A stretch of DNA of 59,923 nt from a virus. Shown in pieces: positions 1 to 59,923 of this stretch; the stretch's first letter is position 1; the number at the start of each line of letters is the position of its first letter. The position numbers and the translations under genes are program-made. Location of the stretch: IMG/VR virus record IMGVR_UViG_3300020471_000096, positions 1 to 59,923 of that record, one strand, 5' to 3'. The notes beneath the pieces are model-generated. The model was not told the DNA's origin, ran no database searches, and saw only the letters and a list, made by a program, of their open reading frames with translations.

Positions 1-109
1 TTTAATTCTTTTGGAAAGCCTACATGTTGTATATTTTTTTTTTAGTTTTACCCTGCCATATTTTTTGCTGTTTAGTATAATCTTTCGGTTTATATGTATA
101 ACCATCAGC
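1..109. repeat. Terminal redundancy, left copy
   Basis: These bases recur at 59814-59923, so the window is a closed or terminally redundant genome. The copies differ by one base: a T-run of 10 here (34-43) and of 11 in the right copy. The run lies in the 3' end of the first minus-strand gene and changes its reading frame. Whether this is a true short terminal repeat or an assembly overlap of a circular or permuted genome cannot be told from the sequence. Confidence 0.95.
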
Positions 110-589
110 CTTAGCTTGCTTTATCCATATACCTGCAACTAAAACAGTAAATCCACCAATTATGGCAGCTACAATTAACCAAGTTATAGCCTCGCCTATC
201 TGTCTTCTCAACTGTTGTTGTTTATAAACAGTTTCTTGTCTTTGCTTTCTTATCTGACCTTCCATAGCCAATAAATCATTGTATGCTTGCGGTCCGTAAG
301 TCATATTTAAAAACATTTTTAACTCGTATCTTTGTTCTTCGAGTTTCTTTTTTGCTGCATATGCAGCGAGAGCTGCTTCTTCTATAGATCCAGCTTTGAA
401 CAACTTTCCGAATAGGGGAGGATTCTTTGCTTGTTTTTCTGCATTGTCAATATCTGAGACAGCTCCCATCCATCTACCTATGTCCCCACTCATCTGTTCT
501 ATATCTCTTGCCGCTGCGAAGCCGCCTTTAATAGCCTTAAATGCGCTATTGGCTACACTCATTGCAGCAGTAATTGTTAATGGGTCCAT
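20..589 (-). CDS. Virion-module membrane protein with coiled coil
   Basis: A 189-residue protein with an Ala-rich N-terminus, a charged Gln/Arg-rich helical middle (about 90-130) and one clear membrane segment (about 133-155), ending in a Lys-rich tail. Family not recognised. It lies in the minus-strand virion operon between small basic proteins and the gene at 59643-59801. With the 10-T run it ends at a TAG at 20-22. With the 11-T run seen in the right-hand copy, it would read on for 16 different residues (201 in all) and stop in an ATGA overlap with the next gene. That tight packing is typical of this operon, so the longer form may be the true one. Confidence 0.8.
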   Translation of the reverse strand: MDPLTITAAMSVANSAFKAIKGGFAAARDIEQMSGDIGRWMGAVSDIDNAEKQAKNPPLFGKLFKAGSIEEAALAAYAAKKKLEEQRYELKMFLNMTYGPQAYNDLLAMEGQIRKQRQETVYKQQQLRRQIGEAITWLIVAAIIGGFTVLVAGIWIKQAKADGYTYKPKDYTKQQKIWQGKTKKKIYNM

Positions 590-601
590 ATTGTATTTTC
601 C

Positions 602-1381
602 TTATTTGTAGCCGCCACCTGCTTTCTTATAGGCTTTAGCCATCATCTGTGCTTTTCTGGCAGACCACTGACCGGGTCTTCCGCCCTTGCCGCCTGCTTT
701 AATTCTATTAAATATTCTTTTTCTAAGTCCGGGCTTGGTGTAATTACCAGCTTCGTTAACCCTGCTTTTTGTTTTACCACCCTCTTTCATATTCTTTTGC
801 ATTCTCTGCAAATTAGATGGTATTCTTGTTTTGCCCTCATTTATTCTTTTTTGTATTCTTCTTATTTCTTCAACAGTTAAGTCAGAGCCTGTCTTTTTTT
901 TCTTTTTGATAGCTCCTCCGGCTTTCATGCCATTGGCGCTTCCATCATCTATATTCTTTGCTGTCCTTAGTATTTGTAAGTCACCTGCATCAGTGCCTGA
1001 TGACACAAAGCCACCACTTTTTAATCTTTTAACTTTCATAATACCTCCTGCCTTTGCTTTTAATTTTCTAGGGACATCGGGATCTACTGATTCAGGTAAG
1101 TTATTTGGATTATAACGCCTTTGTCTTTGTGTATCCTTTGATTTTTTTCTTCTTATTGTTCTACCCGTATAAGTATCAGCTTTTTTCTTACTAGGGGATT
1201 TATTCATTGATTCTTCTGTTCCATGAAACTTTACAAATCCGTCATCATGAAATGGCTCTTTGTATTTTAAGTATGGCATATGATCTCTTCTAAATTTGTC
1301 TGCTCTAGTGTCGTAGACCAATTTACCGTCTATCATTTTGTATTTGCCAATAAGTTTTCTTTTTTTTGTTTTTTCTGCCAT
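602..1381 (-). CDS. Lys/Arg-rich virion-module protein with C-terminal GGYK motif
   Basis: About 259 very basic residues. The C-terminus carries a compact motif with PGQWSARKAQ followed by YKKAGGGYK, seen in many small phage structural proteins (DUF5872-like by memory, not verified). The ATG at 1381 shares its A with the TGA of the upstream gene, so it is preferred to the TTG three bases earlier. Function unknown. The position among other basic proteins suggests a DNA-binding or capsid-internal role, which is inference. Confidence 0.75.
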   Translation of the reverse strand: MAEKTKKRKLIGKYKMIDGKLVYDTRADKFRRDHMPYLKYKEPFHDDGFVKFHGTEESMNKSPSKKKADTYTGRTIRRKKSKDTQRQRRYNPNNLPESVDPDVPRKLKAKAGGIMKVKRLKSGGFVSSGTDAGDLQILRTAKNIDDGSANGMKAGGAIKKKKKTGSDLTVEEIRRIQKRINEGKTRIPSNLQRMQKNMKEGGKTKSRVNEAGNYTKPGLRKRIFNRIKAGGKGGRPGQWSARKAQMMAKAYKKAGGGYK

Positions 1382-1641
1382 CAAGATTTCCTGTTTACTT
1401 TTCTAGCTTTACTAGTTCTTGCAAAAGATCTGTTTATTGACTTTGGCTTCACTGTGAGATTTTTTTTCTTATTATCTCTAGGGTTGCCATTCTTATGAGC
1501 AACATCTTTGCCGTCACCCTTCTTCACACGACCAGCAGTCTTCATCTTAGATCTAGCTGTATTCCTACTAGCTCTACGTTTCTTCTGATCTGTTTGCTTG
1601 TGGTAGTTGTCATACTCACCACGATAATTACGTTTTGGCAT
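1381..1641 (-). CDS. Small basic phage protein with HNH-like remnant motif
   Basis: 86 residues, highly basic. The N-terminus MPKRNYRGEYDNYH and the stretch AHKNGNPRDN match a protein widespread in marine phages. The latter resembles the DHxNGNxxDN motif of HNH_3-type nucleases, but the leading Asp is Ala here, so nuclease activity is doubtful. The gene overlaps its upstream neighbour by 14 bases and abuts the next gene by one base, consistent with coupled translation. Confidence 0.8.
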   Translation of the reverse strand: MPKRNYRGEYDNYHKQTDQKKRRASRNTARSKMKTAGRVKKGDGKDVAHKNGNPRDNKKKNLTVKPKSINRSFARTSKARKVNRKS

Positions 1642-1786
1642 TATCCTCTACCCACTCGTATCCGTATTTACTTTGCCACTCAACATCAGTTGATATCAAG
1701 GCATTACATGTAATACATTGTACTTGCTTTTCTTTAGTGTCTTTTAAAGCTGTTTTGCATATAGGGCAAACTTCTTGTTTTATCAT
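1628..1786 (-). CDS. 52-residue zinc-ribbon protein
   Basis: A short gene with the pattern CPIC, 13 residues, then CITC, which is a typical two-knuckle zinc ribbon, followed by an aromatic/acidic tail (VEWQSKYGYEW). The ATG overlaps the upstream TGA as ATGA. The TAA lies inside the start region of the next gene. The perfect overlaps on both sides are the best evidence that it is translated. Partner and function unknown. Confidence 0.75.
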   Translation of the reverse strand: MIKQEVCPICKTALKDTKEKQVQCITCNALISTDVEWQSKYGYEWVEDNAKT

Positions 1787-2157
1787 ACTGCTCTAGTCTT
1801 TCCTCTCATAGCACAACCATCTATTGATCTTTTTCTTTTCATAGGTCCGCCTGCCATCATTCTTTGCATTTCAGTCATTCTATTAGATCCTGACATGTCT
1901 GCTTTTTGTCTTTTTCTTCTTTGCTGTTTTGCAAATGCCATTGGTAATATTCCACCCATTCCTGACTCAGCGAGTTTCATCATAGGTTTTTTACCCATAA
2001 TAGCAGGTATAAGGCCACTTCCTAATATTTTACCTATATTCTTTTTTATTACAGGTTTCTTTTTTATGTTTTTCATACCTAATAGTTTTTGACCTATTTT
2101 AGATATTGATTTTTTTGTGGATATTTTACCCCCACCTTTTGTTTTGTAATCTGGCAT
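1783..2157 (-). CDS. Small basic Met-rich virion-module protein
   Basis: About 124 residues, rich in Lys, Gly and Met. The C-terminal motif GPMKRKRSIDG then MRGKTR recurs in small proteins of marine phage virion operons. Four in-frame ATGs are available up to 2211. The one at 2157 (MPDYKTKGG) is chosen because an AAGG lies seven bases before it. The longest form would overlap the previous gene by 13 bases. Function unknown. Confidence 0.7.
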   Translation of the reverse strand: MPDYKTKGGGKISTKKSISKIGQKLLGMKNIKKKPVIKKNIGKILGSGLIPAIMGKKPMMKLAESGMGGILPMAFAKQQRRKRQKADMSGSNRMTEMQRMMAGGPMKRKRSIDGCAMRGKTRAV

Positions 2158-2198
2158 TCTATTACCTTTCATTTGTTGTCTCATAGAAGCTCTACTAA

Positions 2199-2489
2199 TC
2201 AACACTTCCACCTTCTTCTAGCTTGTCTTAAACGACTATTAGGATTTTTTGCTGCTTTAGGAAACTTCTTCATTTGACCTGCAGATCTAGCACAGAAAGA
2301 CTTACGCCTCTTTGCAGCTTTACTGCCGGGCTTTACTTTTCCTGTAACTGCTGTCTTGAGTTTAGATCCGGGATTATCTCTTCGGTACTTTGCAACACCT
2401 TTTTTAGTCATACCTGCACCAGCTTTGGTGGGCCGCTTATGCCCACCGCTGATAGTGTGACCTTTCATAGTCCCTTTTTTTGTAGCCAT
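2199..2489 (-). CDS. Conserved basic phage protein, DUF6321-like
   Basis: 96 residues beginning MATKKGTMKGHTISGGHKR and containing SKLKTAVTGKVKPGSKAAK then RKSFCARS. This sequence pattern is common in cyanophage and marine podovirus proteins of the DUF6321 type (family name from memory). The start ATG overlaps the TAA of the upstream gene by one base. Strongly basic, so DNA or RNA contact inside the virion is possible. Function not established. Confidence 0.8.
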   Translation of the reverse strand: MATKKGTMKGHTISGGHKRPTKAGAGMTKKGVAKYRRDNPGSKLKTAVTGKVKPGSKAAKRRKSFCARSAGQMKKFPKAAKNPNSRLRQARRRWKC

Positions 2490-2773
2490 TACGATAAGAA
2501 CAAAGTTAACTTATTTCCAGATCCTGTAAAGGCATGTATGAAAGCACCGCTTTCTGCTAATATACCCTGATCTGGTATGTTCAAAGTGTGCAATCCTGTT
2601 GGAAAACTTTGAACTAATAAGTCTGCTCCTCCTGATCCATCTTTGATAGTTACCGCTCCTGCAGCGTTTCCAAAAATAACTACTTGTCTTATTCTTGTTC
2701 TATCTGGACCAACAACAGCAGCGCTGTCACCTTGGTTAAAGTTAAAGGCTTTTACGTCTGATCGACCTGCCAT
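2489..2773 (-). CDS. Predicted virion protein, beta-rich
   Basis: 94 residues with an alternating hydrophobic pattern (VVIFGNAAGAVTIKDGSGG) typical of beta-sandwich head or tail accessory proteins. It follows the 208-residue structural protein and ends by overlapping the next start codon. No catalytic motif is visible. Head decoration or fibre attachment are both possible. Confidence 0.7.
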   Translation of the reverse strand: MAGRSDVKAFNFNQGDSAAVVGPDRTRIRQVVIFGNAAGAVTIKDGSGGADLLVQSFPTGLHTLNIPDQGILAESGAFIHAFTGSGNKLTLFLS

Positions 2774-2788
2774 TTAAGTCTCCTGTAA

Positions 2789-3415
2789 TTAAGCCTCATA
2801 GCCTATTAATTCAATTAATAGCTTACCTGCAGTATAGTCTGCATCTGTTGTTGACCCTAATGTTAGATACAAAAACTCATCTGCTGCTGGTAATCCAGTA
2901 AAATACACTTTTGTACCTATGGCTGCATTACCTGCATTGACTAATAATGTCTCTGTTAAACTTGAAATAGCGCCATCTTCCACACCAGTACCCTCTGTTG
3001 CAGAGTGTACGTTTATGTCATCTTCGCCACCTGCTGGGGTTTCAAAGCACTCCATACTACCAGCGATAATTGTGCCATTTTCTGCTGCTGTGATCTGGCC
3101 TATATGACAAACATTTGATGTGCCATCAACACCAATAATATCACCAGATGCTGTTGATCTTAGTCCAGTTAGGTCAATTAATATTCTTGTTGTTATAATT
3201 CCACCTTGTCTCATGACAGAGCTTCTGTAAATAGTTCCGGTTCCACCTGTGATACCAGTTCCTGCTTCTGTAGTGAGTTTATTAGCATCTAAAGATGCAA
3301 ATCCACTAGAATTAATACTTGATTGAGTTGTGATTGTTCCAGTTGTAGCGTTCTTGCTTATAGTGGTGAATCCACCCTCAGAACGGACCGGACCTGAGAA
3401 AGTTGTATTAGCCAT
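2789..3415 (-). CDS. Predicted virion structural protein downstream of capsid gene
   Basis: 208 residues, rich in Thr, Gly and Ala with regular beta-strand character and no charged clusters. It is the first gene after the major capsid gene, separated by 88 bases without a gene. Position and composition suggest capsid decoration or stabilisation. I do not recognise a named family. Confidence 0.7.
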   Translation of the reverse strand: MANTTFSGPVRSEGGFTTISKNATTGTITTQSSINSSGFASLDANKLTTEAGTGITGGTGTIYRSSVMRQGGIITTRILIDLTGLRSTASGDIIGVDGTSNVCHIGQITAAENGTIIAGSMECFETPAGGEDDINVHSATEGTGVEDGAISSLTETLLVNAGNAAIGTKVYFTGLPAADEFLYLTLGSTTDADYTAGKLLIELIGYEA

Positions 3416-3503
3416 GTATAATCTCCTTGTCGTGGCAAATGTCTGCTAATGCAGTCAAGGGTTAAAGGAAGGGAGCCGGAAAGGAACAGCTCCCTTTAGG
3501 GGT

Positions 3504-4409
3504 TTATGCTCCCGGTGAACCAAACATTCCGAGAGGATCTGACACACCAAATGAGTATCTCTCACGGGCTTTGTATCTTACGTTACCTGTGTTGAAATCC
3601 CCATCCATTGATGTAGACATAGGTGTTCTCACGAACATCTTCATTCCATTAGGAACATCAGTTGTCAAGAAAAACGCATCTGTATCTGTTAAATAGTGAT
3701 TAACAGCAAAACCCTCTGGAATAGATCCGTTGGTTCTGATTGCGTTTAAGTCGTTATCTGCTGTTCCAACTCTTAGCTCTGATTGTAACACTCTAGTTGC
3801 AACAAACATTAGCGCTGGTGGAACGATAAGTTTTCTAGGTCTTGCTGCAATTAACAAACCTCTTTCGTCTACGAAAGCTGCAATGTCAATAACTGCTTGC
3901 TCTAAAGATGTCTCGTTCAAGTCAGCATTTGTTGTCAATCTATTTTTATTGTTACCACCAGCTACCGTTGGGTGAGCTGTGTTAAACAATGTTACACCAT
4001 CGCCACTAGTGAATGTATCAAAGCCTGTGTTAAGCAATGAAGCAGCTTTAGTCTGCTTTGTGTAAGCCATTGCTCTTGCTAGTGCTTTTGTATAACGAGC
4101 AGACAATGAATCATAAAGATTATCTTCCATTGCCTCTTCTGTTATTGAAAAGCCCATAGCCACAGTTTCGTGGTTGTACCTTGAAGTAAATGACTCTTGT
4201 GCAGAATCATAAGAAATAGCCGAACCCTCTGGCTTTACTGGGGCCGCCCCAAAGCCTGACAATTTGACTTCTTCTTCAAAACTACGCTCTGAGTTTTCTA
4301 CTTCATAAATTTCAGTATGTTCATCTTCATACTTCTCATACTCCAATCCAAACAATGCGTTTAGACCCGGTAATAGCTCCTTGAGGAGTTGCGCTCTTGA
4401 AATAGCCAT
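3504..4409 (-). CDS. Major capsid protein
   Basis: 301 residues. The gene has a strong Shine-Dalgarno (AGGAGG) and follows the portal, scaffold-like and 199-residue structural genes, the usual order in tailed phages. An acidic N-terminal helix (about 20-60), a central segment with SITEEAMEDN and LFNTAHPTVAGG, and a C-terminus ending FGVSDPLGMFG fit the HK97-fold capsid proteins of marine podoviruses. The length suits a fold without a long cleaved delta domain, with scaffolding provided separately. Confidence 0.85.
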   Translation of the reverse strand: MAISRAQLLKELLPGLNALFGLEYEKYEDEHTEIYEVENSERSFEEEVKLSGFGAAPVKPEGSAISYDSAQESFTSRYNHETVAMGFSITEEAMEDNLYDSLSARYTKALARAMAYTKQTKAASLLNTGFDTFTSGDGVTLFNTAHPTVAGGNNKNRLTTNADLNETSLEQAVIDIAAFVDERGLLIAARPRKLIVPPALMFVATRVLQSELRVGTADNDLNAIRTNGSIPEGFAVNHYLTDTDAFFLTTDVPNGMKMFVRTPMSTSMDGDFNTGNVRYKARERYSFGVSDPLGMFGSPGA

Positions 4410-4421
4410 ATTACAACCTCC

Positions 4422-5021
4422 TTAAGCTGCGCCACTAGTTGATGTAAGCTGATGATAATTGAATTTACAAACCAAGATTGGGAAGTTACTTCCTTTTTCA
4501 TCACCTAAGTCACCGCCTAGATAGTCTATTATTTTAATGCCGTCACCTGCATTTGTAGATATCTCAGAAGCGTCTAATGAAACACGGGATATACCTAATG
4601 TTGTATTAGCGGTTCCTTGAACTACAGGTGCGTTTTTACCGTATATGTCTCTTTCGTTTGAGAAAGATCCATCAGCTTGAATAGTAAATAATACGTTAGG
4701 ATCATCTACTACATAAGCCATTGCATCAGATGCTACGGTGCTTGCTGGAAAATGCTGACTAAAAGTCAACTGATTAGTATTTGGATCTGTAAATCGGCAA
4801 CCCATGAAAATACCACATAAGTCAGTTGCTGAACCATCCATAGTGCCTGTCATTTTTGCAATAGTAGTTGCATTACTGGCATTTACTAGCTGAACGATAT
4901 CGCCCTTAACTATAGCTGTGCTTTCACCAGATTTAATAGGATATTGTCTAAATACCTCTAATGAACCTGTGTCGAATCTACCGATAGGGTTTAATCCAAA
5001 TGGTGCTGCTGTGCTGCTCAT
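4422..5021 (-). CDS. Capsid-associated structural protein (decoration-like)
   Basis: 199 residues beginning MSSTAAPFGLNPIGR, with a small beta-barrel-like region (about 30-110) including KGDIVQLVN and VDDPNVLFTIQADG. This pattern is common in proteins encoded beside marine phage capsid genes. It lies 12 bases upstream of the capsid gene with its own ribosome site. A role as decoration or minor head protein is inferred from position. Confidence 0.7.
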   Translation of the reverse strand: MSSTAAPFGLNPIGRFDTGSLEVFRQYPIKSGESTAIVKGDIVQLVNASNATTIAKMTGTMDGSATDLCGIFMGCRFTDPNTNQLTFSQHFPASTVASDAMAYVVDDPNVLFTIQADGSFSNERDIYGKNAPVVQGTANTTLGISRVSLDASEISTNAGDGIKIIDYLGGDLGDEKGSNFPILVCKFNYHQLTSTSGAA

Positions 5022-5053
5022 TTTTACCTCTTCGGTTAATTTGTTAATATTTA

Positions 5054-5488
5054 TTACGAAGTGCGTGTGCTTTTCTCTGGTCTGAGTACTGGCATACGGG
5101 GGTCGGATTCCTTCATGTAACTATTGTCAACAGCCTGCATCTGTGATGATGCTTGGTTTTGCTGATAGTCCCTTCTGGCATCCATGTTTTCTGTTGAGTT
5201 CTTGCAAAGTAACAATCCTCCAACCTCTACATTACCTTTGAATTTGGAATCAACATCAGACATGATCTTCAACTCTGGATGATCTTCTAACTTTACAGGC
5301 TCCCAGCCTTCACGAAATTTTGATGACACATTTGTCATATCAGACTGTCCAAGGGCAGATGTACGAATCCATCGGAACTCTACACCCTCTTGTGGCGTTG
5401 GATCAGGTAAAGCTGACGGTCTTTGCCATGTTGCCTTACGTTCTGATTTTTCTCTTGTGTCTTCTGTGCGTGAATCTCTATTAGCCAT
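5054..5488 (-). CDS. Conserved head-module protein
   Basis: 144 hydrophilic residues including EFRWIRTSALGQ and a segment GGLLLCKNSTENMDARRDYY-like (about 90-110) before a Gln/Ser-rich tail. It lies between the scaffold-like gene, which it overlaps by eight bases, and the decoration-like gene. Conserved neighbours imply a head assembly role. Family not recognised. Confidence 0.65.
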   Translation of the reverse strand: MANRDSRTEDTREKSERKATWQRPSALPDPTPQEGVEFRWIRTSALGQSDMTNVSSKFREGWEPVKLEDHPELKIMSDVDSKFKGNVEVGGLLLCKNSTENMDARRDYQQNQASSQMQAVDNSYMKESDPRMPVLRPEKSTRTS

Positions 5489-6488
5489 TTAATGATTCCT
5501 TCAATAATTGTTGCGCATATTGTTCAGGGGTAAGCCCAAGCCTCTTTGCGAGAGAGATCTGGGTAGAGGTTAATTGCACCTTGCGTGGTTTTTTTGCACT
5601 TCGATTAACCGGGGCAACCACGTTACCAGCAGTGCGTTGAGGTGCTTCTACCTCTTCTGTCTCAACACTCTGCTTGTCTTCTTTATCATCTGATGTGAAA
5701 TAGCTTGGGAACGCTTTTCTAAGCGAGCTATCTACTCTTTGATAATACTCATCTGGTTCTAACAATGGATTGATGCCTGCTTTTACTAACTTAGCATGAA
5801 TACCATGAGCGTATCCTGTCATCTCTTCATATCCATCTTTGTTAAACCAATCATTTCTTTCAAGCCATTCTTTATCTTTTCCGGTTGGCTCTTTAACTTT
5901 TGGGGTAGCCGACTCCTGTGGAGGAACATCAGAAATCGGCTGGGTTCTTACCTGTGGCTTATAATTATCAACTCTATATTTTTCATTCTGTATATTACTT
6001 AATTTTTCTTGTGCCTCTACTAATTTATCAGGATCTCCTGATTCATAGGCTTCTTTGTATTCTTGTTTTGCTTTTGCAAGCTGGGCATCAACTCTTCCTT
6101 TTGCTTGCTCGACAAGGACACTCTCTCCATCATCAATAGTTTTTCTTAACTTTTTATTTTCTTCTACGAGTCTTTGCGCATGAGCCACAGCCTCATCACT
6201 TGTTCTTTTGGCTTCTTCTTTTTGCCTTCTTTCTTCGTGATACTCGTATTTAAGTTGCTTAATTCTTTTTTGTACATCACCTTTATACCCCCTTATCTCA
6301 TCTTCATCGGGTATATCTGGCTCTGTATTCTCTGCTCTTTTTGGTCTATTTCTGTCTTGTTCGGGTGTATCGTCTACAACCTCAACCTCAACAGGATCTT
6401 GATTTAATGCTATAGGCTGTTCTTTTGTCTGCTCTATATTATCGTCTATCTGAACTTCTTGTTCTAATTTTTCTGCTGTGTTTTCCAT
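5481..6488 (-). CDS. Scaffolding-like protein
   Basis: 335 residues, very acidic and Glu/Gln-rich at the N-terminus (1-80), then a long charged coiled coil (about 80-175), a Pro-rich linker, and a basic C-terminal helix (about 295-335). This architecture and the place just before the capsid genes are those of podovirus scaffolding proteins, where the basic C-terminus binds the coat. Low sequence complexity prevents a firm family call. Confidence 0.75.
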   Translation of the reverse strand: MENTAEKLEQEVQIDDNIEQTKEQPIALNQDPVEVEVVDDTPEQDRNRPKRAENTEPDIPDEDEIRGYKGDVQKRIKQLKYEYHEERRQKEEAKRTSDEAVAHAQRLVEENKKLRKTIDDGESVLVEQAKGRVDAQLAKAKQEYKEAYESGDPDKLVEAQEKLSNIQNEKYRVDNYKPQVRTQPISDVPPQESATPKVKEPTGKDKEWLERNDWFNKDGYEEMTGYAHGIHAKLVKAGINPLLEPDEYYQRVDSSLRKAFPSYFTSDDKEDKQSVETEEVEAPQRTAGNVVAPVNRSAKKPRKVQLTSTQISLAKRLGLTPEQYAQQLLKESLNG

Positions 6489-6859
6489 TATGCCCTCGTA
6501 TATTCTCTAGGATCATCAACGACAGCCTCTACTGTGTCATCGTTAATAAGTCTAAATTCTTCGCCTCTTAGTTTAAATCTTGTTCCAGAATAAGATCTGA
6601 AAATAACAAAATCACCTTCTTTACAGTATGGTCCGTCAGGAAACTTCTCTGCGTCTTTGTACGCAGCATCTCCCAATGCGATGACCAAACCTATAATAGA
6701 TGCGGTTTGCTCTAATCCTTTTAACTTATCTGGAATAATAACACCACCTTGAGTTTTTTCTTCTAACTTAGGTATTGCTATCAATAATTTGTAACCTTTT
6801 GGCTCCGGTAATTTACGAGTAGTATCTTCGTCTAGTTCTATCTTTTCTGCAGAGTACAT
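6488..6859 (-). CDS. GroES-like co-chaperonin
   Basis: 123 residues with a clear GroES (Cpn10) core. A first strand region KGYKLLIAIPKLEE is followed by the mobile-loop segment TQGGVIIPD, which would dock on host GroEL, then VIALGDAAY and the late KEGDFVIFRSYSGTRF strand pair. T4 gp31 is the known phage precedent, allowing GroEL to fold the phage coat protein. The placement directly upstream of scaffold and capsid genes supports a capsid-folding role. The ATG has a good AAGGA site, and the stop overlaps the next start (TAATG). Confidence 0.9.
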   Translation of the reverse strand: MYSAEKIELDEDTTRKLPEPKGYKLLIAIPKLEEKTQGGVIIPDKLKGLEQTASIIGLVIALGDAAYKDAEKFPDGPYCKEGDFVIFRSYSGTRFKLRGEEFRLINDDTVEAVVDDPREYTRA

Positions 6860-6963
6860 CTCTGATCCTTTTGCAGTGATTTAGGTTCACAGTCACCTTG
6901 CAGGCTTTAACGCCTGAATATCGTTATTTTAAATATACACAACTATTGACAAGTTGGGAACCC
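6860..6963 (-). promoter_or_regulatory. Gap before the chaperonin gene with small hairpin and possible promoter
   Basis: About 100 bases without a gene inside an otherwise packed minus-strand operon. On the minus strand a TTGTCA-like box is followed 15 bases later by TAAAAT, then a perfect five-base-pair hairpin (CAGGC/GCCTG at 6901-6916, six-base loop) in the leader of the chaperonin gene. It may be an internal promoter or a processing site. There is no T-tract, so a terminator is unlikely. Confidence 0.35.
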
Positions 6964-7158
6964 CTAATCGTCAATAAATCTTTTTTCAGTCTCTTGCAAC
7001 AATTCTCTAGCAATGGACAACCCCTCGATTTTTCCGACAAGTCTTTGATATTCCTCGAAATTACTAGGTCTGCCGGATGATAAATGGTCAGTGACAGCAT
7101 CCATTTCCTCCTGTATTTTTTTTATTACAGGTGTGTATATAGTTTCATTTCTACTCAT
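6964..7158 (-). CDS. Small conserved protein after portal gene
   Basis: 64 residues, predicted all-helical (IKKIQEEMDAVTDHL and GLSIARELLQETEKR), no Cys or metal motifs. The gene overlaps the end of the portal gene by eight bases, so it is probably co-translated. Small helical proteins at this place occur in related marine phages. Function unknown. Confidence 0.7.
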   Translation of the reverse strand: MSRNETIYTPVIKKIQEEMDAVTDHLSSGRPSNFEEYQRLVGKIEGLSIARELLQETEKRFIDD

Positions 7159-9574
7159 TTTGTAGTTGCTTTGCTGCTTCCATCACTAACTTTGCTTCTT
7201 CTTTTTGATCTTTAGAAGCGTCTGTTGCTAATTTAGCTGCTATTCTCACACCTTCTCTTCTGTCTTCAGATTCTAATCTTTCTGTTTGAATTTTTTCATT
7301 GTTTTTTGCTTTTAACGCATCTAGTTCTAATTTAGCTAAATCCATTTGTTTTTTATGTTCTAGCTCGTCTTCTTTAATTTTTAGTTCTCTTTGCTGTATT
7401 TGGGTCAAAGGATCTTGTTGTTGTTTTAGAGCCTCTTGCTGTTGCATCTCTGCAGTGTTTTGCTGCAATAATTTTTCCGCAGCTTGCGCAGTAATTCTTG
7501 AAAGCTCTTCTTCTGTGTCCTCTGGAAGTGGCTTTTCTTCACTAGGCATTGCAACACCAAGATTCTTTTCAATTTCTTTTCTATATTGAAATGCCACATG
7601 CTCTGTTATGTGAGCAGACAAAGCTGCCTGTATCGCACCTGCAAAAGGTGATTGCCCTACAATTTCTTTTAATTTAGGATCGTTTGCTGCAGCTAGGTGA
7701 ACCTTTATGTGAGCTTCATGATCCTGATACTTGAACGCTTTTACAGGCTCTTGTTTAAGTATTGCCATATTTTCTGTCACTGGATCTGATGGCTTAATGT
7801 CATCTGGTAATTTAATAATATCTTTGGCATCTTGTATTCCAAGCACTTCTAACATCTGTCTGTGTAACTTACCCATGTCGTATAGCTGTGGGGCTTGTTG
7901 TGCTAACTGAAGAGCAGCCTGATATTGCATTACCCTTTGTGACATTGTGGCTGCATTAGGATCTGACACAGGTATGACGTCAACTCTGTCATCAAAATCT
8001 TTTGCTCTATCAAAGTCACCTTCCATCTCATAAGCGTATACGCTGCCCATGTAGTCACGAATAACATTTGATAATAATCTTAACTCATTTTTTAAAGCTG
8101 CGTGTAGCCTAGCCTGAACGCCAGACATAACTTTCATGGATCTTTCCATAAGCGCAAGAGTAGTTCCTACTGGTGCTTGGGCGTTGATGTCTCCGACTTG
8201 TATATCTGCAACGGAGCCAATCCTTCTCCCCTCATCAACGATATTTCCGAGCAACTGGTACAAGACCGAGCTTGGTTCTTTGTAAGGTATGAAAGTAATA
8301 GCGTCACGAATTGCACCACCCGGGACATCAACGTCACGGAACTCACCCGGCATGAGAGGTGAATCATCCCCTTTGATACGAAGACCCCTAGCTTTAAGAC
8401 CAGCCGGTAAATTAGAGAGCGTACCTGCATCGATGAGTTGTCTGAGTATTGAGGTTGCGCTTTTTGCGAGTCCCCCGATGAGGTGTATAAGTCCTGTACC
8501 GTAAAAGCCCAACCCGGGGAGATACCTATAGTGGACAAAGTATTGTCGCTTTCTTTTCTTTTTGTCGTCTTCATAATAATTTCTCCTGATTGATAATATC
8601 TCTCTTGAAGATTTATCTATCGTAATAACATATGGTCTTGCTATCCCGTCTTCATCGTTGAACGGCTCTGGCATTTCCATATCAACATGCATTTCAAGCA
8701 GTGTGTGCCTGTCATCATCTTCTATTGTTGCTGATTCTCCATCAAGTTCATCGTACTTTTCTTGTATGTCTGACATATCTGGCTCAGGGTCAGGTAATTC
8801 TATATCTCTATAAAAACCATTGTTTTGTAATTTAGCTATATCATTTGCTGATTTTTTCATTACGTGAGTGTATCTCTCACATGTCATTAAATCAGATGCA
8901 CCATAAGAAACAACAAAGTCCTCTGCAGGCACAAACATTGCACATGGCCTTTCCATGATAGGATCATAATAAACTTTTTTAAAAGCAGAGCCTGCGAGAG
9001 GTAGCTTAAAAAGCATTTGCTCTGTCTCATCACGATACTCTGTCATCTCTTCTGTAAGCAGATAATTCATCTCGTTTTCTACTCGTGCAGCCTGCTCTGT
9101 TTTTTCAACAGACATCTTTCCAACTATCTTTGTTCTAACAGGACCAGATGCAGGGAATATCTCCCCCATAGCCTGTGCTTGAAATCTAACTATTGATTCT
9201 GTAAGTATTGGGTGAAATACACCGGATGATCCTGCCCAAGGCTGTTGTCTTTCTTCTATCTTCATACCAAGAAGATCTAAGCCTTTCACATAGCTTTTTG
9301 CCCATTCACTTCTTGATTGTCTGTCTGAATTAAAACTGGATATTAATTCACTTGCCATAGACTGTAGATCAGCCTCATCTATTTGATCTGCCAAGTTTGC
9401 ATCAAAACCACCTGACATAATTTCTTCTACTTGTTCTCCTGTGAAATCTATTATCATGCCACCATCTTCTGTTTCTATAGATACAGAATCAGGATTTTCA
9501 ACTTCTATGCTTACATCAGGTTCTGCCATTTCTTTAAATGTAGTAGCTGGTGTCATAACCTTTTCTATAGCCAT
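7151..9574 (-). CDS. Portal (head-tail connector) protein
   Basis: 807 residues, the size of large podovirus portals of the P22 type. The N-terminal region contains SDRQSRSEWAKSYVKGLDLL and PWAGSSGVFHPILTE (about 80-130), characteristic of marine phage portal proteins. A central wing/stem region runs to about 620. The last 120 residues form a Gln/Glu/Lys-rich coiled coil consistent with a barrel. The dodecamer it forms would be the DNA entry pore and terminase docking site. It follows the large terminase and one tiny membrane protein gene, the normal packaging order. Confidence 0.9.
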   Translation of the reverse strand: MAIEKVMTPATTFKEMAEPDVSIEVENPDSVSIETEDGGMIIDFTGEQVEEIMSGGFDANLADQIDEADLQSMASELISSFNSDRQSRSEWAKSYVKGLDLLGMKIEERQQPWAGSSGVFHPILTESIVRFQAQAMGEIFPASGPVRTKIVGKMSVEKTEQAARVENEMNYLLTEEMTEYRDETEQMLFKLPLAGSAFKKVYYDPIMERPCAMFVPAEDFVVSYGASDLMTCERYTHVMKKSANDIAKLQNNGFYRDIELPDPEPDMSDIQEKYDELDGESATIEDDDRHTLLEMHVDMEMPEPFNDEDGIARPYVITIDKSSREILSIRRNYYEDDKKKRKRQYFVHYRYLPGLGFYGTGLIHLIGGLAKSATSILRQLIDAGTLSNLPAGLKARGLRIKGDDSPLMPGEFRDVDVPGGAIRDAITFIPYKEPSSVLYQLLGNIVDEGRRIGSVADIQVGDINAQAPVGTTLALMERSMKVMSGVQARLHAALKNELRLLSNVIRDYMGSVYAYEMEGDFDRAKDFDDRVDVIPVSDPNAATMSQRVMQYQAALQLAQQAPQLYDMGKLHRQMLEVLGIQDAKDIIKLPDDIKPSDPVTENMAILKQEPVKAFKYQDHEAHIKVHLAAANDPKLKEIVGQSPFAGAIQAALSAHITEHVAFQYRKEIEKNLGVAMPSEEKPLPEDTEEELSRITAQAAEKLLQQNTAEMQQQEALKQQQDPLTQIQQRELKIKEDELEHKKQMDLAKLELDALKAKNNEKIQTERLESEDRREGVRIAAKLATDASKDQKEEAKLVMEAAKQLQNE

Positions 9575-9583
9575 GATAATCTC

Positions 9584-9790
9584 CTATTTCATTCTCTCTA
9601 AAATTCTATCAATCTTTTCTTCTAGTCTATTAATTGCAACAGTAACATCATCACGCTTTGCGTAATCTTCTCTGGTTTTATTTAATAATATATCAATTCT
9701 TTTAATTTCTCTTGATTGTGTTGCCAAGAACCATCCTCCACCTAATACGATTATACCCATCAACCCATCGATAATATGCGCCATATCCAT
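9584..9790 (-). CDS. Small membrane protein with coiled coil
   Basis: 68 residues with one N-terminal membrane segment (about 5-25, GLMGIIVLGGGWFLA) followed by a charged heptad helix (INRLEEKIDRILERM). The ATG overlaps the terminase TAA by one base. The topology resembles small phage lysis-accessory or holin-like proteins, but the location between terminase and portal leaves the role open. Confidence 0.65.
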   Translation of the reverse strand: MDMAHIIDGLMGIIVLGGGWFLATQSREIKRIDILLNKTREDYAKRDDVTVAINRLEEKIDRILERMK

Positions 9791-11310
9791 TAATAATACT
9801 CCACAGGCCTTCTGTACTTAGGTTCATCATCCCAATCATCCATTGCGGTCCTTATCCAACCACCTTGTCTGAATCTTAACAGTGCCTGTGTAGTGGAGTC
9901 AACCAAGTCATCGTGATCTCCTGTAGGAAATGATGCGCATTCCTCTATCACTTCATCGGCCCACCTAGTGGGTGGACACCAAATAACACCACTAGCAAAT
10001 AAGTCTGTTACACTGTTAACTCTTGCTATCTTATCCTGTCCACGGCTCGGTGTAAACTCCGTAACTGGTATTCCCATCGCTCTAAGCTCAAAAATTAAGG
10101 GAGATCCTGCTGCTTTTGCCTCAATAATCATTTGATCTGGCTCGTATTCCCAGTATTTTTCGTATGCTGCACGTTTTAAATCAGGAAATTCCAATTTTTC
10201 TTTAAATGCATCGAGTAATATTAGATTTGGCCTGTCTGCACCATCATCATCCGGCAAATAAAAGATACCCCAAGTGGTACAGGCGCTATAATCTGCCCTT
10301 TGTGTCTTTAAAAACGCTGTATCCCATGATTGTATGATGGATTCACATGGTGGAAGGTCATCTTTTTCCCATTCTTGCCACCATTCACGCTTAATTAGCG
10401 CTCCCTCCTCGGATGTGGGGTCTTGCTGGTACTGTGCGTTCCATTTTGCCACTGGTAATTCAGCTCTGAGAGCGTCTAACTCTGATCTTTTCCAAAATTC
10501 TGGCCATAAAGTCTTGTTTGACGGCAGTATTGCAGGAAGTTGTATCAATTCCCAATCGTTAGAACCTTCTCTTTCGATAGATTTGTTGATTATCTGCCCT
10601 GTTAAATCTCTTTTTGACCATCTTGTCATCACAAGTATGATGGCACCACCCGGTTGTAGTCTCTGTCTAGGCCCTGATGTATACCATTCGTAAACTTTGT
10701 TATAAACTTCTGGGTTGTAATCTCCCATTGTGGCCTCCTGCTCGGAGTGGGGGTCATCAATAATTAAAATATCAGCACCCTTACCCGTAACTGCTCCACC
10801 AACACCTATAGCGAAGTAGTCACCACGCTTGTTTGTGTTCCATCTACCTGCCGCTTTACTGTCTGTGGATAACTCTATGCCCGGAAATACATGCTGGAAG
10901 TCTTCGTTCTGTATTAAATTACGAACCTTCCTGCCAAAACCAACAGACAGCTCTGCAGTGTGTGCGGTCTGTATAACTTTCTTTTCCGGATACTTTCCCA
11001 AAAACCATGCTGGGAATAAATAGCTTGCAAATTCTGACTTGGTATGACGGGGTGGCATGTTGATGATCAGTCTTTTCAAATCACCCCGGGCCACTTTCTC
11101 AAATGCCTCTGCCATTATCTCATGGTGCTTTCCATGAATAAAAGACGGCCACATAAGTTTAACAAAAGATAAAAAATTATCTCTTGCGTCTTCTCTTTCT
11201 TTTACGGATTCGTATTCTTCTACTAGTGCCAGAATCTCTTTTTGCTTCTCTGGTGGAAGCTCACTAATCTTATCTAGATTATCTTTTAAGATATTAGACA
11301 GATCATTCAT
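9790..11310 (-). CDS. terL: Terminase large subunit
   Basis: 506 residues. ATPase part: PPRHTKSE (about 85-92) as the Walker A-type loop and GADILIIDDPHSE (about 180) as Walker B with catalytic acid. The nuclease part shows the metal-binding acidic positions in QSWDTAF (about 330) and GDHDDLVDS (about 470). This is the packaging motor that cuts concatemeric DNA and pumps it through the portal. It lies directly upstream of the portal gene, and its start overlaps the end of the small 75-residue gene. Confidence 0.95.
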   Translation of the reverse strand: MNDLSNILKDNLDKISELPPEKQKEILALVEEYESVKEREDARDNFLSFVKLMWPSFIHGKHHEIMAEAFEKVARGDLKRLIINMPPRHTKSEFASYLFPAWFLGKYPEKKVIQTAHTAELSVGFGRKVRNLIQNEDFQHVFPGIELSTDSKAAGRWNTNKRGDYFAIGVGGAVTGKGADILIIDDPHSEQEATMGDYNPEVYNKVYEWYTSGPRQRLQPGGAIILVMTRWSKRDLTGQIINKSIEREGSNDWELIQLPAILPSNKTLWPEFWKRSELDALRAELPVAKWNAQYQQDPTSEEGALIKREWWQEWEKDDLPPCESIIQSWDTAFLKTQRADYSACTTWGIFYLPDDDGADRPNLILLDAFKEKLEFPDLKRAAYEKYWEYEPDQMIIEAKAAGSPLIFELRAMGIPVTEFTPSRGQDKIARVNSVTDLFASGVIWCPPTRWADEVIEECASFPTGDHDDLVDSTTQALLRFRQGGWIRTAMDDWDDEPKYRRPVEYY

Positions 11311-11530
11311 TATTGCTCCACACTTCAGGAGGTCTGCTTTCTACAATCTTTTTTGCCAACTCAATCATCCACAAACTATCCTCTGTTTCAACTGAAGATG
11401 AGACATGCAATACCCTATCACCACTTTCATCAGTGGTCCATCCTATTACCAGAGCATCTTCTAACTCAAATTCTTCTATTATTTTAGGAGATTTTCTGTA
11501 ATCACTTAAGGTTACAATATTGTCTGACAA
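11303..11530 (-). CDS. Small protein upstream of terL, TTG start
   Basis: 75 acidic residues (ELEDALVIGWTTDESGDR, then WMIELAKKIVE). The only usable start near the ribosome site is a TTG at 11530, with AAAGGA about ten bases before it. It ends overlapping the terL ATG. The sequence looks like the small conserved proteins that precede large terminase genes in marine phages. Function unknown. Confidence 0.65.
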   Translation of the reverse strand: MSDNIVTLSDYRKSPKIIEEFELEDALVIGWTTDESGDRVLHVSSSVETEDSLWMIELAKKIVESRPPEVWSNNE

Positions 11531-11545
11531 ATAATTGTTCCTTTA

Positions 11546-11619
11546 CAATATTTATAAATATAATATTTATAAACTTCTATAGGATATTAATAAACTTCTT
11601 TAGGATATTTATAAATATT
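11546..11619. repeat. AT-rich palindrome module, copy A
   Basis: Two copies of a 14-16 base palindrome (core ATATTTATAAATAT, at about 11547-11562 and 11605-11619) flank two tandem 21-base units with the core ATAAACTTCTWTAGG (11563-11583 and 11584-11604). A similar arrangement, inverted and with one central unit, lies at 23087-23154. Both modules sit upstream of minus-strand genes. Possible operator, promoter-control or replication iteron. Confidence 0.8.
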
Positions 11620-11697
11620 AAAACAATAAATTTTATTTATACTATTTTTCAATAAATTTCAATAAAAAAAGAATCATATAGGCATTTTTTTTTAAAG

Positions 11698-11727
11698 TTG
11701 ACATTATATTACTTACACGTATATCTA
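11698..11727 (+). promoter_or_regulatory. Predicted sigma70-type promoter in the 11.5-11.9 kb gap
   Basis: A perfect TTGACA (11698-11703) is followed 16-18 bases later by TATATC/TATCTA. It points along the plus strand although both flanking genes are on the minus strand, so it would make either a short untranslated RNA across the G-rich tract or an antisense transcript into terS. No plus-strand gene starts before 13024. Only box similarity supports it. Confidence 0.4.
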
Positions 11728-11818
11728 TTAACACTTTTAATAGGGGTACCCTTTGTGAAATTTTAGTATTTTCATGTACAAAATCATGTTGTGTTGTGTG
11801 TAGCCACGGCTGTGTGTC

Positions 11819-11842
11819 GGGGTGGGTAGGGAGTGGGTGGGG
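11819..11842 (+). other. G-quadruplex-type tract
   Basis: Five runs of three or four G separated by one or two bases within 24 bases, in an otherwise very AT-rich 415-base gap between the 75-residue gene and terS. The pattern meets the usual G3+N1-7 quadruplex rule. It is followed by a GTTAG-CGA-CTAAC inverted repeat (11843-11855) and an A8 run. A role in replication or packaging start is possible but unproven. Confidence 0.6.
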
Positions 11843-11880
11843 TTAGCGACTAACAAAAAAAATTTAGAGCGACCACATTA

Positions 11881-11928
11881 AAAGAACTTATCGTTCCTAG
11901 CTGTAAAGAACTTATCGTAACTAGCTGT
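11881..11928 (+). repeat. 24-bp tandem direct repeat
   Basis: Two adjacent 24-base units, each beginning AAAGAACTTATCGT and ending CTAGCTGT, identical except for two central bases (TC in the first, AA in the second). They lie just beyond the terS stop codon and run directly into a TTACGTAA palindrome. The arrangement suggests a binding-site array. It could also be a remnant of slippage. Confidence 0.8.
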
Positions 11929-11948
11929 AAAAGTTTACGTAACTTTTT
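11929..11948. repeat. TTACGTAA palindrome family, site after terS
   Basis: On the minus strand it reads AAAAAGTTACGTAAACTTTT, a one-base-shortened variant of the family consensus. The site at 26636-26655 has the same shortened left arm. It overlaps the terS stop codon and follows the 24-bp repeats. Confidence 0.75.
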
Positions 11949-12468
11949 ATTTGGAAATTATACTGTTTAGCTTGTTCAGTAATTCGTTTTCTATTTCTAC
12001 TGATGACCTATCACGTTTATCATCCACCTTTAAAACGTCAGTAAATAATCCATGATGCTTTCCAAGTAATTCTAAACCTTTCAGCCGGACTGCATCAGTT
12101 ACATTTACATCATCAGCCATCTTTTCTATCTTCTGTAATATTACGTCACTCCTTTTGACGCTGTCCATGCTATGCAATTGCTGTTTATGCTCTAATAACT
12201 TATTTATTGTTAAGGTTATGTTAATGTCTGCTCTTAGCTTAGATGCCATTGCTCTTAAAGAATTACCTTTAGTTTTTTCTGATACATTATAGTTGTTACG
12301 ATATGCATCAATATACGTCATATCATTGAATACAATATCCCTACAAAATCCCATTTGCTTTGCTGTCAATTCTGATCCAATAACATTAGATTTTTTACTC
12401 TTATCTTTTTTCGCATTGTTATCACTTACCAATTTTAATTTAGGTTTATTATCTTTTTTATCTGACAT
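11947..12468 (-). CDS. terS: Terminase small subunit
   Basis: 173 residues. A basic N-terminal tail (about 1-30) precedes a helix-turn-helix region starting ELTAKQMGFCRDIVF and continuing with AYRNNY, the signature of Terminase_2-type small subunits that recognise the packaging site. A central oligomerisation helix and an acidic C-terminus follow. It is the first gene of the minus-strand virion block, separated from terL by about 700 bases that include a 415-base non-coding gap. A 20-bp palindrome lies 13 bases before its start. Confidence 0.85.
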   Translation of the reverse strand: MSDKKDNKPKLKLVSDNNAKKDKSKKSNVIGSELTAKQMGFCRDIVFNDMTYIDAYRNNYNVSEKTKGNSLRAMASKLRADINITLTINKLLEHKQQLHSMDSVKRSDVILQKIEKMADDVNVTDAVRLKGLELLGKHHGLFTDVLKVDDKRDRSSVEIENELLNKLNSIISK

Positions 12469-12480
12469 ATTTTTATCCTC

Positions 12481-12500
12481 AAAAGTTTACGTAAAGTTTT
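12481..12500. promoter_or_regulatory. TTTACGTAAA palindrome upstream of terS
   Basis: AAAAGTTTACGTAAAGTTTT on the plus strand, 18 of 20 positions self-complementary, placed just before the GAGG ribosome site of terS on the minus strand. The same location relative to the start codon is found for the endolysin and VWA genes, which suggests a shared operator or promoter element. Confidence 0.75.
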
Positions 12501-12794
12501 AATATCATGTTCCTTAGACCTGCGACCTTTACCAATGATAGCACTTTATTATCTTTGTTTGTAGTCTCATTTCGTGAAATATTCATTGCTGTCGATTTAA
12601 GAGGCATACAGCACATGTAAGCAGTTTAGGCTGTATTGCTACCTAAAAGTAAGTTTCAGCGTTTTTGTTGTCCACCTTGGATTACAGAAGATTTAGTCTT
12701 AGTAAGTAAAATAATGTTCCTATAAGTTAAATAATATCAACTTTAGTGCTTGTATTCTTAGTCTAAAAATTATATATAAATAGGACAGCCTCTG
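12501..12794 (+). promoter_or_regulatory. Divergent control region with predicted early promoter
   Basis: No gene is visible between terS (minus) and the first early gene (plus). The best promoter is TTGTAT (12750-12755) and TATATA (12773-12778) with a 17-base spacer. Transcription would start near 12785, just before the structured leader RNA. The rest is AT-rich without obvious repeats. Confidence 0.5.
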
Positions 12795-12976
12795 TTTGGC
12801 AACTCGTTTGAACTGTAAAGCAAACATCCCTTTTTTAACCTACTTGGGAAATTAGGATCTCGGAGACCGGAACTTGTTTTGGTCATGACCTCGAAAAGGC
12901 AAGAGCGATACAGCCCCCACAATTCGGTCTGATGAGGATGACGATATGGGCTAGTAGTTTCTTACGAGTTTCCAAA
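12795..12976 (+). ncRNA. Structured leader RNA of the early block, unknown class
   Basis: The ends form a closing helix: 12795-12799 pairs with 12972-12976 and 12801-12806 with 12965-12970, leaving a single C/T mismatch. Inside are a small hairpin (12807-12810 with 12821-12824), a five-base-pair helix (12840-12844 with 12953-12957), and a longer arm (857-861 with 934-939; 864-868 with 926-930; 870-876 with 920-925, with bulges; all plus 12000). It lies between the predicted promoter and the first early gene. The fold was found by eye and no known class matched. A CTGATGA at 12929 lacks the other hammerhead core parts. Confidence 0.6.
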
Positions 12977-13023
12977 TAGAGGTTGTAACAATTCAAATCA
13001 ATCAAACAACAATGGAGATCATT

Positions 13024-13380
13024 ATGTACAAGAAATTAAATAAAGACGAAATCAAGTTACTCAGACTATTATCTGATGCTTACAACTTTGGAAACATTGC
13101 TGATGTAGATAGTCCAACAGCCACAGAGTTTGGTGGTAAGTTTGTTGGCAACTACGAGACAATGGATTTAGTAAATGGATTAGATCACAATCTAGTTTCT
13201 CAGATTTGTAATCCAATATCTCAGATCATAACCTCGATGATTGGTAAAGAGCTACATGATCTTTGGATCAATGGATCAAACTACGATGTAGATTGGTTAA
13301 TCAATTTTACAGACAGCCAAGAGACAGTTGGCATTGAGCCATCAGAATTTGGTGGATGGAATGTTCCAAATGAAAGTTAA
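13024..13380 (+). CDS. First early gene, unknown function
   Basis: 118 residues, soluble, mildly acidic, with MYKKLNKDEIKLLRLLSDAYNF at the N-terminus and GKELHDLWINGSNYDVDW late. The ATG at 13024 is chosen over 13012 because the GGAG overlapping the earlier ATG serves as its ribosome site, the same arrangement as in the next two genes. Being first after the structured leader, it is probably expressed early. No family recognised. Confidence 0.75.
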   Translation: MYKKLNKDEIKLLRLLSDAYNFGNIADVDSPTATEFGGKFVGNYETMDLVNGLDHNLVSQICNPISQIITSMIGKELHDLWINGSNYDVDWLINFTDSQETVGIEPSEFGGWNVPNES

Positions 13381-13387
13381 AAAAAGG

Positions 13388-13405
13388 GGGGCAAGAAATT
13401 GCCCC
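13388..13405 (+). other. GNRA-capped GC hairpin before hammerhead 1
   Basis: GGGGCAA (13388-13394) pairs perfectly with TTGCCCC (13399-13405) around a GAAA tetraloop. It starts seven bases after the stop codon of the first early gene and ends two bases before the ribozyme. With no T-tract it is not a classical terminator. After ribozyme cleavage it would lie at the new mRNA 3' end. Confidence 0.85.
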
Positions 13406-13407
13406 TC

Positions 13408-13460
13408 AACTGTCATCAAGTGTGTGCTTGATCTGATGAGACCAAAAGGTCGAAACAGTT
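13408..13460 (+). ncRNA. Type III hammerhead ribozyme 1
   Basis: All core elements are present. Stem III: AACTGT (13408-13413) pairs with ACAGTT (13455-13460). The cleavage triplet is GTC, with predicted cut after C13414. Stem I: ATCAAG (13415-13420) pairs with CTTGAT (13427-13432), loop TGTGTG. Conserved box CTGATGA (13433-13439). Stem II: GACC (13440-13443) pairs with GGTC (13448-13451), loop AAAA. Conserved GAAA (13452-13455). Stems I and II are closed and stem III is open, hence type III. Expected to self-cleave between the first and second early genes, 20 bases before the next start. Confidence 0.92.
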
Positions 13461-13480
13461 AATCAACTATGGAGTATCAT

Positions 13481-13963
13481 ATGAATAAATATGAACAAAT
13501 TATTAAGAACTTAGAGCAAACCTTTGATGAGTTCGACAGAGAATACATTCAAAGAAAAATTAATGACTATCAAATGAAATACTCAGCCATTAAAAATTGG
13601 TGGAAAGCACCGACTAAAATTAATGGTCGTGTTGATTGGTATCATCTTCACAAAGTTGGTGGTGGCAAATCAATGGCTGAAAAATTGTATGGCATCAGCT
13701 TTCAGATGGTCAGAGAACTTGCTGTCAAAGATGCTGAGGCTGTCATCAAAGCTAGAAATAAAAAGATGGCTCTGAAACTGCAAAGTTTTGGCATCAATGA
13801 AATCTATAATACAAACCTCGTAATGAACTCTGATGGATTTCATGGTTACTACAATGTCAGAACTGACAAAGGTAATAAAACAATAACAATTAGCACAATC
13901 TTATGTGGTGGCTACAATATCCAAGCATTGCACTACAGAACATTGGTTAAAATATCTAAGTAA
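13481..13963 (+). CDS. Early gene flanked by two hammerhead ribozymes
   Basis: 160 basic residues, helical at the N-terminus (IIKNLEQTFDEFDREYIQRKIND) with WWKAPTKINGRVDWYHLH and a beta-rich C-terminal half (GYYNVRTDKGNKTITIS). No family recognised. The ATG at 13481 has GGAG six bases before it, while the upstream in-frame ATG at 13469 overlaps that site. Cleavage at both ribozymes would release this gene as its own short mRNA. Confidence 0.8.
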   Translation: MNKYEQIIKNLEQTFDEFDREYIQRKINDYQMKYSAIKNWWKAPTKINGRVDWYHLHKVGGGKSMAEKLYGISFQMVRELAVKDAEAVIKARNKKMALKLQSFGINEIYNTNLVMNSDGFHGYYNVRTDKGNKTITISTILCGGYNIQALHYRTLVKISK

Positions 13964-13968
13964 AATAT

Positions 13969-13988
13969 GGGGGCAAGAGATTGCCCCC
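13969..13988 (+). other. GNRA-capped GC hairpin before hammerhead 2
   Basis: GGGGGCAA (13969-13976) pairs perfectly with TTGCCCCC (13981-13988) around a GAGA tetraloop. It starts five bases after the stop codon of the preceding gene and directly abuts the second ribozyme. Same design as the hairpin at 13388-13405 with one more base pair and a different GNRA loop. Confidence 0.85.
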
Positions 13989-14045
13989 TTAACTGTAATG
14001 CAATGTGTGTTGCATCTGATGATCTCAAAAGAGTGAAACAGTTAA
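13989..14045 (+). ncRNA. Type III hammerhead ribozyme 2
   Basis: Stem III: TTAACTGT (13989-13996) pairs with ACAGTTAA (14038-14045). The cleavage triplet is GTA, predicted cut after A13997. Stem I: ATGCAA (13998-14003) pairs with TTGCAT (14010-14015), loop TGTGTG. CTGATGA box (14016-14022). Stem II: CTC/GAG (14024-14026 with 14031-14033), loop AAAA, with a U/U mismatch at the core-proximal pair (14023/14034) where G-C is usual. GAAA at 14035-14038. Stem I differs from ribozyme 1 but keeps pairing, while both loops are identical. The mismatch and GTA triplet may slow cleavage. Confidence 0.9.
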
Positions 14046-14063
14046 TCAAATATGGAGACAATC

Positions 14064-14519
14064 ATGAATAAAGAAAAATACTTAGAAAAATCTAAAATGC
14101 TAGTAAGACTATATACCAAATCAGTACAACAAGGTTTGGATGTAAAAGAACTCAGAAGAACAATGAAAAAAATAGCTATCGATGATATGCGATACTATCG
14201 TATTTGTGACGAGTTGGAAGAAAAGGCTAAGAGATTTTCTTACATCTATAAAAACTCAGAGGATGGATACGTTGTTCCTATTACTGAGGGATGCGATTGC
14301 GATGGTGTTCAATATCGAACTGTTGGTAAGCCACAAAAGGCTGTGCCTCTTGTTCTAGAAAAGAATGAAGACGAGGCTTACGAATGGGCAGATGGAACAA
14401 TGGACATTTATTATGTCAAACCATCTGTGGCATTGAGGATGGAAAATAAATCTGTTGATCGTGTAGCTGAGGCTTACGAAAATGGGCATCCACATTCAAT
14501 AACTTTATCAAGCATTTAA
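14064..14519 (+). CDS. Early gene downstream of hammerhead 2, unknown function
   Basis: 151 residues, basic helical N-terminal half (EYLEKSKMLVRLYTKSVQQG), then VVPITEGCDCDGVQYRTVG and an acidic C-terminus. The ATG at 14064 is preferred over 14052 because the GGAG lies between them. The leader shares AATCAA, ATGGAG and spacing with the two preceding genes, so all three probably use the same translation signal. No family recognised. Confidence 0.75.
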   Translation: MNKEKYLEKSKMLVRLYTKSVQQGLDVKELRRTMKKIAIDDMRYYRICDELEEKAKRFSYIYKNSEDGYVVPITEGCDCDGVQYRTVGKPQKAVPLVLEKNEDEAYEWADGTMDIYYVKPSVALRMENKSVDRVAEAYENGHPHSITLSSI

Positions 14520-14547
14520 CCAACCAACTGCAAGAGGAGATACTATA

Positions 14548-15174
14548 ATGCAGAAAACTAAATCAATCATTGCTGACGATGTCGTTAAGCAATTAGCTAA
14601 ACAAGAGCAACAGCACAACCTTTTAAAAGGATCTAACAAGCAGAACTCTGCTGACATGAGTGCTATTAGATTGGATCAGTATGCGACAGCAATGATACCA
14701 ATTAATTCAATACCTAGATCTGATACCGGTAATATTTCAGAGGATGCGACCAATGAATTATTGACCACGTTTCAGACACGATGCGATATGACAAAAGGTC
14801 AAGCTGACTTGTTTAAAAGACATTGTGTACTTTTTACAAACAAGCATGACCTACCATCAAGCAATCTTACCAAGACCTACATCTTGGATCTGTTTGCTAA
14901 GTTGGATATCAAATCCCAAGCTAGTTTGATTAATCACAATAAAGGAGAGGATGTTAAATCTCCATTGGATACAATCATCGATAAGCTAGTAGGTCTGAAG
15001 ACTAAGACCGGTAAGCAAAGAGATGGTTTGATTATGACAGCAAAAGAACTTGAAGAGTTCGAGGTCAGACTAAAGAACAGATTTGAGATTGCTGACAAAG
15101 GTAGGAAAGCAATTGATGATGCTGAGAAAGAGCAGAAAGTTGTAGACAAAACTGTTGAGGCTTTACTCTCTTAA
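14548..15174 (+). CDS. Early protein upstream of the AAA+ ATPase genes
   Basis: 208 residues with a strong AGGAG site. Helical and charged, with a C-terminal coiled coil (about 165-208, FEIADKGRKAIDDAEKEQKVVDKTVEALL). It is the first of five co-directional genes around the MoxR-like ATPase, so it could be an adaptor of that complex. This is inferred from position only. Confidence 0.7.
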   Translation: MQKTKSIIADDVVKQLAKQEQQHNLLKGSNKQNSADMSAIRLDQYATAMIPINSIPRSDTGNISEDATNELLTTFQTRCDMTKGQADLFKRHCVLFTNKHDLPSSNLTKTYILDLFAKLDIKSQASLINHNKGEDVKSPLDTIIDKLVGLKTKTGKQRDGLIMTAKELEEFEVRLKNRFEIADKGRKAIDDAEKEQKVVDKTVEALLS

Positions 15175-15189
15175 TCAAATGCACAAATT

Positions 15190-15232
15190 GAGGCACGATT
15201 AATTTCGTGTCTCTGCTTGTTCATTTGAACAA
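15190..15232 (+). other. Two adjacent hairpins in intergenic leader
   Basis: GAGGCACGA (15190-15198) pairs with TCGTGTCTC (15205-15213) with one G/U pair and a six-base loop. TTGTTC (15217-15222) then pairs with GAACAA (15227-15232) around ATTT. No T-tract follows. They lie between the 208-residue gene and a TTG-started coiled-coil gene and may act as mRNA processing or stability elements. Confidence 0.55.
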
Positions 15233-15260
15233 CAACGACAATAAACAGAGGAGATATTAA

Positions 15261-15566
15261 TTGTCACAAAAAAAAATATTAGAAGATAAACTAATACAAA
15301 GAACAGCTAAACTAGTTGATGCACAAAATGATTTGAAAGATCTTAAATTCAAATTGCATGAGGCTAATACTAAACTAGTTGAAACTGAGGCTCTGCTGAA
15401 AAATGCAGAGTTTATAGTTGATCATGCCATAGAAAATTTCATGGTTAATCAGCTAGAACATCTGACTAATGACCAAGCAATTGATCTAGTCGCTAAGTAT
15501 TTTGGTACAGAATATAAATCAAAGGCTGTATCAATTATGAATAAATTTATCAATCAATCTAAATAA
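15261..15566 (+). CDS. Coiled-coil protein, TTG start
   Basis: 101 residues, the first 60 an uninterrupted charged heptad helix (RTAKLVDAQNDLKDLKFKLHEA), then a helical C-terminal part. The start is the TTG at 15261 with GAGGAG about nine bases before it. It ends ten bases before the AAA+ ATPase gene, so it is probably part of that operon. A dimerising adaptor is a reasonable guess. Confidence 0.65.
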   Translation: MSQKKILEDKLIQRTAKLVDAQNDLKDLKFKLHEANTKLVETEALLKNAEFIVDHAIENFMVNQLEHLTNDQAIDLVAKYFGTEYKSKAVSIMNKFINQSK

Positions 15567-15576
15567 GGAGTATCGT

Positions 15577-16653
15577 ATGCGAATACATGAAATGAGAACA
15601 GCAATCAAAAGCTGTATTATGAATAATTGGAGAGTAAGAGCCAATGGGGGCAGTAAGGATAACCTAGTCCATCCTTATGCTGAGAGTGGTGTTGGTCAAG
15701 GCAAGACAACATCTGTCAGATCATTGGTTACTGATCCGGATTTATTATCTTTAGCTAAAGAATTATTTGGCTACGATAAGGATAAGCTAGGCTTTTTAAA
15801 TTTTAGCTTGGCACAGCTAGATCCTAATGAGTATGCCGGTTGGTTAGTACCGGCTAAAGATGGCGAAAGCATGAGAAGATTACGACCTATGTTTGTGCCT
15901 ACTGAGGGATGTGGAATTATATTTGCTGACGAGGTCGCTCAAGCAAACCAAGTTCTGCACAACCTTTTTGGTCAAGCTGTAGATGAGCATCGTGTTGGAG
16001 ATTTTATCATTCCGGATGGATGGGTAATTGTTTCAGCCGGTAATCCTTTATCTGCAAGAGCCGGATCTAATAAGTTGCCATCACAACTTGCTGACAGATT
16101 TGATTTTCTTAATCTTGAGGTCAATACTGACGATGTATTAAGTTACTATGCATCCAATAATGTTGATCACAGAATTACATCATGGATTAAGTTTGATGAT
16201 CAGCATCTGCATAACTTTGATGTATCAGCAACCGGTAATGCTACACCAAGATCTTGCCAACGTGCCGGTGTTTTAATTGGCATGGATATAGATCACAGTA
16301 CATTACGAGGCATGTTGAATGGTCAGATTGGCGAGACAGCATCAGCTAGTTTAATGGCTCACATAAAGCTGTATGAAAAGCTACCGGATTTTGACAGCAT
16401 TGTTAAAGATCCTAGCACTACACAAATACCGGAAGATCGTGGTGTTTTATTTGCTTTGTGTGGATCACTAGCTAGTAAGATGAACATGACAAACTGTGCA
16501 AGTATCCTAACTTATATCCAAAGGATACCGGAGCAAGAGTTCATGGCATTTATGCTTAAAGATGCAGTACTAAGAAACAAGACCTTGGTTACTCATCAAG
16601 CTATGAAACAAGTATTAGGATCTCAAGGTAACTTGAAAGATCTATTACTTTAA
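15577..16653 (+). CDS. MoxR-like AAA+ ATPase
   Basis: 358 residues. Walker A in ESGVGQGKTTS (about 36-46), Walker B in GIIFADEVAQA (about 113-123), a sensor-1-like SAGNP (about 150), and an arginine-rich LADRFDF segment (about 170). This is the MoxR/CbbQ/GvpN branch, ATPases that remodel partner proteins together with VWA-domain proteins. The next gene encodes such a partner. A good AAGGAG site supports the start. Uncommon in a phage of this size. Confidence 0.85.
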   Translation: MRIHEMRTAIKSCIMNNWRVRANGGSKDNLVHPYAESGVGQGKTTSVRSLVTDPDLLSLAKELFGYDKDKLGFLNFSLAQLDPNEYAGWLVPAKDGESMRRLRPMFVPTEGCGIIFADEVAQANQVLHNLFGQAVDEHRVGDFIIPDGWVIVSAGNPLSARAGSNKLPSQLADRFDFLNLEVNTDDVLSYYASNNVDHRITSWIKFDDQHLHNFDVSATGNATPRSCQRAGVLIGMDIDHSTLRGMLNGQIGETASASLMAHIKLYEKLPDFDSIVKDPSTTQIPEDRGVLFALCGSLASKMNMTNCASILTYIQRIPEQEFMAFMLKDAVLRNKTLVTHQAMKQVLGSQGNLKDLLL

Positions 16654-16662
16654 AACTTTATA

Positions 16663-16694
16663 TCTGTGGTACTGCGTACCTGTAGTGCCACAGA
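16663..16694 (+). other. Stem-loop between ATPase and VWA genes
   Basis: TCTGTGGTACT (16663-16673) pairs with AGTGCCACAGA (16684-16694): eleven pairs with one G/T wobble, ten-base loop. It starts nine bases after the ATPase stop codon and is directly followed by the palindrome at 16697-16716. No U-tract abuts the stem, so it may stabilise the upstream mRNA 3' end or act as a weak terminator. Confidence 0.7.
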
Positions 16695-16696
16695 CA

Positions 16697-16716
16697 AAAA
16701 CTTTACGTAAACTTTT
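16697..16716. promoter_or_regulatory. TTTACGTAAA palindrome upstream of the VWA gene
   Basis: AAAACTTTACGTAAACTTTT, self-complementary except for the C/C pair at positions 5 and 16. It lies four bases before the TTGGAG ribosome site of the gene at 16730. It shares the flank AGAC before the arm with the copies at 20589 and 28614. Confidence 0.8.
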
Positions 16717-16729
16717 TTTGGAGATTTTA

Positions 16730-17950
16730 ATGCAGAATTTAAAACTAGAAGATAAGTTCTCAAAGATTAGGATACAGCTACTATGGGATCGTGACGATAA
16801 AGGTCATGCTTTTTATGGTGCTGTCTTAGTCAAGATGAAGATTATCGAAAAGAACAGCATCCCAACATTTGCAACTGATGGGCGAGACATATTCTATAAC
16901 AAAGAATTTGCTGAGAGTTTAGATTTCGAGCCACTCAAAGGTGTAGTTGTTCATGAGGTTGGTCATAGATTTCTTATGCACCATACAAGACAGCAAGAAC
17001 GTGATGCTGAGATTTGGAACATAGCATGTGATTTATCAATGAACCAAGTTCTTAAAAGATCCGGTTTTGTTTTACCAAAAGGTGCTTTGTTTGATCCACA
17101 GTTTGATGGATGGATGGCTGAAAAGATTTATAACTTTATCTATCCACAGATCAAAGCTAAACAGCAACAGCAACAGCAACAAGGTCAAGATGGTCAAGGC
17201 GATCAAGGGGATCAATCAGATAATGGCGATCCAACTTGGTTACAGCCACAATCATGGGGCAACATCGAAGACAATGTTACTGAGGGCATGTCTCAAGCTG
17301 AGATCAGCGAAGAAGAGGCTGATGTTAAAGAGGAGATATTCCAAGCTGTCAGACAAGCTAAAGAACGTGGAACATTACCGGCAGAGGTCAAGCAAATGGT
17401 CAAGGTTATGAAACGTGCTGAGATCAATTGGGAAGACGTTGTTGAAAGGCATCTTGAGGGCGATGTTCCTCATAATTATAGCTATCGCAGAATACATAAA
17501 AAGTTCTACTACACTCATGAGATGATTGCTCCAACACTTGAGCATATTGGTGTTGGTCATATTGTTGTGGCTGTGGATAGTTCCGGCTCTGTATCAAATA
17601 AAGAGTTGCAGTATTTTCTTGGTGGTCTCAATGCTATGGCATTAGATCTTAAACCAAAATCTATAACTGTAATTACATGCGACAGCAAAATACAAAATGT
17701 TATCAAGTATGATCAAGGCGATGAAATAAAAATGATATCTGCTGATGGTCGTGGTGGTACATGTGTTATGCCGGTGTTCAACTACATTAAAGAAAATGAT
17801 CTTGAGGTAGACAGCTTTATTTATTTTACTGACATGGGCATATATGATTTTCCTACAGAGGAACAGCCATATCCGGTTCTGTGGGTAAGCACAGACCTAC
17901 GTGCTGATAATGCACCTATTGGTCAAACAACCTATCTGAAAGTGGCTTAA
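16730..17950 (+). CDS. Metallopeptidase-like/VWA protein (DUF2201 type)
   Basis: 406 residues. The N-terminal part carries a zinc-metallopeptidase signature VHEVGHRFLMHH (about 73-84) followed by IWNIACDLSMNQ. A Gln-rich linker (about 145-165) precedes a C-terminal VWA-like domain starting VVAVDSSGSV (about 280), whose DSSGS metal site is intact, and ending at FTDMGIYDFP. This is the usual partner of MoxR-type ATPases, and the ATPase gene is immediately upstream. The ATG at 16730 is set by GGAG six bases before it. Confidence 0.85.
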   Translation: MQNLKLEDKFSKIRIQLLWDRDDKGHAFYGAVLVKMKIIEKNSIPTFATDGRDIFYNKEFAESLDFEPLKGVVVHEVGHRFLMHHTRQQERDAEIWNIACDLSMNQVLKRSGFVLPKGALFDPQFDGWMAEKIYNFIYPQIKAKQQQQQQQGQDGQGDQGDQSDNGDPTWLQPQSWGNIEDNVTEGMSQAEISEEEADVKEEIFQAVRQAKERGTLPAEVKQMVKVMKRAEINWEDVVERHLEGDVPHNYSYRRIHKKFYYTHEMIAPTLEHIGVGHIVVAVDSSGSVSNKELQYFLGGLNAMALDLKPKSITVITCDSKIQNVIKYDQGDEIKMISADGRGGTCVMPVFNYIKENDLEVDSFIYFTDMGIYDFPTEEQPYPVLWVSTDLRADNAPIGQTTYLKVA

Positions 17951-19116
17951 TGCTACTTTTAGATAAAAACAAGGCTCTAGGAACGTCACACAGAGGCGAA
18001 ACGATATGTCTGTGTGTGATTGTACCTAGGGATTTTAACGATGCTGATATAGGAATGTGTGTTCCTACTGATGATTGCGAAAGCATGAAATCAGCCAACT
18101 ACTATCATTATATGGAGTATTTTATGATACATAATTTTGGAAAAAAACAAGATCCTAAATCTCAAGAGTTTAAGGATCAAATAGTCTTAAAGCATTATCT
18201 CAACTTTTTAAACGAGGGATACAAAGCATTTGGATTAAACGAAAACCAAAAAGCTAGTCTAGTAAAAGCCGGATCTAATTATTCATATCATGCAGACGAT
18301 TTATCTGCTGAAGAAAAAGATTTTGTTTTTATGTTTACCAAGCACAAAGATCATTTTGGCAATCATGGTTTAGACAGCATTTACAATTGTAGTGCTTGGA
18401 TCAAGCAACACAGAAAGGCTCGTAAAGATAAGTCTGCCATTTACAGCAATAAGATTGATGGCAAAAAAGTATTTCGTAAAGAACGTAATTACGAGCATGG
18501 TTTCTTCAATGGTCAAGCTGTTAACAGCAAGTATGCTGTACTCACTAATGCCTTTGCTAAAAAATGGTGGGATGACAATATGGCTAGAACCAATGTCAAG
18601 ATTAGTGCTGATGCATTAAGAGCAGAAACAGCTATTAAACCATCTACTGTAGGAAGAGCAGATAATTGGCAGTACTACGAGCATTTCAATGAGGTTTCTT
18701 TGTCTCCATCATGGTTTAAAAATGTCTACATGAAAGGTTTGGCAACAACAGTATACAAAAGCAAAACAGCATTTGTTGCTAGTGCCAAGCCTCTCAAAGT
18801 TTCTGACAGAATTACAGCTAATGGTCTTGAGGCTTATACTGTTGATATCATTACAAGCCACGATGGTATTATCAGCATGGAGAAAGATCTGTATTATTTG
18901 GTTTACCAAACAAAGGCTTGGACAATTGAAGAAACACAGCAAGGCATGGGCAATATACCTTTTAGGGGCAACGACAGAGAAACTGCTCAAACTTACAATA
19001 ATCGTAGGTATAACATAGCTGAGACTATAAACTGTGCATCCTCAAACTTTAGAAGAGCAGAGAATGTCATGAGTGGCAGAGTTCAGCGAAACATACTTAA
19101 TGCAATGGGAGTGTAA
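17950..19116 (+). CDS. Unknown protein coupled to the VWA gene
   Basis: 388 residues. The ATG shares a base with the VWA gene stop. The protein is soluble, rich in Tyr, Asn and His, with segments such as YHYMEYFMIHNFGKK and ENVMSGRVQRNILNAMG. No catalytic motif or known family recognised. Its coupling to the ATPase/VWA pair suggests it is a substrate or third component. The ribosome site for the first ATG is weak, so an internal start is possible. Confidence 0.7.
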   Translation: MLLLDKNKALGTSHRGETICLCVIVPRDFNDADIGMCVPTDDCESMKSANYYHYMEYFMIHNFGKKQDPKSQEFKDQIVLKHYLNFLNEGYKAFGLNENQKASLVKAGSNYSYHADDLSAEEKDFVFMFTKHKDHFGNHGLDSIYNCSAWIKQHRKARKDKSAIYSNKIDGKKVFRKERNYEHGFFNGQAVNSKYAVLTNAFAKKWWDDNMARTNVKISADALRAETAIKPSTVGRADNWQYYEHFNEVSLSPSWFKNVYMKGLATTVYKSKTAFVASAKPLKVSDRITANGLEAYTVDIITSHDGIISMEKDLYYLVYQTKAWTIEETQQGMGNIPFRGNDRETAQTYNNRRYNIAETINCASSNFRRAENVMSGRVQRNILNAMGV

Positions 19117-19117
19117 A

Positions 19118-19573
19118 ATGCAAAAAATAAAATTACAAAAGCATCATAAGGATTTGGCTCATGATTTAATTTATGAGGGGATGTCAGACTATGAAAGGAT
19201 GACATGCCCTTATGTTTATCATTCCGGATTTCTGCAAAGAGAATTAGGCAGAAATTATGATGCTGTCAGAACTAAGTTTATGTCCAAAAAAGACAAAGCT
19301 AGAAAACTAAGTAACATCAGAAAGTATAGGTTTTTGCACTTGCAGTATAAAGATCCATTACTAGAGGAGTTACAATCAGCTAATATTCTACTTAATGTAA
19401 AGCAACATCTTAAAGATGAAATTAATTCATATGAAGAGATGCAAGATAGAATTGATGGTGGAGAGCATTGGGAAAATGTTTGCGATCAACCGGAGATTTT
19501 TTCCGGTAGAAATGAACTTGCTGAGAGTTTACTTGATAATATTAATAAATGGGAGAAATCTGATGAGGAATAA
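19118..19573 (+). CDS. Small helical early protein
   Basis: 151 residues, helical and charged, with KHHKDLAHDLIYEGMSDYERM and many Arg/Lys in the middle. The ATG at 19118 has GGGAG before it and is preferred to the in-frame ATG at 19073, which lies within the preceding gene. Function unknown. Confidence 0.65.
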   Translation: MQKIKLQKHHKDLAHDLIYEGMSDYERMTCPYVYHSGFLQRELGRNYDAVRTKFMSKKDKARKLSNIRKYRFLHLQYKDPLLEELQSANILLNVKQHLKDEINSYEEMQDRIDGGEHWENVCDQPEIFSGRNELAESLLDNINKWEKSDEE

Positions 19574-19763
19574 TCCGGATGATTTATCTAATCAGCTTAT
19601 AGCTGTGATTAAAAAAGAAATATCTTCAGAGATAAAAACTTATAAATCACACAGCCATGAAGACGATGTTGATAGTCGAGAATTAGGTATTCTTGATGGT
19701 CGATATGAAATGGCTGTGGAATTAAAAAATGTAATAAAAAAATGGGAGAAAGATAATGGATAA
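19563..19763 (+). CDS. Small early protein
   Basis: 66 acidic residues (MRNNPDDLSNQLIAVIKKE at the start, GRYEMAVELKNVIKKWEK near the end). The start at 19563 has GGGAG seven bases upstream and overlaps the end of the preceding gene by eleven bases. It overlaps the next gene by eight. The dense overlaps support translation. Function unknown. Confidence 0.6.
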   Translation: MRNNPDDLSNQLIAVIKKEISSEIKTYKSHSHEDDVDSRELGILDGRYEMAVELKNVIKKWEKDNG

Positions 19764-19947
19764 ATTAGATAGAATATTCTTATTTCTCTTAGGCATTTGT
19801 GTTATGCTTATGTCATTAGTTACTTTGTCTGATCCTAATGGATATTATATGCAGAGTGTAGAGGGCATACTGTTTACATTGTTTATAGGATCAATTGGTT
19901 TAACCATGATACTTGTAAGTTTTTACAGTATCTATTTTAAAGAATAG
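19756..19947 (+). CDS. Small two-segment membrane protein
   Basis: 63 residues with two predicted membrane segments (about 7-27 and 38-58) joined by a short loop containing SDPNGYY. The start overlaps the previous gene by eight bases and has GGGAG before it. It could act at the host inner membrane early in infection. No family recognised. Confidence 0.65.
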   Translation: MDKLDRIFLFLLGICVMLMSLVTLSDPNGYYMQSVEGILFTLFIGSIGLTMILVSFYSIYFKE

Positions 19948-19950
19948 GGG

Positions 19951-20091
19951 GAGAGACCACTCCATAATGTGGGCAAAAGTGGATGCCTTTGGTTTATGCA
20001 TTAACCATACGTCAATGCTGTACATCCCTAGATACGTGTACCCTCAAATGTTTTTATTGCACTTGTATTGTGGGCAAAACTGAGGTCTCTT
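19951..20091 (+). other. Long-range paired region around a start codon
   Basis: GAGAGACC (19951-19958) is complementary to GGTCTCTT (20084-20091), allowing one G/T pair, and encloses the ATG at 19983. Inside, TGTGGGCAAAA occurs twice (about 19968 and 20069). The pairing may be a regulatory fold or chance; only one long helix supports it. Confidence 0.3.
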
Positions 20092-20306
20092 TAAAAATGG
20101 TTCAGTTAATGTACGGAAAGCCACAAAATATGTGCTATGTTCACGATAAAACCTCCATTCGTTATCCAGCGAGGTTTAAGCACATAAAAAAAGGCTCTCA
20201 GAGCCTCGTACAGAGGGGTTGGCAGACCTCTCTGTACGAAACCTACCAAATCAACCTAGATGCTCTGTACGAAGAGTATTCGCTTATTAAGGGGAAATTC
20301 ACATGA
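19983..20306 (+). CDS. Possible Cys-rich early protein
   Basis: 107 residues. The N-terminal half contains six cysteines close together (QCCTSLDTCTLKCFYCTC). The C-terminal half reads like a normal soluble protein (KTSIRYPARFKHIKKGS, then NLDALYEEYSL). It ends in an ATGA overlap with the next gene, a good sign of real coding. The ribosome site for 19983 is poor, and a start at 20097 (MVQLMYGKPQ) giving 69 residues is an alternative. No family recognised. Confidence 0.5.
   Translation: MPLVYALTIRQCCTSLDTCTLKCFYCTCIVGKTEVSLKMVQLMYGKPQNMCYVHDKTSIRYPARFKHIKKGSQSLVQRGWQTSLYETYQINLDALYEEYSLIKGKFT
20206..20239 (+). other. Strong hairpin inside coding sequence
   Basis: A 14-pair stem (20206-20219 with 20226-20239) with one G/T pair and the loop TGGCAG. 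The right arm CTCTGTACGAA recurs at 20263-20273. It lies in the gene at 19983-20306 and would be a strong RNA structure just before the last early genes. Confidence 0.7.
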
Positions 20307-20554
20307 CAACAACATACAGCAAACTAAAAGGTAGATCTAAAGGCTACCGGTATCGTAATTCTATTGTAGATCTGCAACGTGAACTCTATCAACGTAATTC
20401 CAAAATGACACCAAAAGAATTAGGAATGGATGAAAGATTTGAAGATGATCCTAGAGCCATTCGTGAAATTGATGTTGGAAGAGTAATTAGAAAACCAACT
20501 GAGGTTATTAAAGGGGCAGTTAATTCTATTTATAATAGTAATAATGGCGAATAA
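20303..20554 (+). CDS. Last gene of first plus-strand block
   Basis: 83 residues, basic N-terminus (KLKGRSKGYRYRNSIVDLQREL) and charged middle. The start overlaps the upstream stop as ATGA. It is followed by a palindrome and a bidirectional terminator, so it closes the transcription unit. Function unknown. Confidence 0.65.
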   Translation: MTTTYSKLKGRSKGYRYRNSIVDLQRELYQRNSKMTPKELGMDERFEDDPRAIREIDVGRVIRKPTEVIKGAVNSIYNSNNGE

Positions 20555-20588
20555 ATTACTCTTACATTACCCCCTACAGTAGCAGACT

Positions 20589-20608
20589 AAAACTTTACGT
20601 AAAGTTTT
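20589..20608. promoter_or_regulatory. Perfect TTTACGTAAA palindrome at convergent junction
   Basis: AAAACTTTACGTAAAGTTTT, a perfect 20-base palindrome. It lies between converging genes, eight bases before a hairpin terminator. The 20 bases 20584-20603 are identical to 28609-28628 at the other convergent junction. Confidence 0.85.
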
Positions 20609-20615
20609 CACAAAA

Positions 20616-20647
20616 AAAGAGCCAATCGAGGAGATGATTGGCTCTTT
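20616..20647. terminator. Bidirectional hairpin terminator
   Basis: AAAGAGCCAATC (20616-20627) pairs perfectly with GATTGGCTCTTT (20636-20647), eight-base loop. An A-run precedes and TTT follows, so it can stop transcripts from both the plus block ending at 20554 and the minus gene ending at 20716. This is the clearest factor-independent terminator in the window. Confidence 0.85.
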
Positions 20648-20715
20648 GTGTGTAGCATAATAGTATATGAGAAATAATACTCACACTTAATTAATAAGTG
20701 CCACCAAAGCATTAG

Positions 20716-21225
20716 TCAACTATTTCCCCAAAATTTATAAAACTTTTCCACGTGATTGCATATAAAATCAAAGTTCCCATCCACAGCAATCCATTCATTT
20801 TCCCATTTCGTGATTTCTTCATCGTGTATAATTTTTTTAAAAATTTTATATGCTGTTTTGTTTCCAGTTTTTTTTACGTAAGAGAAACAATCCATAACTT
20901 TTCTTTTTATCATCATATGTTTCTCGCTCAATCCCTCGTGTGTAGCCTCGATCCTAGGATTGTAATTTGATGCCCTAACTCCAACAAATCCGGATTTGCA
21001 ATAATCAGAATAAAGTCTATCCATTATTCTATAATTTGCTAATGATATACTATCATGCATGAGTAGCCGGTCTAAACATGTCTGATCTAATATCTTTATC
21101 CTAGCCTTATTAGTATTTCCTACAAACTCTGCTTTTGCAGTATGTTGTCCATCATATACTCTAAACTCATCGTAATTTTTTTTACTTTTTTTAGAAATCG
21201 ATGTCTTTGTATTCTTTTGGCTCAT
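20716..21225 (-). CDS. Possible phage regulatory protein (DUF6456-like pattern)
   Basis: 169 basic residues. The stretch CLDRLLMHDSISLANYRIMDRLY resembles the core of DUF6456-type proteins of alphaproteobacterial phages and chromosomes, which is only a pattern impression. The rest is helical and Lys-rich with a C-terminal aromatic tail (FYKFWGNS). It overlaps the end of the primase-helicase gene, so it is the last gene of that unit. Confidence 0.5.
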   Translation of the reverse strand: MSQKNTKTSISKKSKKNYDEFRVYDGQHTAKAEFVGNTNKARIKILDQTCLDRLLMHDSISLANYRIMDRLYSDYCKSGFVGVRASNYNPRIEATHEGLSEKHMMIKRKVMDCFSYVKKTGNKTAYKIFKKIIHDEEITKWENEWIAVDGNFDFICNHVEKFYKFWGNS

Positions 21226-23014
21226 AATAATTATTGTATTGCTTGTCTTTTGGTTTTGGTTTCAACATCTTAGCAACGTCTGATATTGCATCATATCTAG
21301 ATGTAAGTTTATCATATTCTAATTCACATTCTCCAATAGCACCAACCCAAGAAAATCTACATTTCCAAACAAGTATTTCTGTAACATTGCTTTCAGATGG
21401 ATTTGTTCTATGCACAGTTAATCCAACATCTGATTTACTAAAGAAACTTGCAGAACCGGCAATGTCGTAACCTTTTGGTGGTGGCACAGTTCCATCTTCT
21501 CTTCTAACCATCTTTGTTGGATGAGCGACAAACCATATGTGGATACCATGTGCTTGTGCAAATACTCTAAGTTTTGTTAGCATATCAGATATCCAATCAG
21601 TTTCAGACGTAGTGATATCTTTTGCTATATAATTGTATGGATCTATAACACAGCCTCTAATACCAAATCTTAGAACAGCAGTTTTAAGTCTTTCTAGTAT
21701 GCTGTCTAACGTGGATAGCGAACCATCTGCTTGATAGAGAAAACAAAAATTATCTGACACAAACTTTTTGCCATTCTGTAATTCTTGTGTAGTCATTCTA
21801 GGTGTCATCCCACTAAAAAAAGGTTTTCCAATATACTTGCTGATTAACTTAGCAATATGTATTCTTGGCTCGTTTTCAAAAGAACAAATACCAAATTTCC
21901 AACCTTTTTGTTTAGATATGTTTATCATTATTTGATCTACAAACTCTGATTTACCGGAGGATGGATGACCGGTAACAACTGTAAGCTGACCCTCTACTAC
22001 TGTGTATAGATTATCAACGTCTTTATATCCGGTGCTTGTTCCACTACCAACACCATTTTCAAATATCTCATCTACTTGATCATAAAAATGTTCTGCATCG
22101 TATAAACCTGAAACCGGATATGGGATAGAGTTTTTTACAATATCTTTTAATTTATCTATGCCATGTTTTGTTAATATCTCGTTTGCATCTTTACAATCTT
22201 TTGGATAAACAATTTTAAAACATTTATCTTTACCAACTCTTCTAGCTATTTCTTCTTCCATAGCTTGTCCAGCTTGATCGTTGTCCATAGCTATTATTAT
22301 TTTTTTACAAGTGTCTAGCTTTTCTTTTGAGTTCCAAATAAATTTAAATTTATTATCGTCACGAGGATCTATTTTACCATCAACAACTTTCATGACAGCA
22401 CCATGTGGTATTGAGATGCTGTTTGTGTAGCCTACTTCCATAAAAGATAGGCAATCCATCTCTCCCTCACAAATTATTATGTCTTCATCTTTATTTATGT
22501 TTTCTACGTTATAAAATTTATCTGCTTTACCAAAGCTAGAAAAACCTTTGTCCGGAAAAGATCTTACTTTGGCAAACTGATACCCACCATTGTTGTTTTG
22601 ATATGGGAAAACCAAACAAGAAACTTCTTTTTTTATTGATCCAATATATTGTTTCGTAAATTTTAAACCGGCTTTTTCTGCTGTTTCTTTGGATATACCT
22701 CTGCTGTTTAAGTATTCTAAGCAATCATTATTTTCTTCAATGCCAATCCATTTATCAGCTACATTCTTATTGATGCTTACAACCTTTTCTTCTTCCACAG
22801 ATTTTCTCCTCGCCATATTGTCATCATTGAATTTTATGCCACCATCTTCCCCACAATGCCAACAGTAATACATAATCACATCATCGTGTACTTTTAACGA
22901 TAATGTTTTTTGCTCTCTCTTTTTTCTTGTATGGGAACAGAATGGGCATATTGCCTTGTGTTGCCCATCTCCTAATTTGTAGGCAACACTTCTTAGTGAG
23001 TGTTTTATCTCCAT
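21191..23014 (-). CDS. T7-type primase-helicase
   Basis: 607 residues. Zinc-binding CPFC (23-26) and CWHC (51-54) form the primase template-reading domain. A TOPRIM domain follows with ICEGEMDCLSF and IIAMDNDQAG (roughly 170-250). A DnaB/Twinkle-like helicase has Walker A GHPSSGKS (about 350), an acidic Walker B-type GCVIDPYNY and a late WFVAHPTKM motif. It unwinds the fork and lays primers. The start at 23014 is set by AAGGAG and a six-base spacer. No DNA polymerase gene was found to accompany it. Confidence 0.93.
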   Translation of the reverse strand: MEIKHSLRSVAYKLGDGQHKAICPFCSHTRKKREQKTLSLKVHDDVIMYYCWHCGEDGGIKFNDDNMARRKSVEEEKVVSINKNVADKWIGIEENNDCLEYLNSRGISKETAEKAGLKFTKQYIGSIKKEVSCLVFPYQNNNGGYQFAKVRSFPDKGFSSFGKADKFYNVENINKDEDIIICEGEMDCLSFMEVGYTNSISIPHGAVMKVVDGKIDPRDDNKFKFIWNSKEKLDTCKKIIIAMDNDQAGQAMEEEIARRVGKDKCFKIVYPKDCKDANEILTKHGIDKLKDIVKNSIPYPVSGLYDAEHFYDQVDEIFENGVGSGTSTGYKDVDNLYTVVEGQLTVVTGHPSSGKSEFVDQIMINISKQKGWKFGICSFENEPRIHIAKLISKYIGKPFFSGMTPRMTTQELQNGKKFVSDNFCFLYQADGSLSTLDSILERLKTAVLRFGIRGCVIDPYNYIAKDITTSETDWISDMLTKLRVFAQAHGIHIWFVAHPTKMVRREDGTVPPPKGYDIAGSASFFSKSDVGLTVHRTNPSESNVTEILVWKCRFSWVGAIGECELEYDKLTSRYDAISDVAKMLKPKPKDKQYNNYYEPKEYKDIDF

Positions 23015-23086
23015 ATTAATCTCCTTGCTACACAATTCATAATTATTTTAAAACAAAGAAATCGTCAACAAAAAAATTTCTAGTAT

Positions 23087-23154
23087 AATATTTATAAATA
23101 TTCTAAAGAAGTTTATATATATTATTTATATATATATTAATATTTATAAATATT
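23087..23154. repeat. AT-rich palindrome module, copy B
   Basis: Two perfect copies of the 16-base palindrome AATATTTATAAATATT (23087-23102 and 23139-23154) flank one inverted unit with the core TTCTAAAGAAGTTTAT and an AT repeat. The layout mirrors 11546-11619 in opposite orientation. It lies 73 bases before the primase-helicase start and touches the stop codon of the gene upstream. Confidence 0.8.
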
Positions 23155-23479
23155 ACATACTGCATGTTTTGTTTTGAATTACCTTTCTAAGTTTCTCCCC
23201 TAAATATCTAGCCACTACCGGCTTACTAGTTAATATTTCTTTTATTAATTTTTCCATCCTATCAGAATTTAAAGAACTTAAATCACATACCATAATAAAA
23301 TCATCTGATACAATCCATTGACCTACAGCAAGTTTTTGTCTTTTGTTTCCAAGATATGAATCAGAAATCGCTTGGCAAATCACATGTTTCCAAAGTCGAG
23401 ATTCTGATGTGAGTTCGTGGTGCGTTTCTGTCCAACCCCCAATAAACGATTTTTTGTTTGACTTGTCTGTCATTAACAT
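23153..23479 (-). CDS. Unknown protein following the resolvase
   Basis: 108 residues, mixed alpha/beta (LAVGQWIVSDDFIMVCDLSSL), basic C-terminus. The ATG at 23479 has AAGGA about eight bases before it but overlaps the resolvase gene by 118 bases in another frame, an unusually long overlap. A later start is not obvious. No family recognised. Confidence 0.55.
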   Translation of the reverse strand: MLMTDKSNKKSFIGGWTETHHELTSESRLWKHVICQAISDSYLGNKRQKLAVGQWIVSDDFIMVCDLSSLNSDRMEKLIKEILTSKPVVARYLGEKLRKVIQNKTCSM

Positions 23480-23753
23480 AAATTTTTCCTTGCATACAAT
23501 CTAGAACAACACTTTCGTCTAGATCCGGTCTTCTTGATGCATAGTATATAATTAACTCTACTTTCACATTTGTTTCAATAAGATTTTCTAATTGAGGGCA
23601 TTGCTTTGCAAAATTCTTTTCATAATCTCTAGCTTTTTGAGATTTTATAAGTGCCATTCTTTTACCAAAATGCACTATTTTTCTTGAGTTTCCTTTGGAT
23701 GCCGGTTCTCCATAAACTATAAAATTAAAACTTTTATTTATTTGTATTGACAT
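23361..23753 (-). CDS. rusA: RusA-like Holliday junction resolvase
   Basis: 130 residues, the normal RusA length. The N-terminus has a typical first strand (FNFIVYGEPASKGNSRK). The catalytic motif region RRPDLDESVVLDCMQGKIYVNDRQV (split here as RRPDLDESVVLD and GKIYVNDRQV) carries the conserved acidic residues, though the usual DxDN is DLDE. It would cut branched DNA during recombination-dependent replication or before packaging. The start at MSIQIN (23753) avoids a long hydrophobic false extension. Confidence 0.8.
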   Translation of the reverse strand: MSIQINKSFNFIVYGEPASKGNSRKIVHFGKRMALIKSQKARDYEKNFAKQCPQLENLIETNVKVELIIYYASRRPDLDESVVLDCMQGKIYVNDRQVKQKIVYWGLDRNAPRTHIRISTLETCDLPSDF

Positions 23754-23799
23754 TATTTTACCTATATATATATTTATTGTAGCATAATAGGAGAAAAAT
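23754..23799. promoter_or_regulatory. Divergent 46-bp promoter region
   Basis: The starts of the resolvase gene (minus) and the RecB-like nuclease gene (plus) are only 46 bases apart. The interval is almost purely A and T, with alternating TATATATA that can serve as -10 boxes in both directions. The AGGAGAA before 23800 is a good ribosome site. Confidence 0.45.
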
Positions 23800-24705
23800 A
23801 TGAAAATTACCAATAAGTTTGGTATGCCACAACCTTTCGTAGACTTTGCCATAAACGACAAATACAGTAAAGGTAAAGCTGACATATCAGTAACGTCATT
23901 AATCGATAGTCCAAGAGTTAGAATAATGAAAGATGTCTACAAAGAAGACATCGAAATAGATGCTGTTGACATGGTTTGGGCATTATTTGGAACTGCTGTA
24001 CATTCAGTTTTAGAACAATCAAATCCATCAAAAGATATAATTACAGAGGAGAGATTATATTCTAAATTAAATGGTTGGATTATATCCGGTGCTTTGGATA
24101 GGCAAGAAATAGTAGATGGAATTTCAACGATAATTGATTATAAGGTTACATCTGTTTGGTCAGTTATTTATGGAAAGGTAGAGTGGGAAAGACAGCTTAA
24201 TTGTTATGCTTGGCTGTGCAGAGACAAACACAAATTTACTCAGCATAAAGTTGGTGCTTTAAAAATATGTGCAATCCTCAGAGATTGGAACAGAAGAGAT
24301 GCTGAGAAAAAAGAGAACTACCCTCAAGCACCAATAGTATTTGTTGATATACCTATGTGGGATGATGAGGTGGCACACAAATACGTATCAGATAGATTAT
24401 CATTACATCAAGAGGCTCAAGTTAATTATGACTTGAATGAAGAACTTCCATTCTGTTCTGACGAAGAAACATGGAAGAAAAACGATACTTGGGCAGTAAA
24501 GAAAAAGGGTCAGAAAAGAGCATTGAGAGTTTTAGATAGTGAGGAAGAGGCTAATCAATATATGGGTTGGCACAATGAAACTGACAAAGCATATACAAAG
24601 AAAACAGATTTAGAATTAGAGTTTCGTAGTGGCGAGTACACACGTTGTGGCAACTATTGTTCAGTTGCTGATTTTTGTAATCAATATAAGGAGAGAATAA
24701 AATGA
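23800..24705 (+). CDS. RecB/Cas4-like PD-(D/E)XK exonuclease
   Basis: 301 residues. Motifs: GTAVHSVLEQ (about 66-75), ALDRQEI then IIDYKVTS (about 100-122) giving the catalytic D and DxK, and ERQLNCYAW (about 132) as the QxxxY motif of the RecB family. C-terminal cysteines CGNYC and a following FC could bind an iron-sulphur cluster as in Cas4. It probably resects DNA ends for the annealing protein encoded downstream. Confidence 0.85.
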   Translation: MKITNKFGMPQPFVDFAINDKYSKGKADISVTSLIDSPRVRIMKDVYKEDIEIDAVDMVWALFGTAVHSVLEQSNPSKDIITEERLYSKLNGWIISGALDRQEIVDGISTIIDYKVTSVWSVIYGKVEWERQLNCYAWLCRDKHKFTQHKVGALKICAILRDWNRRDAEKKENYPQAPIVFVDIPMWDDEVAHKYVSDRLSLHQEAQVNYDLNEELPFCSDEETWKKNDTWAVKKKGQKRALRVLDSEEEANQYMGWHNETDKAYTKKTDLELEFRSGEYTRCGNYCSVADFCNQYKERIK

Positions 24706-24932
24706 AAGAACAAAAAACAAAAAAAGTGGTTAGAAAAGTTAAGAAGAGTGGCTTTGTTAAATTAAAGCCAAAGATATCCGGAATGAGAGAAAAGGATAAA
24801 TCTTTAATTGCTGATCACATAGAAGAGGCTACTAACAAAGGAAAGCCTATTAAAAAGTTTTTCTTAATTAGATGGTTTAATTACGTGGGCAAGAAATACA
24901 ACGAGTTCGTTGACAGAATGTTTGGTATGTAA
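24702..24932 (+). CDS. Small basic protein
   Basis: 76 residues, extremely Lys-rich at the N-terminus (EQKTKKVVRKVKKSG) with a hydrophobic/aromatic C-terminal stretch (FFLIRWFNYVGKKYNEF). It starts in an ATGA overlap with the nuclease gene. Nucleic-acid contact is plausible from charge. No family recognised. Confidence 0.6.
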   Translation: MKEQKTKKVVRKVKKSGFVKLKPKISGMREKDKSLIADHIEEATNKGKPIKKFFLIRWFNYVGKKYNEFVDRMFGM

Positions 24933-24933
24933 G

Positions 24934-25170
24934 ATGAGCGATAGAATTGATTTATGTTACTTACCAACAAGAGGATTGTGCAGAATAAACGAGGTTTTAG
25001 ATGAAAGTTTTTTTCCACAGAACAAGGGCGATATCATTACACAAGAATTGATAACCTATGAAAGAGTGGATACCGGAATAAAGAAAACTACATTCCAAAG
25101 AAATTTTCTCAAGACCTCGCATTATGACAGCACAAGGACAGAAATATTTTCTACAGAGGAGAAAGGTTAG
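24934..25170 (+). CDS. Small unknown protein
   Basis: 78 residues from the ATG one base after the upstream TAA. An in-frame ATG at 24910 lies inside the preceding gene. The sequence (SDRIDLCYLPTRGLCRINEV, then KTTFQRNFLKTSHYDS) shows no known motif. Position in the recombination cluster is the only hint. Confidence 0.55.
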   Translation: MSDRIDLCYLPTRGLCRINEVLDESFFPQNKGDIITQELITYERVDTGIKKTTFQRNFLKTSHYDSTRTEIFSTEEKG

Positions 25171-25173
25171 TAG

Positions 25174-25866
25174 ATGAAAAGTGATATACCGGAAAAGGTA
25201 GCAGATACCTTGAGAGAAATAGGCATGACACCAAAACAAGCCGGTTGGAATTGTCATGGTACTTACGTGTTACTGCATAAAGCATTGGAAAAAGTTGCTG
25301 TACACAGAAAAATAGTTTTTAAAGAGCCAACAATTTTAGAATGTAATTCTGAAAAAAAAGTCGTCAGTTTACTTGTCACCGGAACTATGGGAGACAAATC
25401 AGAATGGTCTATTGGAGAGGCATCTCCATCCAATAATAAGAATAGCTATCCATATGCCATGGCTGAAAAGAGAGCCAAGGACAGAGTTGTCTTAAAATTA
25501 GTTGGTCTTCATGGCGATGTGTATGCAGAAGATGAGGCAGATGCATTTAAAGAAGAAAGACCGGCTGAAATTAAAGGTGGAACTTTAGACAATGGATCTG
25601 ATGAAGAAGAAAAAACTATAGGTGTTACAGATATTAAAACAGAAAAGGTTCAATATATATCTACAAAAAAAGGTGCTGAAGAGGTTAAAGAGATATTCTT
25701 AACATTTATGCCGGACACCAACATTGATGAACTTAGAAGTTTTAAAAATTCTAATGCAAAGGCTCTAACGGCACTAAAAGAATTTGACCCTAATGTTTTT
25801 GGAGAGGTCTCCAAGGCTTTTATAGAGAGGGCAGATAAACTCAAATCACAACAAAAGGAGAGTTGA
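25174..25866 (+). CDS. Erf-like single-strand annealing protein
   Basis: 230 residues. The core from about 15 to 115, including KVVSLLVTGTMGDKSEW and NSYPYAMAEKRAKDRVVLKL then GDVYAEDEADAF, is the hallmark of phage Erf/Rad52-type annealing proteins. An acidic linker and a helical C-terminal domain follow. With the nuclease at 23800 it would form a recombination pair for concatemer formation. The next gene starts directly after its stop. Confidence 0.75.
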   Translation: MKSDIPEKVADTLREIGMTPKQAGWNCHGTYVLLHKALEKVAVHRKIVFKEPTILECNSEKKVVSLLVTGTMGDKSEWSIGEASPSNNKNSYPYAMAEKRAKDRVVLKLVGLHGDVYAEDEADAFKEERPAEIKGGTLDNGSDEEEKTIGVTDIKTEKVQYISTKKGAEEVKEIFLTFMPDTNIDELRSFKNSNAKALTALKEFDPNVFGEVSKAFIERADKLKSQQKES

Positions 25867-26184
25867 ATGAGTGAAGAAAAAAAAGACTATCCACCTAGTG
25901 GAACTTTGTTTATGAGTAAAAATAAGAGATCTGATAGATCTCCGGATTACACCGGTCAATTTGAATTGTCATACGATGTAATAGAAGACTTAGTAAGGCA
26001 AATGAAAGATGGTGTAAAGAAACCCCAATTTAATATATCCGGTTGGAAAAAATACAGTAACAAAACCGGAACATCATTTTTATCTTTGAGGGCAAACATA
26101 TATGATCCACCTAATAAAGATGAAGAGAAAAAAGAAGAAAAGCCAAAAGAAGACTTTTCTGCACTAGAAGAAATAACATTTTAA
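25867..26184 (+). CDS. Possible ssDNA-binding accessory protein
   Basis: 105 residues starting immediately after the annealing gene stop. The middle (FELSYDVIEDLVRQMKDG, then FNISGWKKYSNKTGTSFLSL) resembles small beta-barrel proteins found beside phage recombinases, and the C-terminus is acidic like SSB tails. The SSB role is inferred from this and its neighbours. Confidence 0.55.
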   Translation: MSEEKKDYPPSGTLFMSKNKRSDRSPDYTGQFELSYDVIEDLVRQMKDGVKKPQFNISGWKKYSNKTGTSFLSLRANIYDPPNKDEEKKEEKPKEDFSALEEITF

Positions 26185-26195
26185 AGGAGATTGTA

Positions 26196-26429
26196 ATGGA
26201 TGATATTTCAACAAAAACAGATGTGCCTAACGTGAGTTTCGAGGCTGTTAAAACATCTATGATGCAAGATAAAAACGGAACTAACATAAGGCTTACCATA
26301 CATCCCAACGATGTTCCGGCTGAGTTACACAAGGATTGGGTTGGCTCTAGGTACATGGTTGTTATGGTTAAGTTAAAAGAAGATGGTACTCCGGATAAGG
26401 GGGATGAAAATGCCACGGAAGAGATCTAA
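26196..26429 (+). CDS. Small unknown protein in recombination cluster
   Basis: 77 residues with a strong AAGGAG site. A beta-rich core (GTNIRLTIHPNDVP, VGSRYMVVMVKL) with an acidic tail. It overlaps the helix-turn-helix gene by 20 bases. Possibly a partner or inhibitor. Family not recognised. Confidence 0.6.
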   Translation: MDDISTKTDVPNVSFEAVKTSMMQDKNGTNIRLTIHPNDVPAELHKDWVGSRYMVVMVKLKEDGTPDKGDENATEEI

Positions 26430-26649
26430 AGACGAGATTGTTGAAAATGCTGAGTATATTACACTTGATGGTCTAGCACATATGCTCATGGTTTCAAAAC
26501 AGTCAGTATACAAGATCGTAAATACCAAGGAACGTAACTTTCCCAAGCCATTCCCTCTGATGAAATCTGAAAAAAGAGAAAAGAATATTTGGAGTAAAGA
26601 AGAGGTTAAAAAGTGGCTTGAAGAACAACGTAGTGAAAAAGTTACGTAA
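26410..26649 (+). CDS. AlpA/excisionase-like helix-turn-helix protein
   Basis: 79 residues. The core YITLDGLAHMLMVSKQSVYKIV is a MerR/AlpA-type winged helix: a first helix, a turn and a recognition helix, followed by NIWSKEEVKKWL as the wing and last helix. It is probably a DNA-binding regulator and a candidate binder of the phage palindromes, untested. The ATG at 26410 is chosen because AGGGGG lies six bases before it. In-frame ATGs at 26383 and 26404 overlap the preceding gene and the ribosome site. Confidence 0.75.
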   Translation: MPRKRSKDEIVENAEYITLDGLAHMLMVSKQSVYKIVNTKERNFPKPFPLMKSEKREKNIWSKEEVKKWLEEQRSEKVT

Positions 26650-26655
26650 AGTTAT
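26636..26655. promoter_or_regulatory. TTACGTAA palindrome variant at a start codon
   Basis: AAAAAGTTACGTAAAGTTAT, the one-base-shortened variant also seen at 11929-11948. It covers the stop of the helix-turn-helix gene and runs into the ATG of the next gene at 26654. Confidence 0.65.
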
Positions 26656-27097
26656 GCCTAGGAAAAAATACGAATCGGAAGATAACCTAGATAAAGAAAA
26701 AAATGTTTTAAGGCACATGTCAGTAAAATGGGATGTGTCTTATTCTAAGTTACCAATATCCTATAAATTAGATTATGCCATGTACAGAGATGAAAAGCTG
26801 TTGGGTTTTGCTGAAGTGAAATGTAGACAGAACTCGATACATGATTTTTCAACTTACATAATATCTTTGTCTAAGGTAATTAAAGCCAGACGTCTGGCAT
26901 CTGTTACCGGAACAAAATCTGTTTTAATTGTAAGTTGGTCTGATGCTACCGGTTGGATAAATTTCTTTTCAGACTTTGATGTAAAGCAAGGTGGTAGATC
27001 AGATAGAGATGATTGGCAAGATCAAGAGCCGGTTTGCCACTTTGATATTAAGGATTTTAAAATAATTTCACACTCTGATTTGTCGGCAGCCAAATAA
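26654..27097 (+). CDS. Possible PD-(D/E)XK nuclease-like protein
   Basis: 147 residues. KLDYAMYRDEKLLGFAEVKCRQ (about 38-59) has the D...ExK spacing of PD-(D/E)XK nucleases, with a following helix and strands (SVLIVSWSDATGWINF). The longer frame from 26618 would lie within the previous gene. The start codon follows the palindrome directly, with no good ribosome site. Role perhaps in DNA end processing. Confidence 0.55.
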   Translation: MPRKKYESEDNLDKEKNVLRHMSVKWDVSYSKLPISYKLDYAMYRDEKLLGFAEVKCRQNSIHDFSTYIISLSKVIKARRLASVTGTKSVLIVSWSDATGWINFFSDFDVKQGGRSDRDDWQDQEPVCHFDIKDFKIISHSDLSAAK

Positions 27098-27106
27098 AGG
27101 ACAGAC

Positions 27107-27655
27107 ATGAAAATTGATAAAAAAGTAGAAAACATGCCATGCAAAGTAAATGGAGTTAAACAAAATCTCAATGGCTATATTATTTCTTCTATTGGCTATA
27201 CTGAAGAAGAGATATCCAAACAAATTAAACTAAATCACTTGGCAAAGCATTTAAGGGATCTAGCAGACAAGCTAGAGAGTCAAACTAATTTTAACAAAGA
27301 CTTAGATAGTTTCTTGGTTAGAAACTCTTTAGAAATGAATTTGACCCAAAAGAAAGCAAAGAACGATGCAGAAGAAAGATTTAAAAACAAAGCTAGTAAC
27401 AGATTAAATGCTAGGAGAAAAGCTGAGAAAAGGTTGCAAGTTAGTGCTTACAAACAAGAAGTGGGGTGTATGGCTTGTGGATACAAAGACAATCCGGACA
27501 TACTACATTTTCATCACAGAGACCCTAACACCAAGATTGATAATATTTCTAGATTGGTTGGCAAGAACCATTCTATGGAAAAGATAAAAGCAGAAATAGC
27601 TAAATGTGACTTGCTTTGCATTAGCTGTCATCACAAGGAGCATGGACTAAAATGA
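27107..27655 (+). CDS. HNH-type endonuclease-like protein
   Basis: 182 residues. A long charged helix (about 45-110) leads into a C-terminal HNH fold: CMACGY, then LHFHHRDPNTK and CDLLCISCHHKEHG, giving paired Cys for a structural zinc and the His-containing ββα core. It could nick or cut DNA during packaging or act as a selfish nuclease. Lies within the recombination cluster with AAGGA before the start. Confidence 0.75.
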   Translation: MKIDKKVENMPCKVNGVKQNLNGYIISSIGYTEEEISKQIKLNHLAKHLRDLADKLESQTNFNKDLDSFLVRNSLEMNLTQKKAKNDAEERFKNKASNRLNARRKAEKRLQVSAYKQEVGCMACGYKDNPDILHFHHRDPNTKIDNISRLVGKNHSMEKIKAEIAKCDLLCISCHHKEHGLK

Positions 27656-27912
27656 AACTAGCAGACGGATACGAAGATGCTTTTGTTGGCACTACCATAA
27701 GTGCCTTCAGTAGGAAACAAGTGGCATTATATGATTATGATAAATGTATAATGATACTCATGAATGATAACAATTGGGATGAAGACGAGGCTATAGAGTG
27801 GTTTAACTTTAACACAATAGGATCTTGGGTAGGAGAAGATACTCCCATATTTGTTAATATGCATAAACTAGATGTCATAAACGATTTCTTGGAAGACGAT
27901 GAAGAAACTTAA
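27652..27912 (+). CDS. Small acidic protein
   Basis: 86 residues, acidic. GYEDAFVGTTISAFSRKQVALYDYDKC precedes DEDEAIEWFNFNTIGSWVGE, a pattern shared by small marine phage proteins of unknown role. It starts in an ATGA overlap with the HNH gene and overlaps the Mom-like gene by 14 bases. Confidence 0.65.
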   Translation: MKLADGYEDAFVGTTISAFSRKQVALYDYDKCIMILMNDNNWDEDEAIEWFNFNTIGSWVGEDTPIFVNMHKLDVINDFLEDDEET

Positions 27913-28357
27913 AACCATACCAATGAGTATTCAAGAAGCTAATGAGTTCGTTGCGAACTTTCACAGACATAGTAAACCAACTCAAGGTGGAAAATTTTCT
28001 ATTGGAGCTTCTTTAGATGAATTGCATGGTGTAGCAATTGTGGGTAGACCAATTGCAAGAAGATTAGATGATGGATTTACAGCAGAGGTATTGCGTGTGT
28101 GCGTAAAACCAAATGCCCCAAAAAATACTTGTTCGTTTTTGTATGGAAGATGTTGGAGAATATGGCAACAAATGGGTGGATTAAAAATGATTACATATAC
28201 ATTGCAAAAAGAATCTGGTGCTAGTCTTCGTGGTGTAGGTTGGAAGATAATGGGAGAAACTGGTGGTTGGAAAGAAAACAAAGGTTGGACTACTAGACCG
28301 AATAGAGATTGGTTGCCAATTCATGGACAACTTAAATTTAGATGGGAGATAAAATGA
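27899..28357 (+). CDS. Mom-like GNAT-fold protein (XF1762 type)
   Basis: 152 residues. The segment VAIVGRPIARRLDDGFTAEV, then LRVCVKPNAPKNTCSFLYG and MITYTLQKESGASLRGVGWK, is diagnostic of the XF1762 family, GNAT-fold proteins related to phage Mu Mom. Mom modifies adenines in phage DNA and blocks restriction, so a DNA base modification role is possible. Activity of this branch is not established. It overlaps the DUF3310 gene by four bases. Confidence 0.75.
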   Translation: MKKLKTIPMSIQEANEFVANFHRHSKPTQGGKFSIGASLDELHGVAIVGRPIARRLDDGFTAEVLRVCVKPNAPKNTCSFLYGRCWRIWQQMGGLKMITYTLQKESGASLRGVGWKIMGETGGWKENKGWTTRPNRDWLPIHGQLKFRWEIK

Positions 28358-28575
28358 ATAAAGATAATGTAAACAGACCAAGCCACTACAGAAAAGGTAA
28401 AGTAGAATGTATTGATGCGATTAAATCAGCCCTAGGCGAGGGCTACGAGTATTACCTACAAGGAAATATAATTAAATATGTTTGGAGATACAGGCACAAG
28501 CACAAGAATAGTTTAGAAGATTTGATGAAAGCAGAATGGTATCTCAAAGAATTAATAAAAATAAAAAAGAAATGA
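28354..28575 (+). CDS. DUF3310 protein
   Basis: 73 residues with the complete DUF3310 pattern: NRPSHYRKGKVECIDAI, then LQGNIIKYVWRYRHK and DLMKAEWYLKELI. Known in T7-like and many other phages (T7 gene 1.1/1.7 relatives), thought to interact with nucleotides. The start overlaps the upstream TGA as ATGA, with GGGAG before it. Last gene of the second plus-strand block. Confidence 0.85.
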   Translation: MNKDNVNRPSHYRKGKVECIDAIKSALGEGYEYYLQGNIIKYVWRYRHKHKNSLEDLMKAEWYLKELIKIKKK

Positions 28576-28588
28576 CTATGAAAAGTCG

Positions 28589-28605
28589 TTCCCCGGCACG
28601 GGGAA
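28589..28605. terminator. GC hairpin ending the second plus-strand block
   Basis: TTCCCC (28589-28594) pairs with GGGGAA (28600-28605), loop GGCAC, preceded by a small GACT/AGTC hairpin. It starts 13 bases after the DUF3310 stop codon. No U-tract follows on the plus strand; a weak TTTTC follows on the minus strand. A terminator or 3'-end stabiliser for converging transcripts. Confidence 0.6.
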
Positions 28606-28613
28606 GCTAGACT

Positions 28614-28633
28614 AAAACTTTACGTAAACTTTT
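28614..28633. promoter_or_regulatory. TTTACGTAAA palindrome at second convergent junction
   Basis: AAAACTTTACGTAAACTTTT, self-complementary except the C/C pair at positions 5 and 16. It lies eight bases after the GC hairpin. Bases 28609-28628 are identical to 20584-20603 at the other convergent junction. Confidence 0.8.
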
Positions 28634-28695
28634 GCTCTTATACTCCAACAGCTCAACGGATTTAAATATACTAGTAAAAATAAGCTGTACTACTA

Positions 28696-31600
28696 TCATG
28701 CAGTTTGTCTTATGCCCACACTTCTCATTAACTGAATACCTTTTCTCATGATCTCTTGTATTCGTTCTCTACGTAATTTAATAAGTTTTTGTCTGACATC
28801 ATCTGACAGTCGAAGATTTCGTTCTAACTCCTTGATCTGTCTCAACAATCTGTTTCTTGCGTTGTCTAAAGCCTTAAATCTACCATATATGCGTACCTCG
28901 TCATCGTACCTAGCGATAAGTTTACGTATAGTTTCGGGATCACCTCTTCTTCTTGCTAAGTCAATTCTAGAAAATATCGTGTATAGCTCTTTTCTCTTTT
29001 CTAAATAATTTTGTGTATCTACTCTATCTGACGGCTGTTTTATTACTTTTCTAACAAATGGTATTCTGTTTGGTAAGTTACCCTCAAAGTCTCCGGAAGC
29101 TATAGCCGGTATGACATCAAAAACTAGATTAGCTGATCTACCTATAAAAGCACCAGCACCTCCTATTACATACTCATAAAAATATTCTATCGTGTCAGGA
29201 GATATGTCAATCAAACCACTTTCTACTTCATCTCCAAATGTTAAATCATTTATAGTTTGTACTATAAATTTAGATACAGCACCGGTATTTGTCCAATGTG
29301 TATAAGCATCAGGAACATTCGTTGTTGAGTACATAGGCGTTTCTTTGTATATAGGATCGTTTCTGTAATTTTTATTAATATACATTTCTACTGCCGGTTT
29401 AAAAGCAGTTGGTATTACGTATGTTTCAAAGTTCTCTATTGCACCAAAAGGAGATAATGTTTCCATAGTTGTGTCAAAAATACTATTTGCTGCTTGACCA
29501 AAAGTATATTCGCCTCGTGTGTAGCGGCTAAGAGATCTGCCTAAATTAAATGGCATATTAAGTCCATAAGCCAATGGTATTGCTATAAACTTATCTTCCA
29601 TTAAACCAAAAGATGGAAATATTAAATTATGCTCTAAATCATATTCATTTAATTTATCATAAGTTATTGGATCATCATCTTCTGACGGATCGTCTAAAAA
29701 TGCTAATAGTTGATCTTGCAAAAATCCATAAACTATTATGCCACCTAATATTTTTCTTACCTTTTTAGATTTATAAGCCGCATTGTATATAGCCATACTA
29801 CCTTGCAAGGATGCGTTATAAAATAAATACAAAGAGTTCATAAATACTTTATCTTCACCACCTTTGGCAAAGTTTACCGTTACGTTCCTAGCTGCTTCGG
29901 CAGCCCTAGCATCAGTAAATCCTCTTTTTTTCAAATTAGTAAACGTGGCAACACGTACACCATTCTCAATAACAGTATTGTAATCTTCTAAAAACTGTAA
30001 AAGACTTCTTCCTTTTTTTCTAAAGAATCCATTTCTTTTAAATCCTAATGTTTTAGCTTCACTAATATCCATTAACAACTTACTAAGATTCTCCATTTGA
30101 TCTTGCACAGTTCCCATTTGGTTAGTGGCGTTCTTGCCACCTGCCTTTACAAATTTTAAATATTCTTGTGACCAATAACTAGATGTGTCTGGCGTTCTTT
30201 TGCCAAAAGGATTTGCACCAACACCAAAAACTTTTCTAATCCCATTTATAGCACCAGCAACATCTCTAGTTATCTCTTTTGTAATACCTTCTGCATCATG
30301 TTGTTGTATATTTACTAAAGCTGTTTCCAAGTCTTTTGCAAAGTTTGGAATAACGAAAGCTGGGTTGTAAGAAGTATTAACATTAGATAAAAATCTATTT
30401 AATTTAGATAAAGTTCTAAATGCAACATGATGTGTTTTAGGTTCGTAATGATGCTTGAAAGATCTGGACATACTTTCTCTGTAAAAGTTTACGTAAACTT
30501 GTTGACCATTCTCTTTTATTGCAATCTGATGTGGGTCCATAGGTTCTGCTTCAGTTGTTATTTCTGCAAAATTTTGCTGTAAATCTGTAGCCAACGCATC
30601 GTTTATAGCCGTGCTACCATCAGGTTGTTCTTCTTGACCTCTTAATAATCTTAAAAGACTCTGACCTACTTTATTTCTTTCTGATCTATCTATCGCTCTT
30701 TGGTTTTGGGCAATAACTGATGCAAAAATATTTTCTGCATACTTAATACCACGGCCTCTAGCTACTTTGTCCTCTCTTCCTAAAGCGCCAAAGTAATTAG
30801 TTGTTTTACGTAATGTATTTTGTCTATCCTCTTTCATCTCAACATCAATGTCTAAATCACCACGTAAAGGTACATAGTATTTAAATCTAGCACCCTCTTG
30901 ATGCTCATCGTATTCTGCTTTATCTATTAATCCACTTTCATATCTAATATTATTAGTACTATTAACTATTCTTCTAGTTTGTTTATTGATAAATTGAAAA
31001 ATATCTTTATTTGATTGATCTAAACTGTCAAACCAATCTAATATTACATCAGCTTCAGCCTTTGATAATCCTGAACCATTAGGTCTGGCATAGCGATTTG
31101 CTATATCTATATTTCTCTCTTTTGCATGCATAGCGTAAAGATATATATCTGTTAAAGCTAACTTAACATCTATTGAAGAATCTATAGTTTTGTTAACTAA
31201 TCCCTCTCCTTGCTCTTGCGCAGCGGCTCTAGCAGAGGCATTTTTTAATTCTGTTAATTTTTCATCCGAAACTTTTATTTTTTTAATTTCTTCAATAGTT
31301 GGTTTAACTATAGTTTCTTCTAAATCAGTTAATTTATCTCCTATAATACCTGAAGAATTTACTTCTCTTAGATAAGGGTCCATAGCATCAGCTATTGTGT
31401 AGCCTTTATCACGCAACTCATCCATCATTGCGCCAACAGGTTGAAAAGAGTCTTGATATTTTTGCACTATCTTTTGTGCGGCCTGCGCTCTAGTGTTGCC
31501 AAATAAAAATGACTCAGGCACTACTTTAAATGCTTTAGCCAAAACCCCTGCTAAATTATTATATCTTATATTTAACTGAGCCTGTGCAATGTCACGATCA

Positions 31601-34600
31601 TTTTGCTGTGCCTGTCTTTGTCTCTCACTAGAAGGTGTTGCTCTTATTCTTGAGCGTCTAGTCTCAGGTGTTCCGGTAGAGTCTCTTCCAATTCCGCTGT
31701 CATTTCTGGTATTCCTTCCGGATACATAAGGTCTAGGTAGTTCTGTCTCGTAACTGGCATCCCTACTGAATTGAGGTATTGTATTAGGGGGTCTTGCCCA
31801 ACTTGGTTCCGCAAATCCATCTGGCGTAGCATTTATTATCTCCTGTCTTGTTTGATCTAAAGTTAATCCACCATCTACATATGATCTCCATATGTTATTT
31901 ATTCTTTCAACATTTTGTGTTTCATTTTTAAATGTATCAGGAAACAAACCTCTTATAGCTTCCCATGTTATTGATTGCATTTGCCTTGGCAAAATACCTC
32001 TTTGTTCTGCGGCTCTTGCATAGGCATCATATATTAATCCATACATGCCTCTAACACCTGTAACAGAGGAATTAGGTATGATTCCGTATAGGTCCGCTCT
32101 ACCCTTCGCAGTATATAATCCAAAATTTTGATCTACTTCAAAAGATTTACCACTTAAAGGTTTAAAAAATGCTACTGCAACCGCATGCGTATCTATTGTA
32201 GAATGACCGTCTGGAGACATAGGCGTAATTATATTATTAAAAAAACTTCTAACTTTATGCCTGTCACCAAGTAATACAGATACTTGTTGTAAAGAATTGT
32301 CACCACGCAACTCTAATAACTGCATAGCTTTATCTATAGTATTATTAGAACCCCAACCTGTGCCTTTAGGATCGCCTTGAACACCAAATATGGATTCATA
32401 ATTTGATAGCGTCTTTTTTCCTAACTGTGCTTTCGATGGTTTTTTTCTTGCGTAATCTAAAAATTCACCCTCTGGAGTTATTACTCTATGACCTCTGTCA
32501 TTATATGTTTCATCAAATATTCTAACCCAAAGAGCTTTGTGAAAAGAAAACTGTAAACTATCTAGGCTTGTAGAATCTCTATTAGGATTAGATATGTGCT
32601 TTATAGCAGCTTGTATTGCTTTATTTTTACCGTATATCCTCTTTGCTGTTTTTACCATCTCTGGTGTAAAGTCTTTATCACTATGATTTCTAGCGATATC
32701 CATAACCCTTTCAGCTAATGAAACATTCATATACCAATCTTTTTGTGGTGACTGCACTGCCATAACCGCAGCAACTACTTCAGGAGGATAATTATACGTT
32801 TTTGAAAACTTATCTACTATGTTTCTTGCGCCATCGTACCAAAGAGAAGATCTTTCTCTAATTGTAGGATCTATGGAATCATGAACAAATAATATGTTAT
32901 TTGTCATAGCCTGAATGTGATCTTCTATAATTTCTTCATTTGAAAAGTTTACGTAACGTTTTGCATTTTCTGATAAATTATATTTTTTAATTATATCAGC
33001 AGCATTTTTTGCAAGTTTAGAATCATTCTTTATAAGATCTCCATTTATAAATAACAACTCAGCAGATGGATCTGCCTCTCTTGCTTTTGCGGTAGGAAAT
33101 CTTGTGCTAACTGTATGTTCTTGTCCCACAACTCTGGTTCTAGATCTCATGGTTCTTTTTGCATCAACACCACGTTTTTGGTTTATACCATCTTTATATG
33201 CTTGATCATACTTCTTAGCTTGATACGTCTCTGGCACTCTCAACTCATAAAACATAGCCGCCATAGTTCCACGGAAAGGATCATTTATCCAATAACCCGT
33301 AGCGCCAGACTCTTTAATCATCCTTTCTTTAGCAGTAGTTATGTAATTAACACGACCAGTTGGGTCTTTGATATCAGGTCTACTTTTATCTAATTCTGCA
33401 TTTGCTGCATCGTTGAATTTTTCTGGGTCTGCTTCCCAATCATACATACCTTCATACGGTACATCCAATTCGTATATATTATCTCCTAAGTTTTGTTCCG
33501 GATTATAACCATTAGGATCAGATATATTTACAGCAAAATAGCTTCTAGCAGGATATCCCTCAAAAGTTCTTCTCCTCTCTTCTCCCCGCATAAATAAATT
33601 AGACCTTTGTTTTTCTGGGTCTATGCTTTGGAGGCCCTCGATAGGAGAGAAGTGTGTTAGCTTGACTGTCCTTTGCGGAGATAACTCAGGTTCCCTCCTT
33701 TCTTTTGTCGATTCAATCGTGCTTCGTATAACGCTGCGTCTTCCATCTCTTCTTGCATCTCTTCCTCTGTCAGTTGCATCATCTCTTGTTTCACTAAATC
33801 GTTCATCTTCTTGAATTGCTCTTTCATCTACTGCTCCCTCTATATTATTAGCTAATCCCTCTGTTTGCACAAAATCAGACAGTAAAGTTATCTTTTGATC
33901 TGCGTATATTGTTTCTTCAGCTTTATTTTTGCTATTTCTATTATGGTCTCCAACAGCATCACTGTAGTTAAGCCATGAGTTTTGTCCTCTTGTTTCTGTG
34001 GTCATAGCTCTAGCGGCTAACGGGGTATACATACGGCTATGTGCCTGCCAAGCATTTTCTTCACCTCTAGCTGAAAAAGTAGCACCCTCTAATGCGTGAC
34101 CAAAGTAATCATGAACTATTCTAAATAAATCATTATATCGAGCATCACGACCATCAATTATCTCACCAGTTGTCTGTAATAATGGGTTCTCTGCTATATC
34201 TTGGTCCGTTATAGCATCACTGCCAAAACCATCGTCTGTAGCAAAAACCCACATATGATTATTATTGATATCTTCTAATAAATCTTTAGATGCTCTTGGG
34301 TATGGGTTTGCTTGATTTGGCTTAATAAATTCTATTTGTATTCCTGTATCTTTTATAAATAACCATTGATTAAATGTTTCATCAGCCATAGCTTTGTATG
34401 CTTGTATTACCTCTGGATTAGTTGGGTCATGCTTTGCTTCGTCAAAGTCTTTAGCTATTCTTCTAGCTAACTCTTCATTTACTTGCACATACCTATCAGG
34501 CCTTGTATTAGGCATACCTATCGATTGTAAATATCTAGACTTAACAACATGCGCTATAGGTAAGGGTCCTATAGAACCTCTGTGTAAATCTGGTAATCTA

Positions 34601-37320
34601 TCAATAATTATACGTGATCTACGTGGCTCAGTAACAGTTTCAGGATCATCCGGCTTTCTATCTCTTCTACCTATCTGCTTTTCTATCTCTGTTGTGCCTA
34701 TATTTTCAAAAATTTGTTCTGTCTGTGTAAAACCTTGATCTGCATGCGAACCAAATATAGCTTTGAAAAAAGCAACAATTCTATCAAAAAGACTCTTTGG
34801 TTTACCGCCAAATTTAAGTTTACCATCAGTATAGTCTCTATACATCTCTGCAATAGCTTCTTCTACTATTTGTTCATTTGGCATACCATCACGTATATAA
34901 GCATGAGTAGCTCTTTCATAATATGTATAACTTCTTGTTGTATCTGTGCCTTTTGATCTTTTGACATATTTTCTTGTCATTGCAGCTTTTTTTAATATGT
35001 CATATTCCTGATCTGTAAAAACATTTAAACTTTTTAATGCATGAATAATTTCATGATTCATGACACTTCCTAACTTTGCCTGCAACTCAGCATCAGTCAT
35101 ATTAGGATCGTATATTTCCATTGCTAACGCTATGATACGTTTGCCATCAGGTGAAACTTCTTGTATGCCTTCAGTTATACCTATGTCTTGTCCTCTTGAA
35201 AGGTCTTCTGTTAACTGTGCAGCATCTAATAATGGTCTACCTTCTAACCTTACATCAGTTAATCCTATTCTATTTAGCTCTGCTCGTAGAGCATCAAGAA
35301 CACGCTTTTGTTTTAATACATATTCTGGAGTTTCTTTTGTTTTAGTAGCTTGATCAAAGACCTTTTTAGGCGCAAGTGCAGGAGCTATTCTTCTAGCTTG
35401 TATTGTTTGTTGACCTTGCACAGCCTGATTAGCTTTATTTTCTAAATTAAAGGCCTCTAATTGTATATCACTATATCTTTTTTGTAATAAATCTAATTGT
35501 TGACTGTTAGTTTCAAGATTAACTGGATCATTACGAAATATGTTTCTTTGCTTTCTTAGTCTATCATCAGCTTCTCTTATTTGCCTTGCTCTTTCAGATA
35601 AAGCTCTTGCCTGTTCAATAAAATCTAAATTTACATCTACCTGATTTCTAGGTGAATATCTACCTTTTCCATCATACTGCAATAAACCAGATCCTAACAT
35701 TTGAGCCAATGCACCATCAGCAATATCATCTGGCATTTTTTCTTTGTATAGTTTTTGATATACTCTTTTTGCTGCAGCTCTATTAATTATTTTTTGTTTT
35801 AATAGATTTTCTTGAAATTTTATTACTTGTTCTTTTGTTTCTTGTGTGATGCGCTCTGCTTCTAATTCAGCATCTGATATTTCCTCTAATGCAGGCACTT
35901 TATTTAAAGTAGGTTTTTGTAAAATTTTTTCTCTTAAAGATGCTTCAGGGCCAACAACTTCTTCTAATTCTTGTATTGTTACGGGATCATCTACAGGTAT
36001 GCCTTTTTTTAATTCTATTCTTTGTTTACGTATTTTAAACGCTTCATCTTCTGGCAAACTCTCTAATTTCACAGGATTATATGGAGTTGTAGCCTCTCTT
36101 GCAGCCTGTAATGTATCTTCAGTATTTTTTCTTTTTTGATTTTCTTGGGCATCAACTGCTGATTGATTGTCTATATCAGTAACAGGATCGCCAGATGGTA
36201 GGATAATTGGAGCATCGGGTGCAGGCAATCCAAGGCCCGGACCCTCTATTAGTTTTACTTGTTTATCTTCTTGGGTTTTTAAATAATCTTTTGCATTTTG
36301 AGCCATACTAGCATTTTCTCTAGCAGCTTCATCTGCATCATTATCTAATTCTTTTTGTTTCTTTTCGTATTGATTTACTCTTCTGCCTCTAATACTGTCT
36401 AATATTAAATTTAAAGCAAAACCTGCGCCACCACCATAAACGGCATCATCATATGCACTTTGTCCAACTTGAACATCTGGGTTGTAAATATTTTTTTCAG
36501 TTAAATCTTGAAGTATACCTGCAACTAACTCTTGAGTACCCTCTCCAATACCAACACCAATGCTTCTTTTTATTCTGCCGCCTATAGTTTTTACTGCTTC
36601 ATCTATATCTTTTTTGTCTACTTTTTTTAAAATTTTTAAAGAAGCTCCTAAGCTCTTGCTTAACGCAGCAAAAGGTATAGCCTCTGATGTACCAATTAAA
36701 GCGCTTAATAATACAGCATCTGCTTTTTGCGAACCGTCTATAACACCGCCATTTTCTAAAAAATTAGCAATCCTATTCATCTGATCTTGTGATGTTAAAG
36801 CCGCACCCTGTGTTGCAACAGTGCCTAAACCTAAATATGAAGCAATTTTAGGGGCAGCGCCTGCAACTGCCAAACCACTTTTAACAGCCCATCCACCTGC
36901 TAAAAAAGAGGCAAGAGACCCACCTGCTTGACCAAATTTACTATAAGGACTTTCATTAAAATCAAAAGTATCTGCTAAAGCTCTACTAGCGCCTTTAGAA
37001 AAATTTTGTGCAGCTTCTCCTAATCCTGTCTCACCGGGTGCTACATCGAAGCCTAATCTTTGCCCAACGCCTTCACCTATTGAGGCTATACCACCGGGTA
37101 AATCTGTAAAACCTCTTATAAAACTTCCAACAAAACTTTTAGGGACATCAATAAGACTCCCTTCTTCTTCCGCTGTTTCAGGCGCTTCTAATAAAACACC
37201 ATCTTCTCTAGCAATATATTTTTGTATAAATTGGTCTTCTGCTGCAGTGGGCCTGTTACCAGCTATCAATATAGGGTATGTTTTACCAGTTAAGTTACTT
37301 TTTACATTAATTGTACCCAT
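28696..37320 (-). CDS. Giant polyvalent ejection protein
   Basis: 2874 residues, the largest gene. Visible parts: long charged coiled coils (about 320-650); a zinc-metallopeptidase motif MNHEIIHAL (about 752-760); a polyvalent-type domain with HDYFGHAL and ENAWQAHSRMY (about 1000-1110); a region KLTHFSPIEG to GYWINDPF (about 1210-1350), possibly ADP-ribosyltransferase-like; an enzyme-like region with STIDTHAVAV (about 1700); and an LPD38-type domain starting NPAFVIPNFAKDLE (about 2310-2600). Such polyvalent proteins are packaged and injected with phage DNA to counter host defences or form the ejection channel. Three TTACGTAA-type sites lie inside it. Confidence 0.85.
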   Translation of the reverse strand: MGTINVKSNLTGKTYPILIAGNRPTAAEDQFIQKYIAREDGVLLEAPETAEEEGSLIDVPKSFVGSFIRGFTDLPGGIASIGEGVGQRLGFDVAPGETGLGEAAQNFSKGASRALADTFDFNESPYSKFGQAGGSLASFLAGGWAVKSGLAVAGAAPKIASYLGLGTVATQGAALTSQDQMNRIANFLENGGVIDGSQKADAVLLSALIGTSEAIPFAALSKSLGASLKILKKVDKKDIDEAVKTIGGRIKRSIGVGIGEGTQELVAGILQDLTEKNIYNPDVQVGQSAYDDAVYGGGAGFALNLILDSIRGRRVNQYEKKQKELDNDADEAARENASMAQNAKDYLKTQEDKQVKLIEGPGLGLPAPDAPIILPSGDPVTDIDNQSAVDAQENQKRKNTEDTLQAAREATTPYNPVKLESLPEDEAFKIRKQRIELKKGIPVDDPVTIQELEEVVGPEASLREKILQKPTLNKVPALEEISDAELEAERITQETKEQVIKFQENLLKQKIINRAAAKRVYQKLYKEKMPDDIADGALAQMLGSGLLQYDGKGRYSPRNQVDVNLDFIEQARALSERARQIREADDRLRKQRNIFRNDPVNLETNSQQLDLLQKRYSDIQLEAFNLENKANQAVQGQQTIQARRIAPALAPKKVFDQATKTKETPEYVLKQKRVLDALRAELNRIGLTDVRLEGRPLLDAAQLTEDLSRGQDIGITEGIQEVSPDGKRIIALAMEIYDPNMTDAELQAKLGSVMNHEIIHALKSLNVFTDQEYDILKKAAMTRKYVKRSKGTDTTRSYTYYERATHAYIRDGMPNEQIVEEAIAEMYRDYTDGKLKFGGKPKSLFDRIVAFFKAIFGSHADQGFTQTEQIFENIGTTEIEKQIGRRDRKPDDPETVTEPRRSRIIIDRLPDLHRGSIGPLPIAHVVKSRYLQSIGMPNTRPDRYVQVNEELARRIAKDFDEAKHDPTNPEVIQAYKAMADETFNQWLFIKDTGIQIEFIKPNQANPYPRASKDLLEDINNNHMWVFATDDGFGSDAITDQDIAENPLLQTTGEIIDGRDARYNDLFRIVHDYFGHALEGATFSARGEENAWQAHSRMYTPLAARAMTTETRGQNSWLNYSDAVGDHNRNSKNKAEETIYADQKITLLSDFVQTEGLANNIEGAVDERAIQEDERFSETRDDATDRGRDARRDGRRSVIRSTIESTKERREPELSPQRTVKLTHFSPIEGLQSIDPEKQRSNLFMRGEERRRTFEGYPARSYFAVNISDPNGYNPEQNLGDNIYELDVPYEGMYDWEADPEKFNDAANAELDKSRPDIKDPTGRVNYITTAKERMIKESGATGYWINDPFRGTMAAMFYELRVPETYQAKKYDQAYKDGINQKRGVDAKRTMRSRTRVVGQEHTVSTRFPTAKAREADPSAELLFINGDLIKNDSKLAKNAADIIKKYNLSENAKRYVNFSNEEIIEDHIQAMTNNILFVHDSIDPTIRERSSLWYDGARNIVDKFSKTYNYPPEVVAAVMAVQSPQKDWYMNVSLAERVMDIARNHSDKDFTPEMVKTAKRIYGKNKAIQAAIKHISNPNRDSTSLDSLQFSFHKALWVRIFDETYNDRGHRVITPEGEFLDYARKKPSKAQLGKKTLSNYESIFGVQGDPKGTGWGSNNTIDKAMQLLELRGDNSLQQVSVLLGDRHKVRSFFNNIITPMSPDGHSTIDTHAVAVAFFKPLSGKSFEVDQNFGLYTAKGRADLYGIIPNSSVTGVRGMYGLIYDAYARAAEQRGILPRQMQSITWEAIRGLFPDTFKNETQNVERINNIWRSYVDGGLTLDQTRQEIINATPDGFAEPSWARPPNTIPQFSRDASYETELPRPYVSGRNTRNDSGIGRDSTGTPETRRSRIRATPSSERQRQAQQNDRDIAQAQLNIRYNNLAGVLAKAFKVVPESFLFGNTRAQAAQKIVQKYQDSFQPVGAMMDELRDKGYTIADAMDPYLREVNSSGIIGDKLTDLEETIVKPTIEEIKKIKVSDEKLTELKNASARAAAQEQGEGLVNKTIDSSIDVKLALTDIYLYAMHAKERNIDIANRYARPNGSGLSKAEADVILDWFDSLDQSNKDIFQFINKQTRRIVNSTNNIRYESGLIDKAEYDEHQEGARFKYYVPLRGDLDIDVEMKEDRQNTLRKTTNYFGALGREDKVARGRGIKYAENIFASVIAQNQRAIDRSERNKVGQSLLRLLRGQEEQPDGSTAINDALATDLQQNFAEITTEAEPMDPHQIAIKENGQQVYVNFYRESMSRSFKHHYEPKTHHVAFRTLSKLNRFLSNVNTSYNPAFVIPNFAKDLETALVNIQQHDAEGITKEITRDVAGAINGIRKVFGVGANPFGKRTPDTSSYWSQEYLKFVKAGGKNATNQMGTVQDQMENLSKLLMDISEAKTLGFKRNGFFRKKGRSLLQFLEDYNTVIENGVRVATFTNLKKRGFTDARAAEAARNVTVNFAKGGEDKVFMNSLYLFYNASLQGSMAIYNAAYKSKKVRKILGGIIVYGFLQDQLLAFLDDPSEDDDPITYDKLNEYDLEHNLIFPSFGLMEDKFIAIPLAYGLNMPFNLGRSLSRYTRGEYTFGQAANSIFDTTMETLSPFGAIENFETYVIPTAFKPAVEMYINKNYRNDPIYKETPMYSTTNVPDAYTHWTNTGAVSKFIVQTINDLTFGDEVESGLIDISPDTIEYFYEYVIGGAGAFIGRSANLVFDVIPAIASGDFEGNLPNRIPFVRKVIKQPSDRVDTQNYLEKRKELYTIFSRIDLARRRGDPETIRKLIARYDDEVRIYGRFKALDNARNRLLRQIKELERNLRLSDDVRQKLIKLRRERIQEIMRKGIQLMRSVGIRQTA
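30483..30502. repeat. TTTACGTAAA palindrome inside the giant gene, site 1
   Basis: AAAAGTTTACGTAAACTTGT, 19 of 20 positions matching the family consensus and perfectly palindromic over its central 16 bases. In frame it encodes VYVNF, so it coexists with a coding role. Confidence 0.75.
32943..32962. repeat. TTTACGTAAA palindrome inside the giant gene, site 2
   Basis: AAAAGTTTACGTAACGTTTT, one mismatch from the consensus. It encodes RYVNF. A weaker third copy (17 of 20) lies at 28916-28935. Confidence 0.7.
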
Positions 37321-37330
37321 TTATGCGCCT

Positions 37331-38302
37331 TTAAGATGATATGGCTGTTGCAACAGGTAAATCTATACCATAATCCTCTTTTAGAAGATTCATTAAAAAT
37401 CTTTCTTGTGCCATTAATTGATTCCTAGTTTTATCATCAATTTCTGATTTGATGTAAGCCAAGTCACCGGGCTTACCATAAAGCTGCTCTCTAGTTTTAT
37501 TAAGATTGCTCATGATGTCACTTGCAGTTAACTTACCTTTCTTTCTACCAGACGCAATCTTCGCTCTAGCATTTATTAAATCAACAACACCTTCTTGATA
37601 TCTTTTATTAGCATCTCTATAGGCTTCTAGGCCCGTAGAAGCCCCTTCACCCACTGCTTGTCCCAAAGTTGGTGCATCTGATGCCAAAATACCAAAACCT
37701 GCCTGTGCGATAGCTAAAGCTCTATCTAAGGCTCTTTCTTTCTGCAGTCCTTTTTGTAAATTTAAAATATCTTGTTCTACGGAATCAGATACTAAAGGTA
37801 TTATATCAGGCTCTATAGTATAATTAGGCACATTACCTCTTACTCCTGTATTCTGTGTAGTTACGTCTTTTGATATATTCTCTACATCAGCATTTTCATC
37901 TATCTTTGCTTTATCTTTTTCTTCTAATCTATCTAATATTTGTTGTGAAGTACTACCAGTACCAGCAAAACCATTAGATGCTTTTATAACGCCACCATTG
38001 TTCATAGTTTGTGGCATCATAGACCCAATACCACCTGAATTTACACTTGCAGGAGCCATTGCCTCTGACATACCCATCATACCAGACTGAGGAACACCAG
38101 CGGCAGCCACAACTTCTTGTGCAACTGTAGGCTCAGTCTGAGCTTGTCTAGCTGCAAATTCACCTTTAACTCTTTTACGTCTATTTAATTCTGATAATAC
38201 AAGGAACTGAGGCGCAGAGCCACTTGGCTGTTGCATTTCTTTTATTAACTGATCTTCAGAAAAGTTTTTTAAATCATCTTGTATTTGTAAAACATTCATC
38301 AT
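37331..38302 (-). CDS. Predicted ejection/internal virion protein
   Basis: 323 residues, Ala/Gln/Met-rich. The N-terminus (DDLKNFSEDQLIKEMQQPSGSAPQFLVLSELNRR) is a pattern common in marine podovirus internal proteins, and a helical central part (about 180-260) follows. It lies between the giant protein gene and the 312-residue gene, with one-base overlaps. An injected core role is inferred. Confidence 0.7.
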   Translation of the reverse strand: MMNVLQIQDDLKNFSEDQLIKEMQQPSGSAPQFLVLSELNRRKRVKGEFAARQAQTEPTVAQEVVAAAGVPQSGMMGMSEAMAPASVNSGGIGSMMPQTMNNGGVIKASNGFAGTGSTSQQILDRLEEKDKAKIDENADVENISKDVTTQNTGVRGNVPNYTIEPDIIPLVSDSVEQDILNLQKGLQKERALDRALAIAQAGFGILASDAPTLGQAVGEGASTGLEAYRDANKRYQEGVVDLINARAKIASGRKKGKLTASDIMSNLNKTREQLYGKPGDLAYIKSEIDDKTRNQLMAQERFLMNLLKEDYGIDLPVATAISS

Positions 38303-39237
38303 CCGCCTGTTAATCCTCTGTATAATCCTAATCCAGCTATACCTGTACCTAATAAGTCTTTCACAGGATTGTATTGTTGAAATTTAGTTGTTTCTGTTGA
38401 TGGCTGTACAGGAACACCACGGAGAATAGATGACAGGAATGTTAAATCTTCTCTTGGCATGTCTCTTTGTCTAACAAAATCTTCATATGCCAAGTCTAAT
38501 CCAGCTTGTTCTCTTGCCTGTCTATCTTTAGCAATTTTTTCTAACAACTGTGCAGACTCAATATCACCTGCTCTAGCCTTTTCACCTAACGCAGCAAGTT
38601 GTGCTGATTGACCAGACAAACTTTCTGCTGCAGATAACCCTTGTCTTTCTGCCGCTAGTTGTGCCGCTCTATCTCTTTCAAACTGTTGCTGTGCTTGCTC
38701 AAATGCTTTTTGTTGGCCAACAGCTTGTATTTCACCTAGTTGTCTTTGCAAGCCTTCTCCAGCAAGAGCTTGAGCTACAGCTTGTCTTGAGCCGCCAAAC
38801 GCACCAGCCTGAACGGCATCAGCATCTCTGCCTGCTTGTTGTCTGTTAAAATCTAATATAGCCTGTCTTTTTTGTACGTCTAACACGTTTTGCAAATACG
38901 GAGACATATATTGTCGTGCTTGATCAGATCCAAAATCTTGTGATTGAAATCCTAAGCCCTCTATAGCTCTACCCATACCTGCTGTAGTGCCTGCTGTTGC
39001 TTGACCTAGGCCCGGTATACCGCCCTCTGCCACAGCTCTAGCTATTTCTCTTGATCTAGCTGTATCAGTGTTTTCATCTGCAAGTCTTTGGCCTTCATAT
39101 GGAATATATTCTCTTTTTGATTCAGCTTCAGCCCTTTTTATCATGTCTATAGCATAAGGCTCAAAATATTTAGGTAATGAGCTTTGTACTATATTTTGTT
39201 CTGTAGGCTGCTGTGGCCTTGATCTACCTTTACCCAT
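38299..39237 (-). CDS. Predicted internal virion protein, Ala/Gln-rich
   Basis: 312 residues with a long Ala/Gln/Arg-rich helical core (about 90-250, GRDADAVQAGAFGGSRQAVA and repeated LAxxGxxxQL-like heptads) and a Gly-rich C-terminus. Similar proteins precede giant ejection proteins in marine podoviruses. It overlaps both neighbours, so it is part of one unit. Confidence 0.7.
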   Translation of the reverse strand: MGKGRSRPQQPTEQNIVQSSLPKYFEPYAIDMIKRAEAESKREYIPYEGQRLADENTDTARSREIARAVAEGGIPGLGQATAGTTAGMGRAIEGLGFQSQDFGSDQARQYMSPYLQNVLDVQKRQAILDFNRQQAGRDADAVQAGAFGGSRQAVAQALAGEGLQRQLGEIQAVGQQKAFEQAQQQFERDRAAQLAAERQGLSAAESLSGQSAQLAALGEKARAGDIESAQLLEKIAKDRQAREQAGLDLAYEDFVRQRDMPREDLTFLSSILRGVPVQPSTETTKFQQYNPVKDLLGTGIAGLGLYRGLTGG

Positions 39238-39658
39238 TATTAATCTCCATACGATAAGCTATATATTCAGGTTCCCAATTATATTTTTTTAATATTTTTA
39301 TCCATGCTTTTCTGCCATAGCCTTCTAGGTGACTGCAATCACAGTCTTTTGCAAAACTAGATAATTTTTCCATAGCTATAGGCAGCCACTCCATCATTCT
39401 TTTACCGCCTATCCAATCCATAGCCATAGCTTTTCTATTTGGATATTCTATTATTCTTGTGGTTATCGCTGCTATAACTTTTTCTCCATCTTTATTATCT
39501 ACTATTAACCAAAGATTATAATAACCTTTCATTAAATCCTGATAAATATCATCAATATGATACTTACCCTTACTAGTTATTATAGCTTTGTTAAGCATAT
39601 TGCTAACATCGCCCCAAACTATGTCTATTGCCTCACGAGGCACTGCTGTGCATATCAT
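39230..39658 (-). CDS. GNAT-like internal virion protein (T7 gp13-like)
   Basis: 142 residues. WLIVDNKDGEKVIAAITTRII (about 50-70), then MDWIGGKRMMEW and LEGYGRKAWIKIL, KKYNWEPEYIAYRMEI form the strand-helix order of GNAT acetyltransferase-like proteins that accompany podovirus virion genes, as T7 gp13. Catalysis is uncertain. The start overlaps the upstream stop as ATGA. Confidence 0.75.
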   Translation of the reverse strand: MICTAVPREAIDIVWGDVSNMLNKAIITSKGKYHIDDIYQDLMKGYYNLWLIVDNKDGEKVIAAITTRIIEYPNRKAMAMDWIGGKRMMEWLPIAMEKLSSFAKDCDCSHLEGYGRKAWIKILKKYNWEPEYIAYRMEINNG

Positions 39659-40671
39659 GCAGGCAACATCATCTCATCAGGTATAGCAGGCGGCTGTGTC
39701 TTACCGCCAGTTCTTAGTTCTCTAACTCTATCCATCATATCTTCTAATTTATCAGCACCTGCATCTGAGGAGCCGTTTCCGAGGCCACTAACAACGTCAG
39801 CAGGCACAACAAACTCACCATCAGAAAGTAATACATCTTGATCTCCTTCCATTGAGGCGGGTATCATATCAGCCATGCCATCACCTGCACCGCTAACCAT
39901 ACCATCGCCCTCGCTAGGAATAGCTGGTATTTCACCAGATTCAACTTTATTAATTAAATCTTGTAACGCTTCTTGACCAAACTGAGCTACAAATTGTGCT
40001 AGTATTACACTTTGTCTGTCAGTGTCTATTATTTCACCTTGTAATACGTCAATAGCGCTACTAATTAATTCTTTATCATTCATACCATCATTCATCATGC
40101 CACCAATACCTGCATCCATAGGCATAATATCGCTTTCTACTTCTCCACCTTCTGCAAAGTTTCTAGGTATTCTATAGTTAAACTCACCCATTTTGCCTGC
40201 GTCATAACCCATCTCTGGAAATATAGATGTGTTCTTTATAGGCATACCTCTTGGCATTTCTGGATCTTCTTTATCATCTCTAAATTTTGGCATTATCATA
40301 GAATCAGCAGCTAATCCACCTATACCAGCACCTAAAGCCTCTGGTCTTGTTAACATCTCTGTAAAACCCGGAACCGCACCTGTGGTCCCTCCTTGCATTG
40401 TCATAGCGGATGGCAAATTGGAGCCAACAGCACCTGTAGAAACGCCTGTAGTAGGAGCGGCTGGATTACCACCAAATGCACTAGAACCACCTATGGCGCT
40501 ACCAATGCCACCTAAAGCAGCACCTGTTAAAATATCTTCTGTATCTCCTCCTTGTAATAGAGATCCCAAGCCGCCACCTATTGCGCTTGCAAACATTGGA
40601 CTTATTCCAGTTGCTAAACCGGCTGGCCCTAATATTGCCGGTGCTGCTAAACTAAGTATTGCTGATAACAT
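39655..40671 (-). CDS. Predicted virion protein with hydrophobic N-terminus
   Basis: 338 residues. A Gly/Ala-rich hydrophobic N-terminal third (LSAILSLAAPAILGPAGLATG, SLLQGG) could insert in membrane. The C-terminal half is acidic, with DVLLSDGEFVVPADVVSGLG, a motif shared by virion proteins of marine podoviruses. Possible ejection channel part. Between the endolysin and GNAT genes. Confidence 0.65.
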   Translation of the reverse strand: MLSAILSLAAPAILGPAGLATGISPMFASAIGGGLGSLLQGGDTEDILTGAALGGIGSAIGGSSAFGGNPAAPTTGVSTGAVGSNLPSAMTMQGGTTGAVPGFTEMLTRPEALGAGIGGLAADSMIMPKFRDDKEDPEMPRGMPIKNTSIFPEMGYDAGKMGEFNYRIPRNFAEGGEVESDIMPMDAGIGGMMNDGMNDKELISSAIDVLQGEIIDTDRQSVILAQFVAQFGQEALQDLINKVESGEIPAIPSEGDGMVSGAGDGMADMIPASMEGDQDVLLSDGEFVVPADVVSGLGNGSSDAGADKLEDMMDRVRELRTGGKTQPPAIPDEMMLPA

Positions 40672-40672
40672 G

Positions 40673-41119
40673 TTACGCTCCTAATGCTTTCATTCTATTT
40701 ATTAAACGCTCTGCTCTGTTTGGCACTTGTGTTCTCCATTTCGAGTCATACATCTGATTTGCGCTCTCAGTAAAATCCATAATTGATATACTTGCTCTAA
40801 GTTTACTAAATTTACTTAGTCTTGTGTACCCCAAATTGTACATCATATTACATAAAATTAATTGCGCCTCTTCTGGCAAGTCATCAAAGTTATTAAATAA
40901 ATTTTTACAATCTGTTATAGTTCCTTGTATATCGCTGTCAAAACAGCTATTTACACGCTCTTCACTTACAGGTGTGCCTACAGGCTGTCCATATTCTGGA
41001 TCAGAATCAAGAACCAAATGGCCAATCCCAAAAGTAGGCAGGTTAAGGTGATCCAAGTAAATTGCATGTACTTTCCCTTCATCAGCTTCTAATTCTTGTC
41101 TTAATTTATCAATGTCCAT
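40673..41119 (-). CDS. Endolysin, T4-type lysozyme (GH24)
   Basis: 148 residues. EADEGKVHAIYLDHLNLPT and FGIGHLV carry the catalytic Glu (EG motif, about 13) and Asp (LDH, about 22) spacing of T4 lysozyme, and the C-terminus WRTQVPNRAERLINRM matches the conserved end. It cleaves the peptidoglycan glycan chain at lysis. No signal peptide, so it needs the holin encoded nearby. The ATG at 41119 is set by GGAGG five bases before it; the in-frame 41131 start overlaps that site. Confidence 0.9.
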   Translation of the reverse strand: MDIDKLRQELEADEGKVHAIYLDHLNLPTFGIGHLVLDSDPEYGQPVGTPVSEERVNSCFDSDIQGTITDCKNLFNNFDDLPEEAQLILCNMMYNLGYTRLSKFSKLRASISIMDFTESANQMYDSKWRTQVPNRAERLINRMKALGA

Positions 41120-41129
41120 AACTACCTCC

Positions 41130-41149
41130 AAAACTTTACGTAAAGTTTT
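41130..41149. promoter_or_regulatory. Perfect TTTACGTAAA palindrome upstream of endolysin
   Basis: AAAACTTTACGTAAAGTTTT, a perfect 20-base palindrome identical to 20589-20608. On the minus strand it directly abuts the GGAGG of the endolysin gene and overlaps the stop of the gene before it. Confidence 0.85.
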
Positions 41150-41435
41150 ACTTTTTGTGCGCTTTCCTTATGCTTTCTTTGCCTCTTTTAAATATACTAG
41201 CTACTTTATTTTTACCCATCACCTTTGCTCTCTGCTCACCAACTGTAAGAATCTGTATCTTTCTCGCAAAAGGTTTACTGACTCTCTTAACTTTTGCAAC
41301 CGTAGCTCTTGCGTCTGCTTCTGTGGCAAATTTGATACCGACTGTATCTTTTGGGTTCTCATCTGTGTATAAGCGTCTGCCAGAACCTTTTGGTTTTTTT
41401 CCTGTTCCAACTTTAGGATCTCTTTTTTTTGCCAT
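41148..41435 (-). CDS. Conserved basic phage protein
   Basis: 95 residues, very basic. KKRDPKVGTGKKPKGSGRRL, then YTDENPKDTVGIKFAT and KPFARKIQILTVGEQRAK, form a pattern frequent in marine phages beside lysis and virion genes. Function unknown. It overlaps the upstream small gene by 23 bases. Confidence 0.75.
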   Translation of the reverse strand: MAKKRDPKVGTGKKPKGSGRRLYTDENPKDTVGIKFATEADARATVAKVKRVSKPFARKIQILTVGEQRAKVMGKNKVASIFKRGKESIRKAHKK

Positions 41436-41550
41436 CTTTCTTAGCCTTACTAGGTAATAACCCTTTATTTACTGCTCTTGCTCTTTCACTAAATCCTAGC
41501 TTTTGTTTTTTTGCTAATTTTCTTCTAATTGTGTGAAGTTTAGCTACCAT
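41413..41550 (-). CDS. Small basic protein (45 residues)
   Basis: MVAKLHTIRRKLAKKQKLGF at the start, then a Lys-rich tail. The start at 41550 lies just after the stop of the preceding small gene. A longer frame to 41682 is less likely because it runs through that gene in another frame. Function unknown. Confidence 0.6.
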   Translation of the reverse strand: MVAKLHTIRRKLAKKQKLGFSERARAVNKGLLPSKAKKDGKKKRS

Positions 41551-41551
41551 T

Positions 41552-41692
41552 TTATTTCTTTCTTTGTGTTTTTTTGGCTTGTGCAAAGTTTTTGGATGTA
41601 GGTGCGCCCTTTGCACCTGCTTTACGCATCTGTTCTCCACTACCAGCCTTAATTCTTCTTCTTTTTTTATGTATGTTTGCATATAAACTCAT
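41552..41692 (-). CDS. Small basic protein MSLYANIH (46 residues)
   Basis: Begins MSLYANIHKKRRRIKAGSGE and contains MRKAGAKGAPTSKNF, a pattern that recurs in small proteins of many tailed phages. It ends one base before the next small gene. Highly basic, probably nucleic-acid related, but no function is known. Confidence 0.75.
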   Translation of the reverse strand: MSLYANIHKKRRRIKAGSGEQMRKAGAKGAPTSKNFAQAKKTQRKK

Positions 41693-41727
41693 AACATGTA
41701 TCCTTAAATGTCTAAATAAATCTTGTA

Positions 41728-42123
41728 TTACTTTGTTAAACCTTTTTGCTTCTCATAGGTTCTGAGTGTTCCGATTCCTAACATGCCACCGAGAACAGTT
41801 AAAAGTGTACCCATATCGAAATCAGGCAAATCTGGTAGTTCTAAACCAGCGAAACTTGCACCAAATATAATTAAATCTTTTACGATAAAATGATAGGCAA
41901 AAGCAATCGCACAGACCCACCCAACTGCTGGGCGCCAGCCGCCTTTAAATATAGAGCCACTTGCAGCCTCTGCTTTGTTTATTTCTAACTGAGCAAGCAA
42001 AGCCTCTTGCGCATGTTTTTCAGACATTGTGGCTATCTCGTGTGCCAACTTAGCCTTTTGATCTGCATCAGGTATAAACTTATCTAGTAATCCTGTAACT
42101 GGTCCTATAAGAGCTTGTAACAT
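41728..42123 (-). CDS. Holin-like membrane protein (GTA 3TM type)
   Basis: 131 residues. A soluble helical N-terminus (LAHEIATMSEKHAQEAL), then GGWRPAVGWVCAIAFAYHFIV and a second hydrophobic segment (about 112-122), the layout of the three-TM holin family of gene transfer agents and marine phages. Probably forms membrane holes that release the endolysin encoded 0.6 kb downstream. Confidence 0.75.
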   Translation of the reverse strand: MLQALIGPVTGLLDKFIPDADQKAKLAHEIATMSEKHAQEALLAQLEINKAEAASGSIFKGGWRPAVGWVCAIAFAYHFIVKDLIIFGASFAGLELPDLPDFDMGTLLTVLGGMLGIGTLRTYEKQKGLTK

Positions 42124-42323
42124 TAATATACCCTCACTTTATCTGTATTAACATATGGTACAAGTTTACATATGCATTCATATTTATATTGTTCATTGTC
42201 TTTCATATATGTTTGATTACTTAACATTTGACTAAAATCCATACATGATGCGGCACTTCTAAAATATATTCCATCTCTATCAGCTATTCCATTAAGATAA
42301 CATGCTAATATAAATGCTGTCAT
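42123..42323 (-). CDS. Small Cys-containing protein in lysis module
   Basis: 66 residues with MTAFILACYLNGI at the N-terminus, a possible lipoprotein-like or short membrane segment, and further Cys (SCMDF, CICKL). It overlaps both neighbours by one base. A spanin-type lysis role is possible from position, unproven. Confidence 0.6.
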   Translation of the reverse strand: MTAFILACYLNGIADRDGIYFRSAASCMDFSQMLSNQTYMKDNEQYKYECICKLVPYVNTDKVRVY

Positions 42324-42742
42324 TACAAATCTACCTGTGGTGTTCTTACTACAGCAAACTCTTGTATACTCAAAATAACCTGTATTCTATCTGCATGTCC
42401 TGCTTGCACTTTGACAACTTCTCCAGAATTTAAAATAAGCTCTTTAGCAACATCTGGTAAAAACTCAAATGTTGTAAATGCAGCCACAGTAGAATTTGTA
42501 GTATAAAAAAATTCATGATTAGTTACAGCTCCAGATCCACCATCTACACCATCCCCAGTTATAGTAACAGTAAGAGTACTTGCACTGCTAGAAGTATTCA
42601 TAACTAATATTGAATGTATACTAGACACATTAAAGTCTGCATTAGAAGGCGCTGTATATATAGTTTTTTTATCTGTTGTTGTTAAATCTACTTTGACATT
42701 AAGCAGTCCTTGAACATATTGTGGTATACTTGTAACTAACAT
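42323..42742 (-). CDS. Small beta-rich tail protein
   Basis: 139 residues, Thr/Ser/Val-rich, with alternating strands (ILVMNTSSSASTLTVTITGDG, AFTTFEFLPDV). The pattern matches small tail or fibre-linked beta-sandwich proteins. It starts one base into the end of the tail-hub gene. Confidence 0.65.
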   Translation of the reverse strand: MLVTSIPQYVQGLLNVKVDLTTTDKKTIYTAPSNADFNVSSIHSILVMNTSSSASTLTVTITGDGVDGGSGAVTNHEFFYTTNSTVAAFTTFEFLPDVAKELILNSGEVVKVQAGHADRIQVILSIQEFAVVRTPQVDL

Positions 42743-44883
42743 TATCTTCTTCCATCTTGCACAATATTTACTTGAGGTGAACCTAATTTAAATTTTGTGC
42801 CTATCTCTGTTGCCTCAACACGCATAGCAAATGTTCTACCTCTAACCCGTACATCTAATTTTTCTGTATATACCTCTACAGGTGTAGTTGCTGTTCTTTG
42901 TGATGTATTGCTGTCATCTGTCTGCGTAAAACCAGATCCTGAGTGTGTTCTAGCTTTTATTGTAAAATCAACTTGTGGATTAATTGATGTAGATCCTGCA
43001 AAACTAATATCTGGAACTATCCTATTAATAGACGCAAACCTTTCTGCTCCACCTAAAGCCATTGGAGCAGACTCAACAAATGATGTCATAGCACTGCCAT
43101 CATCATCAAAACCAGTTTCGTGATTAAATAAATATTGACCACCTGTAGCTATTGGTAGTGACCTTATACCTCTATCAAGCCATGCCTGTCTAGCAAGTGT
43201 ACCAAAATACCATATGTTTTCTAAATAATTGTAAATTACATATTTGTCTATTTCTGTGCTGATTGCGCTAGGATAAAACCACCATACCTCACTAAACTCT
43301 GTATTAGCGCCAACATGTACTTTGTTTCTTTCTTCAACATTTAAATCAAGAAATACCTTGTCTTTTACAGTACATTGCAACTGCTGTGTTTGTCCTGAGT
43401 AAATATAAAATGTATCAACACCCATCCAATAAACGTTATCATCTATAGCTATGGCTGATGATGGACTCATTATTGTTATATTCTTTGACAGTTCTTTGAT
43501 ACCAAAAGTAAATGGAGGTCCAATAAATCTCATGGCGTGTAATGTTTTGTTTGTGAAAACTAATATCTGTTCTTTCGTTTCTACAGCTTGCACAAATGTA
43601 GACCCACCACCTAACCTAAGATCTCCTGCCGTGTTAGTCGTTGTTGGAAAGAAATCAACAGGATTTTCTTGTGATGAGAATCTAACTAACAATGGATCTT
43701 GCACCCCGTCACCTTGTGTTGCTGTAGGCGTTGCTCCCAATCCATCACAACCAAAAACAATAACATGTCTATCTTGGTCTGACACAAGAACCTGTTTAGC
43801 TATTGTTGGGACACTTGTTTCTCCTGAAAATGTGCTTGTAGCACTAAGTTCTATAGCTCTGTTACCAAGTCCAGTAGTTTTATCCCAATAAAACAATCCA
43901 CCATCTCTAGGATTTATAATTAGATCCTCACCAAAATTATCATGTGACCATGTTCTAATTTGCGCACCCGGAACTGTAACCGATGCAGCATTGCCCCATC
44001 CAACAAAATCATTGGCAGAATCTGCATTGCCAACAGCTAATCTTACAAGAGTGTTATCTGCATGTGTTGTTGCAGTAGTGCCACTATGTCCACGAGTAAC
44101 AGTCATAGTATTGTCATCAGCAGTAGCTGATACAAGCATAAGCTCTTCTTCTACAAGTATTACATCATTAGCAGTATTCATGCCTGTTTCATCGTCAACA
44201 TCTACGCCAGTTTCACTTGCATCTAATGCTTCATTTAACTGTGTTGCTAAAGCACCAGATGTTGTTCCACTCCACTGACCAGCGCCCCATCCTGTACCAC
44301 CAACTGTAACATCTAGTCCTACATTTAGCTGATATGTACCAACAACACTTCCGCCACCGTTACCTGTGTCAGATGAATTAGCTGCAACACTAGATGTTAT
44401 TGTATAAGCATTAGAACTTATCAATGATGTTATTTGAAACTCTGCATTTAATATTGTAGCTGTTATTGTGCCACCTAAAGTTGCTGCACCAGAAAATGTT
44501 ACAAAGTCTTTTTCATTTGCACCATGTGCTGGATCTGTAACTGTTATTGTTGTAGATCCATTTGTTGCAGAAAAAGTTACATCACCTGCACTTGTAGTGT
44601 TTCTAATTGGTGTTATGTCATTAAATGTTTGACCTTCTTCTATGTAATATTTTAAATGTGTACCGATACCCATAAAGTCAGAACCATCTAATGCAACCCA
44701 GTTGTGTAGCCTTCTAGCGCTACCTAGATATGTATTAGTACTAAACTTCTCCCAACCACCTATCTTTTCTGGAGAACCTAGTCTAAATCTTATTTTATCG
44801 CCATCAACAAAACCACCCTCATTACTATAAGGTGTGATATCTGATACAATGCCTGATTTAAATGTTATTTTGTTCAAAGGCAT
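42742..44883 (-). CDS. Tail hub/nozzle protein (P22 gp10 or T7 gp12-like)
   Basis: 713 residues. The N-terminus PLNKITFKSGIVSDITPYSNEGGFVDGD (split: PLNKITFKSGIV and YSNEGGFVDGDKIRFR) and the later LHNWVALDG and GLFYWDKTTG segments are typical of podovirus tail nozzle proteins. An immunoglobulin-like insertion (about 95-260) rich in Thr/Val is present. It would form the tube end attached to the connectors. Confidence 0.75.
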   Translation of the reverse strand: MPLNKITFKSGIVSDITPYSNEGGFVDGDKIRFRLGSPEKIGGWEKFSTNTYLGSARRLHNWVALDGSDFMGIGTHLKYYIEEGQTFNDITPIRNTTSAGDVTFSATNGSTTITVTDPAHGANEKDFVTFSGAATLGGTITATILNAEFQITSLISSNAYTITSSVAANSSDTGNGGGSVVGTYQLNVGLDVTVGGTGWGAGQWSGTTSGALATQLNEALDASETGVDVDDETGMNTANDVILVEEELMLVSATADDNTMTVTRGHSGTTATTHADNTLVRLAVGNADSANDFVGWGNAASVTVPGAQIRTWSHDNFGEDLIINPRDGGLFYWDKTTGLGNRAIELSATSTFSGETSVPTIAKQVLVSDQDRHVIVFGCDGLGATPTATQGDGVQDPLLVRFSSQENPVDFFPTTTNTAGDLRLGGGSTFVQAVETKEQILVFTNKTLHAMRFIGPPFTFGIKELSKNITIMSPSSAIAIDDNVYWMGVDTFYIYSGQTQQLQCTVKDKVFLDLNVEERNKVHVGANTEFSEVWWFYPSAISTEIDKYVIYNYLENIWYFGTLARQAWLDRGIRSLPIATGGQYLFNHETGFDDDGSAMTSFVESAPMALGGAERFASINRIVPDISFAGSTSINPQVDFTIKARTHSGSGFTQTDDSNTSQRTATTPVEVYTEKLDVRVRGRTFAMRVEATEIGTKFKLGSPQVNIVQDGRR

Positions 44884-46070
44884 TAGAACGCACTCACTGA
44901 TTTAGTTCCAGTATAGGCATCTTCATTAACGCTACCACTTCCATCATTTATGTCTTTTAAAGCAAAAGGTCTACTACTGCCATCACTACCAGATATAGTA
45001 CCAGTTAAACTAAAAGATCCATCTGTTGAATCTCTGTTTACAGTATTCGTAGCACCAGCAGATACTGTTGCACTAAATGGATCACTGCCAGATAATGTGC
45101 ATGATATTGCTAAATTATTTGTAAATATAAATCGTCTGCCTGCTGTTGGACCTGTAACACTTACGTTTTTAATTTGGTTAAATGCTCCACGACCACCTAT
45201 AATGGCAACCACTGCTTTACCAGTTGCAGAGTCTATAAACATTTCAATATCGAAACTACCTATGTTACCAGTATTTACACCAACTAAAGCGTCATCCCAT
45301 TTCATAAAACGATATGTGCCACCTGCATGAGAATGAGTTGTATTTGTACTTGGTCGTTTTGAAGTGCCACCATCAAATGTGCTTGTGCCTCCTGTTCCAC
45401 CTGAAGTTGATGGACCAGAGATACGACCACTTATGGGTGTACCATCTTCCATAAAAGCATGAGTAAAGGACATACCAAAATCAGATCTATCTATGTTATC
45501 AAGTCCTACTCCACCAAAAAGAGTTGTAAAACCTGTAGTATAATATGTCTCATTTACAAGCATTGCAGAATTACTGCCAGTATTTGGCTTTGTTACAGTT
45601 GTATTACCATCACCAAAACTAACACCACCACCAGATCCAGAAGAAGCACCAGAACCTCTAGAATCACTAACTAATGCAGTATCAAAAGTATGTGTGTCAG
45701 TCTGTACAACAACTGTAGAATTATCTGCCTCACTTATTGTAGTTGTACCAGAGTTTCCAGTAGAACTTTGAGACGATGTAAATGTTTTTAATGTAGATTG
45801 CACATTACCACTACCTTTTAATTCTAATGCAACACTAGAGTTGTTTGTTAAAGGTGAGCCAGAAGAATTGGTAATATTATTCCCATTTGTGTCTAATATT
45901 ATTTTTTTATGAGCAGAATCGTTATTCATTTGCAAATTACCACTAATAGCTCCAGATAATTTAAATAACTGTATAGGCAATTTATTTGCTCCTGTGCTAG
46001 CTTTATCGTTTAAAACACCAGATGAGCTAACTTCAGTAAATCCTACATTTGTTATTAATGGTATCGCCAT
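44883..46070 (-). CDS. Fibre or adhesin protein
   Basis: 395 residues, Ser/Thr/Gly/Asn-rich, with beta repeats and a Gly-rich stretch (SGASSGSGGGVSFGDG, about 145-160). It is the last gene of the fibre island and ends at the tail hub gene. Likely receptor-binding or spike accessory. No enzymatic motif seen. Confidence 0.65.
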   Translation of the reverse strand: MAIPLITNVGFTEVSSSGVLNDKASTGANKLPIQLFKLSGAISGNLQMNNDSAHKKIILDTNGNNITNSSGSPLTNNSSVALELKGSGNVQSTLKTFTSSQSSTGNSGTTTISEADNSTVVVQTDTHTFDTALVSDSRGSGASSGSGGGVSFGDGNTTVTKPNTGSNSAMLVNETYYTTGFTTLFGGVGLDNIDRSDFGMSFTHAFMEDGTPISGRISGPSTSGGTGGTSTFDGGTSKRPSTNTTHSHAGGTYRFMKWDDALVGVNTGNIGSFDIEMFIDSATGKAVVAIIGGRGAFNQIKNVSVTGPTAGRRFIFTNNLAISCTLSGSDPFSATVSAGATNTVNRDSTDGSFSLTGTISGSDGSSRPFALKDINDGSGSVNEDAYTGTKSVSAF

Positions 46071-46077
46071 ACATCAC

Positions 46078-46962
46078 CTAAAACTTTACTGATTCCACAA
46101 AAGTAAATATGCTTCCATTTTGATTTATTGCTATTGCAAAAGACACTGAATTACCAAGACTTACACCTTGTGAGTTAGATGGATAACTTAAAGTTAATGT
46201 ATTAGATGAACTTGTCTTATCCACAATTATGTATTGACCTATTGCTAAACTGCCTATCGCTAAAGTTAAAGCTACGTTGTTACTTGATGTATCTACTTTC
46301 TGATATATTGATTGAGCAGAAGATGGTGTAAGCGTGGCTGAAGAAGATGTTATAGCACTTGGCACTGTTACAAGATTTGCATTGAAATATGTAGAAAAAG
46401 TAGCAGCAGTAGTTTGTCTCATTGTGCCACCATCATTTGTTACAATACCATCTCCATCTGCAACTGCTGTTGTTCCAGCACTTGTACCACCATCTATAAG
46501 ATTTAACTCTGCTGCTGTTGCAGTTAACTTAGTACCACCAAATGTTAAACTATCTAATAAATCTACAACTGCTGCACCCGATCCTGCACCATCTGCATAT
46601 ATTAATGCCTTTGCACCAGCAGGCACATTTACATTACCACCAGACCCTTGTGTAAATGTAGCAGTCTGACTTGTGCTATTGTGAACAAAGAACATTTTGT
46701 CTTGATCGTTAGGTGATATTGTTATTGTATTTGCACCAGATGGTGATCCGCCTAATACAAGAACTTTGTTACCACCTTCTGATAATGTACCATCGCTAGT
46801 TGTTAAGGTATGTGTTGTGCCAGATAAGGTTATAGCTCCTACACCATTAATGGCTCTGTCTATTATATCTAAGTTGTTGTTTGTAGTATTACCCCATGTA
46901 CCAGCTTGTTCACCAGCACCTATCTTTTCAACTCCTAGATTTGATGTATATGTACTTGCCAT
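46078..46962 (-). CDS. Tail fibre protein
   Basis: 294 residues. The N-terminal domain (LGVEKIGAGEQAGTWGNTTN then NLDIIDRAINGV) is a common tail-fibre attachment pattern in cyanophages and marine phages. A beta-rich shaft and a compact C-terminus (FAIAINQNGSIFTFV) follow. Likely receptor-binding. Confidence 0.75.
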   Translation of the reverse strand: MASTYTSNLGVEKIGAGEQAGTWGNTTNNNLDIIDRAINGVGAITLSGTTHTLTTSDGTLSEGGNKVLVLGGSPSGANTITISPNDQDKMFFVHNSTSQTATFTQGSGGNVNVPAGAKALIYADGAGSGAAVVDLLDSLTFGGTKLTATAAELNLIDGGTSAGTTAVADGDGIVTNDGGTMRQTTAATFSTYFNANLVTVPSAITSSSATLTPSSAQSIYQKVDTSSNNVALTLAIGSLAIGQYIIVDKTSSSNTLTLSYPSNSQGVSLGNSVSFAIAINQNGSIFTFVESVKF

Positions 46963-46964
46963 GC

Positions 46965-47444
46965 TTACCTCACTATTTCAGTATATGTCTCTGTGCCACT
47001 AGGCGTAATCTCTGTCCATGTCTCTGTACCACTTGGTGTAATCTCTGTATATGTCTCCGTTGTGGCATCTGTTACAACATCTATAAACATTATATCTCCA
47101 GAAGATGTTTTTGTAAAATTCAAATCTGCTGTAGCTGATGTTATAGCTATTAATGTGCCATCTGCTGTTTGTGTAAAATCTGCACTTATATCTATTTCTG
47201 TAACATCTAATCTGTTAGCAGCAGTTGTTTGTGTAAAGTCAGCACTAATATCAGCAGACGTAACACCAACAAATAAAGCGGTAGATGTCTGTGTAAAGTT
47301 ACCACTCAAATCTGCTATACCAGCTAATATACCAACACCTACAGATGTTTTAGATGCTACACCATTTAGCTCTGCACTAGCTGCAAGTAAGTTACCACCT
47401 ACATCAGCAATGGCTGCTTCGGCTATGGCAGCGTGACCAAACAT
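46965..47444 (-). CDS. Fibre protein with internal repeats
   Basis: 159 residues built of about five short repeats with the core FTQT or FTKT followed by VT..DI (for example DISADFTQT), then three copies of TEITPSGTET/W. Such repeats fit a beta-solenoid or fibre shaft. It starts in a TAATG overlap with the small gene upstream. Confidence 0.65.
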   Translation of the reverse strand: MFGHAAIAEAAIADVGGNLLAASAELNGVASKTSVGVGILAGIADLSGNFTQTSTALFVGVTSADISADFTQTTAANRLDVTEIDISADFTQTADGTLIAITSATADLNFTKTSSGDIMFIDVVTDATTETYTEITPSGTETWTEITPSGTETYTEIVR

Positions 47445-47620
47445 TAATCGGCATCCTCTATTGTAAGTGTACCCTCTTTAACTTGTTTCAGTATTTCTGC
47501 ATAGTGTCTGTTAGCAGGGTCTAATGGTACAGACATTTCTTGACCATCAACTACGATATTAATTGAAACATTTTCCCCTGTTTTCATATCTGTATAATAT
47601 TTTGCACTTTGTATATTCAT
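47444..47620 (-). CDS. Small fibre-associated protein (58 residues)
   Basis: 58 residues (MNIQSAKYYTDMKTGENVS at the start, HYAEILKQVKEGTLTIEDAD at the end). The C-terminal EIL..V..G.LTI.DAD pattern is common in small proteins encoded beside phage fibre genes, perhaps fibre assembly factors. Short spacing and one-base overlap support it. Confidence 0.65.
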   Translation of the reverse strand: MNIQSAKYYTDMKTGENVSINIVVDGQEMSVPLDPANRHYAEILKQVKEGTLTIEDAD

Positions 47621-47628
47621 TTTATTCC

Positions 47629-48759
47629 TTAAAGTTCAGCATCAAAAGGCGCTCTTTTATTAGATTCAATGTAAACATTTCCTGCATTTGAAGTTGTCAT
47701 GCCACCTGCATTAACAGTCCAATTCATGCCACCACCTACTGAACTTAAACCATTAGCAGCAAAACCTGTACAAACTCTATTCGTAGCTCCTTCATAAATT
47801 GAAAAATCAGCAGCAGCTCCTGTAAGTGTAGTTGTAGGAGTTGCTCTCATTTCAACTGGAAATCTTACATGAGAAATAGCAATTGTGCTATTATAAACTG
47901 CACACGACATAATGTAAGGACTATTTGGAGCTGCACCTGAAGCAGGATTTATATCAAAACAATACCTTTGACACAAAAGCAGTTCTTCTCCAAATGACCT
48001 ATGCTCAAATGGTGTGGCTTGTGAGCCTACTTCTAGTTGGACTTGTGTTAAATAAAAATTGTTAGAGGTGCTATCCATCCAATTAACTTGATTGCTCGAT
48101 GCGTATGTATTAGTATCACTTGACCAAGTATTACTTGTTCCTATGGCATAAGTAGAACCTTGACCAAGACCAAATGATAACTCAAGTCCAATACCATTAT
48201 CATTATCAATTGCACCAGCAGAAGCAGTGATAAATGAAGTGCTACCAGCAGTTGGAGTTATAATTATTTCCTTTTGCTCCCAAGTATTTGCACTACTAAT
48301 TGTGTATTCGTGAATAAAATGATAAGCTGTATTATCTGGTTTTCTTAAAAGAATAGAATATATTCCAGTTTTGTTTGACTTTACCCAAAATGAAAGTGCT
48401 AAAGTTTTTGCAGAGGATGTTCCATACGATAACTGCTGTAAATTTTGTGCTTCAATTCTTTGAATAATTCGTGAAAACTGAGTGCCTGAAAGGCTTGTGT
48501 CTGCTGTTGTAACTTGACACTTTAAAGAGTTACCAGTTCCAAAAGGATTGTCCGTTGACTTTTCAGTAGTAAAAGCACCATCAGTGCTTGTGTCTCCTCT
48601 AAATCTGTCAACAGTAGTATAACCAGAACTAACTGCTGTGGCAGAAGTTGCCCTTTGAAAAATTTGCATTGCACCATTAATTACAATGTTGCGTCTCCCC
48701 CCAATCTGACTATTGGTTAGGACTTCACCCATCTTTGCTAATTCTGCTGCTTTGGTCAT
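47629..48759 (-). CDS. Fibre protein with carbohydrate-binding-like domain
   Basis: 376 residues. GGRRNIVINGAMQIFQR (about 20-36) is a frequent phage fibre opening, followed by a jelly-roll-like region (KTLALSFWVKSNKTG, then YLTQVQLEVGSQATPFEHR) that resembles carbohydrate-binding modules. Likely binds host surface glycans. Part of the fibre island. Confidence 0.75.
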   Translation of the reverse strand: MTKAAELAKMGEVLTNSQIGGRRNIVINGAMQIFQRATSATAVSSGYTTVDRFRGDTSTDGAFTTEKSTDNPFGTGNSLKCQVTTADTSLSGTQFSRIIQRIEAQNLQQLSYGTSSAKTLALSFWVKSNKTGIYSILLRKPDNTAYHFIHEYTISSANTWEQKEIIITPTAGSTSFITASAGAIDNDNGIGLELSFGLGQGSTYAIGTSNTWSSDTNTYASSNQVNWMDSTSNNFYLTQVQLEVGSQATPFEHRSFGEELLLCQRYCFDINPASGAAPNSPYIMSCAVYNSTIAISHVRFPVEMRATPTTTLTGAAADFSIYEGATNRVCTGFAANGLSSVGGGMNWTVNAGGMTTSNAGNVYIESNKRAPFDAEL

Positions 48760-49050
48760 TTATATCTCTTGGCTTTCTACAAATGTTTTATAATTAACTT
48801 TGACTGTATCTGTCCACACAGCATTAGCTACTGCTTGTACTTCACTAGCTTCTTTGCTTATGTCAGTGTCTGTATGTGTCCACTTGCCATCACTATCTTT
48901 TGATGATGTACAAGGTTGTAGAACATGCCTATGCCTTGACCTACTAATCTCTGTGCCATCTTCTTTAATGACTGTATCTGTAGCTACTTGAACATTCCAC
49001 TTCTGTACAACCTCTATTTTTGATATTTCTAATGTTTTTGATATTGCCAT
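48760..49050 (-). CDS. Small fibre-island protein
   Basis: 96 residues with alternating strands (LEISKIEVVQKWNVQVATDTV) and RHRHVLQPCTS. Lies between two fibre genes and may be a fibre tip or assembly protein. No family recognised. Confidence 0.6.
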   Translation of the reverse strand: MAISKTLEISKIEVVQKWNVQVATDTVIKEDGTEISRSRHRHVLQPCTSSKDSDGKWTHTDTDISKEASEVQAVANAVWTDTVKVNYKTFVESQEI

Positions 49051-49064
49051 TTTTTATTCCTACT

Positions 49065-50375
49065 CTATGTTGCATAATATGTTATCGATACACCTATATT
49101 ATTTACTCCACTTGATGCCTGACCAGAATTAGAGGAGTGTATATACATAGTAGAAGAATAAAGATAAACACTACCACCACTACTAGACGCTACAGAATCT
49201 CCACTCCAAGCACCTGCATAATTTATAGTACCAGAAGGCTGTGTAGCAGTAAAAGGCATACCAGTAATAGCATAATATCCAGCAGTTGAACTAAATCGCA
49301 TACCAGAACCATTAATACTACAGTGTACATTTACTAATCGCCCAACTTTAGTATATGTGCCAGTAAGTGATGAACCCCAAGTTCCAACTGTTGAAGAAGG
49401 CTGACTAAGAGCTGGTGTCCAAGTGCCTTCTTCATAATCGTCAAGTAAATTAGCATCAGCTACTGCGCCAAAATAAACACCACTATTTGTAAATATTTCT
49501 CCATCTTCATCTACAGAAAATTTTACTGTATTGCTACCAGTAGTGGTTGTTTGTAACATAATTTGATTTGCAGTAGGGCTTTCGTGATGAATACGAACAA
49601 CTGGTGTAGTCAAGTTTGCATTTGTTGCAGAAAAAACAGCAACATTATTAGGACTTGTTCCACTTGCTGGTGCTACCTCAACATACAAACCTCTTTCTTG
49701 CGCTCCTGCAGCCTCATTTCGTAAAGATAACTTACCGTAGTTTCCAGCATTATCACCTATTTTAACATTATCTTCACCTGCATCTATCAATAATAAATTG
49801 GCTTCACCATTACCCTCAACACGGAAGTTTACATCTGCACTACCTTGATTTATTACAACTTCATTTGAAACACCTTGAAAAATATTAACATCCCCAGCAG
49901 TCAAGTCTATTTGATTATCTGCTAGTGCTATATGAGTGTCAGTATCACCTGAGTGAATAATTTTTTGTGGTATGGTTAAGTCACCAGTAAATGTTGTATC
50001 ACCTGACACACCACCTGTTAAGGTAGTAGCACCTGTTACACCAAGTGTACCTGCCATTGTAACATTGCCATCAAACTGTCCACCATCTGCTTTGCTTACA
50101 GTGTCTGCGGCACTAAAAGCATCAAAAACTATTATTTCTAGGAGGTCATCAACTGACGCTCCTTGAGCTAAAACGATAGCTGTGCCACTTGTAGATGTGT
50201 AGTCGGCATCACCTAACTTTACACCATTTTGATATACATCAACAAAGTTAGAGTCTTTATAACTTAATGTTGCGCCCTCTGACCCTGCACCACTGAAACT
50301 AGTTTGCCCAGCAGTAGCGGTATAAGTGTGCTTTCTTCTAACTCCAAACTGTGGACTGACTCCTATGTATGGCAT
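49065..50375 (-). CDS. Tail fibre protein
   Basis: 436 residues. The N-terminal module MPYIGVSPQFGVRRKHTYTA with FVDVYQNGVKLGDADYT is a widespread marine phage fibre attachment domain. A collagen-free beta shaft (GTLGVTGATTLTGG) and a C-terminal head (about 310-436) follow. One of several receptor-binding candidates. Confidence 0.8.
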   Translation of the reverse strand: MPYIGVSPQFGVRRKHTYTATAGQTSFSGAGSEGATLSYKDSNFVDVYQNGVKLGDADYTSTSGTAIVLAQGASVDDLLEIIVFDAFSAADTVSKADGGQFDGNVTMAGTLGVTGATTLTGGVSGDTTFTGDLTIPQKIIHSGDTDTHIALADNQIDLTAGDVNIFQGVSNEVVINQGSADVNFRVEGNGEANLLLIDAGEDNVKIGDNAGNYGKLSLRNEAAGAQERGLYVEVAPASGTSPNNVAVFSATNANLTTPVVRIHHESPTANQIMLQTTTTGSNTVKFSVDEDGEIFTNSGVYFGAVADANLLDDYEEGTWTPALSQPSSTVGTWGSSLTGTYTKVGRLVNVHCSINGSGMRFSSTAGYYAITGMPFTATQPSGTINYAGAWSGDSVASSSGGSVYLYSSTMYIHSSNSGQASSGVNNIGVSITYYAT

Positions 50376-50378
50376 ATT

Positions 50379-50672
50379 TTAACCTTTCGGATATTTATCT
50401 TTTACTGCTTTAATTGTTGTTTTCCAACCATCTATACCATTGTGATACAAATCATCTAATTGGTCTACTATAGATGGATAAGCTGTTTCTCTATCTCTTT
50501 GATACTTATTATTTTCATATGCAGTTTCTAATTCTTTTTGTTTAGCAAGTATATCTTTTTCAGATATAGGTGTTGTGTCATTGTGCCAAGTTATTTGTTT
50601 TACATCATTTTCACGAACAGTAACTTCTGCTTTTGGATTTATCGCTAATATTGCTGATGTTATATTAATCAT
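50379..50672 (-). CDS. Fibre-associated small protein
   Basis: 97 residues. The C-terminal part (ETAYPSIVDQLDDLYHNGIDGWK) is typical of small phage proteins following fibre genes. It overlaps the upstream stop by four bases. Possibly fibre assembly. Confidence 0.7.
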   Translation of the reverse strand: MINITSAILAINPKAEVTVRENDVKQITWHNDTTPISEKDILAKQKELETAYENNKYQRDRETAYPSIVDQLDDLYHNGIDGWKTTIKAVKDKYPKG

Positions 50673-51157
50673 CCTGCGATCTCTATAAGTGTGAGTGTGC
50701 TTGGGGTGCTGTTAGGGCATATGCTAAGTGTTCCACCTAGACCAACAGCACTGAAATAAATTTTATATTCAGTAGCACTCGTTGTGTTTGGCGAATCTAA
50801 GTAAGTCGGAGTATGATGGTTCACATGATTAGATCCTCCTCCGTATCCATAAGCGTAGCCATAAGTTGCACTGTCTGAGACACGAGAACCTCCTCTATAA
50901 AGTGTAATAGAACTTACACCACCTGCTGTATTTTGCCACATACTACACGCTGCTAACACAAAAATTTTACTACTTGTTGATGATGGCGTTATCGTTGCTG
51001 CAAGACCAGTATCAACAAAAGAACTACTTGTCGTTGCAGTTAAAGTCGAATATGTATTAGTTACAATTTGTATCACACTCCCTGCTGACATATTAGCATC
51101 AGCAAACTGATTAGTTACAGTTCCAATTCCACTACCTATTACTTTTGTTAATGCCAT
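50669..51157 (-). CDS. Fibre or tip protein
   Basis: 162 residues, Ser/Thr/Gly-rich, with VIQIVTNTYSTLTATTSSSF and a Tyr/Gly segment YGYAYGYGGGSN, ending TLTLIEIAG. The arrangement matches short C-terminal tip modules found as separate proteins in marine phages. Confidence 0.65.
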   Translation of the reverse strand: MALTKVIGSGIGTVTNQFADANMSAGSVIQIVTNTYSTLTATTSSSFVDTGLAATITPSSTSSKIFVLAACSMWQNTAGGVSSITLYRGGSRVSDSATYGYAYGYGGGSNHVNHHTPTYLDSPNTTSATEYKIYFSAVGLGGTLSICPNSTPSTLTLIEIAG

Positions 51158-51166
51158 TCGTTACTC

Positions 51167-51466
51167 CTAGCTTATGCTACTTGCATCATCTCTTTGTTTG
51201 CGTGTTTTATAATCACTTCTTGCAGTTACAAGTGCAACAAAGTCTGCTTGGTTGCTTGGTATGGGGTCTGTGAAGCTACTGTCGTTCATCAACTTTGTAG
51301 TCCACTCTGTCTGCATACGCTTCCAACAGTTGTTTAACTTTCCATTGATTGCACCATCCAACCACTCGTCTATACCTTTGTTGTCTGATGTATCATTGTA
51401 TAAATCATTAGACAGAATCTTTTGTTGTAAATCTGTTAATGTTATTGTCTTTGTGTGATTTGCCAT
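51167..51466 (-). CDS. Small fibre-island protein
   Basis: 99 residues, mostly helical (TLTDLQQKILSNDLYN, then VTARSDYKTRKQRDD). Family not recognised. It lies between a C1q-like fibre and a tip gene. Confidence 0.6.
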   Translation of the reverse strand: MANHTKTITLTDLQQKILSNDLYNDTSDNKGIDEWLDGAINGKLNNCWKRMQTEWTTKLMNDSSFTDPIPSNQADFVALVTARSDYKTRKQRDDASSIS

Positions 51467-51503
51467 TTTATAACTCCTTTATGTTACGTTGTTTCACTAT
51501 TGG

Positions 51504-52589
51504 CTAACAGACTAAAAAGCCTGAAAAAAATGAAGTTGCATTTATGTCTAGTTGTGCCGTACCAAGTGGTTGCAATATATTAATTTTACAAGTGTCATTA
51601 GCATCCATGTCAACAAACTGGCTTAAAGTAAGTGTCCAATAATTAAGATCAGCAGAAAATCTCGCTGTATCAATAATATTATACATAGGTCTGTTACTTG
51701 TTGATAAAGTTGTGTAAACGTATGCACTAGCACTATCTACACTTTCAAGATACAAATTGACATTAAATTGATATCTTCCTGTAATTGGTGCTGTAAAAGT
51801 ATAGTTAGATGTATCAAAATCTGAATTTTGGTCAAATATTTCACTATCAAACTCAACAGCAGTATCTGAATTAACAGGAATATTAAATTGTTTGTCAGAT
51901 AGCTTTACAAAAAAAGCAGGTTGAAGTGGTTTGGTTACAGCGCCTATAGAATCAACTTCTATAACAGAACTGGCTGATGTTCCAAATGTCATTTTATCAA
52001 TATTATGGTCGTATTTTAGAAACCCACGATAAGCTGCGTTACCACTTGTACCATCAGCGAAACAAATATAATTTGAATGGGTTGTGCCAGTTACGAATGT
52101 CATACCACCTTCATCAGCAGCAGTTACAACTAATTCATCGCTATAGTAGTCACTAGGACTTGCAGTGTTAATACCTACTTTATCATTAGTTGTATCTACT
52201 TTTAACGTATCTGTGTCCACTGTTAAGTCTGCTGTTAAAGTAGTAGCACCTGTAACATTAAGTGCTGAACTAAACGTACCATCTGTTGCCTGTAATGATG
52301 ATGTAGATGGATGGTCAACTGTGGCTACAGTTCTAAATAAATAATACACAAAGATATTATTACCTGAGTTACTTGATGGTGCAGCGGTAAATGTAAGTGT
52401 AGTTCCGTTGCTTACTGCATATGCTACAGATGGTTCTTGGATAACACCATCTACAGATACAAGTATATCTTCATCAGAACCTACTCCATGATCTAGTGTA
52501 AATGCAGTTGTGGAACCATCACCAGAAAACTGTGTGGCTGCTTTACTGGCTACAAATCTATTTCCTGCTTGATTACCTAAATATGGCAT
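51504..52589 (-). CDS. Fibre protein with C1q-like C-terminal domain
   Basis: 361 residues. The N-terminal module AGNRFVASKAATQFSGDGST is a known fibre pattern with a beta-sandwich. The C-terminal 140 residues (QFNIPVNSDTAVEFDSEIF, then YTFTAPITGRYQFNVNLYLE and FSGFLV) form a C1q/TNF-like jelly roll, often a trimeric receptor-binding knob. Strong adhesin candidate. Confidence 0.8.
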   Translation of the reverse strand: MPYLGNQAGNRFVASKAATQFSGDGSTTAFTLDHGVGSDEDILVSVDGVIQEPSVAYAVSNGTTLTFTAAPSSNSGNNIFVYYLFRTVATVDHPSTSSLQATDGTFSSALNVTGATTLTADLTVDTDTLKVDTTNDKVGINTASPSDYYSDELVVTAADEGGMTFVTGTTHSNYICFADGTSGNAAYRGFLKYDHNIDKMTFGTSASSVIEVDSIGAVTKPLQPAFFVKLSDKQFNIPVNSDTAVEFDSEIFDQNSDFDTSNYTFTAPITGRYQFNVNLYLESVDSASAYVYTTLSTSNRPMYNIIDTARFSADLNYWTLTLSQFVDMDANDTCKINILQPLGTAQLDINATSFFSGFLVC

Positions 52590-52945
52590 TATGTAATCTC
52601 CATATAACTCATGGTCACTGATAATTTATCTGCAACAGAACAATCTATCTTTACTATATCGCCTACATTTAAAACTATCTTATTACCAGCCATAATCTCA
52701 ACTGATGATCCAACTGGCACTGGTATGTCTTTTACAATATGTGCTGTAGTATTTTGTGTTTGAGATGTTTGTGTTGTTGTACTTACAAGTTGAACTGTAC
52801 CAGTAACTTGTGCAGTATGTACATTTGCCAATGTTAATCCCAATACAATAATTGTGCTACCAGTTTGAACTGTATAAAGAGTTTCTGGCGATCCAGCAGA
52901 GGCTGGAGCAACATCTCTTGTAATTACTTTGAATGTATTTGCCAT
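52589..52945 (-). CDS. Small beta-rich fibre-island protein
   Basis: 118 residues, beta-rich, Thr/Val-rich (SPETLYTVQTGSTIIVLGL, GNKIVLNVGDIVKIDC). Probably a beta-sandwich subunit at the fibre base. It overlaps the next start by one base. Confidence 0.65.
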   Translation of the reverse strand: MANTFKVITRDVAPASAGSPETLYTVQTGSTIIVLGLTLANVHTAQVTGTVQLVSTTTQTSQTQNTTAHIVKDIPVPVGSSVEIMAGNKIVLNVGDIVKIDCSVADKLSVTMSYMEIT

Positions 52946-52949
52946 ATCA

Positions 52950-54245
52950 TTATCCTAACGCTATTGCTAAAGCTGTAGCCTCATCCGCTGCTGCCGAAGC
53001 AGTTGTTGCACCTATGTCAGACAGCACTTCTGATGCACTTCTACTCTCTAAACCGTTTGCAGTAAATCTTGCAAACTCATCATCTGCCACACTAGAACTA
53101 TCTATCTTCACTGCGTTTGTGTTTGATATACCAAAAGTTAATGAGGCTTGACCACCAATATCACTTAATACTTCAGATGCACTTCTGCCTTCTATTGATG
53201 TACCATCAACTTTTAAAAAGTCATTATCTGCAACACCACTTGTTGCAACTAATACATTGCCATTAGATATACCAGTTGATAAGGTGGCAGTTGTTGTAAT
53301 TGCTGTACCATTTAATGTCATCGCATCTGCTTCTAGTGTACCATCTATATCTGCATCACCAGATATGTCTAATTCAGTGGCAATAATTTTATTGTTAAAT
53401 GTAGCTGCGCCTGCATCAGCCATATCAATGTCAAGAGCAGTTATCGCACTAGACCCATCTGTTCCTTTTATTTGAAAGTTTTTATCGGCAGTGCTTACAC
53501 GGAGACTTACATCACCAGAACTATTGCCTATGTCAAGTATTTCTGTACCATCATCTTTAAATAAAACATTTGCACCACCTGCATCAAGAGTAATATCTGA
53601 GGCTGCATTTAATGTTATGGATGAGCCATTGGTAATCTCTGCAATCACTGGAGTAGTTAAAGTCTTGTTTGTTAAGGTTTGTGTAGTATCTACAGCAACT
53701 AAATCTTGTGTGCCACTATCTCCACTATTAGGTAGCCTTAATGTATTAGCCGCAGCAGCAGAGTGTGGCTGTGCAGTTAGTGTTTGTGCATGAGCATTAC
53801 TAACTTCACAATAAAATTTAATTTGTGACGCTGATCCACTGTTAGATCTAAGATCAATTAATCCACCCTCTATCGTAAGATCGTCACCCACAGATAAATC
53901 TGCACCAACTGAAACATTGCCACTTGCATCTAAAAACACTGATTTTGATGCAGGTATTGTACAGAATATATTTTTTGTACCAGCACTAAAGTTGACTGCA
54001 CTGTCACTGTTAGAGCTACTAATAATTGTAGTCCTTGCTATCGTGCTAGAGTCACTACTTAATGTTCCTAAACCAACCTCAAACTCGGCAGAGCCGGGAA
54101 GTATAACAGCGTAATATGTTGTGTTAGAATTACCTATACCTGCTGCAAAAGTCTCAAAACCAGTTACTGCACCACCTAATGTAAGTGTGCCAGTACCAGT
54201 TGTGGTTGTGGTTTCTTTTACTCTATCATTTAATACAAGTGCCAT
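52950..54245 (-). CDS. Tail fibre protein with C-terminal repeats
   Basis: 431 residues. Shaft-like beta repeats include the pair IEGRSASEVLSDIGGQ and LESRSASEVLSDIG near the C-terminus and the TLTNKTLTTPVI motif common in phage fibres. It starts one base into the end of the upstream gene and is the longest fibre after the hub. Confidence 0.8.
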   Translation of the reverse strand: MALVLNDRVKETTTTTGTGTLTLGGAVTGFETFAAGIGNSNTTYYAVILPGSAEFEVGLGTLSSDSSTIARTTIISSSNSDSAVNFSAGTKNIFCTIPASKSVFLDASGNVSVGADLSVGDDLTIEGGLIDLRSNSGSASQIKFYCEVSNAHAQTLTAQPHSAAAANTLRLPNSGDSGTQDLVAVDTTQTLTNKTLTTPVIAEITNGSSITLNAASDITLDAGGANVLFKDDGTEILDIGNSSGDVSLRVSTADKNFQIKGTDGSSAITALDIDMADAGAATFNNKIIATELDISGDADIDGTLEADAMTLNGTAITTTATLSTGISNGNVLVATSGVADNDFLKVDGTSIEGRSASEVLSDIGGQASLTFGISNTNAVKIDSSSVADDEFARFTANGLESRSASEVLSDIGATTASAAADEATALAIALG

Positions 54246-54676
54246 TATTTAAGCTCTATTGTTAAGTTATCTGCGTTAATTCTAAATATATCACCACTAG
54301 CTATTGTCTTACTTGCATCTAATGCACCAACAAAAAGTATGTTACCACTAGTTGATGCGTCTGCAATAAACACATGTGTGATTGTATTACTGGTGCCGCC
54401 AGATGCCGGAAACTCTATATTTGCTGCGTTCTTTGCAGTTTGTGTGTCTGTTGAATCTGCCCCTATTGTGGTCCAGTTTGCCGCAGTAACTTGTTGTCTT
54501 GCATAGTTTGTAAACGTAGCTTCTGTCAATGAACCTGTTTCTGCTGCGCTAACTGCTGTCGCAAGTCCTACATAAATACTGTCACCCGGACTAGAAAAAC
54601 TAAGAGAGTTATTTTTAAATAAAAAATGTAGTATTCTTCTCTCAAGATAATTTGTCGCTGCATTTGCTGTTGCCAT
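54245..54676 (-). CDS. Conserved fibre-base protein
   Basis: 143 residues (NYLERRILHFLFKNNSLSF, then IYVGLATAVSAAETG). The pattern is common in marine phages next to fibre genes, probably the base or connector of a fibre. Beta-rich C-terminal half. Confidence 0.7.
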   Translation of the reverse strand: MATANAATNYLERRILHFLFKNNSLSFSSPGDSIYVGLATAVSAAETGSLTEATFTNYARQQVTAANWTTIGADSTDTQTAKNAANIEFPASGGTSNTITHVFIADASTSGNILFVGALDASKTIASGDIFRINADNLTIELK

Positions 54677-54685
54677 ATTTTACTC

Positions 54686-55333
54686 CTATGTTCTCTGCGC
54701 TCTTGGTAGACCCTCAGAGTAAGCGTCAGTATTTTCTCTTGCCTCTCCGTAATCTTTAAGTCTTGTTAATTGATCCATAAACCTTTTTTCATATTGTTGT
54801 ATCAAATCAGGCTCACCCTTCATAAAAATATACGCATCTACTAATGATCCAAACAATAATGCAAATGGCGCATTAGTGCTTAACCATGTTGTACCACTAT
54901 CTGCACCAGCAGTTAAACTAGTTGGTCTGTAATAATAATGTAATTCTATTGCATAATTTGAGTTTGGGGTAGGGCCAACGATAAAATTATTTGCATCAAA
55001 CTGCGCATAAAATCTTGGCTTTGCTGTGGAGGATGAAGCATCATATGCTTCTTGTATGAAGTTTACATCTTTTTGCAAAAGGAATGATTCACTGCCTGCT
55101 GTAGTGATTTGAAATGAAAAAGACGCTAAATAATCTGCTGGTATTGTTACAAACTTGTCACTTGTTGTTAATGCTGATGTAACATTCTTTCTAAATATCT
55201 CTAAATCAACATTCTTAAATATTCTTTCTTCTGCCGCTTTTATAAAGTCAGATAGATGATTTACAAAGGATGTTTCTGAATTATCAGTGTAATCCTGTAT
55301 TGCTGTTTTTAATTGCGCAAATGTAAAGCTCAT
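54686..55333 (-). CDS. Head-tail adaptor-like protein
   Basis: 215 residues. FAQLKTAIQDYTDNSETSFV then FIKAAEERIFKNVDLEIF form the helical start, and YYYRPTSLTAG plus the late LFGSLVDAYIFMKGEPDL are marks of podovirus tail adaptor proteins (T7 gp11-like ring). A second adaptor-like gene lies at 58373. Confidence 0.75.
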   Translation of the reverse strand: MSFTFAQLKTAIQDYTDNSETSFVNHLSDFIKAAEERIFKNVDLEIFRKNVTSALTTSDKFVTIPADYLASFSFQITTAGSESFLLQKDVNFIQEAYDASSSTAKPRFYAQFDANNFIVGPTPNSNYAIELHYYYRPTSLTAGADSGTTWLSTNAPFALLFGSLVDAYIFMKGEPDLIQQYEKRFMDQLTRLKDYGEARENTDAYSEGLPRAQRT

Positions 55334-55855
55334 CTAAGCCTCCAAAGTAACTGGTCCTACTGTAGCAAACACACCACCACCTGTTATAGATCCAGATGTA
55401 GATTCTGCAGCAACAGTAATAGTATATGTATCATCTGTTAATTTAGTTATAGCATATCCTGTAGCTAAGTTAAAGTTAGCCGCTGTTAATCCATCAAAAC
55501 CTAAACAGTTTCTAAATCTTACTGTATCCGATGTAGATCTTCCGTGATCTTTCTCTGTTACTGTAACAACAGTACTACCGCCTACTGCAGCGGCTGTTGT
55601 AAATGGATCAACCAGTAGCAGCCTCTCTGTTGCAGGTTCTATTCTATCTGGCCTTGCATTTAACAAAGACTGACTGTCATCTGTTTTAAATTTTCCTAAA
55701 TGGTTCTGAGGATGGTCTGGATCAACCACATCATACCCGACCATCATGCCAGTTTTAGCGCCATTTCTAATCTCTGGTATTAGTTCTCTAAGCGGATACC
55801 TAAATCCTGTTTTGTCACATATACCATATGCATATTTACCAACTGAGTAAGGCAT
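55334..55855 (-). CDS. Conserved virion-module protein
   Basis: 173 residues. The N-terminus YAYGICDKTGFRYPLRELIPE suggests a short zinc or structural knuckle, and the C-terminal half is an Ig-like beta segment (DKDHGRSTSDTV-type, VTITVAAES). Widespread in marine phages without assigned role. One-base overlap with the neighbour. Confidence 0.65.
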   Translation of the reverse strand: MPYSVGKYAYGICDKTGFRYPLRELIPEIRNGAKTGMMVGYDVVDPDHPQNHLGKFKTDDSQSLLNARPDRIEPATERLLLVDPFTTAAAVGGSTVVTVTEKDHGRSTSDTVRFRNCLGFDGLTAANFNLATGYAITKLTDDTYTITVAAESTSGSITGGGVFATVGPVTLEA

Positions 55856-56502
55856 TACTTTTCTTTCTTAGTTTTATAAAAATACTCATCGCTATCACCA
55901 AATCTATCTAATTTACCTTCGTTTTCAACTTGATAATAGTCTGTGCTGACTAAAAAATCAGGTGTTAGAGGCTTATCTGGTGTTAAGCTATTATCGTATA
56001 TTCTTGTTCTATTATTTGGATACAAACAAAATTGACCGTTTTCTAATTCCAATAAATTATGTGACTTGTGTTCTTGTGGTGTTTCGCTTGTGCTAAAATC
56101 AACTGTATCTATGTCACCATGATAATTATCTAATGTAGCTATATAACTGCCTTTGAGACTACCTGCATCTCTCGTATATATTTCATATGTCATTGATCCT
56201 ATAAACTGCTTTTGTATGCAGGTTACATTGTAATCCATGCAATTCCAAAACTGTAAATTATACAAATCTAAGTCTGGCTCTGGCGTTTTTGGCTCACTAA
56301 CAAAAGCGCTTATTGGTAGTTTGTCAAACATAGCACCGTATTCTGGTAAATATGTTTCAAAATAAAAAGCTCTACCGGGCAAAGATTTACAAGAGACCCA
56401 TATACCTTTTACAAACTTGCCATGTCCGTCTTCATGATCACGTAAATATTCTTTTCTAACCCATACTTGGACAGCAGGTAAATTGCATATTAATCTCGAC
56501 AA
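55855..56502 (-). CDS. Conserved virion-module protein, unknown
   Basis: 215 residues with VQVWVRKEYLRDHEDGHGKF, GIWVSCKSLPGRAFYFETYLP and LQFWNCMDYNVTCI. The same pattern occurs in numerous marine phages with no known function. Aromatic and acidic, no membrane segments. Confidence 0.7.
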   Translation of the reverse strand: MSRLICNLPAVQVWVRKEYLRDHEDGHGKFVKGIWVSCKSLPGRAFYFETYLPEYGAMFDKLPISAFVSEPKTPEPDLDLYNLQFWNCMDYNVTCIQKQFIGSMTYEIYTRDAGSLKGSYIATLDNYHGDIDTVDFSTSETPQEHKSHNLLELENGQFCLYPNNRTRIYDNSLTPDKPLTPDFLVSTDYYQVENEGKLDRFGDSDEYFYKTKKEK

Positions 56503-57447
56503 CTAGTAACCTCTATTAAATCTGAGTCCTTTTGTAGCAGCTCCCCCACCACGCATTTTAATAACTTTGCCACCTTTTTTCATGTATCCCATTTTGTTAA
56601 CTACATCAGGTCTTTCTCTTTTTAACGCTTGAAGACCTTTGGCCTCTGGTGGAATAGGTTTTTTCATAGTGCCGCCTCCTGCTTTCTTTTTAACTTTTGC
56701 ATAATTTTCTGGTGACATTCTTGCTTTTGCAAACTTTTTACCACCTCTCTTCACTAAATTATCATAAGTAAACTGTGCATCGTAAGATGAAGTAGGCTTA
56801 CCTCCCTTTTGAACAATATTACTTCTTTTCTTTTTTACAGGAGCTTTTTTTGGAGCAACTTTTGGTGTTTTTTTCTTTTTAGGTAAATCAAGTTCAGGAC
56901 CTGTAACAACACCTTTGGTCTTTTTAGTTTTAGGTTTAGTGTCTGCAACAGATTTTTTAGGCTTTACTAGCTCAGAAATACCTGAAGTTAAAACAGCCCT
57001 GTTAACCATCTGCTGAAATCTTTTAGCATTTGTTGGTGACATACGAGATACGTTAGATCTAGGTGTCACTGCTGTACTAGGTTTTTTTAACTGAGTTGCC
57101 CTTGGCTTTGTTACTGCTGTAGACCTTAAACTCTTTGGTCTAGGCTTTGGCAATGGCTGTGTTTTGGTTCTTTGTGTATTAGTAACAAGTCTTTGGAATC
57201 TTTGAGATGGTTTTAATATTCTAGGTAATTGACTTAAAAATTTTGGTATTCTTGAAAATGGTAACACACCCATACCAATATTCATCATATCTTCTTTTGT
57301 TATTCTTCTTTTGTTAGGCCCTGTCTGTACATTTTTATCTTTTTCTATTCTGCCAGACATGACATTATAATTAGGGTCATTTATTTTTCTCTTAGCTTCT
57401 TCAAGAGTTAAACCGCCTGTTTTTATTTTTTTCTTTTTCACAGCCAT
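56503..57447 (-). CDS. Lys-rich protein, paralogue A
   Basis: 314 very basic residues with the motif NDPNYNVMSGR near residue 25, shared with the next gene, and long Lys/Pro/Thr tracts (TKPKTKKTKG). Disordered except short helices. Probably DNA-contacting virion protein by charge. Starts one base into the previous gene. Confidence 0.65.
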   Translation of the reverse strand: MAVKKKKIKTGGLTLEEAKRKINDPNYNVMSGRIEKDKNVQTGPNKRRITKEDMMNIGMGVLPFSRIPKFLSQLPRILKPSQRFQRLVTNTQRTKTQPLPKPRPKSLRSTAVTKPRATQLKKPSTAVTPRSNVSRMSPTNAKRFQQMVNRAVLTSGISELVKPKKSVADTKPKTKKTKGVVTGPELDLPKKKKTPKVAPKKAPVKKKRSNIVQKGGKPTSSYDAQFTYDNLVKRGGKKFAKARMSPENYAKVKKKAGGGTMKKPIPPEAKGLQALKRERPDVVNKMGYMKKGGKVIKMRGGGAATKGLRFNRGY

Positions 57448-58370
57448 TATTTTTTCCTCTTCATAACTTTAGATTGAAACTCGACCTTTGAATCAGGTGC
57501 TTTTCTCATGTCTTTACCAGATACACCGCTACCTTCTTTCATAAACATTTTTTTCTTACCTATAGATTTTGGTCTTGGCTTAGGCTTAGTCATCATTGGT
57601 CTTGGTTTAGGAGTTGGTGTAGTTGTTTTTTTCTTAGGCTTAGATCCTGCAACACCTAAAGCACTAAGTGTAGGCTTTGGTGTTTTTCTTAAACCTTGCG
57701 CTGTCTGTGAAGATCTTTTGCTTATACCGCTTATAGTTTTGCCTTTACCGGGCTTTTTTGGCACCATTCTGTATTGACCACCTCTTTGTGGCTGTGTTTT
57801 AGCTGTTCCTGTTGTTGCGGCACCCACATCTTTTGCAGTCTTTATAACCCTTTTTGCAACTTGGCCAGCTCCTTTTATAAGTCTTGCTTGTGGTGTAATA
57901 GCGATTGTGCCTAGAATAGCTTTTTCTACTTTACCTGCTCTTCTTCCCTTCTTACCCATGCTTTCAGCTTTTTTCTGGTTAATATTACCTTTTCTACCAG
58001 ACATTACATTGTAATCAGGATCAGTGATTTTTTTCTTTGCAGCTTCTAATTTTCCACCTTTTTTCTTAGCTAAAACTAATTCTCTAATTTTCTTTTGAGC
58101 CTCTGCTTTACTAATTGCACCTGATCTAGCTGCGTTAGCTAAATTTTTAAACTGCCCTATTTTTGCTGGACCAACTCTATCTTTTCTTATTCTAGTTACC
58201 TTGCCACCACCAGCTAGTCTTGGATCACTGCCTTTTGGGCTGGTTCTTGGACTAACTCTTTTCTTCATGGGTCCTCTTGGGTCCATGCTTTTTGGCTTGG
58301 ACATTCCTCTTGGTTTTGGCTTTGGCTTCATAGGCGTTAATTTTTTTCTTGGTTTGATTTGTAAGGGCAT
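57447..58370 (-). CDS. Lys-rich protein, paralogue B
   Basis: 307 very basic residues, also with a TDPDYNVMSGR motif (about 115), a KKGGKLEAAKKK stretch and many KPKPRP repeats. Local similarity with paralogue A suggests duplication. Charge and place in the virion block indicate DNA contact. Function unknown. Confidence 0.65.
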   Translation of the reverse strand: MPLQIKPRKKLTPMKPKPKPRGMSKPKSMDPRGPMKKRVSPRTSPKGSDPRLAGGGKVTRIRKDRVGPAKIGQFKNLANAARSGAISKAEAQKKIRELVLAKKKGGKLEAAKKKITDPDYNVMSGRKGNINQKKAESMGKKGRRAGKVEKAILGTIAITPQARLIKGAGQVAKRVIKTAKDVGAATTGTAKTQPQRGGQYRMVPKKPGKGKTISGISKRSSQTAQGLRKTPKPTLSALGVAGSKPKKKTTTPTPKPRPMMTKPKPRPKSIGKKKMFMKEGSGVSGKDMRKAPDSKVEFQSKVMKRKK

Positions 58371-58372
58371 AA

Positions 58373-59056
58373 TTAACCTCCATAAAATGTATTGTAAGGA
58401 ACAAATCTAGCAGAAGAGCTGTCTTGGTCTTCTCCTGCCGCTAACTCAAACTGAAACTCGTACTCTTGTTTAAGAGGAGCAACTCTGTTTGCAACTTCTG
58501 GTCTCTTCATAGCAATGTAATAAGCCAATCCAGAAACAAGACATGGTGCAAATCTTGGTGGTACAAAAGATGTTGTTGTCCCATCAATACCAGATGAAAT
58601 ACCATCTATTCCCACAATTCTAAAAAAAGATAAAGTATATGTGTCTGCACTGTCTGGGACAGGCCACATCGTAACTGTTACAGAACCAGCAAGCCTTTGT
58701 ACGAATATCTGTGTAGGCTTACCTTGTGTGTTCTTTGCGCTTTGTTGTGCATATGTTGATACACTAATTCTTGTTAGGTTTGTATCTACCTGACTTGTAC
58801 CAGTTCCAGTTCTAATCTGATGCTCTAATATATCCACAGTATCTGTAGGCATAGTGTATGTCGCTGTTCCTGAGCTAAGTGACAATGTGCCAGATGCTAT
58901 TGTCCAAAGATTTAGTCCTCTATTCTGCCACTCCATAGTTAATAAGTTAAAACTACGTCTGGCATTTCTTAAATCATTACCTGTTCTTAATTCTAACCCT
59001 GCTCTTGCATACGCCTCTTCAAACAGGTCTGGTATATCTGGAACTACTACTGCCAT
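58373..59056 (-). CDS. Head-tail adaptor (P22 gp4-like)
   Basis: 227 residues. DLFEEAYARAGLELRTGNDL, LLTMEWQNRGLNLW and LPTDTVDILEHQ-type segments match P22 gp4-like tail accessory factors that seal the portal. LVSGLAYYIAMKRPEV is a typical late helix. Located before the small basic genes as in related phages. Confidence 0.8.
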   Translation of the reverse strand: MAVVVPDIPDLFEEAYARAGLELRTGNDLRNARRSFNLLTMEWQNRGLNLWTIASGTLSLSSGTATYTMPTDTVDILEHQIRTGTGTSQVDTNLTRISVSTYAQQSAKNTQGKPTQIFVQRLAGSVTVTMWPVPDSADTYTLSFFRIVGIDGISSGIDGTTTSFVPPRFAPCLVSGLAYYIAMKRPEVANRVAPLKQEYEFQFELAAGEDQDSSSARFVPYNTFYGG

Positions 59057-59320
59057 TTATTTGACCTTTCTATAAGCTCTCGTCTTTCTTGCAATCTTCT
59101 TTGGCTGTTTAGATACTTGTTTACCTGCTCTAGTTGCTTTTCGCTTAGCAGCCGTAGAACGGGCATATTCAGAGGGCGAAAGAGCCTTAATTGCTTTTTC
59201 AGGTAAGTAACGCTCACCTGTTGCTTTTGGCCCTTGTGTACTAGGTTTACCACTTTTGGTTCGCCACTTCTGTTTACCCCAAGCCTTTAAACTCCTTTGT
59301 GGTTTTTTCAATCCGCCCAT
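59057..59320 (-). CDS. Small basic conserved phage protein
   Basis: 87 residues. KAWGKQKWRTKSGKPST and GERYLPEKAIKALSPSEYA form a pattern recurrent in cyanophage and pelagiphage genomes next to adaptor genes. The ATG overlaps the upstream TAA. Function unknown. Confidence 0.8.
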   Translation of the reverse strand: MGGLKKPQRSLKAWGKQKWRTKSGKPSTQGPKATGERYLPEKAIKALSPSEYARSTAAKRKATRAGKQVSKQPKKIARKTRAYRKVK

Positions 59321-59646
59321 TACTTTTTATTCATCCAAGCTGTTGTACCCATGTATGCACCCACGATGCCTGCGCCTGAAATGTAGAAAAGTGAAGAAAT
59401 TTCTGCAAGTGCATTAATTCTTTCTATACTAATAAAAGGCATGAACATCATAAAAGTAAATAATCCCATAGCTATTAAAGTATACCTTGCCATTCTTAGT
59501 TGAGCAAGGTTTTTGCGTAAGGCTGTTTCTGTTTCTTTTATCTCTTTCATATTAGAAAGCTCTGCATCAGAAACAATGCCATCTCCATCTATATCATACT
59601 CATTGTACTTACTTGATGATTGTAATTTCTTTTGTTTCGTTTTCAT
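59320..59646 (-). CDS. EF-hand/membrane protein
   Basis: 108 residues. A complete EF-hand loop DIDGDGIVSDAEL (about 18-30) is followed by a helix and two hydrophobic segments (about 53-75 and 84-104). Calcium-binding EF-hand/TM proteins occur in marine phage virion operons. Role unknown, perhaps ejection. The ATG overlaps the upstream TGA. Confidence 0.8.
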   Translation of the reverse strand: MKTKQKKLQSSSKYNEYDIDGDGIVSDAELSNMKEIKETETALRKNLAQLRMARYTLIAMGLFTFMMFMPFISIERINALAEISSLFYISGAGIVGAYMGTTAWMNKK

Positions 59647-59801
59647 TTGTTCTTAACCGCACTATTTAGTGAATTTATAACATCATCTATATTAGGCTCT
59701 TTTTGCCAAGGATTGTAAACACATTTAAACTTCTTTGGACACCAGCTTTCGATCATCATCTCGTATGTTTCATTGCCACCTTTGTAAATACACGCCATCA
59801 T
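59643..59801 (-). CDS. Small Cys/Trp-containing protein (52 residues)
   Basis: MMACIYKGGNETYEMMIESW then CPKKFKCVYNPWQ and an acidic/helical tail. Its first ATG lies in an ATGA overlap with the TGA of the upstream gene in the 11-T reading of the terminal copy, and its own TGA overlaps the ATG of the EF-hand gene. Both overlaps support translation. Function unknown. Confidence 0.75.
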   Translation of the reverse strand: MMACIYKGGNETYEMMIESWCPKKFKCVYNPWQKEPNIDDVINSLNSAVKNK

Positions 59802-59813
59802 ACCAGTTTTTGA

Positions 59814-59923
59814 TTTAATTCTTTTGGAAAGCCTACATGTTGTATATTTTTTTTTTTAGTTTTACCCTGCCATATTTTTTGCTGTTTAGTATAATCTTTC
59901 GGTTTATATGTATAACCATCAGC
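59814..59923. repeat. Terminal redundancy, right copy
   Basis: Repeats bases 1-109 with one extra T (11-T run at 59847-59857). It holds the 3' end of the first gene in the frame that extends that gene to 201 residues. Confidence 0.95.

Follow-up and report, generated by a model that had tools for sequence, protein, structure and literature searches.

The window analysed here, from a marine phage, is positions 1 to 59,923 of IMG/VR record IMGVR_UViG_3300020471_000096. On its plus strand, between two open reading frames, lies a complete 53-base type III hammerhead (copy 1, 13408..13460; 72.5 bits with model R1, see below). It reads AACTGTC^ATCAAGTGTGTGCTTGATCTGATGAGACCAAAAGGTCGAAACAGTT, the caret marking the predicted cleavage after 13414. 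Stem III (AACTGT/ACAGTT) occupies 13408-13413/13455-13460, stem I (ATCAAG/CTTGAT, with the loop TGTGTG) 13415-13420/13427-13432, and stem II (GACC/GGTC, with the loop AAAA) 13440-13443/13448-13451. All three stems are perfect; stems I and II are loop-closed and stem III is open, which makes the element type III. The conserved core comprises CTGATGA (13433-13439), GAA (13452-13454) and A15.1 at 13455. T13413/A13455 is the A15.1-U16.1 pair, the NUH cleavage triplet is GTC (GUC in the RNA, 13412-13414) with C17 at 13414, and the conserved G10.1-C11.1 pair is G13440-C13451. The original prediction of a complete hammerhead at this place was confirmed to the base in core, triplet and stems, and the type, boundaries and cleavage position it gave were right.

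The stop codon of the upstream frame lies 5' of the ribozyme, and a G+C-rich hairpin (13386..13407, plus strand, core GGGGCAA-GAAA-TTGCCCC, found with RNAfold) separates that stop from copy 1. On the 3' side, ORF 13481-13963 starts 20 nt past the ribozyme, with a Shine-Dalgarno-like GGAG (13471-13474) before its ATG at 13481 (13471..13483, plus strand, by sequence reading). Both the location between two frames and the spacing to the ribosome site had been correctly predicted. The description of the flanking genes as early, derived from gene position only, was not confirmed: neither ORF 13481-13963 nor the other genes around copies 1 and 2 had a family match in Pfam or PHROG.

The minimum-energy structure of copy 1 (RNAfold) is the hammerhead fold plus one additional G-U pair in stem I. 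With its flanks (13370-13500) copy 1 has a z-score of -4.3, mostly because of the additional hairpin just upstream (13386-13407). A covariance search, which had been proposed as a check, gave a divided answer: there was no hit at Rfam gathering scores, and RF00163 was hit at relaxed scores (22.2 bits, E = 0.0042). The RF00163 gathering score (34 bits) is a detection threshold and not a defining trait of hammerheads, and because the top-scoring member of the Rfam clan on copy 1 is the permuted type I model, Rfam as sole judge is weak evidence either way. Model R1, made from 91 copies and run with filters off, scores the three hammerheads of the window at 70-73 bits and the next-best place at 15 bits; since it contains the window sequences, these scores are not independent evidence and show only that the window holds no fourth type III copy. 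Type I and type II hammerheads were likewise absent from the window.

The three type III hammerheads in the window each lie 20-28 nt 5' of a start codon. Copy 2 (13991..14043, plus strand, 73.4 bits; U10.1.U11.1, GUA triplet) begins 583 bases beyond copy 1, is 80% identical to the copy 1 region, is predicted to cleave after 13997 and sits 5' of an ORF starting at 14064. Copy 3 (18043..18095, plus strand, 70.0 bits; U10.1.U11.1, AUA triplet), with predicted cleavage after 18049, falls inside a mechanically called ORF (17950-19116) that is over-extended. The real start of the gene after copy 3 is likely the ATG at 18124, which is preceded by GGAG, and copy 3 would therefore be intercistronic too. 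The equivalent junction carries the same hammerhead in six relatives (L001, L002, L004, L006, L015 and L016). The hammerhead is not the most stable structure predicted for copies 2 and 3: a competing fold lies lower in energy by 0.7 kcal/mol in copy 2 and by 2.1 kcal/mol in copy 3, so that their predicted cleavage may be partial or slow. Just 5' of copy 3 (15577-17950), an AAA ATPase (phrog_1297) is followed by a DUF2201 metallopeptidase/VWA-like protein, a MoxR-VWA-like pair.

The hairpin found upstream of copy 1 also precedes copy 2 (GGGGGCAA-GAGA-TTGCCCCC, 13969..13988, plus strand) and the orthologues in L001, L002 and L015-L018. A hairpin with z < -2 is present in the 45 nt upstream of 54% of viral type III copies, compared with 8% of random sites and 27% of other post-stop spacers. 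The hairpins at 13386-13407 and 13969-13988 resemble intrinsic terminators when their minus strand is considered (stem, then T-run), and they could stop antisense transcription as well.

The wider family was collected by scanning IMG/VR with the pattern TGTGN{4,12}CTGANGANNNNRAAANNNNGAAA, in which loop and core letters are fixed and no pairing is imposed. The matches listed come from at least 119 IMG/VR stretches with 178 distinct matches, and among those listed 174/178 form all three stems; with the free positions randomised, 0.025 would be expected in all. When 91 diverse copies are aligned over 53 columns with no gaps, pairing is found in 92.3% of pair cells (99.8% in stem I), percentages that are biased upward because the rows were picked by a pairing filter. 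The 174/178 test escapes that objection, as do the double changes, which number 524 against 143 in shuffles and occur at 15/16 pairs. The covariation score of the 91 copies is 0.914, compared with 0.222 after shuffling and at most 0.135 with the structure slid. Loop letters (UGUGUR, RAAA), which also belonged to the search pattern, are near-constant while the stems change. Judging from these comparisons, copy 1 is close to certain to be a real, selected hammerhead.

In sTRSV, a UGUG in loop I occurs together with a stem II tetraloop, and the phage copies share both. They also resemble sTRSV-like type III hammerheads in the core (CUGANGA / GAAA), the A15.1-U16.1 pair, the NUH triplet and three stems with stem III open. 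Unlike the sTRSV-like elements, which reside in a circular RNA replicon, the phage copies are intercistronic in a DNA phage, and a U10.1.U11.1 mismatch occurs in half of those from viruses.

Position relative to genes is highly regular. An ORF of 45 aa or more has its ATG no further than 60 nt downstream of the ribozyme in 159/168 testable viral type III cases (95%; median 23 nt); for random positions on the same strand the figure is 27%. Type I hammerheads are also frequent in these phage contigs, and 88% of them are followed by an ORF start at a distance of up to 60 nt (control 25%). The number of type III copies in whole records is 1-5, and in 22/23 records they cluster on a single strand, mostly within a few kb. 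Intercistronic use had originally been called unusual. Such use is widespread in these phages: the window has three copies and uncultured phages have hundreds, and it was already described in 2011 (PMC3088659).

The best clue to function comes from synteny. Relatives have the genes flanking the window copies in other orders, with a ribozyme at the new junctions. In L004 and L006 the ribozymes combine stem I from one junction with stem II from another, and one junction of L004 has lost the ribozyme and kept the hairpin. A type I hammerhead occupies the equivalent junction in L003, L005, L019 and L020 (CCTAG CTGATGA GACCTAATGAGGTC GAA ACA...TGT A^CTAGG). All that types I and III have in common is the cut itself and the chemistry of the ends, and therefore cleavage at the gene boundary seems likely to be the selected trait. 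The occurrence of type III, type I or no ribozyme at the same junctions of close relatives amounts to a natural experiment that points to the boundary cut as the feature retained. Serial type I hammerheads stand before successive small phage genes in L047 (7496-9975, six) and L087 (8538-10408, four). In L015, a type I hammerhead at 6735 precedes a gene starting ATGCAGAA, and the corresponding window junction (14519-14548) is without one, which is apparently a recent gain or loss of a type I hammerhead.

No close named phage matched the window by megablast. The nearest terminases, 52-56% identical, belong to phage 023Pt_psg01, Pelagibacter phages HTVC027P and HTVC023P, and phage DSL-LC04, and a hammerhead of this kind is absent from all four of these cultured relatives. 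Many junctions in the hammerhead-bearing genomes also have no ribozyme. Together with the loss in L004, these absences indicate that the ribozyme is not essential.

The best overall explanation, and in our judgement a quite probable one, is that self-cleaving type III hammerheads process the rightward polycistronic phage transcript without a host RNase. Stems I, II and III would fold during or after passage of the polymerase, the UGUGUG of loop I would dock on the RAAA tetraloop of stem II, and self-cleavage would take place 3' of nucleotide 17. This would leave a 2',3'-cyclic phosphate at the end of the upstream mRNA, a few nucleotides past a strong hairpin; after a cut at copy 1, its 3' end structure would be the hairpin at 13386..13407. 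The downstream mRNA would begin at the first base of stem I, which would carry a 5'-OH and give the mRNA a closed hairpin end; stem II would come next, and then ribosome site and start codon. In this way the operon would be split into gene-sized mRNAs with no host nuclease involved, and these would probably have separate lifetimes. Self-cleavage itself is very probable and operon cutting as the selected role probable, while stabilisation by the 5'-OH/hairpin ends may or may not apply, with the balance slightly against it. Type I ribozymes would stay with the upstream fragment, and a hairpin at the downstream 5' end therefore cannot be a general feature of the model. A promoter scan of the region found only chance-level signals.

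A comparable division of labour is seen in the T7 early operon, where RNase III sites split the polycistronic phage mRNA at intercistronic hairpins. Those sites depend on a host protein nuclease and yield 5'-phosphate and 3'-OH ends, whereas the window elements would cut themselves and leave 5'-OH and cyclic phosphate. Both the hammerhead class and its intercistronic role are already known from the 2011 report of Perreault et al. (PMC3088659). According to that report, prophage hammerheads were proposed to cut long phage RNA into gene-length mRNAs, several of them flank single genes or small gene blocks, and cleavage of the clustered ones was shown in vitro and, for the A. tumefaciens set, also in E. 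coli. Several hammerheads between co-directional phage genes are found here as well, three of them in the window. The present elements differ from those clusters in belonging to uncultured, mostly marine phages, in the preceding hairpin and in the swap of types I and III at orthologous junctions. The same report places the HHphage hammerhead of haloviruses HF1/HF2 13 nt 5' of a phage gene start codon, with an mRNA 5' end at most 3 nt from the cleavage site; this is an element of an archaeal virus, with core insertions near C3 and a single copy described. Theta ribozymes of gut phages (PMC10879173) are also small self-cleaving RNAs in Caudoviricetes with a proposed role in RNA processing, but they have an HDV-like fold and are linked to tRNA genes, not located at mRNA junctions. 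What is new is how abundant they are in marine phages, the cassette of hairpin and ribozyme, the exchange of types I and III, and the core covariation between 11.1 and 17 described below. The junction comparison bears on the biological role of bacterial and phage hammerheads, a question that dates from their discovery. The processing model predicts exact 5' ends, which can be searched for in marine metatranscriptomes, and the elements would represent compact natural processing sites for cutting polycistronic messages.

Cleavage could alternatively act as negative control, exposing the fragments to decay and thereby lowering expression of the flanking genes. It is general knowledge that cutting of an mRNA often speeds its decay and that 5'-OH ends can be re-phosphorylated. 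Against this, a strong hairpin would often end the upstream pieces, and one would begin the downstream type III pieces; a 3' hairpin and a closed 5' stem end would be expected to slow bacterial mRNA decay, and we consider negative control unlikely. Regulation of the cut by a ligand, protein or ion, switching the downstream gene on or off in the manner of glmS or an aptazyme, is a little less likely again. The position just 5' of the ribosome site would suit such a device, and strong and weak core variants side by side could tune rates, but a sensor domain would not fit into 53 nt with loops of 6 nt and 4 nt, and the downstream genes vary. Moreover, the ribosome site is predicted to be as accessible in the cut RNA (0.55) as in the uncut one (0.54), which fits processing and led us to reject a translation switch through cleavage.

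The shuffling of gene order and cassettes among relatives, together with the mixed stems of the L004 and L006 ribozymes, could also be read as the mark of a recombination linker or selfish insert, with hairpin and ribozyme serving as a shared spacer for gene-cassette exchange and cleavage being incidental. This reading is improbable: compensatory stem changes and invariant core letters indicate selection on the RNA fold, unrelated type I ribozymes take type III places, and mobile-element features were not noticed on unsystematic inspection. A chance resemblance or a decayed, inactive motif, suggested by the score below the Rfam gathering level, has a practically negligible probability; chance was rejected in view of the conservation, the covariation and the 174 complete folds among the matches listed against a shuffle expectation of 0.025.

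Apart from its role as a processing site, the hammerhead core shows an unexpected covariation. About half of the viral copies have U.U in place of the usual G-C at 10.1/11.1; the 2011 report describes U10.1-U11.1 as surprising but tolerated natural variation, and a coupling between 11.1 and 17 is not mentioned in the sections consulted (PMC3088659). Among 189 distinct viral type III copies, with proportions valid for the sub-class captured by the search pattern only, U.U cores have A17 in 87 cases, C17 in 4 and U17 in 8, and G-C cores have C17 in 54, A17 in 9 and U17 in 2. Cores with A.A have U17 (10) or C17 (4) and never A17, and A17 accompanies all G.U (8/8) and C.U (1/1) cores. Type I hammerheads of the same contigs agree (U.U with A17 in 16/16; G-C with C17 in 29 and A17 in 4). 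When nucleotide 17 was permuted only within the same locus, and lineage effects were thereby removed, 67 complementary combinations were observed and 35 expected (p ~5e-5); the partner in this test was 10.1, which is identical to 11.1 in U.U and A.A cores and is G in cores with C11.1.

Coupling was initially attributed to 10.1 and 17, a version that was replaced by 11.1 and 17. Predictions for A10.1 and G10.1/U11.1 copies were fixed before those copies were scanned for. New A10.1 copies, predicted to favour U17, had U17 in 6/10 and A17 in 0/10. For G10.1/U11.1 copies, A17 was predicted if the partner is 11.1 and C17 if it is 10.1, and A17 was found in 6/6 independent groups; position 11.1, the neighbour of the general base G12, is therefore the better partner for 17. 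The reciprocal U10.1/C11.1 scan, meant to discriminate a second time between the two partners, returned zero matches in the whole collection and so shows only that such cores are absent from it. The apparent rule is U11.1 with A17, A11.1 with U17 or C17, and C11.1 with C17, and the statistical coupling is, at the level of sequence, well supported. Bacterial copies, mostly from Patescibacteria, are nearly all G-C and have C17, U17 or A17, so that the rule constrains non-G-C cores and not all hammerheads. We found no publication on an 11.1-17 coupling in a search whose coverage omitted most subscription journals. If physical, the coupling would be an unrecognised interaction in one of the best-studied ribozyme active sites. 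We tentatively suggest, while regarding it as somewhat doubtful, that hairpin and ribozyme at cistron boundaries form a distinct operon-punctuation system with interchangeable types I and III, and that the previously undescribed coupling in its core reflects a contact or conformational state outside the accepted interactions.

The same pattern also matched bacterial contigs (L160-L271), where 66/142 matches are full type III hammerheads. Their hosts are mostly Patescibacteria (Saccharibacteria, Parcubacteria, Kaiserbacteria and others), and a literature search with the same coverage found no publication linking hammerhead ribozymes with Patescibacteria. A GWTCTTT-like box lies within 40 nt 3' of 16/59 bacterial hammerheads, compared with 1.6% in the control and 0/171 in viruses. 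One Candidatus Parcubacteria MAG contig (JANLIU010000041.1; L185 2475-6530) has nine type III hammerheads on one strand within ~4 kb, with near-identical stem III (CGCTGTTC) and differing stems I and II.

A further structured element may lie upstream of the hammerheads, in a conserved leader of about 220 nt 5' of the first rightward gene of the window (12780-12990), for which Rfam contains no match. It folds into a long interrupted helix (CAGCC...GGTTG) around several hairpins, shows two-sided changes at 16 pairs in 12 relatives, and looks like an undescribed structured phage RNA.
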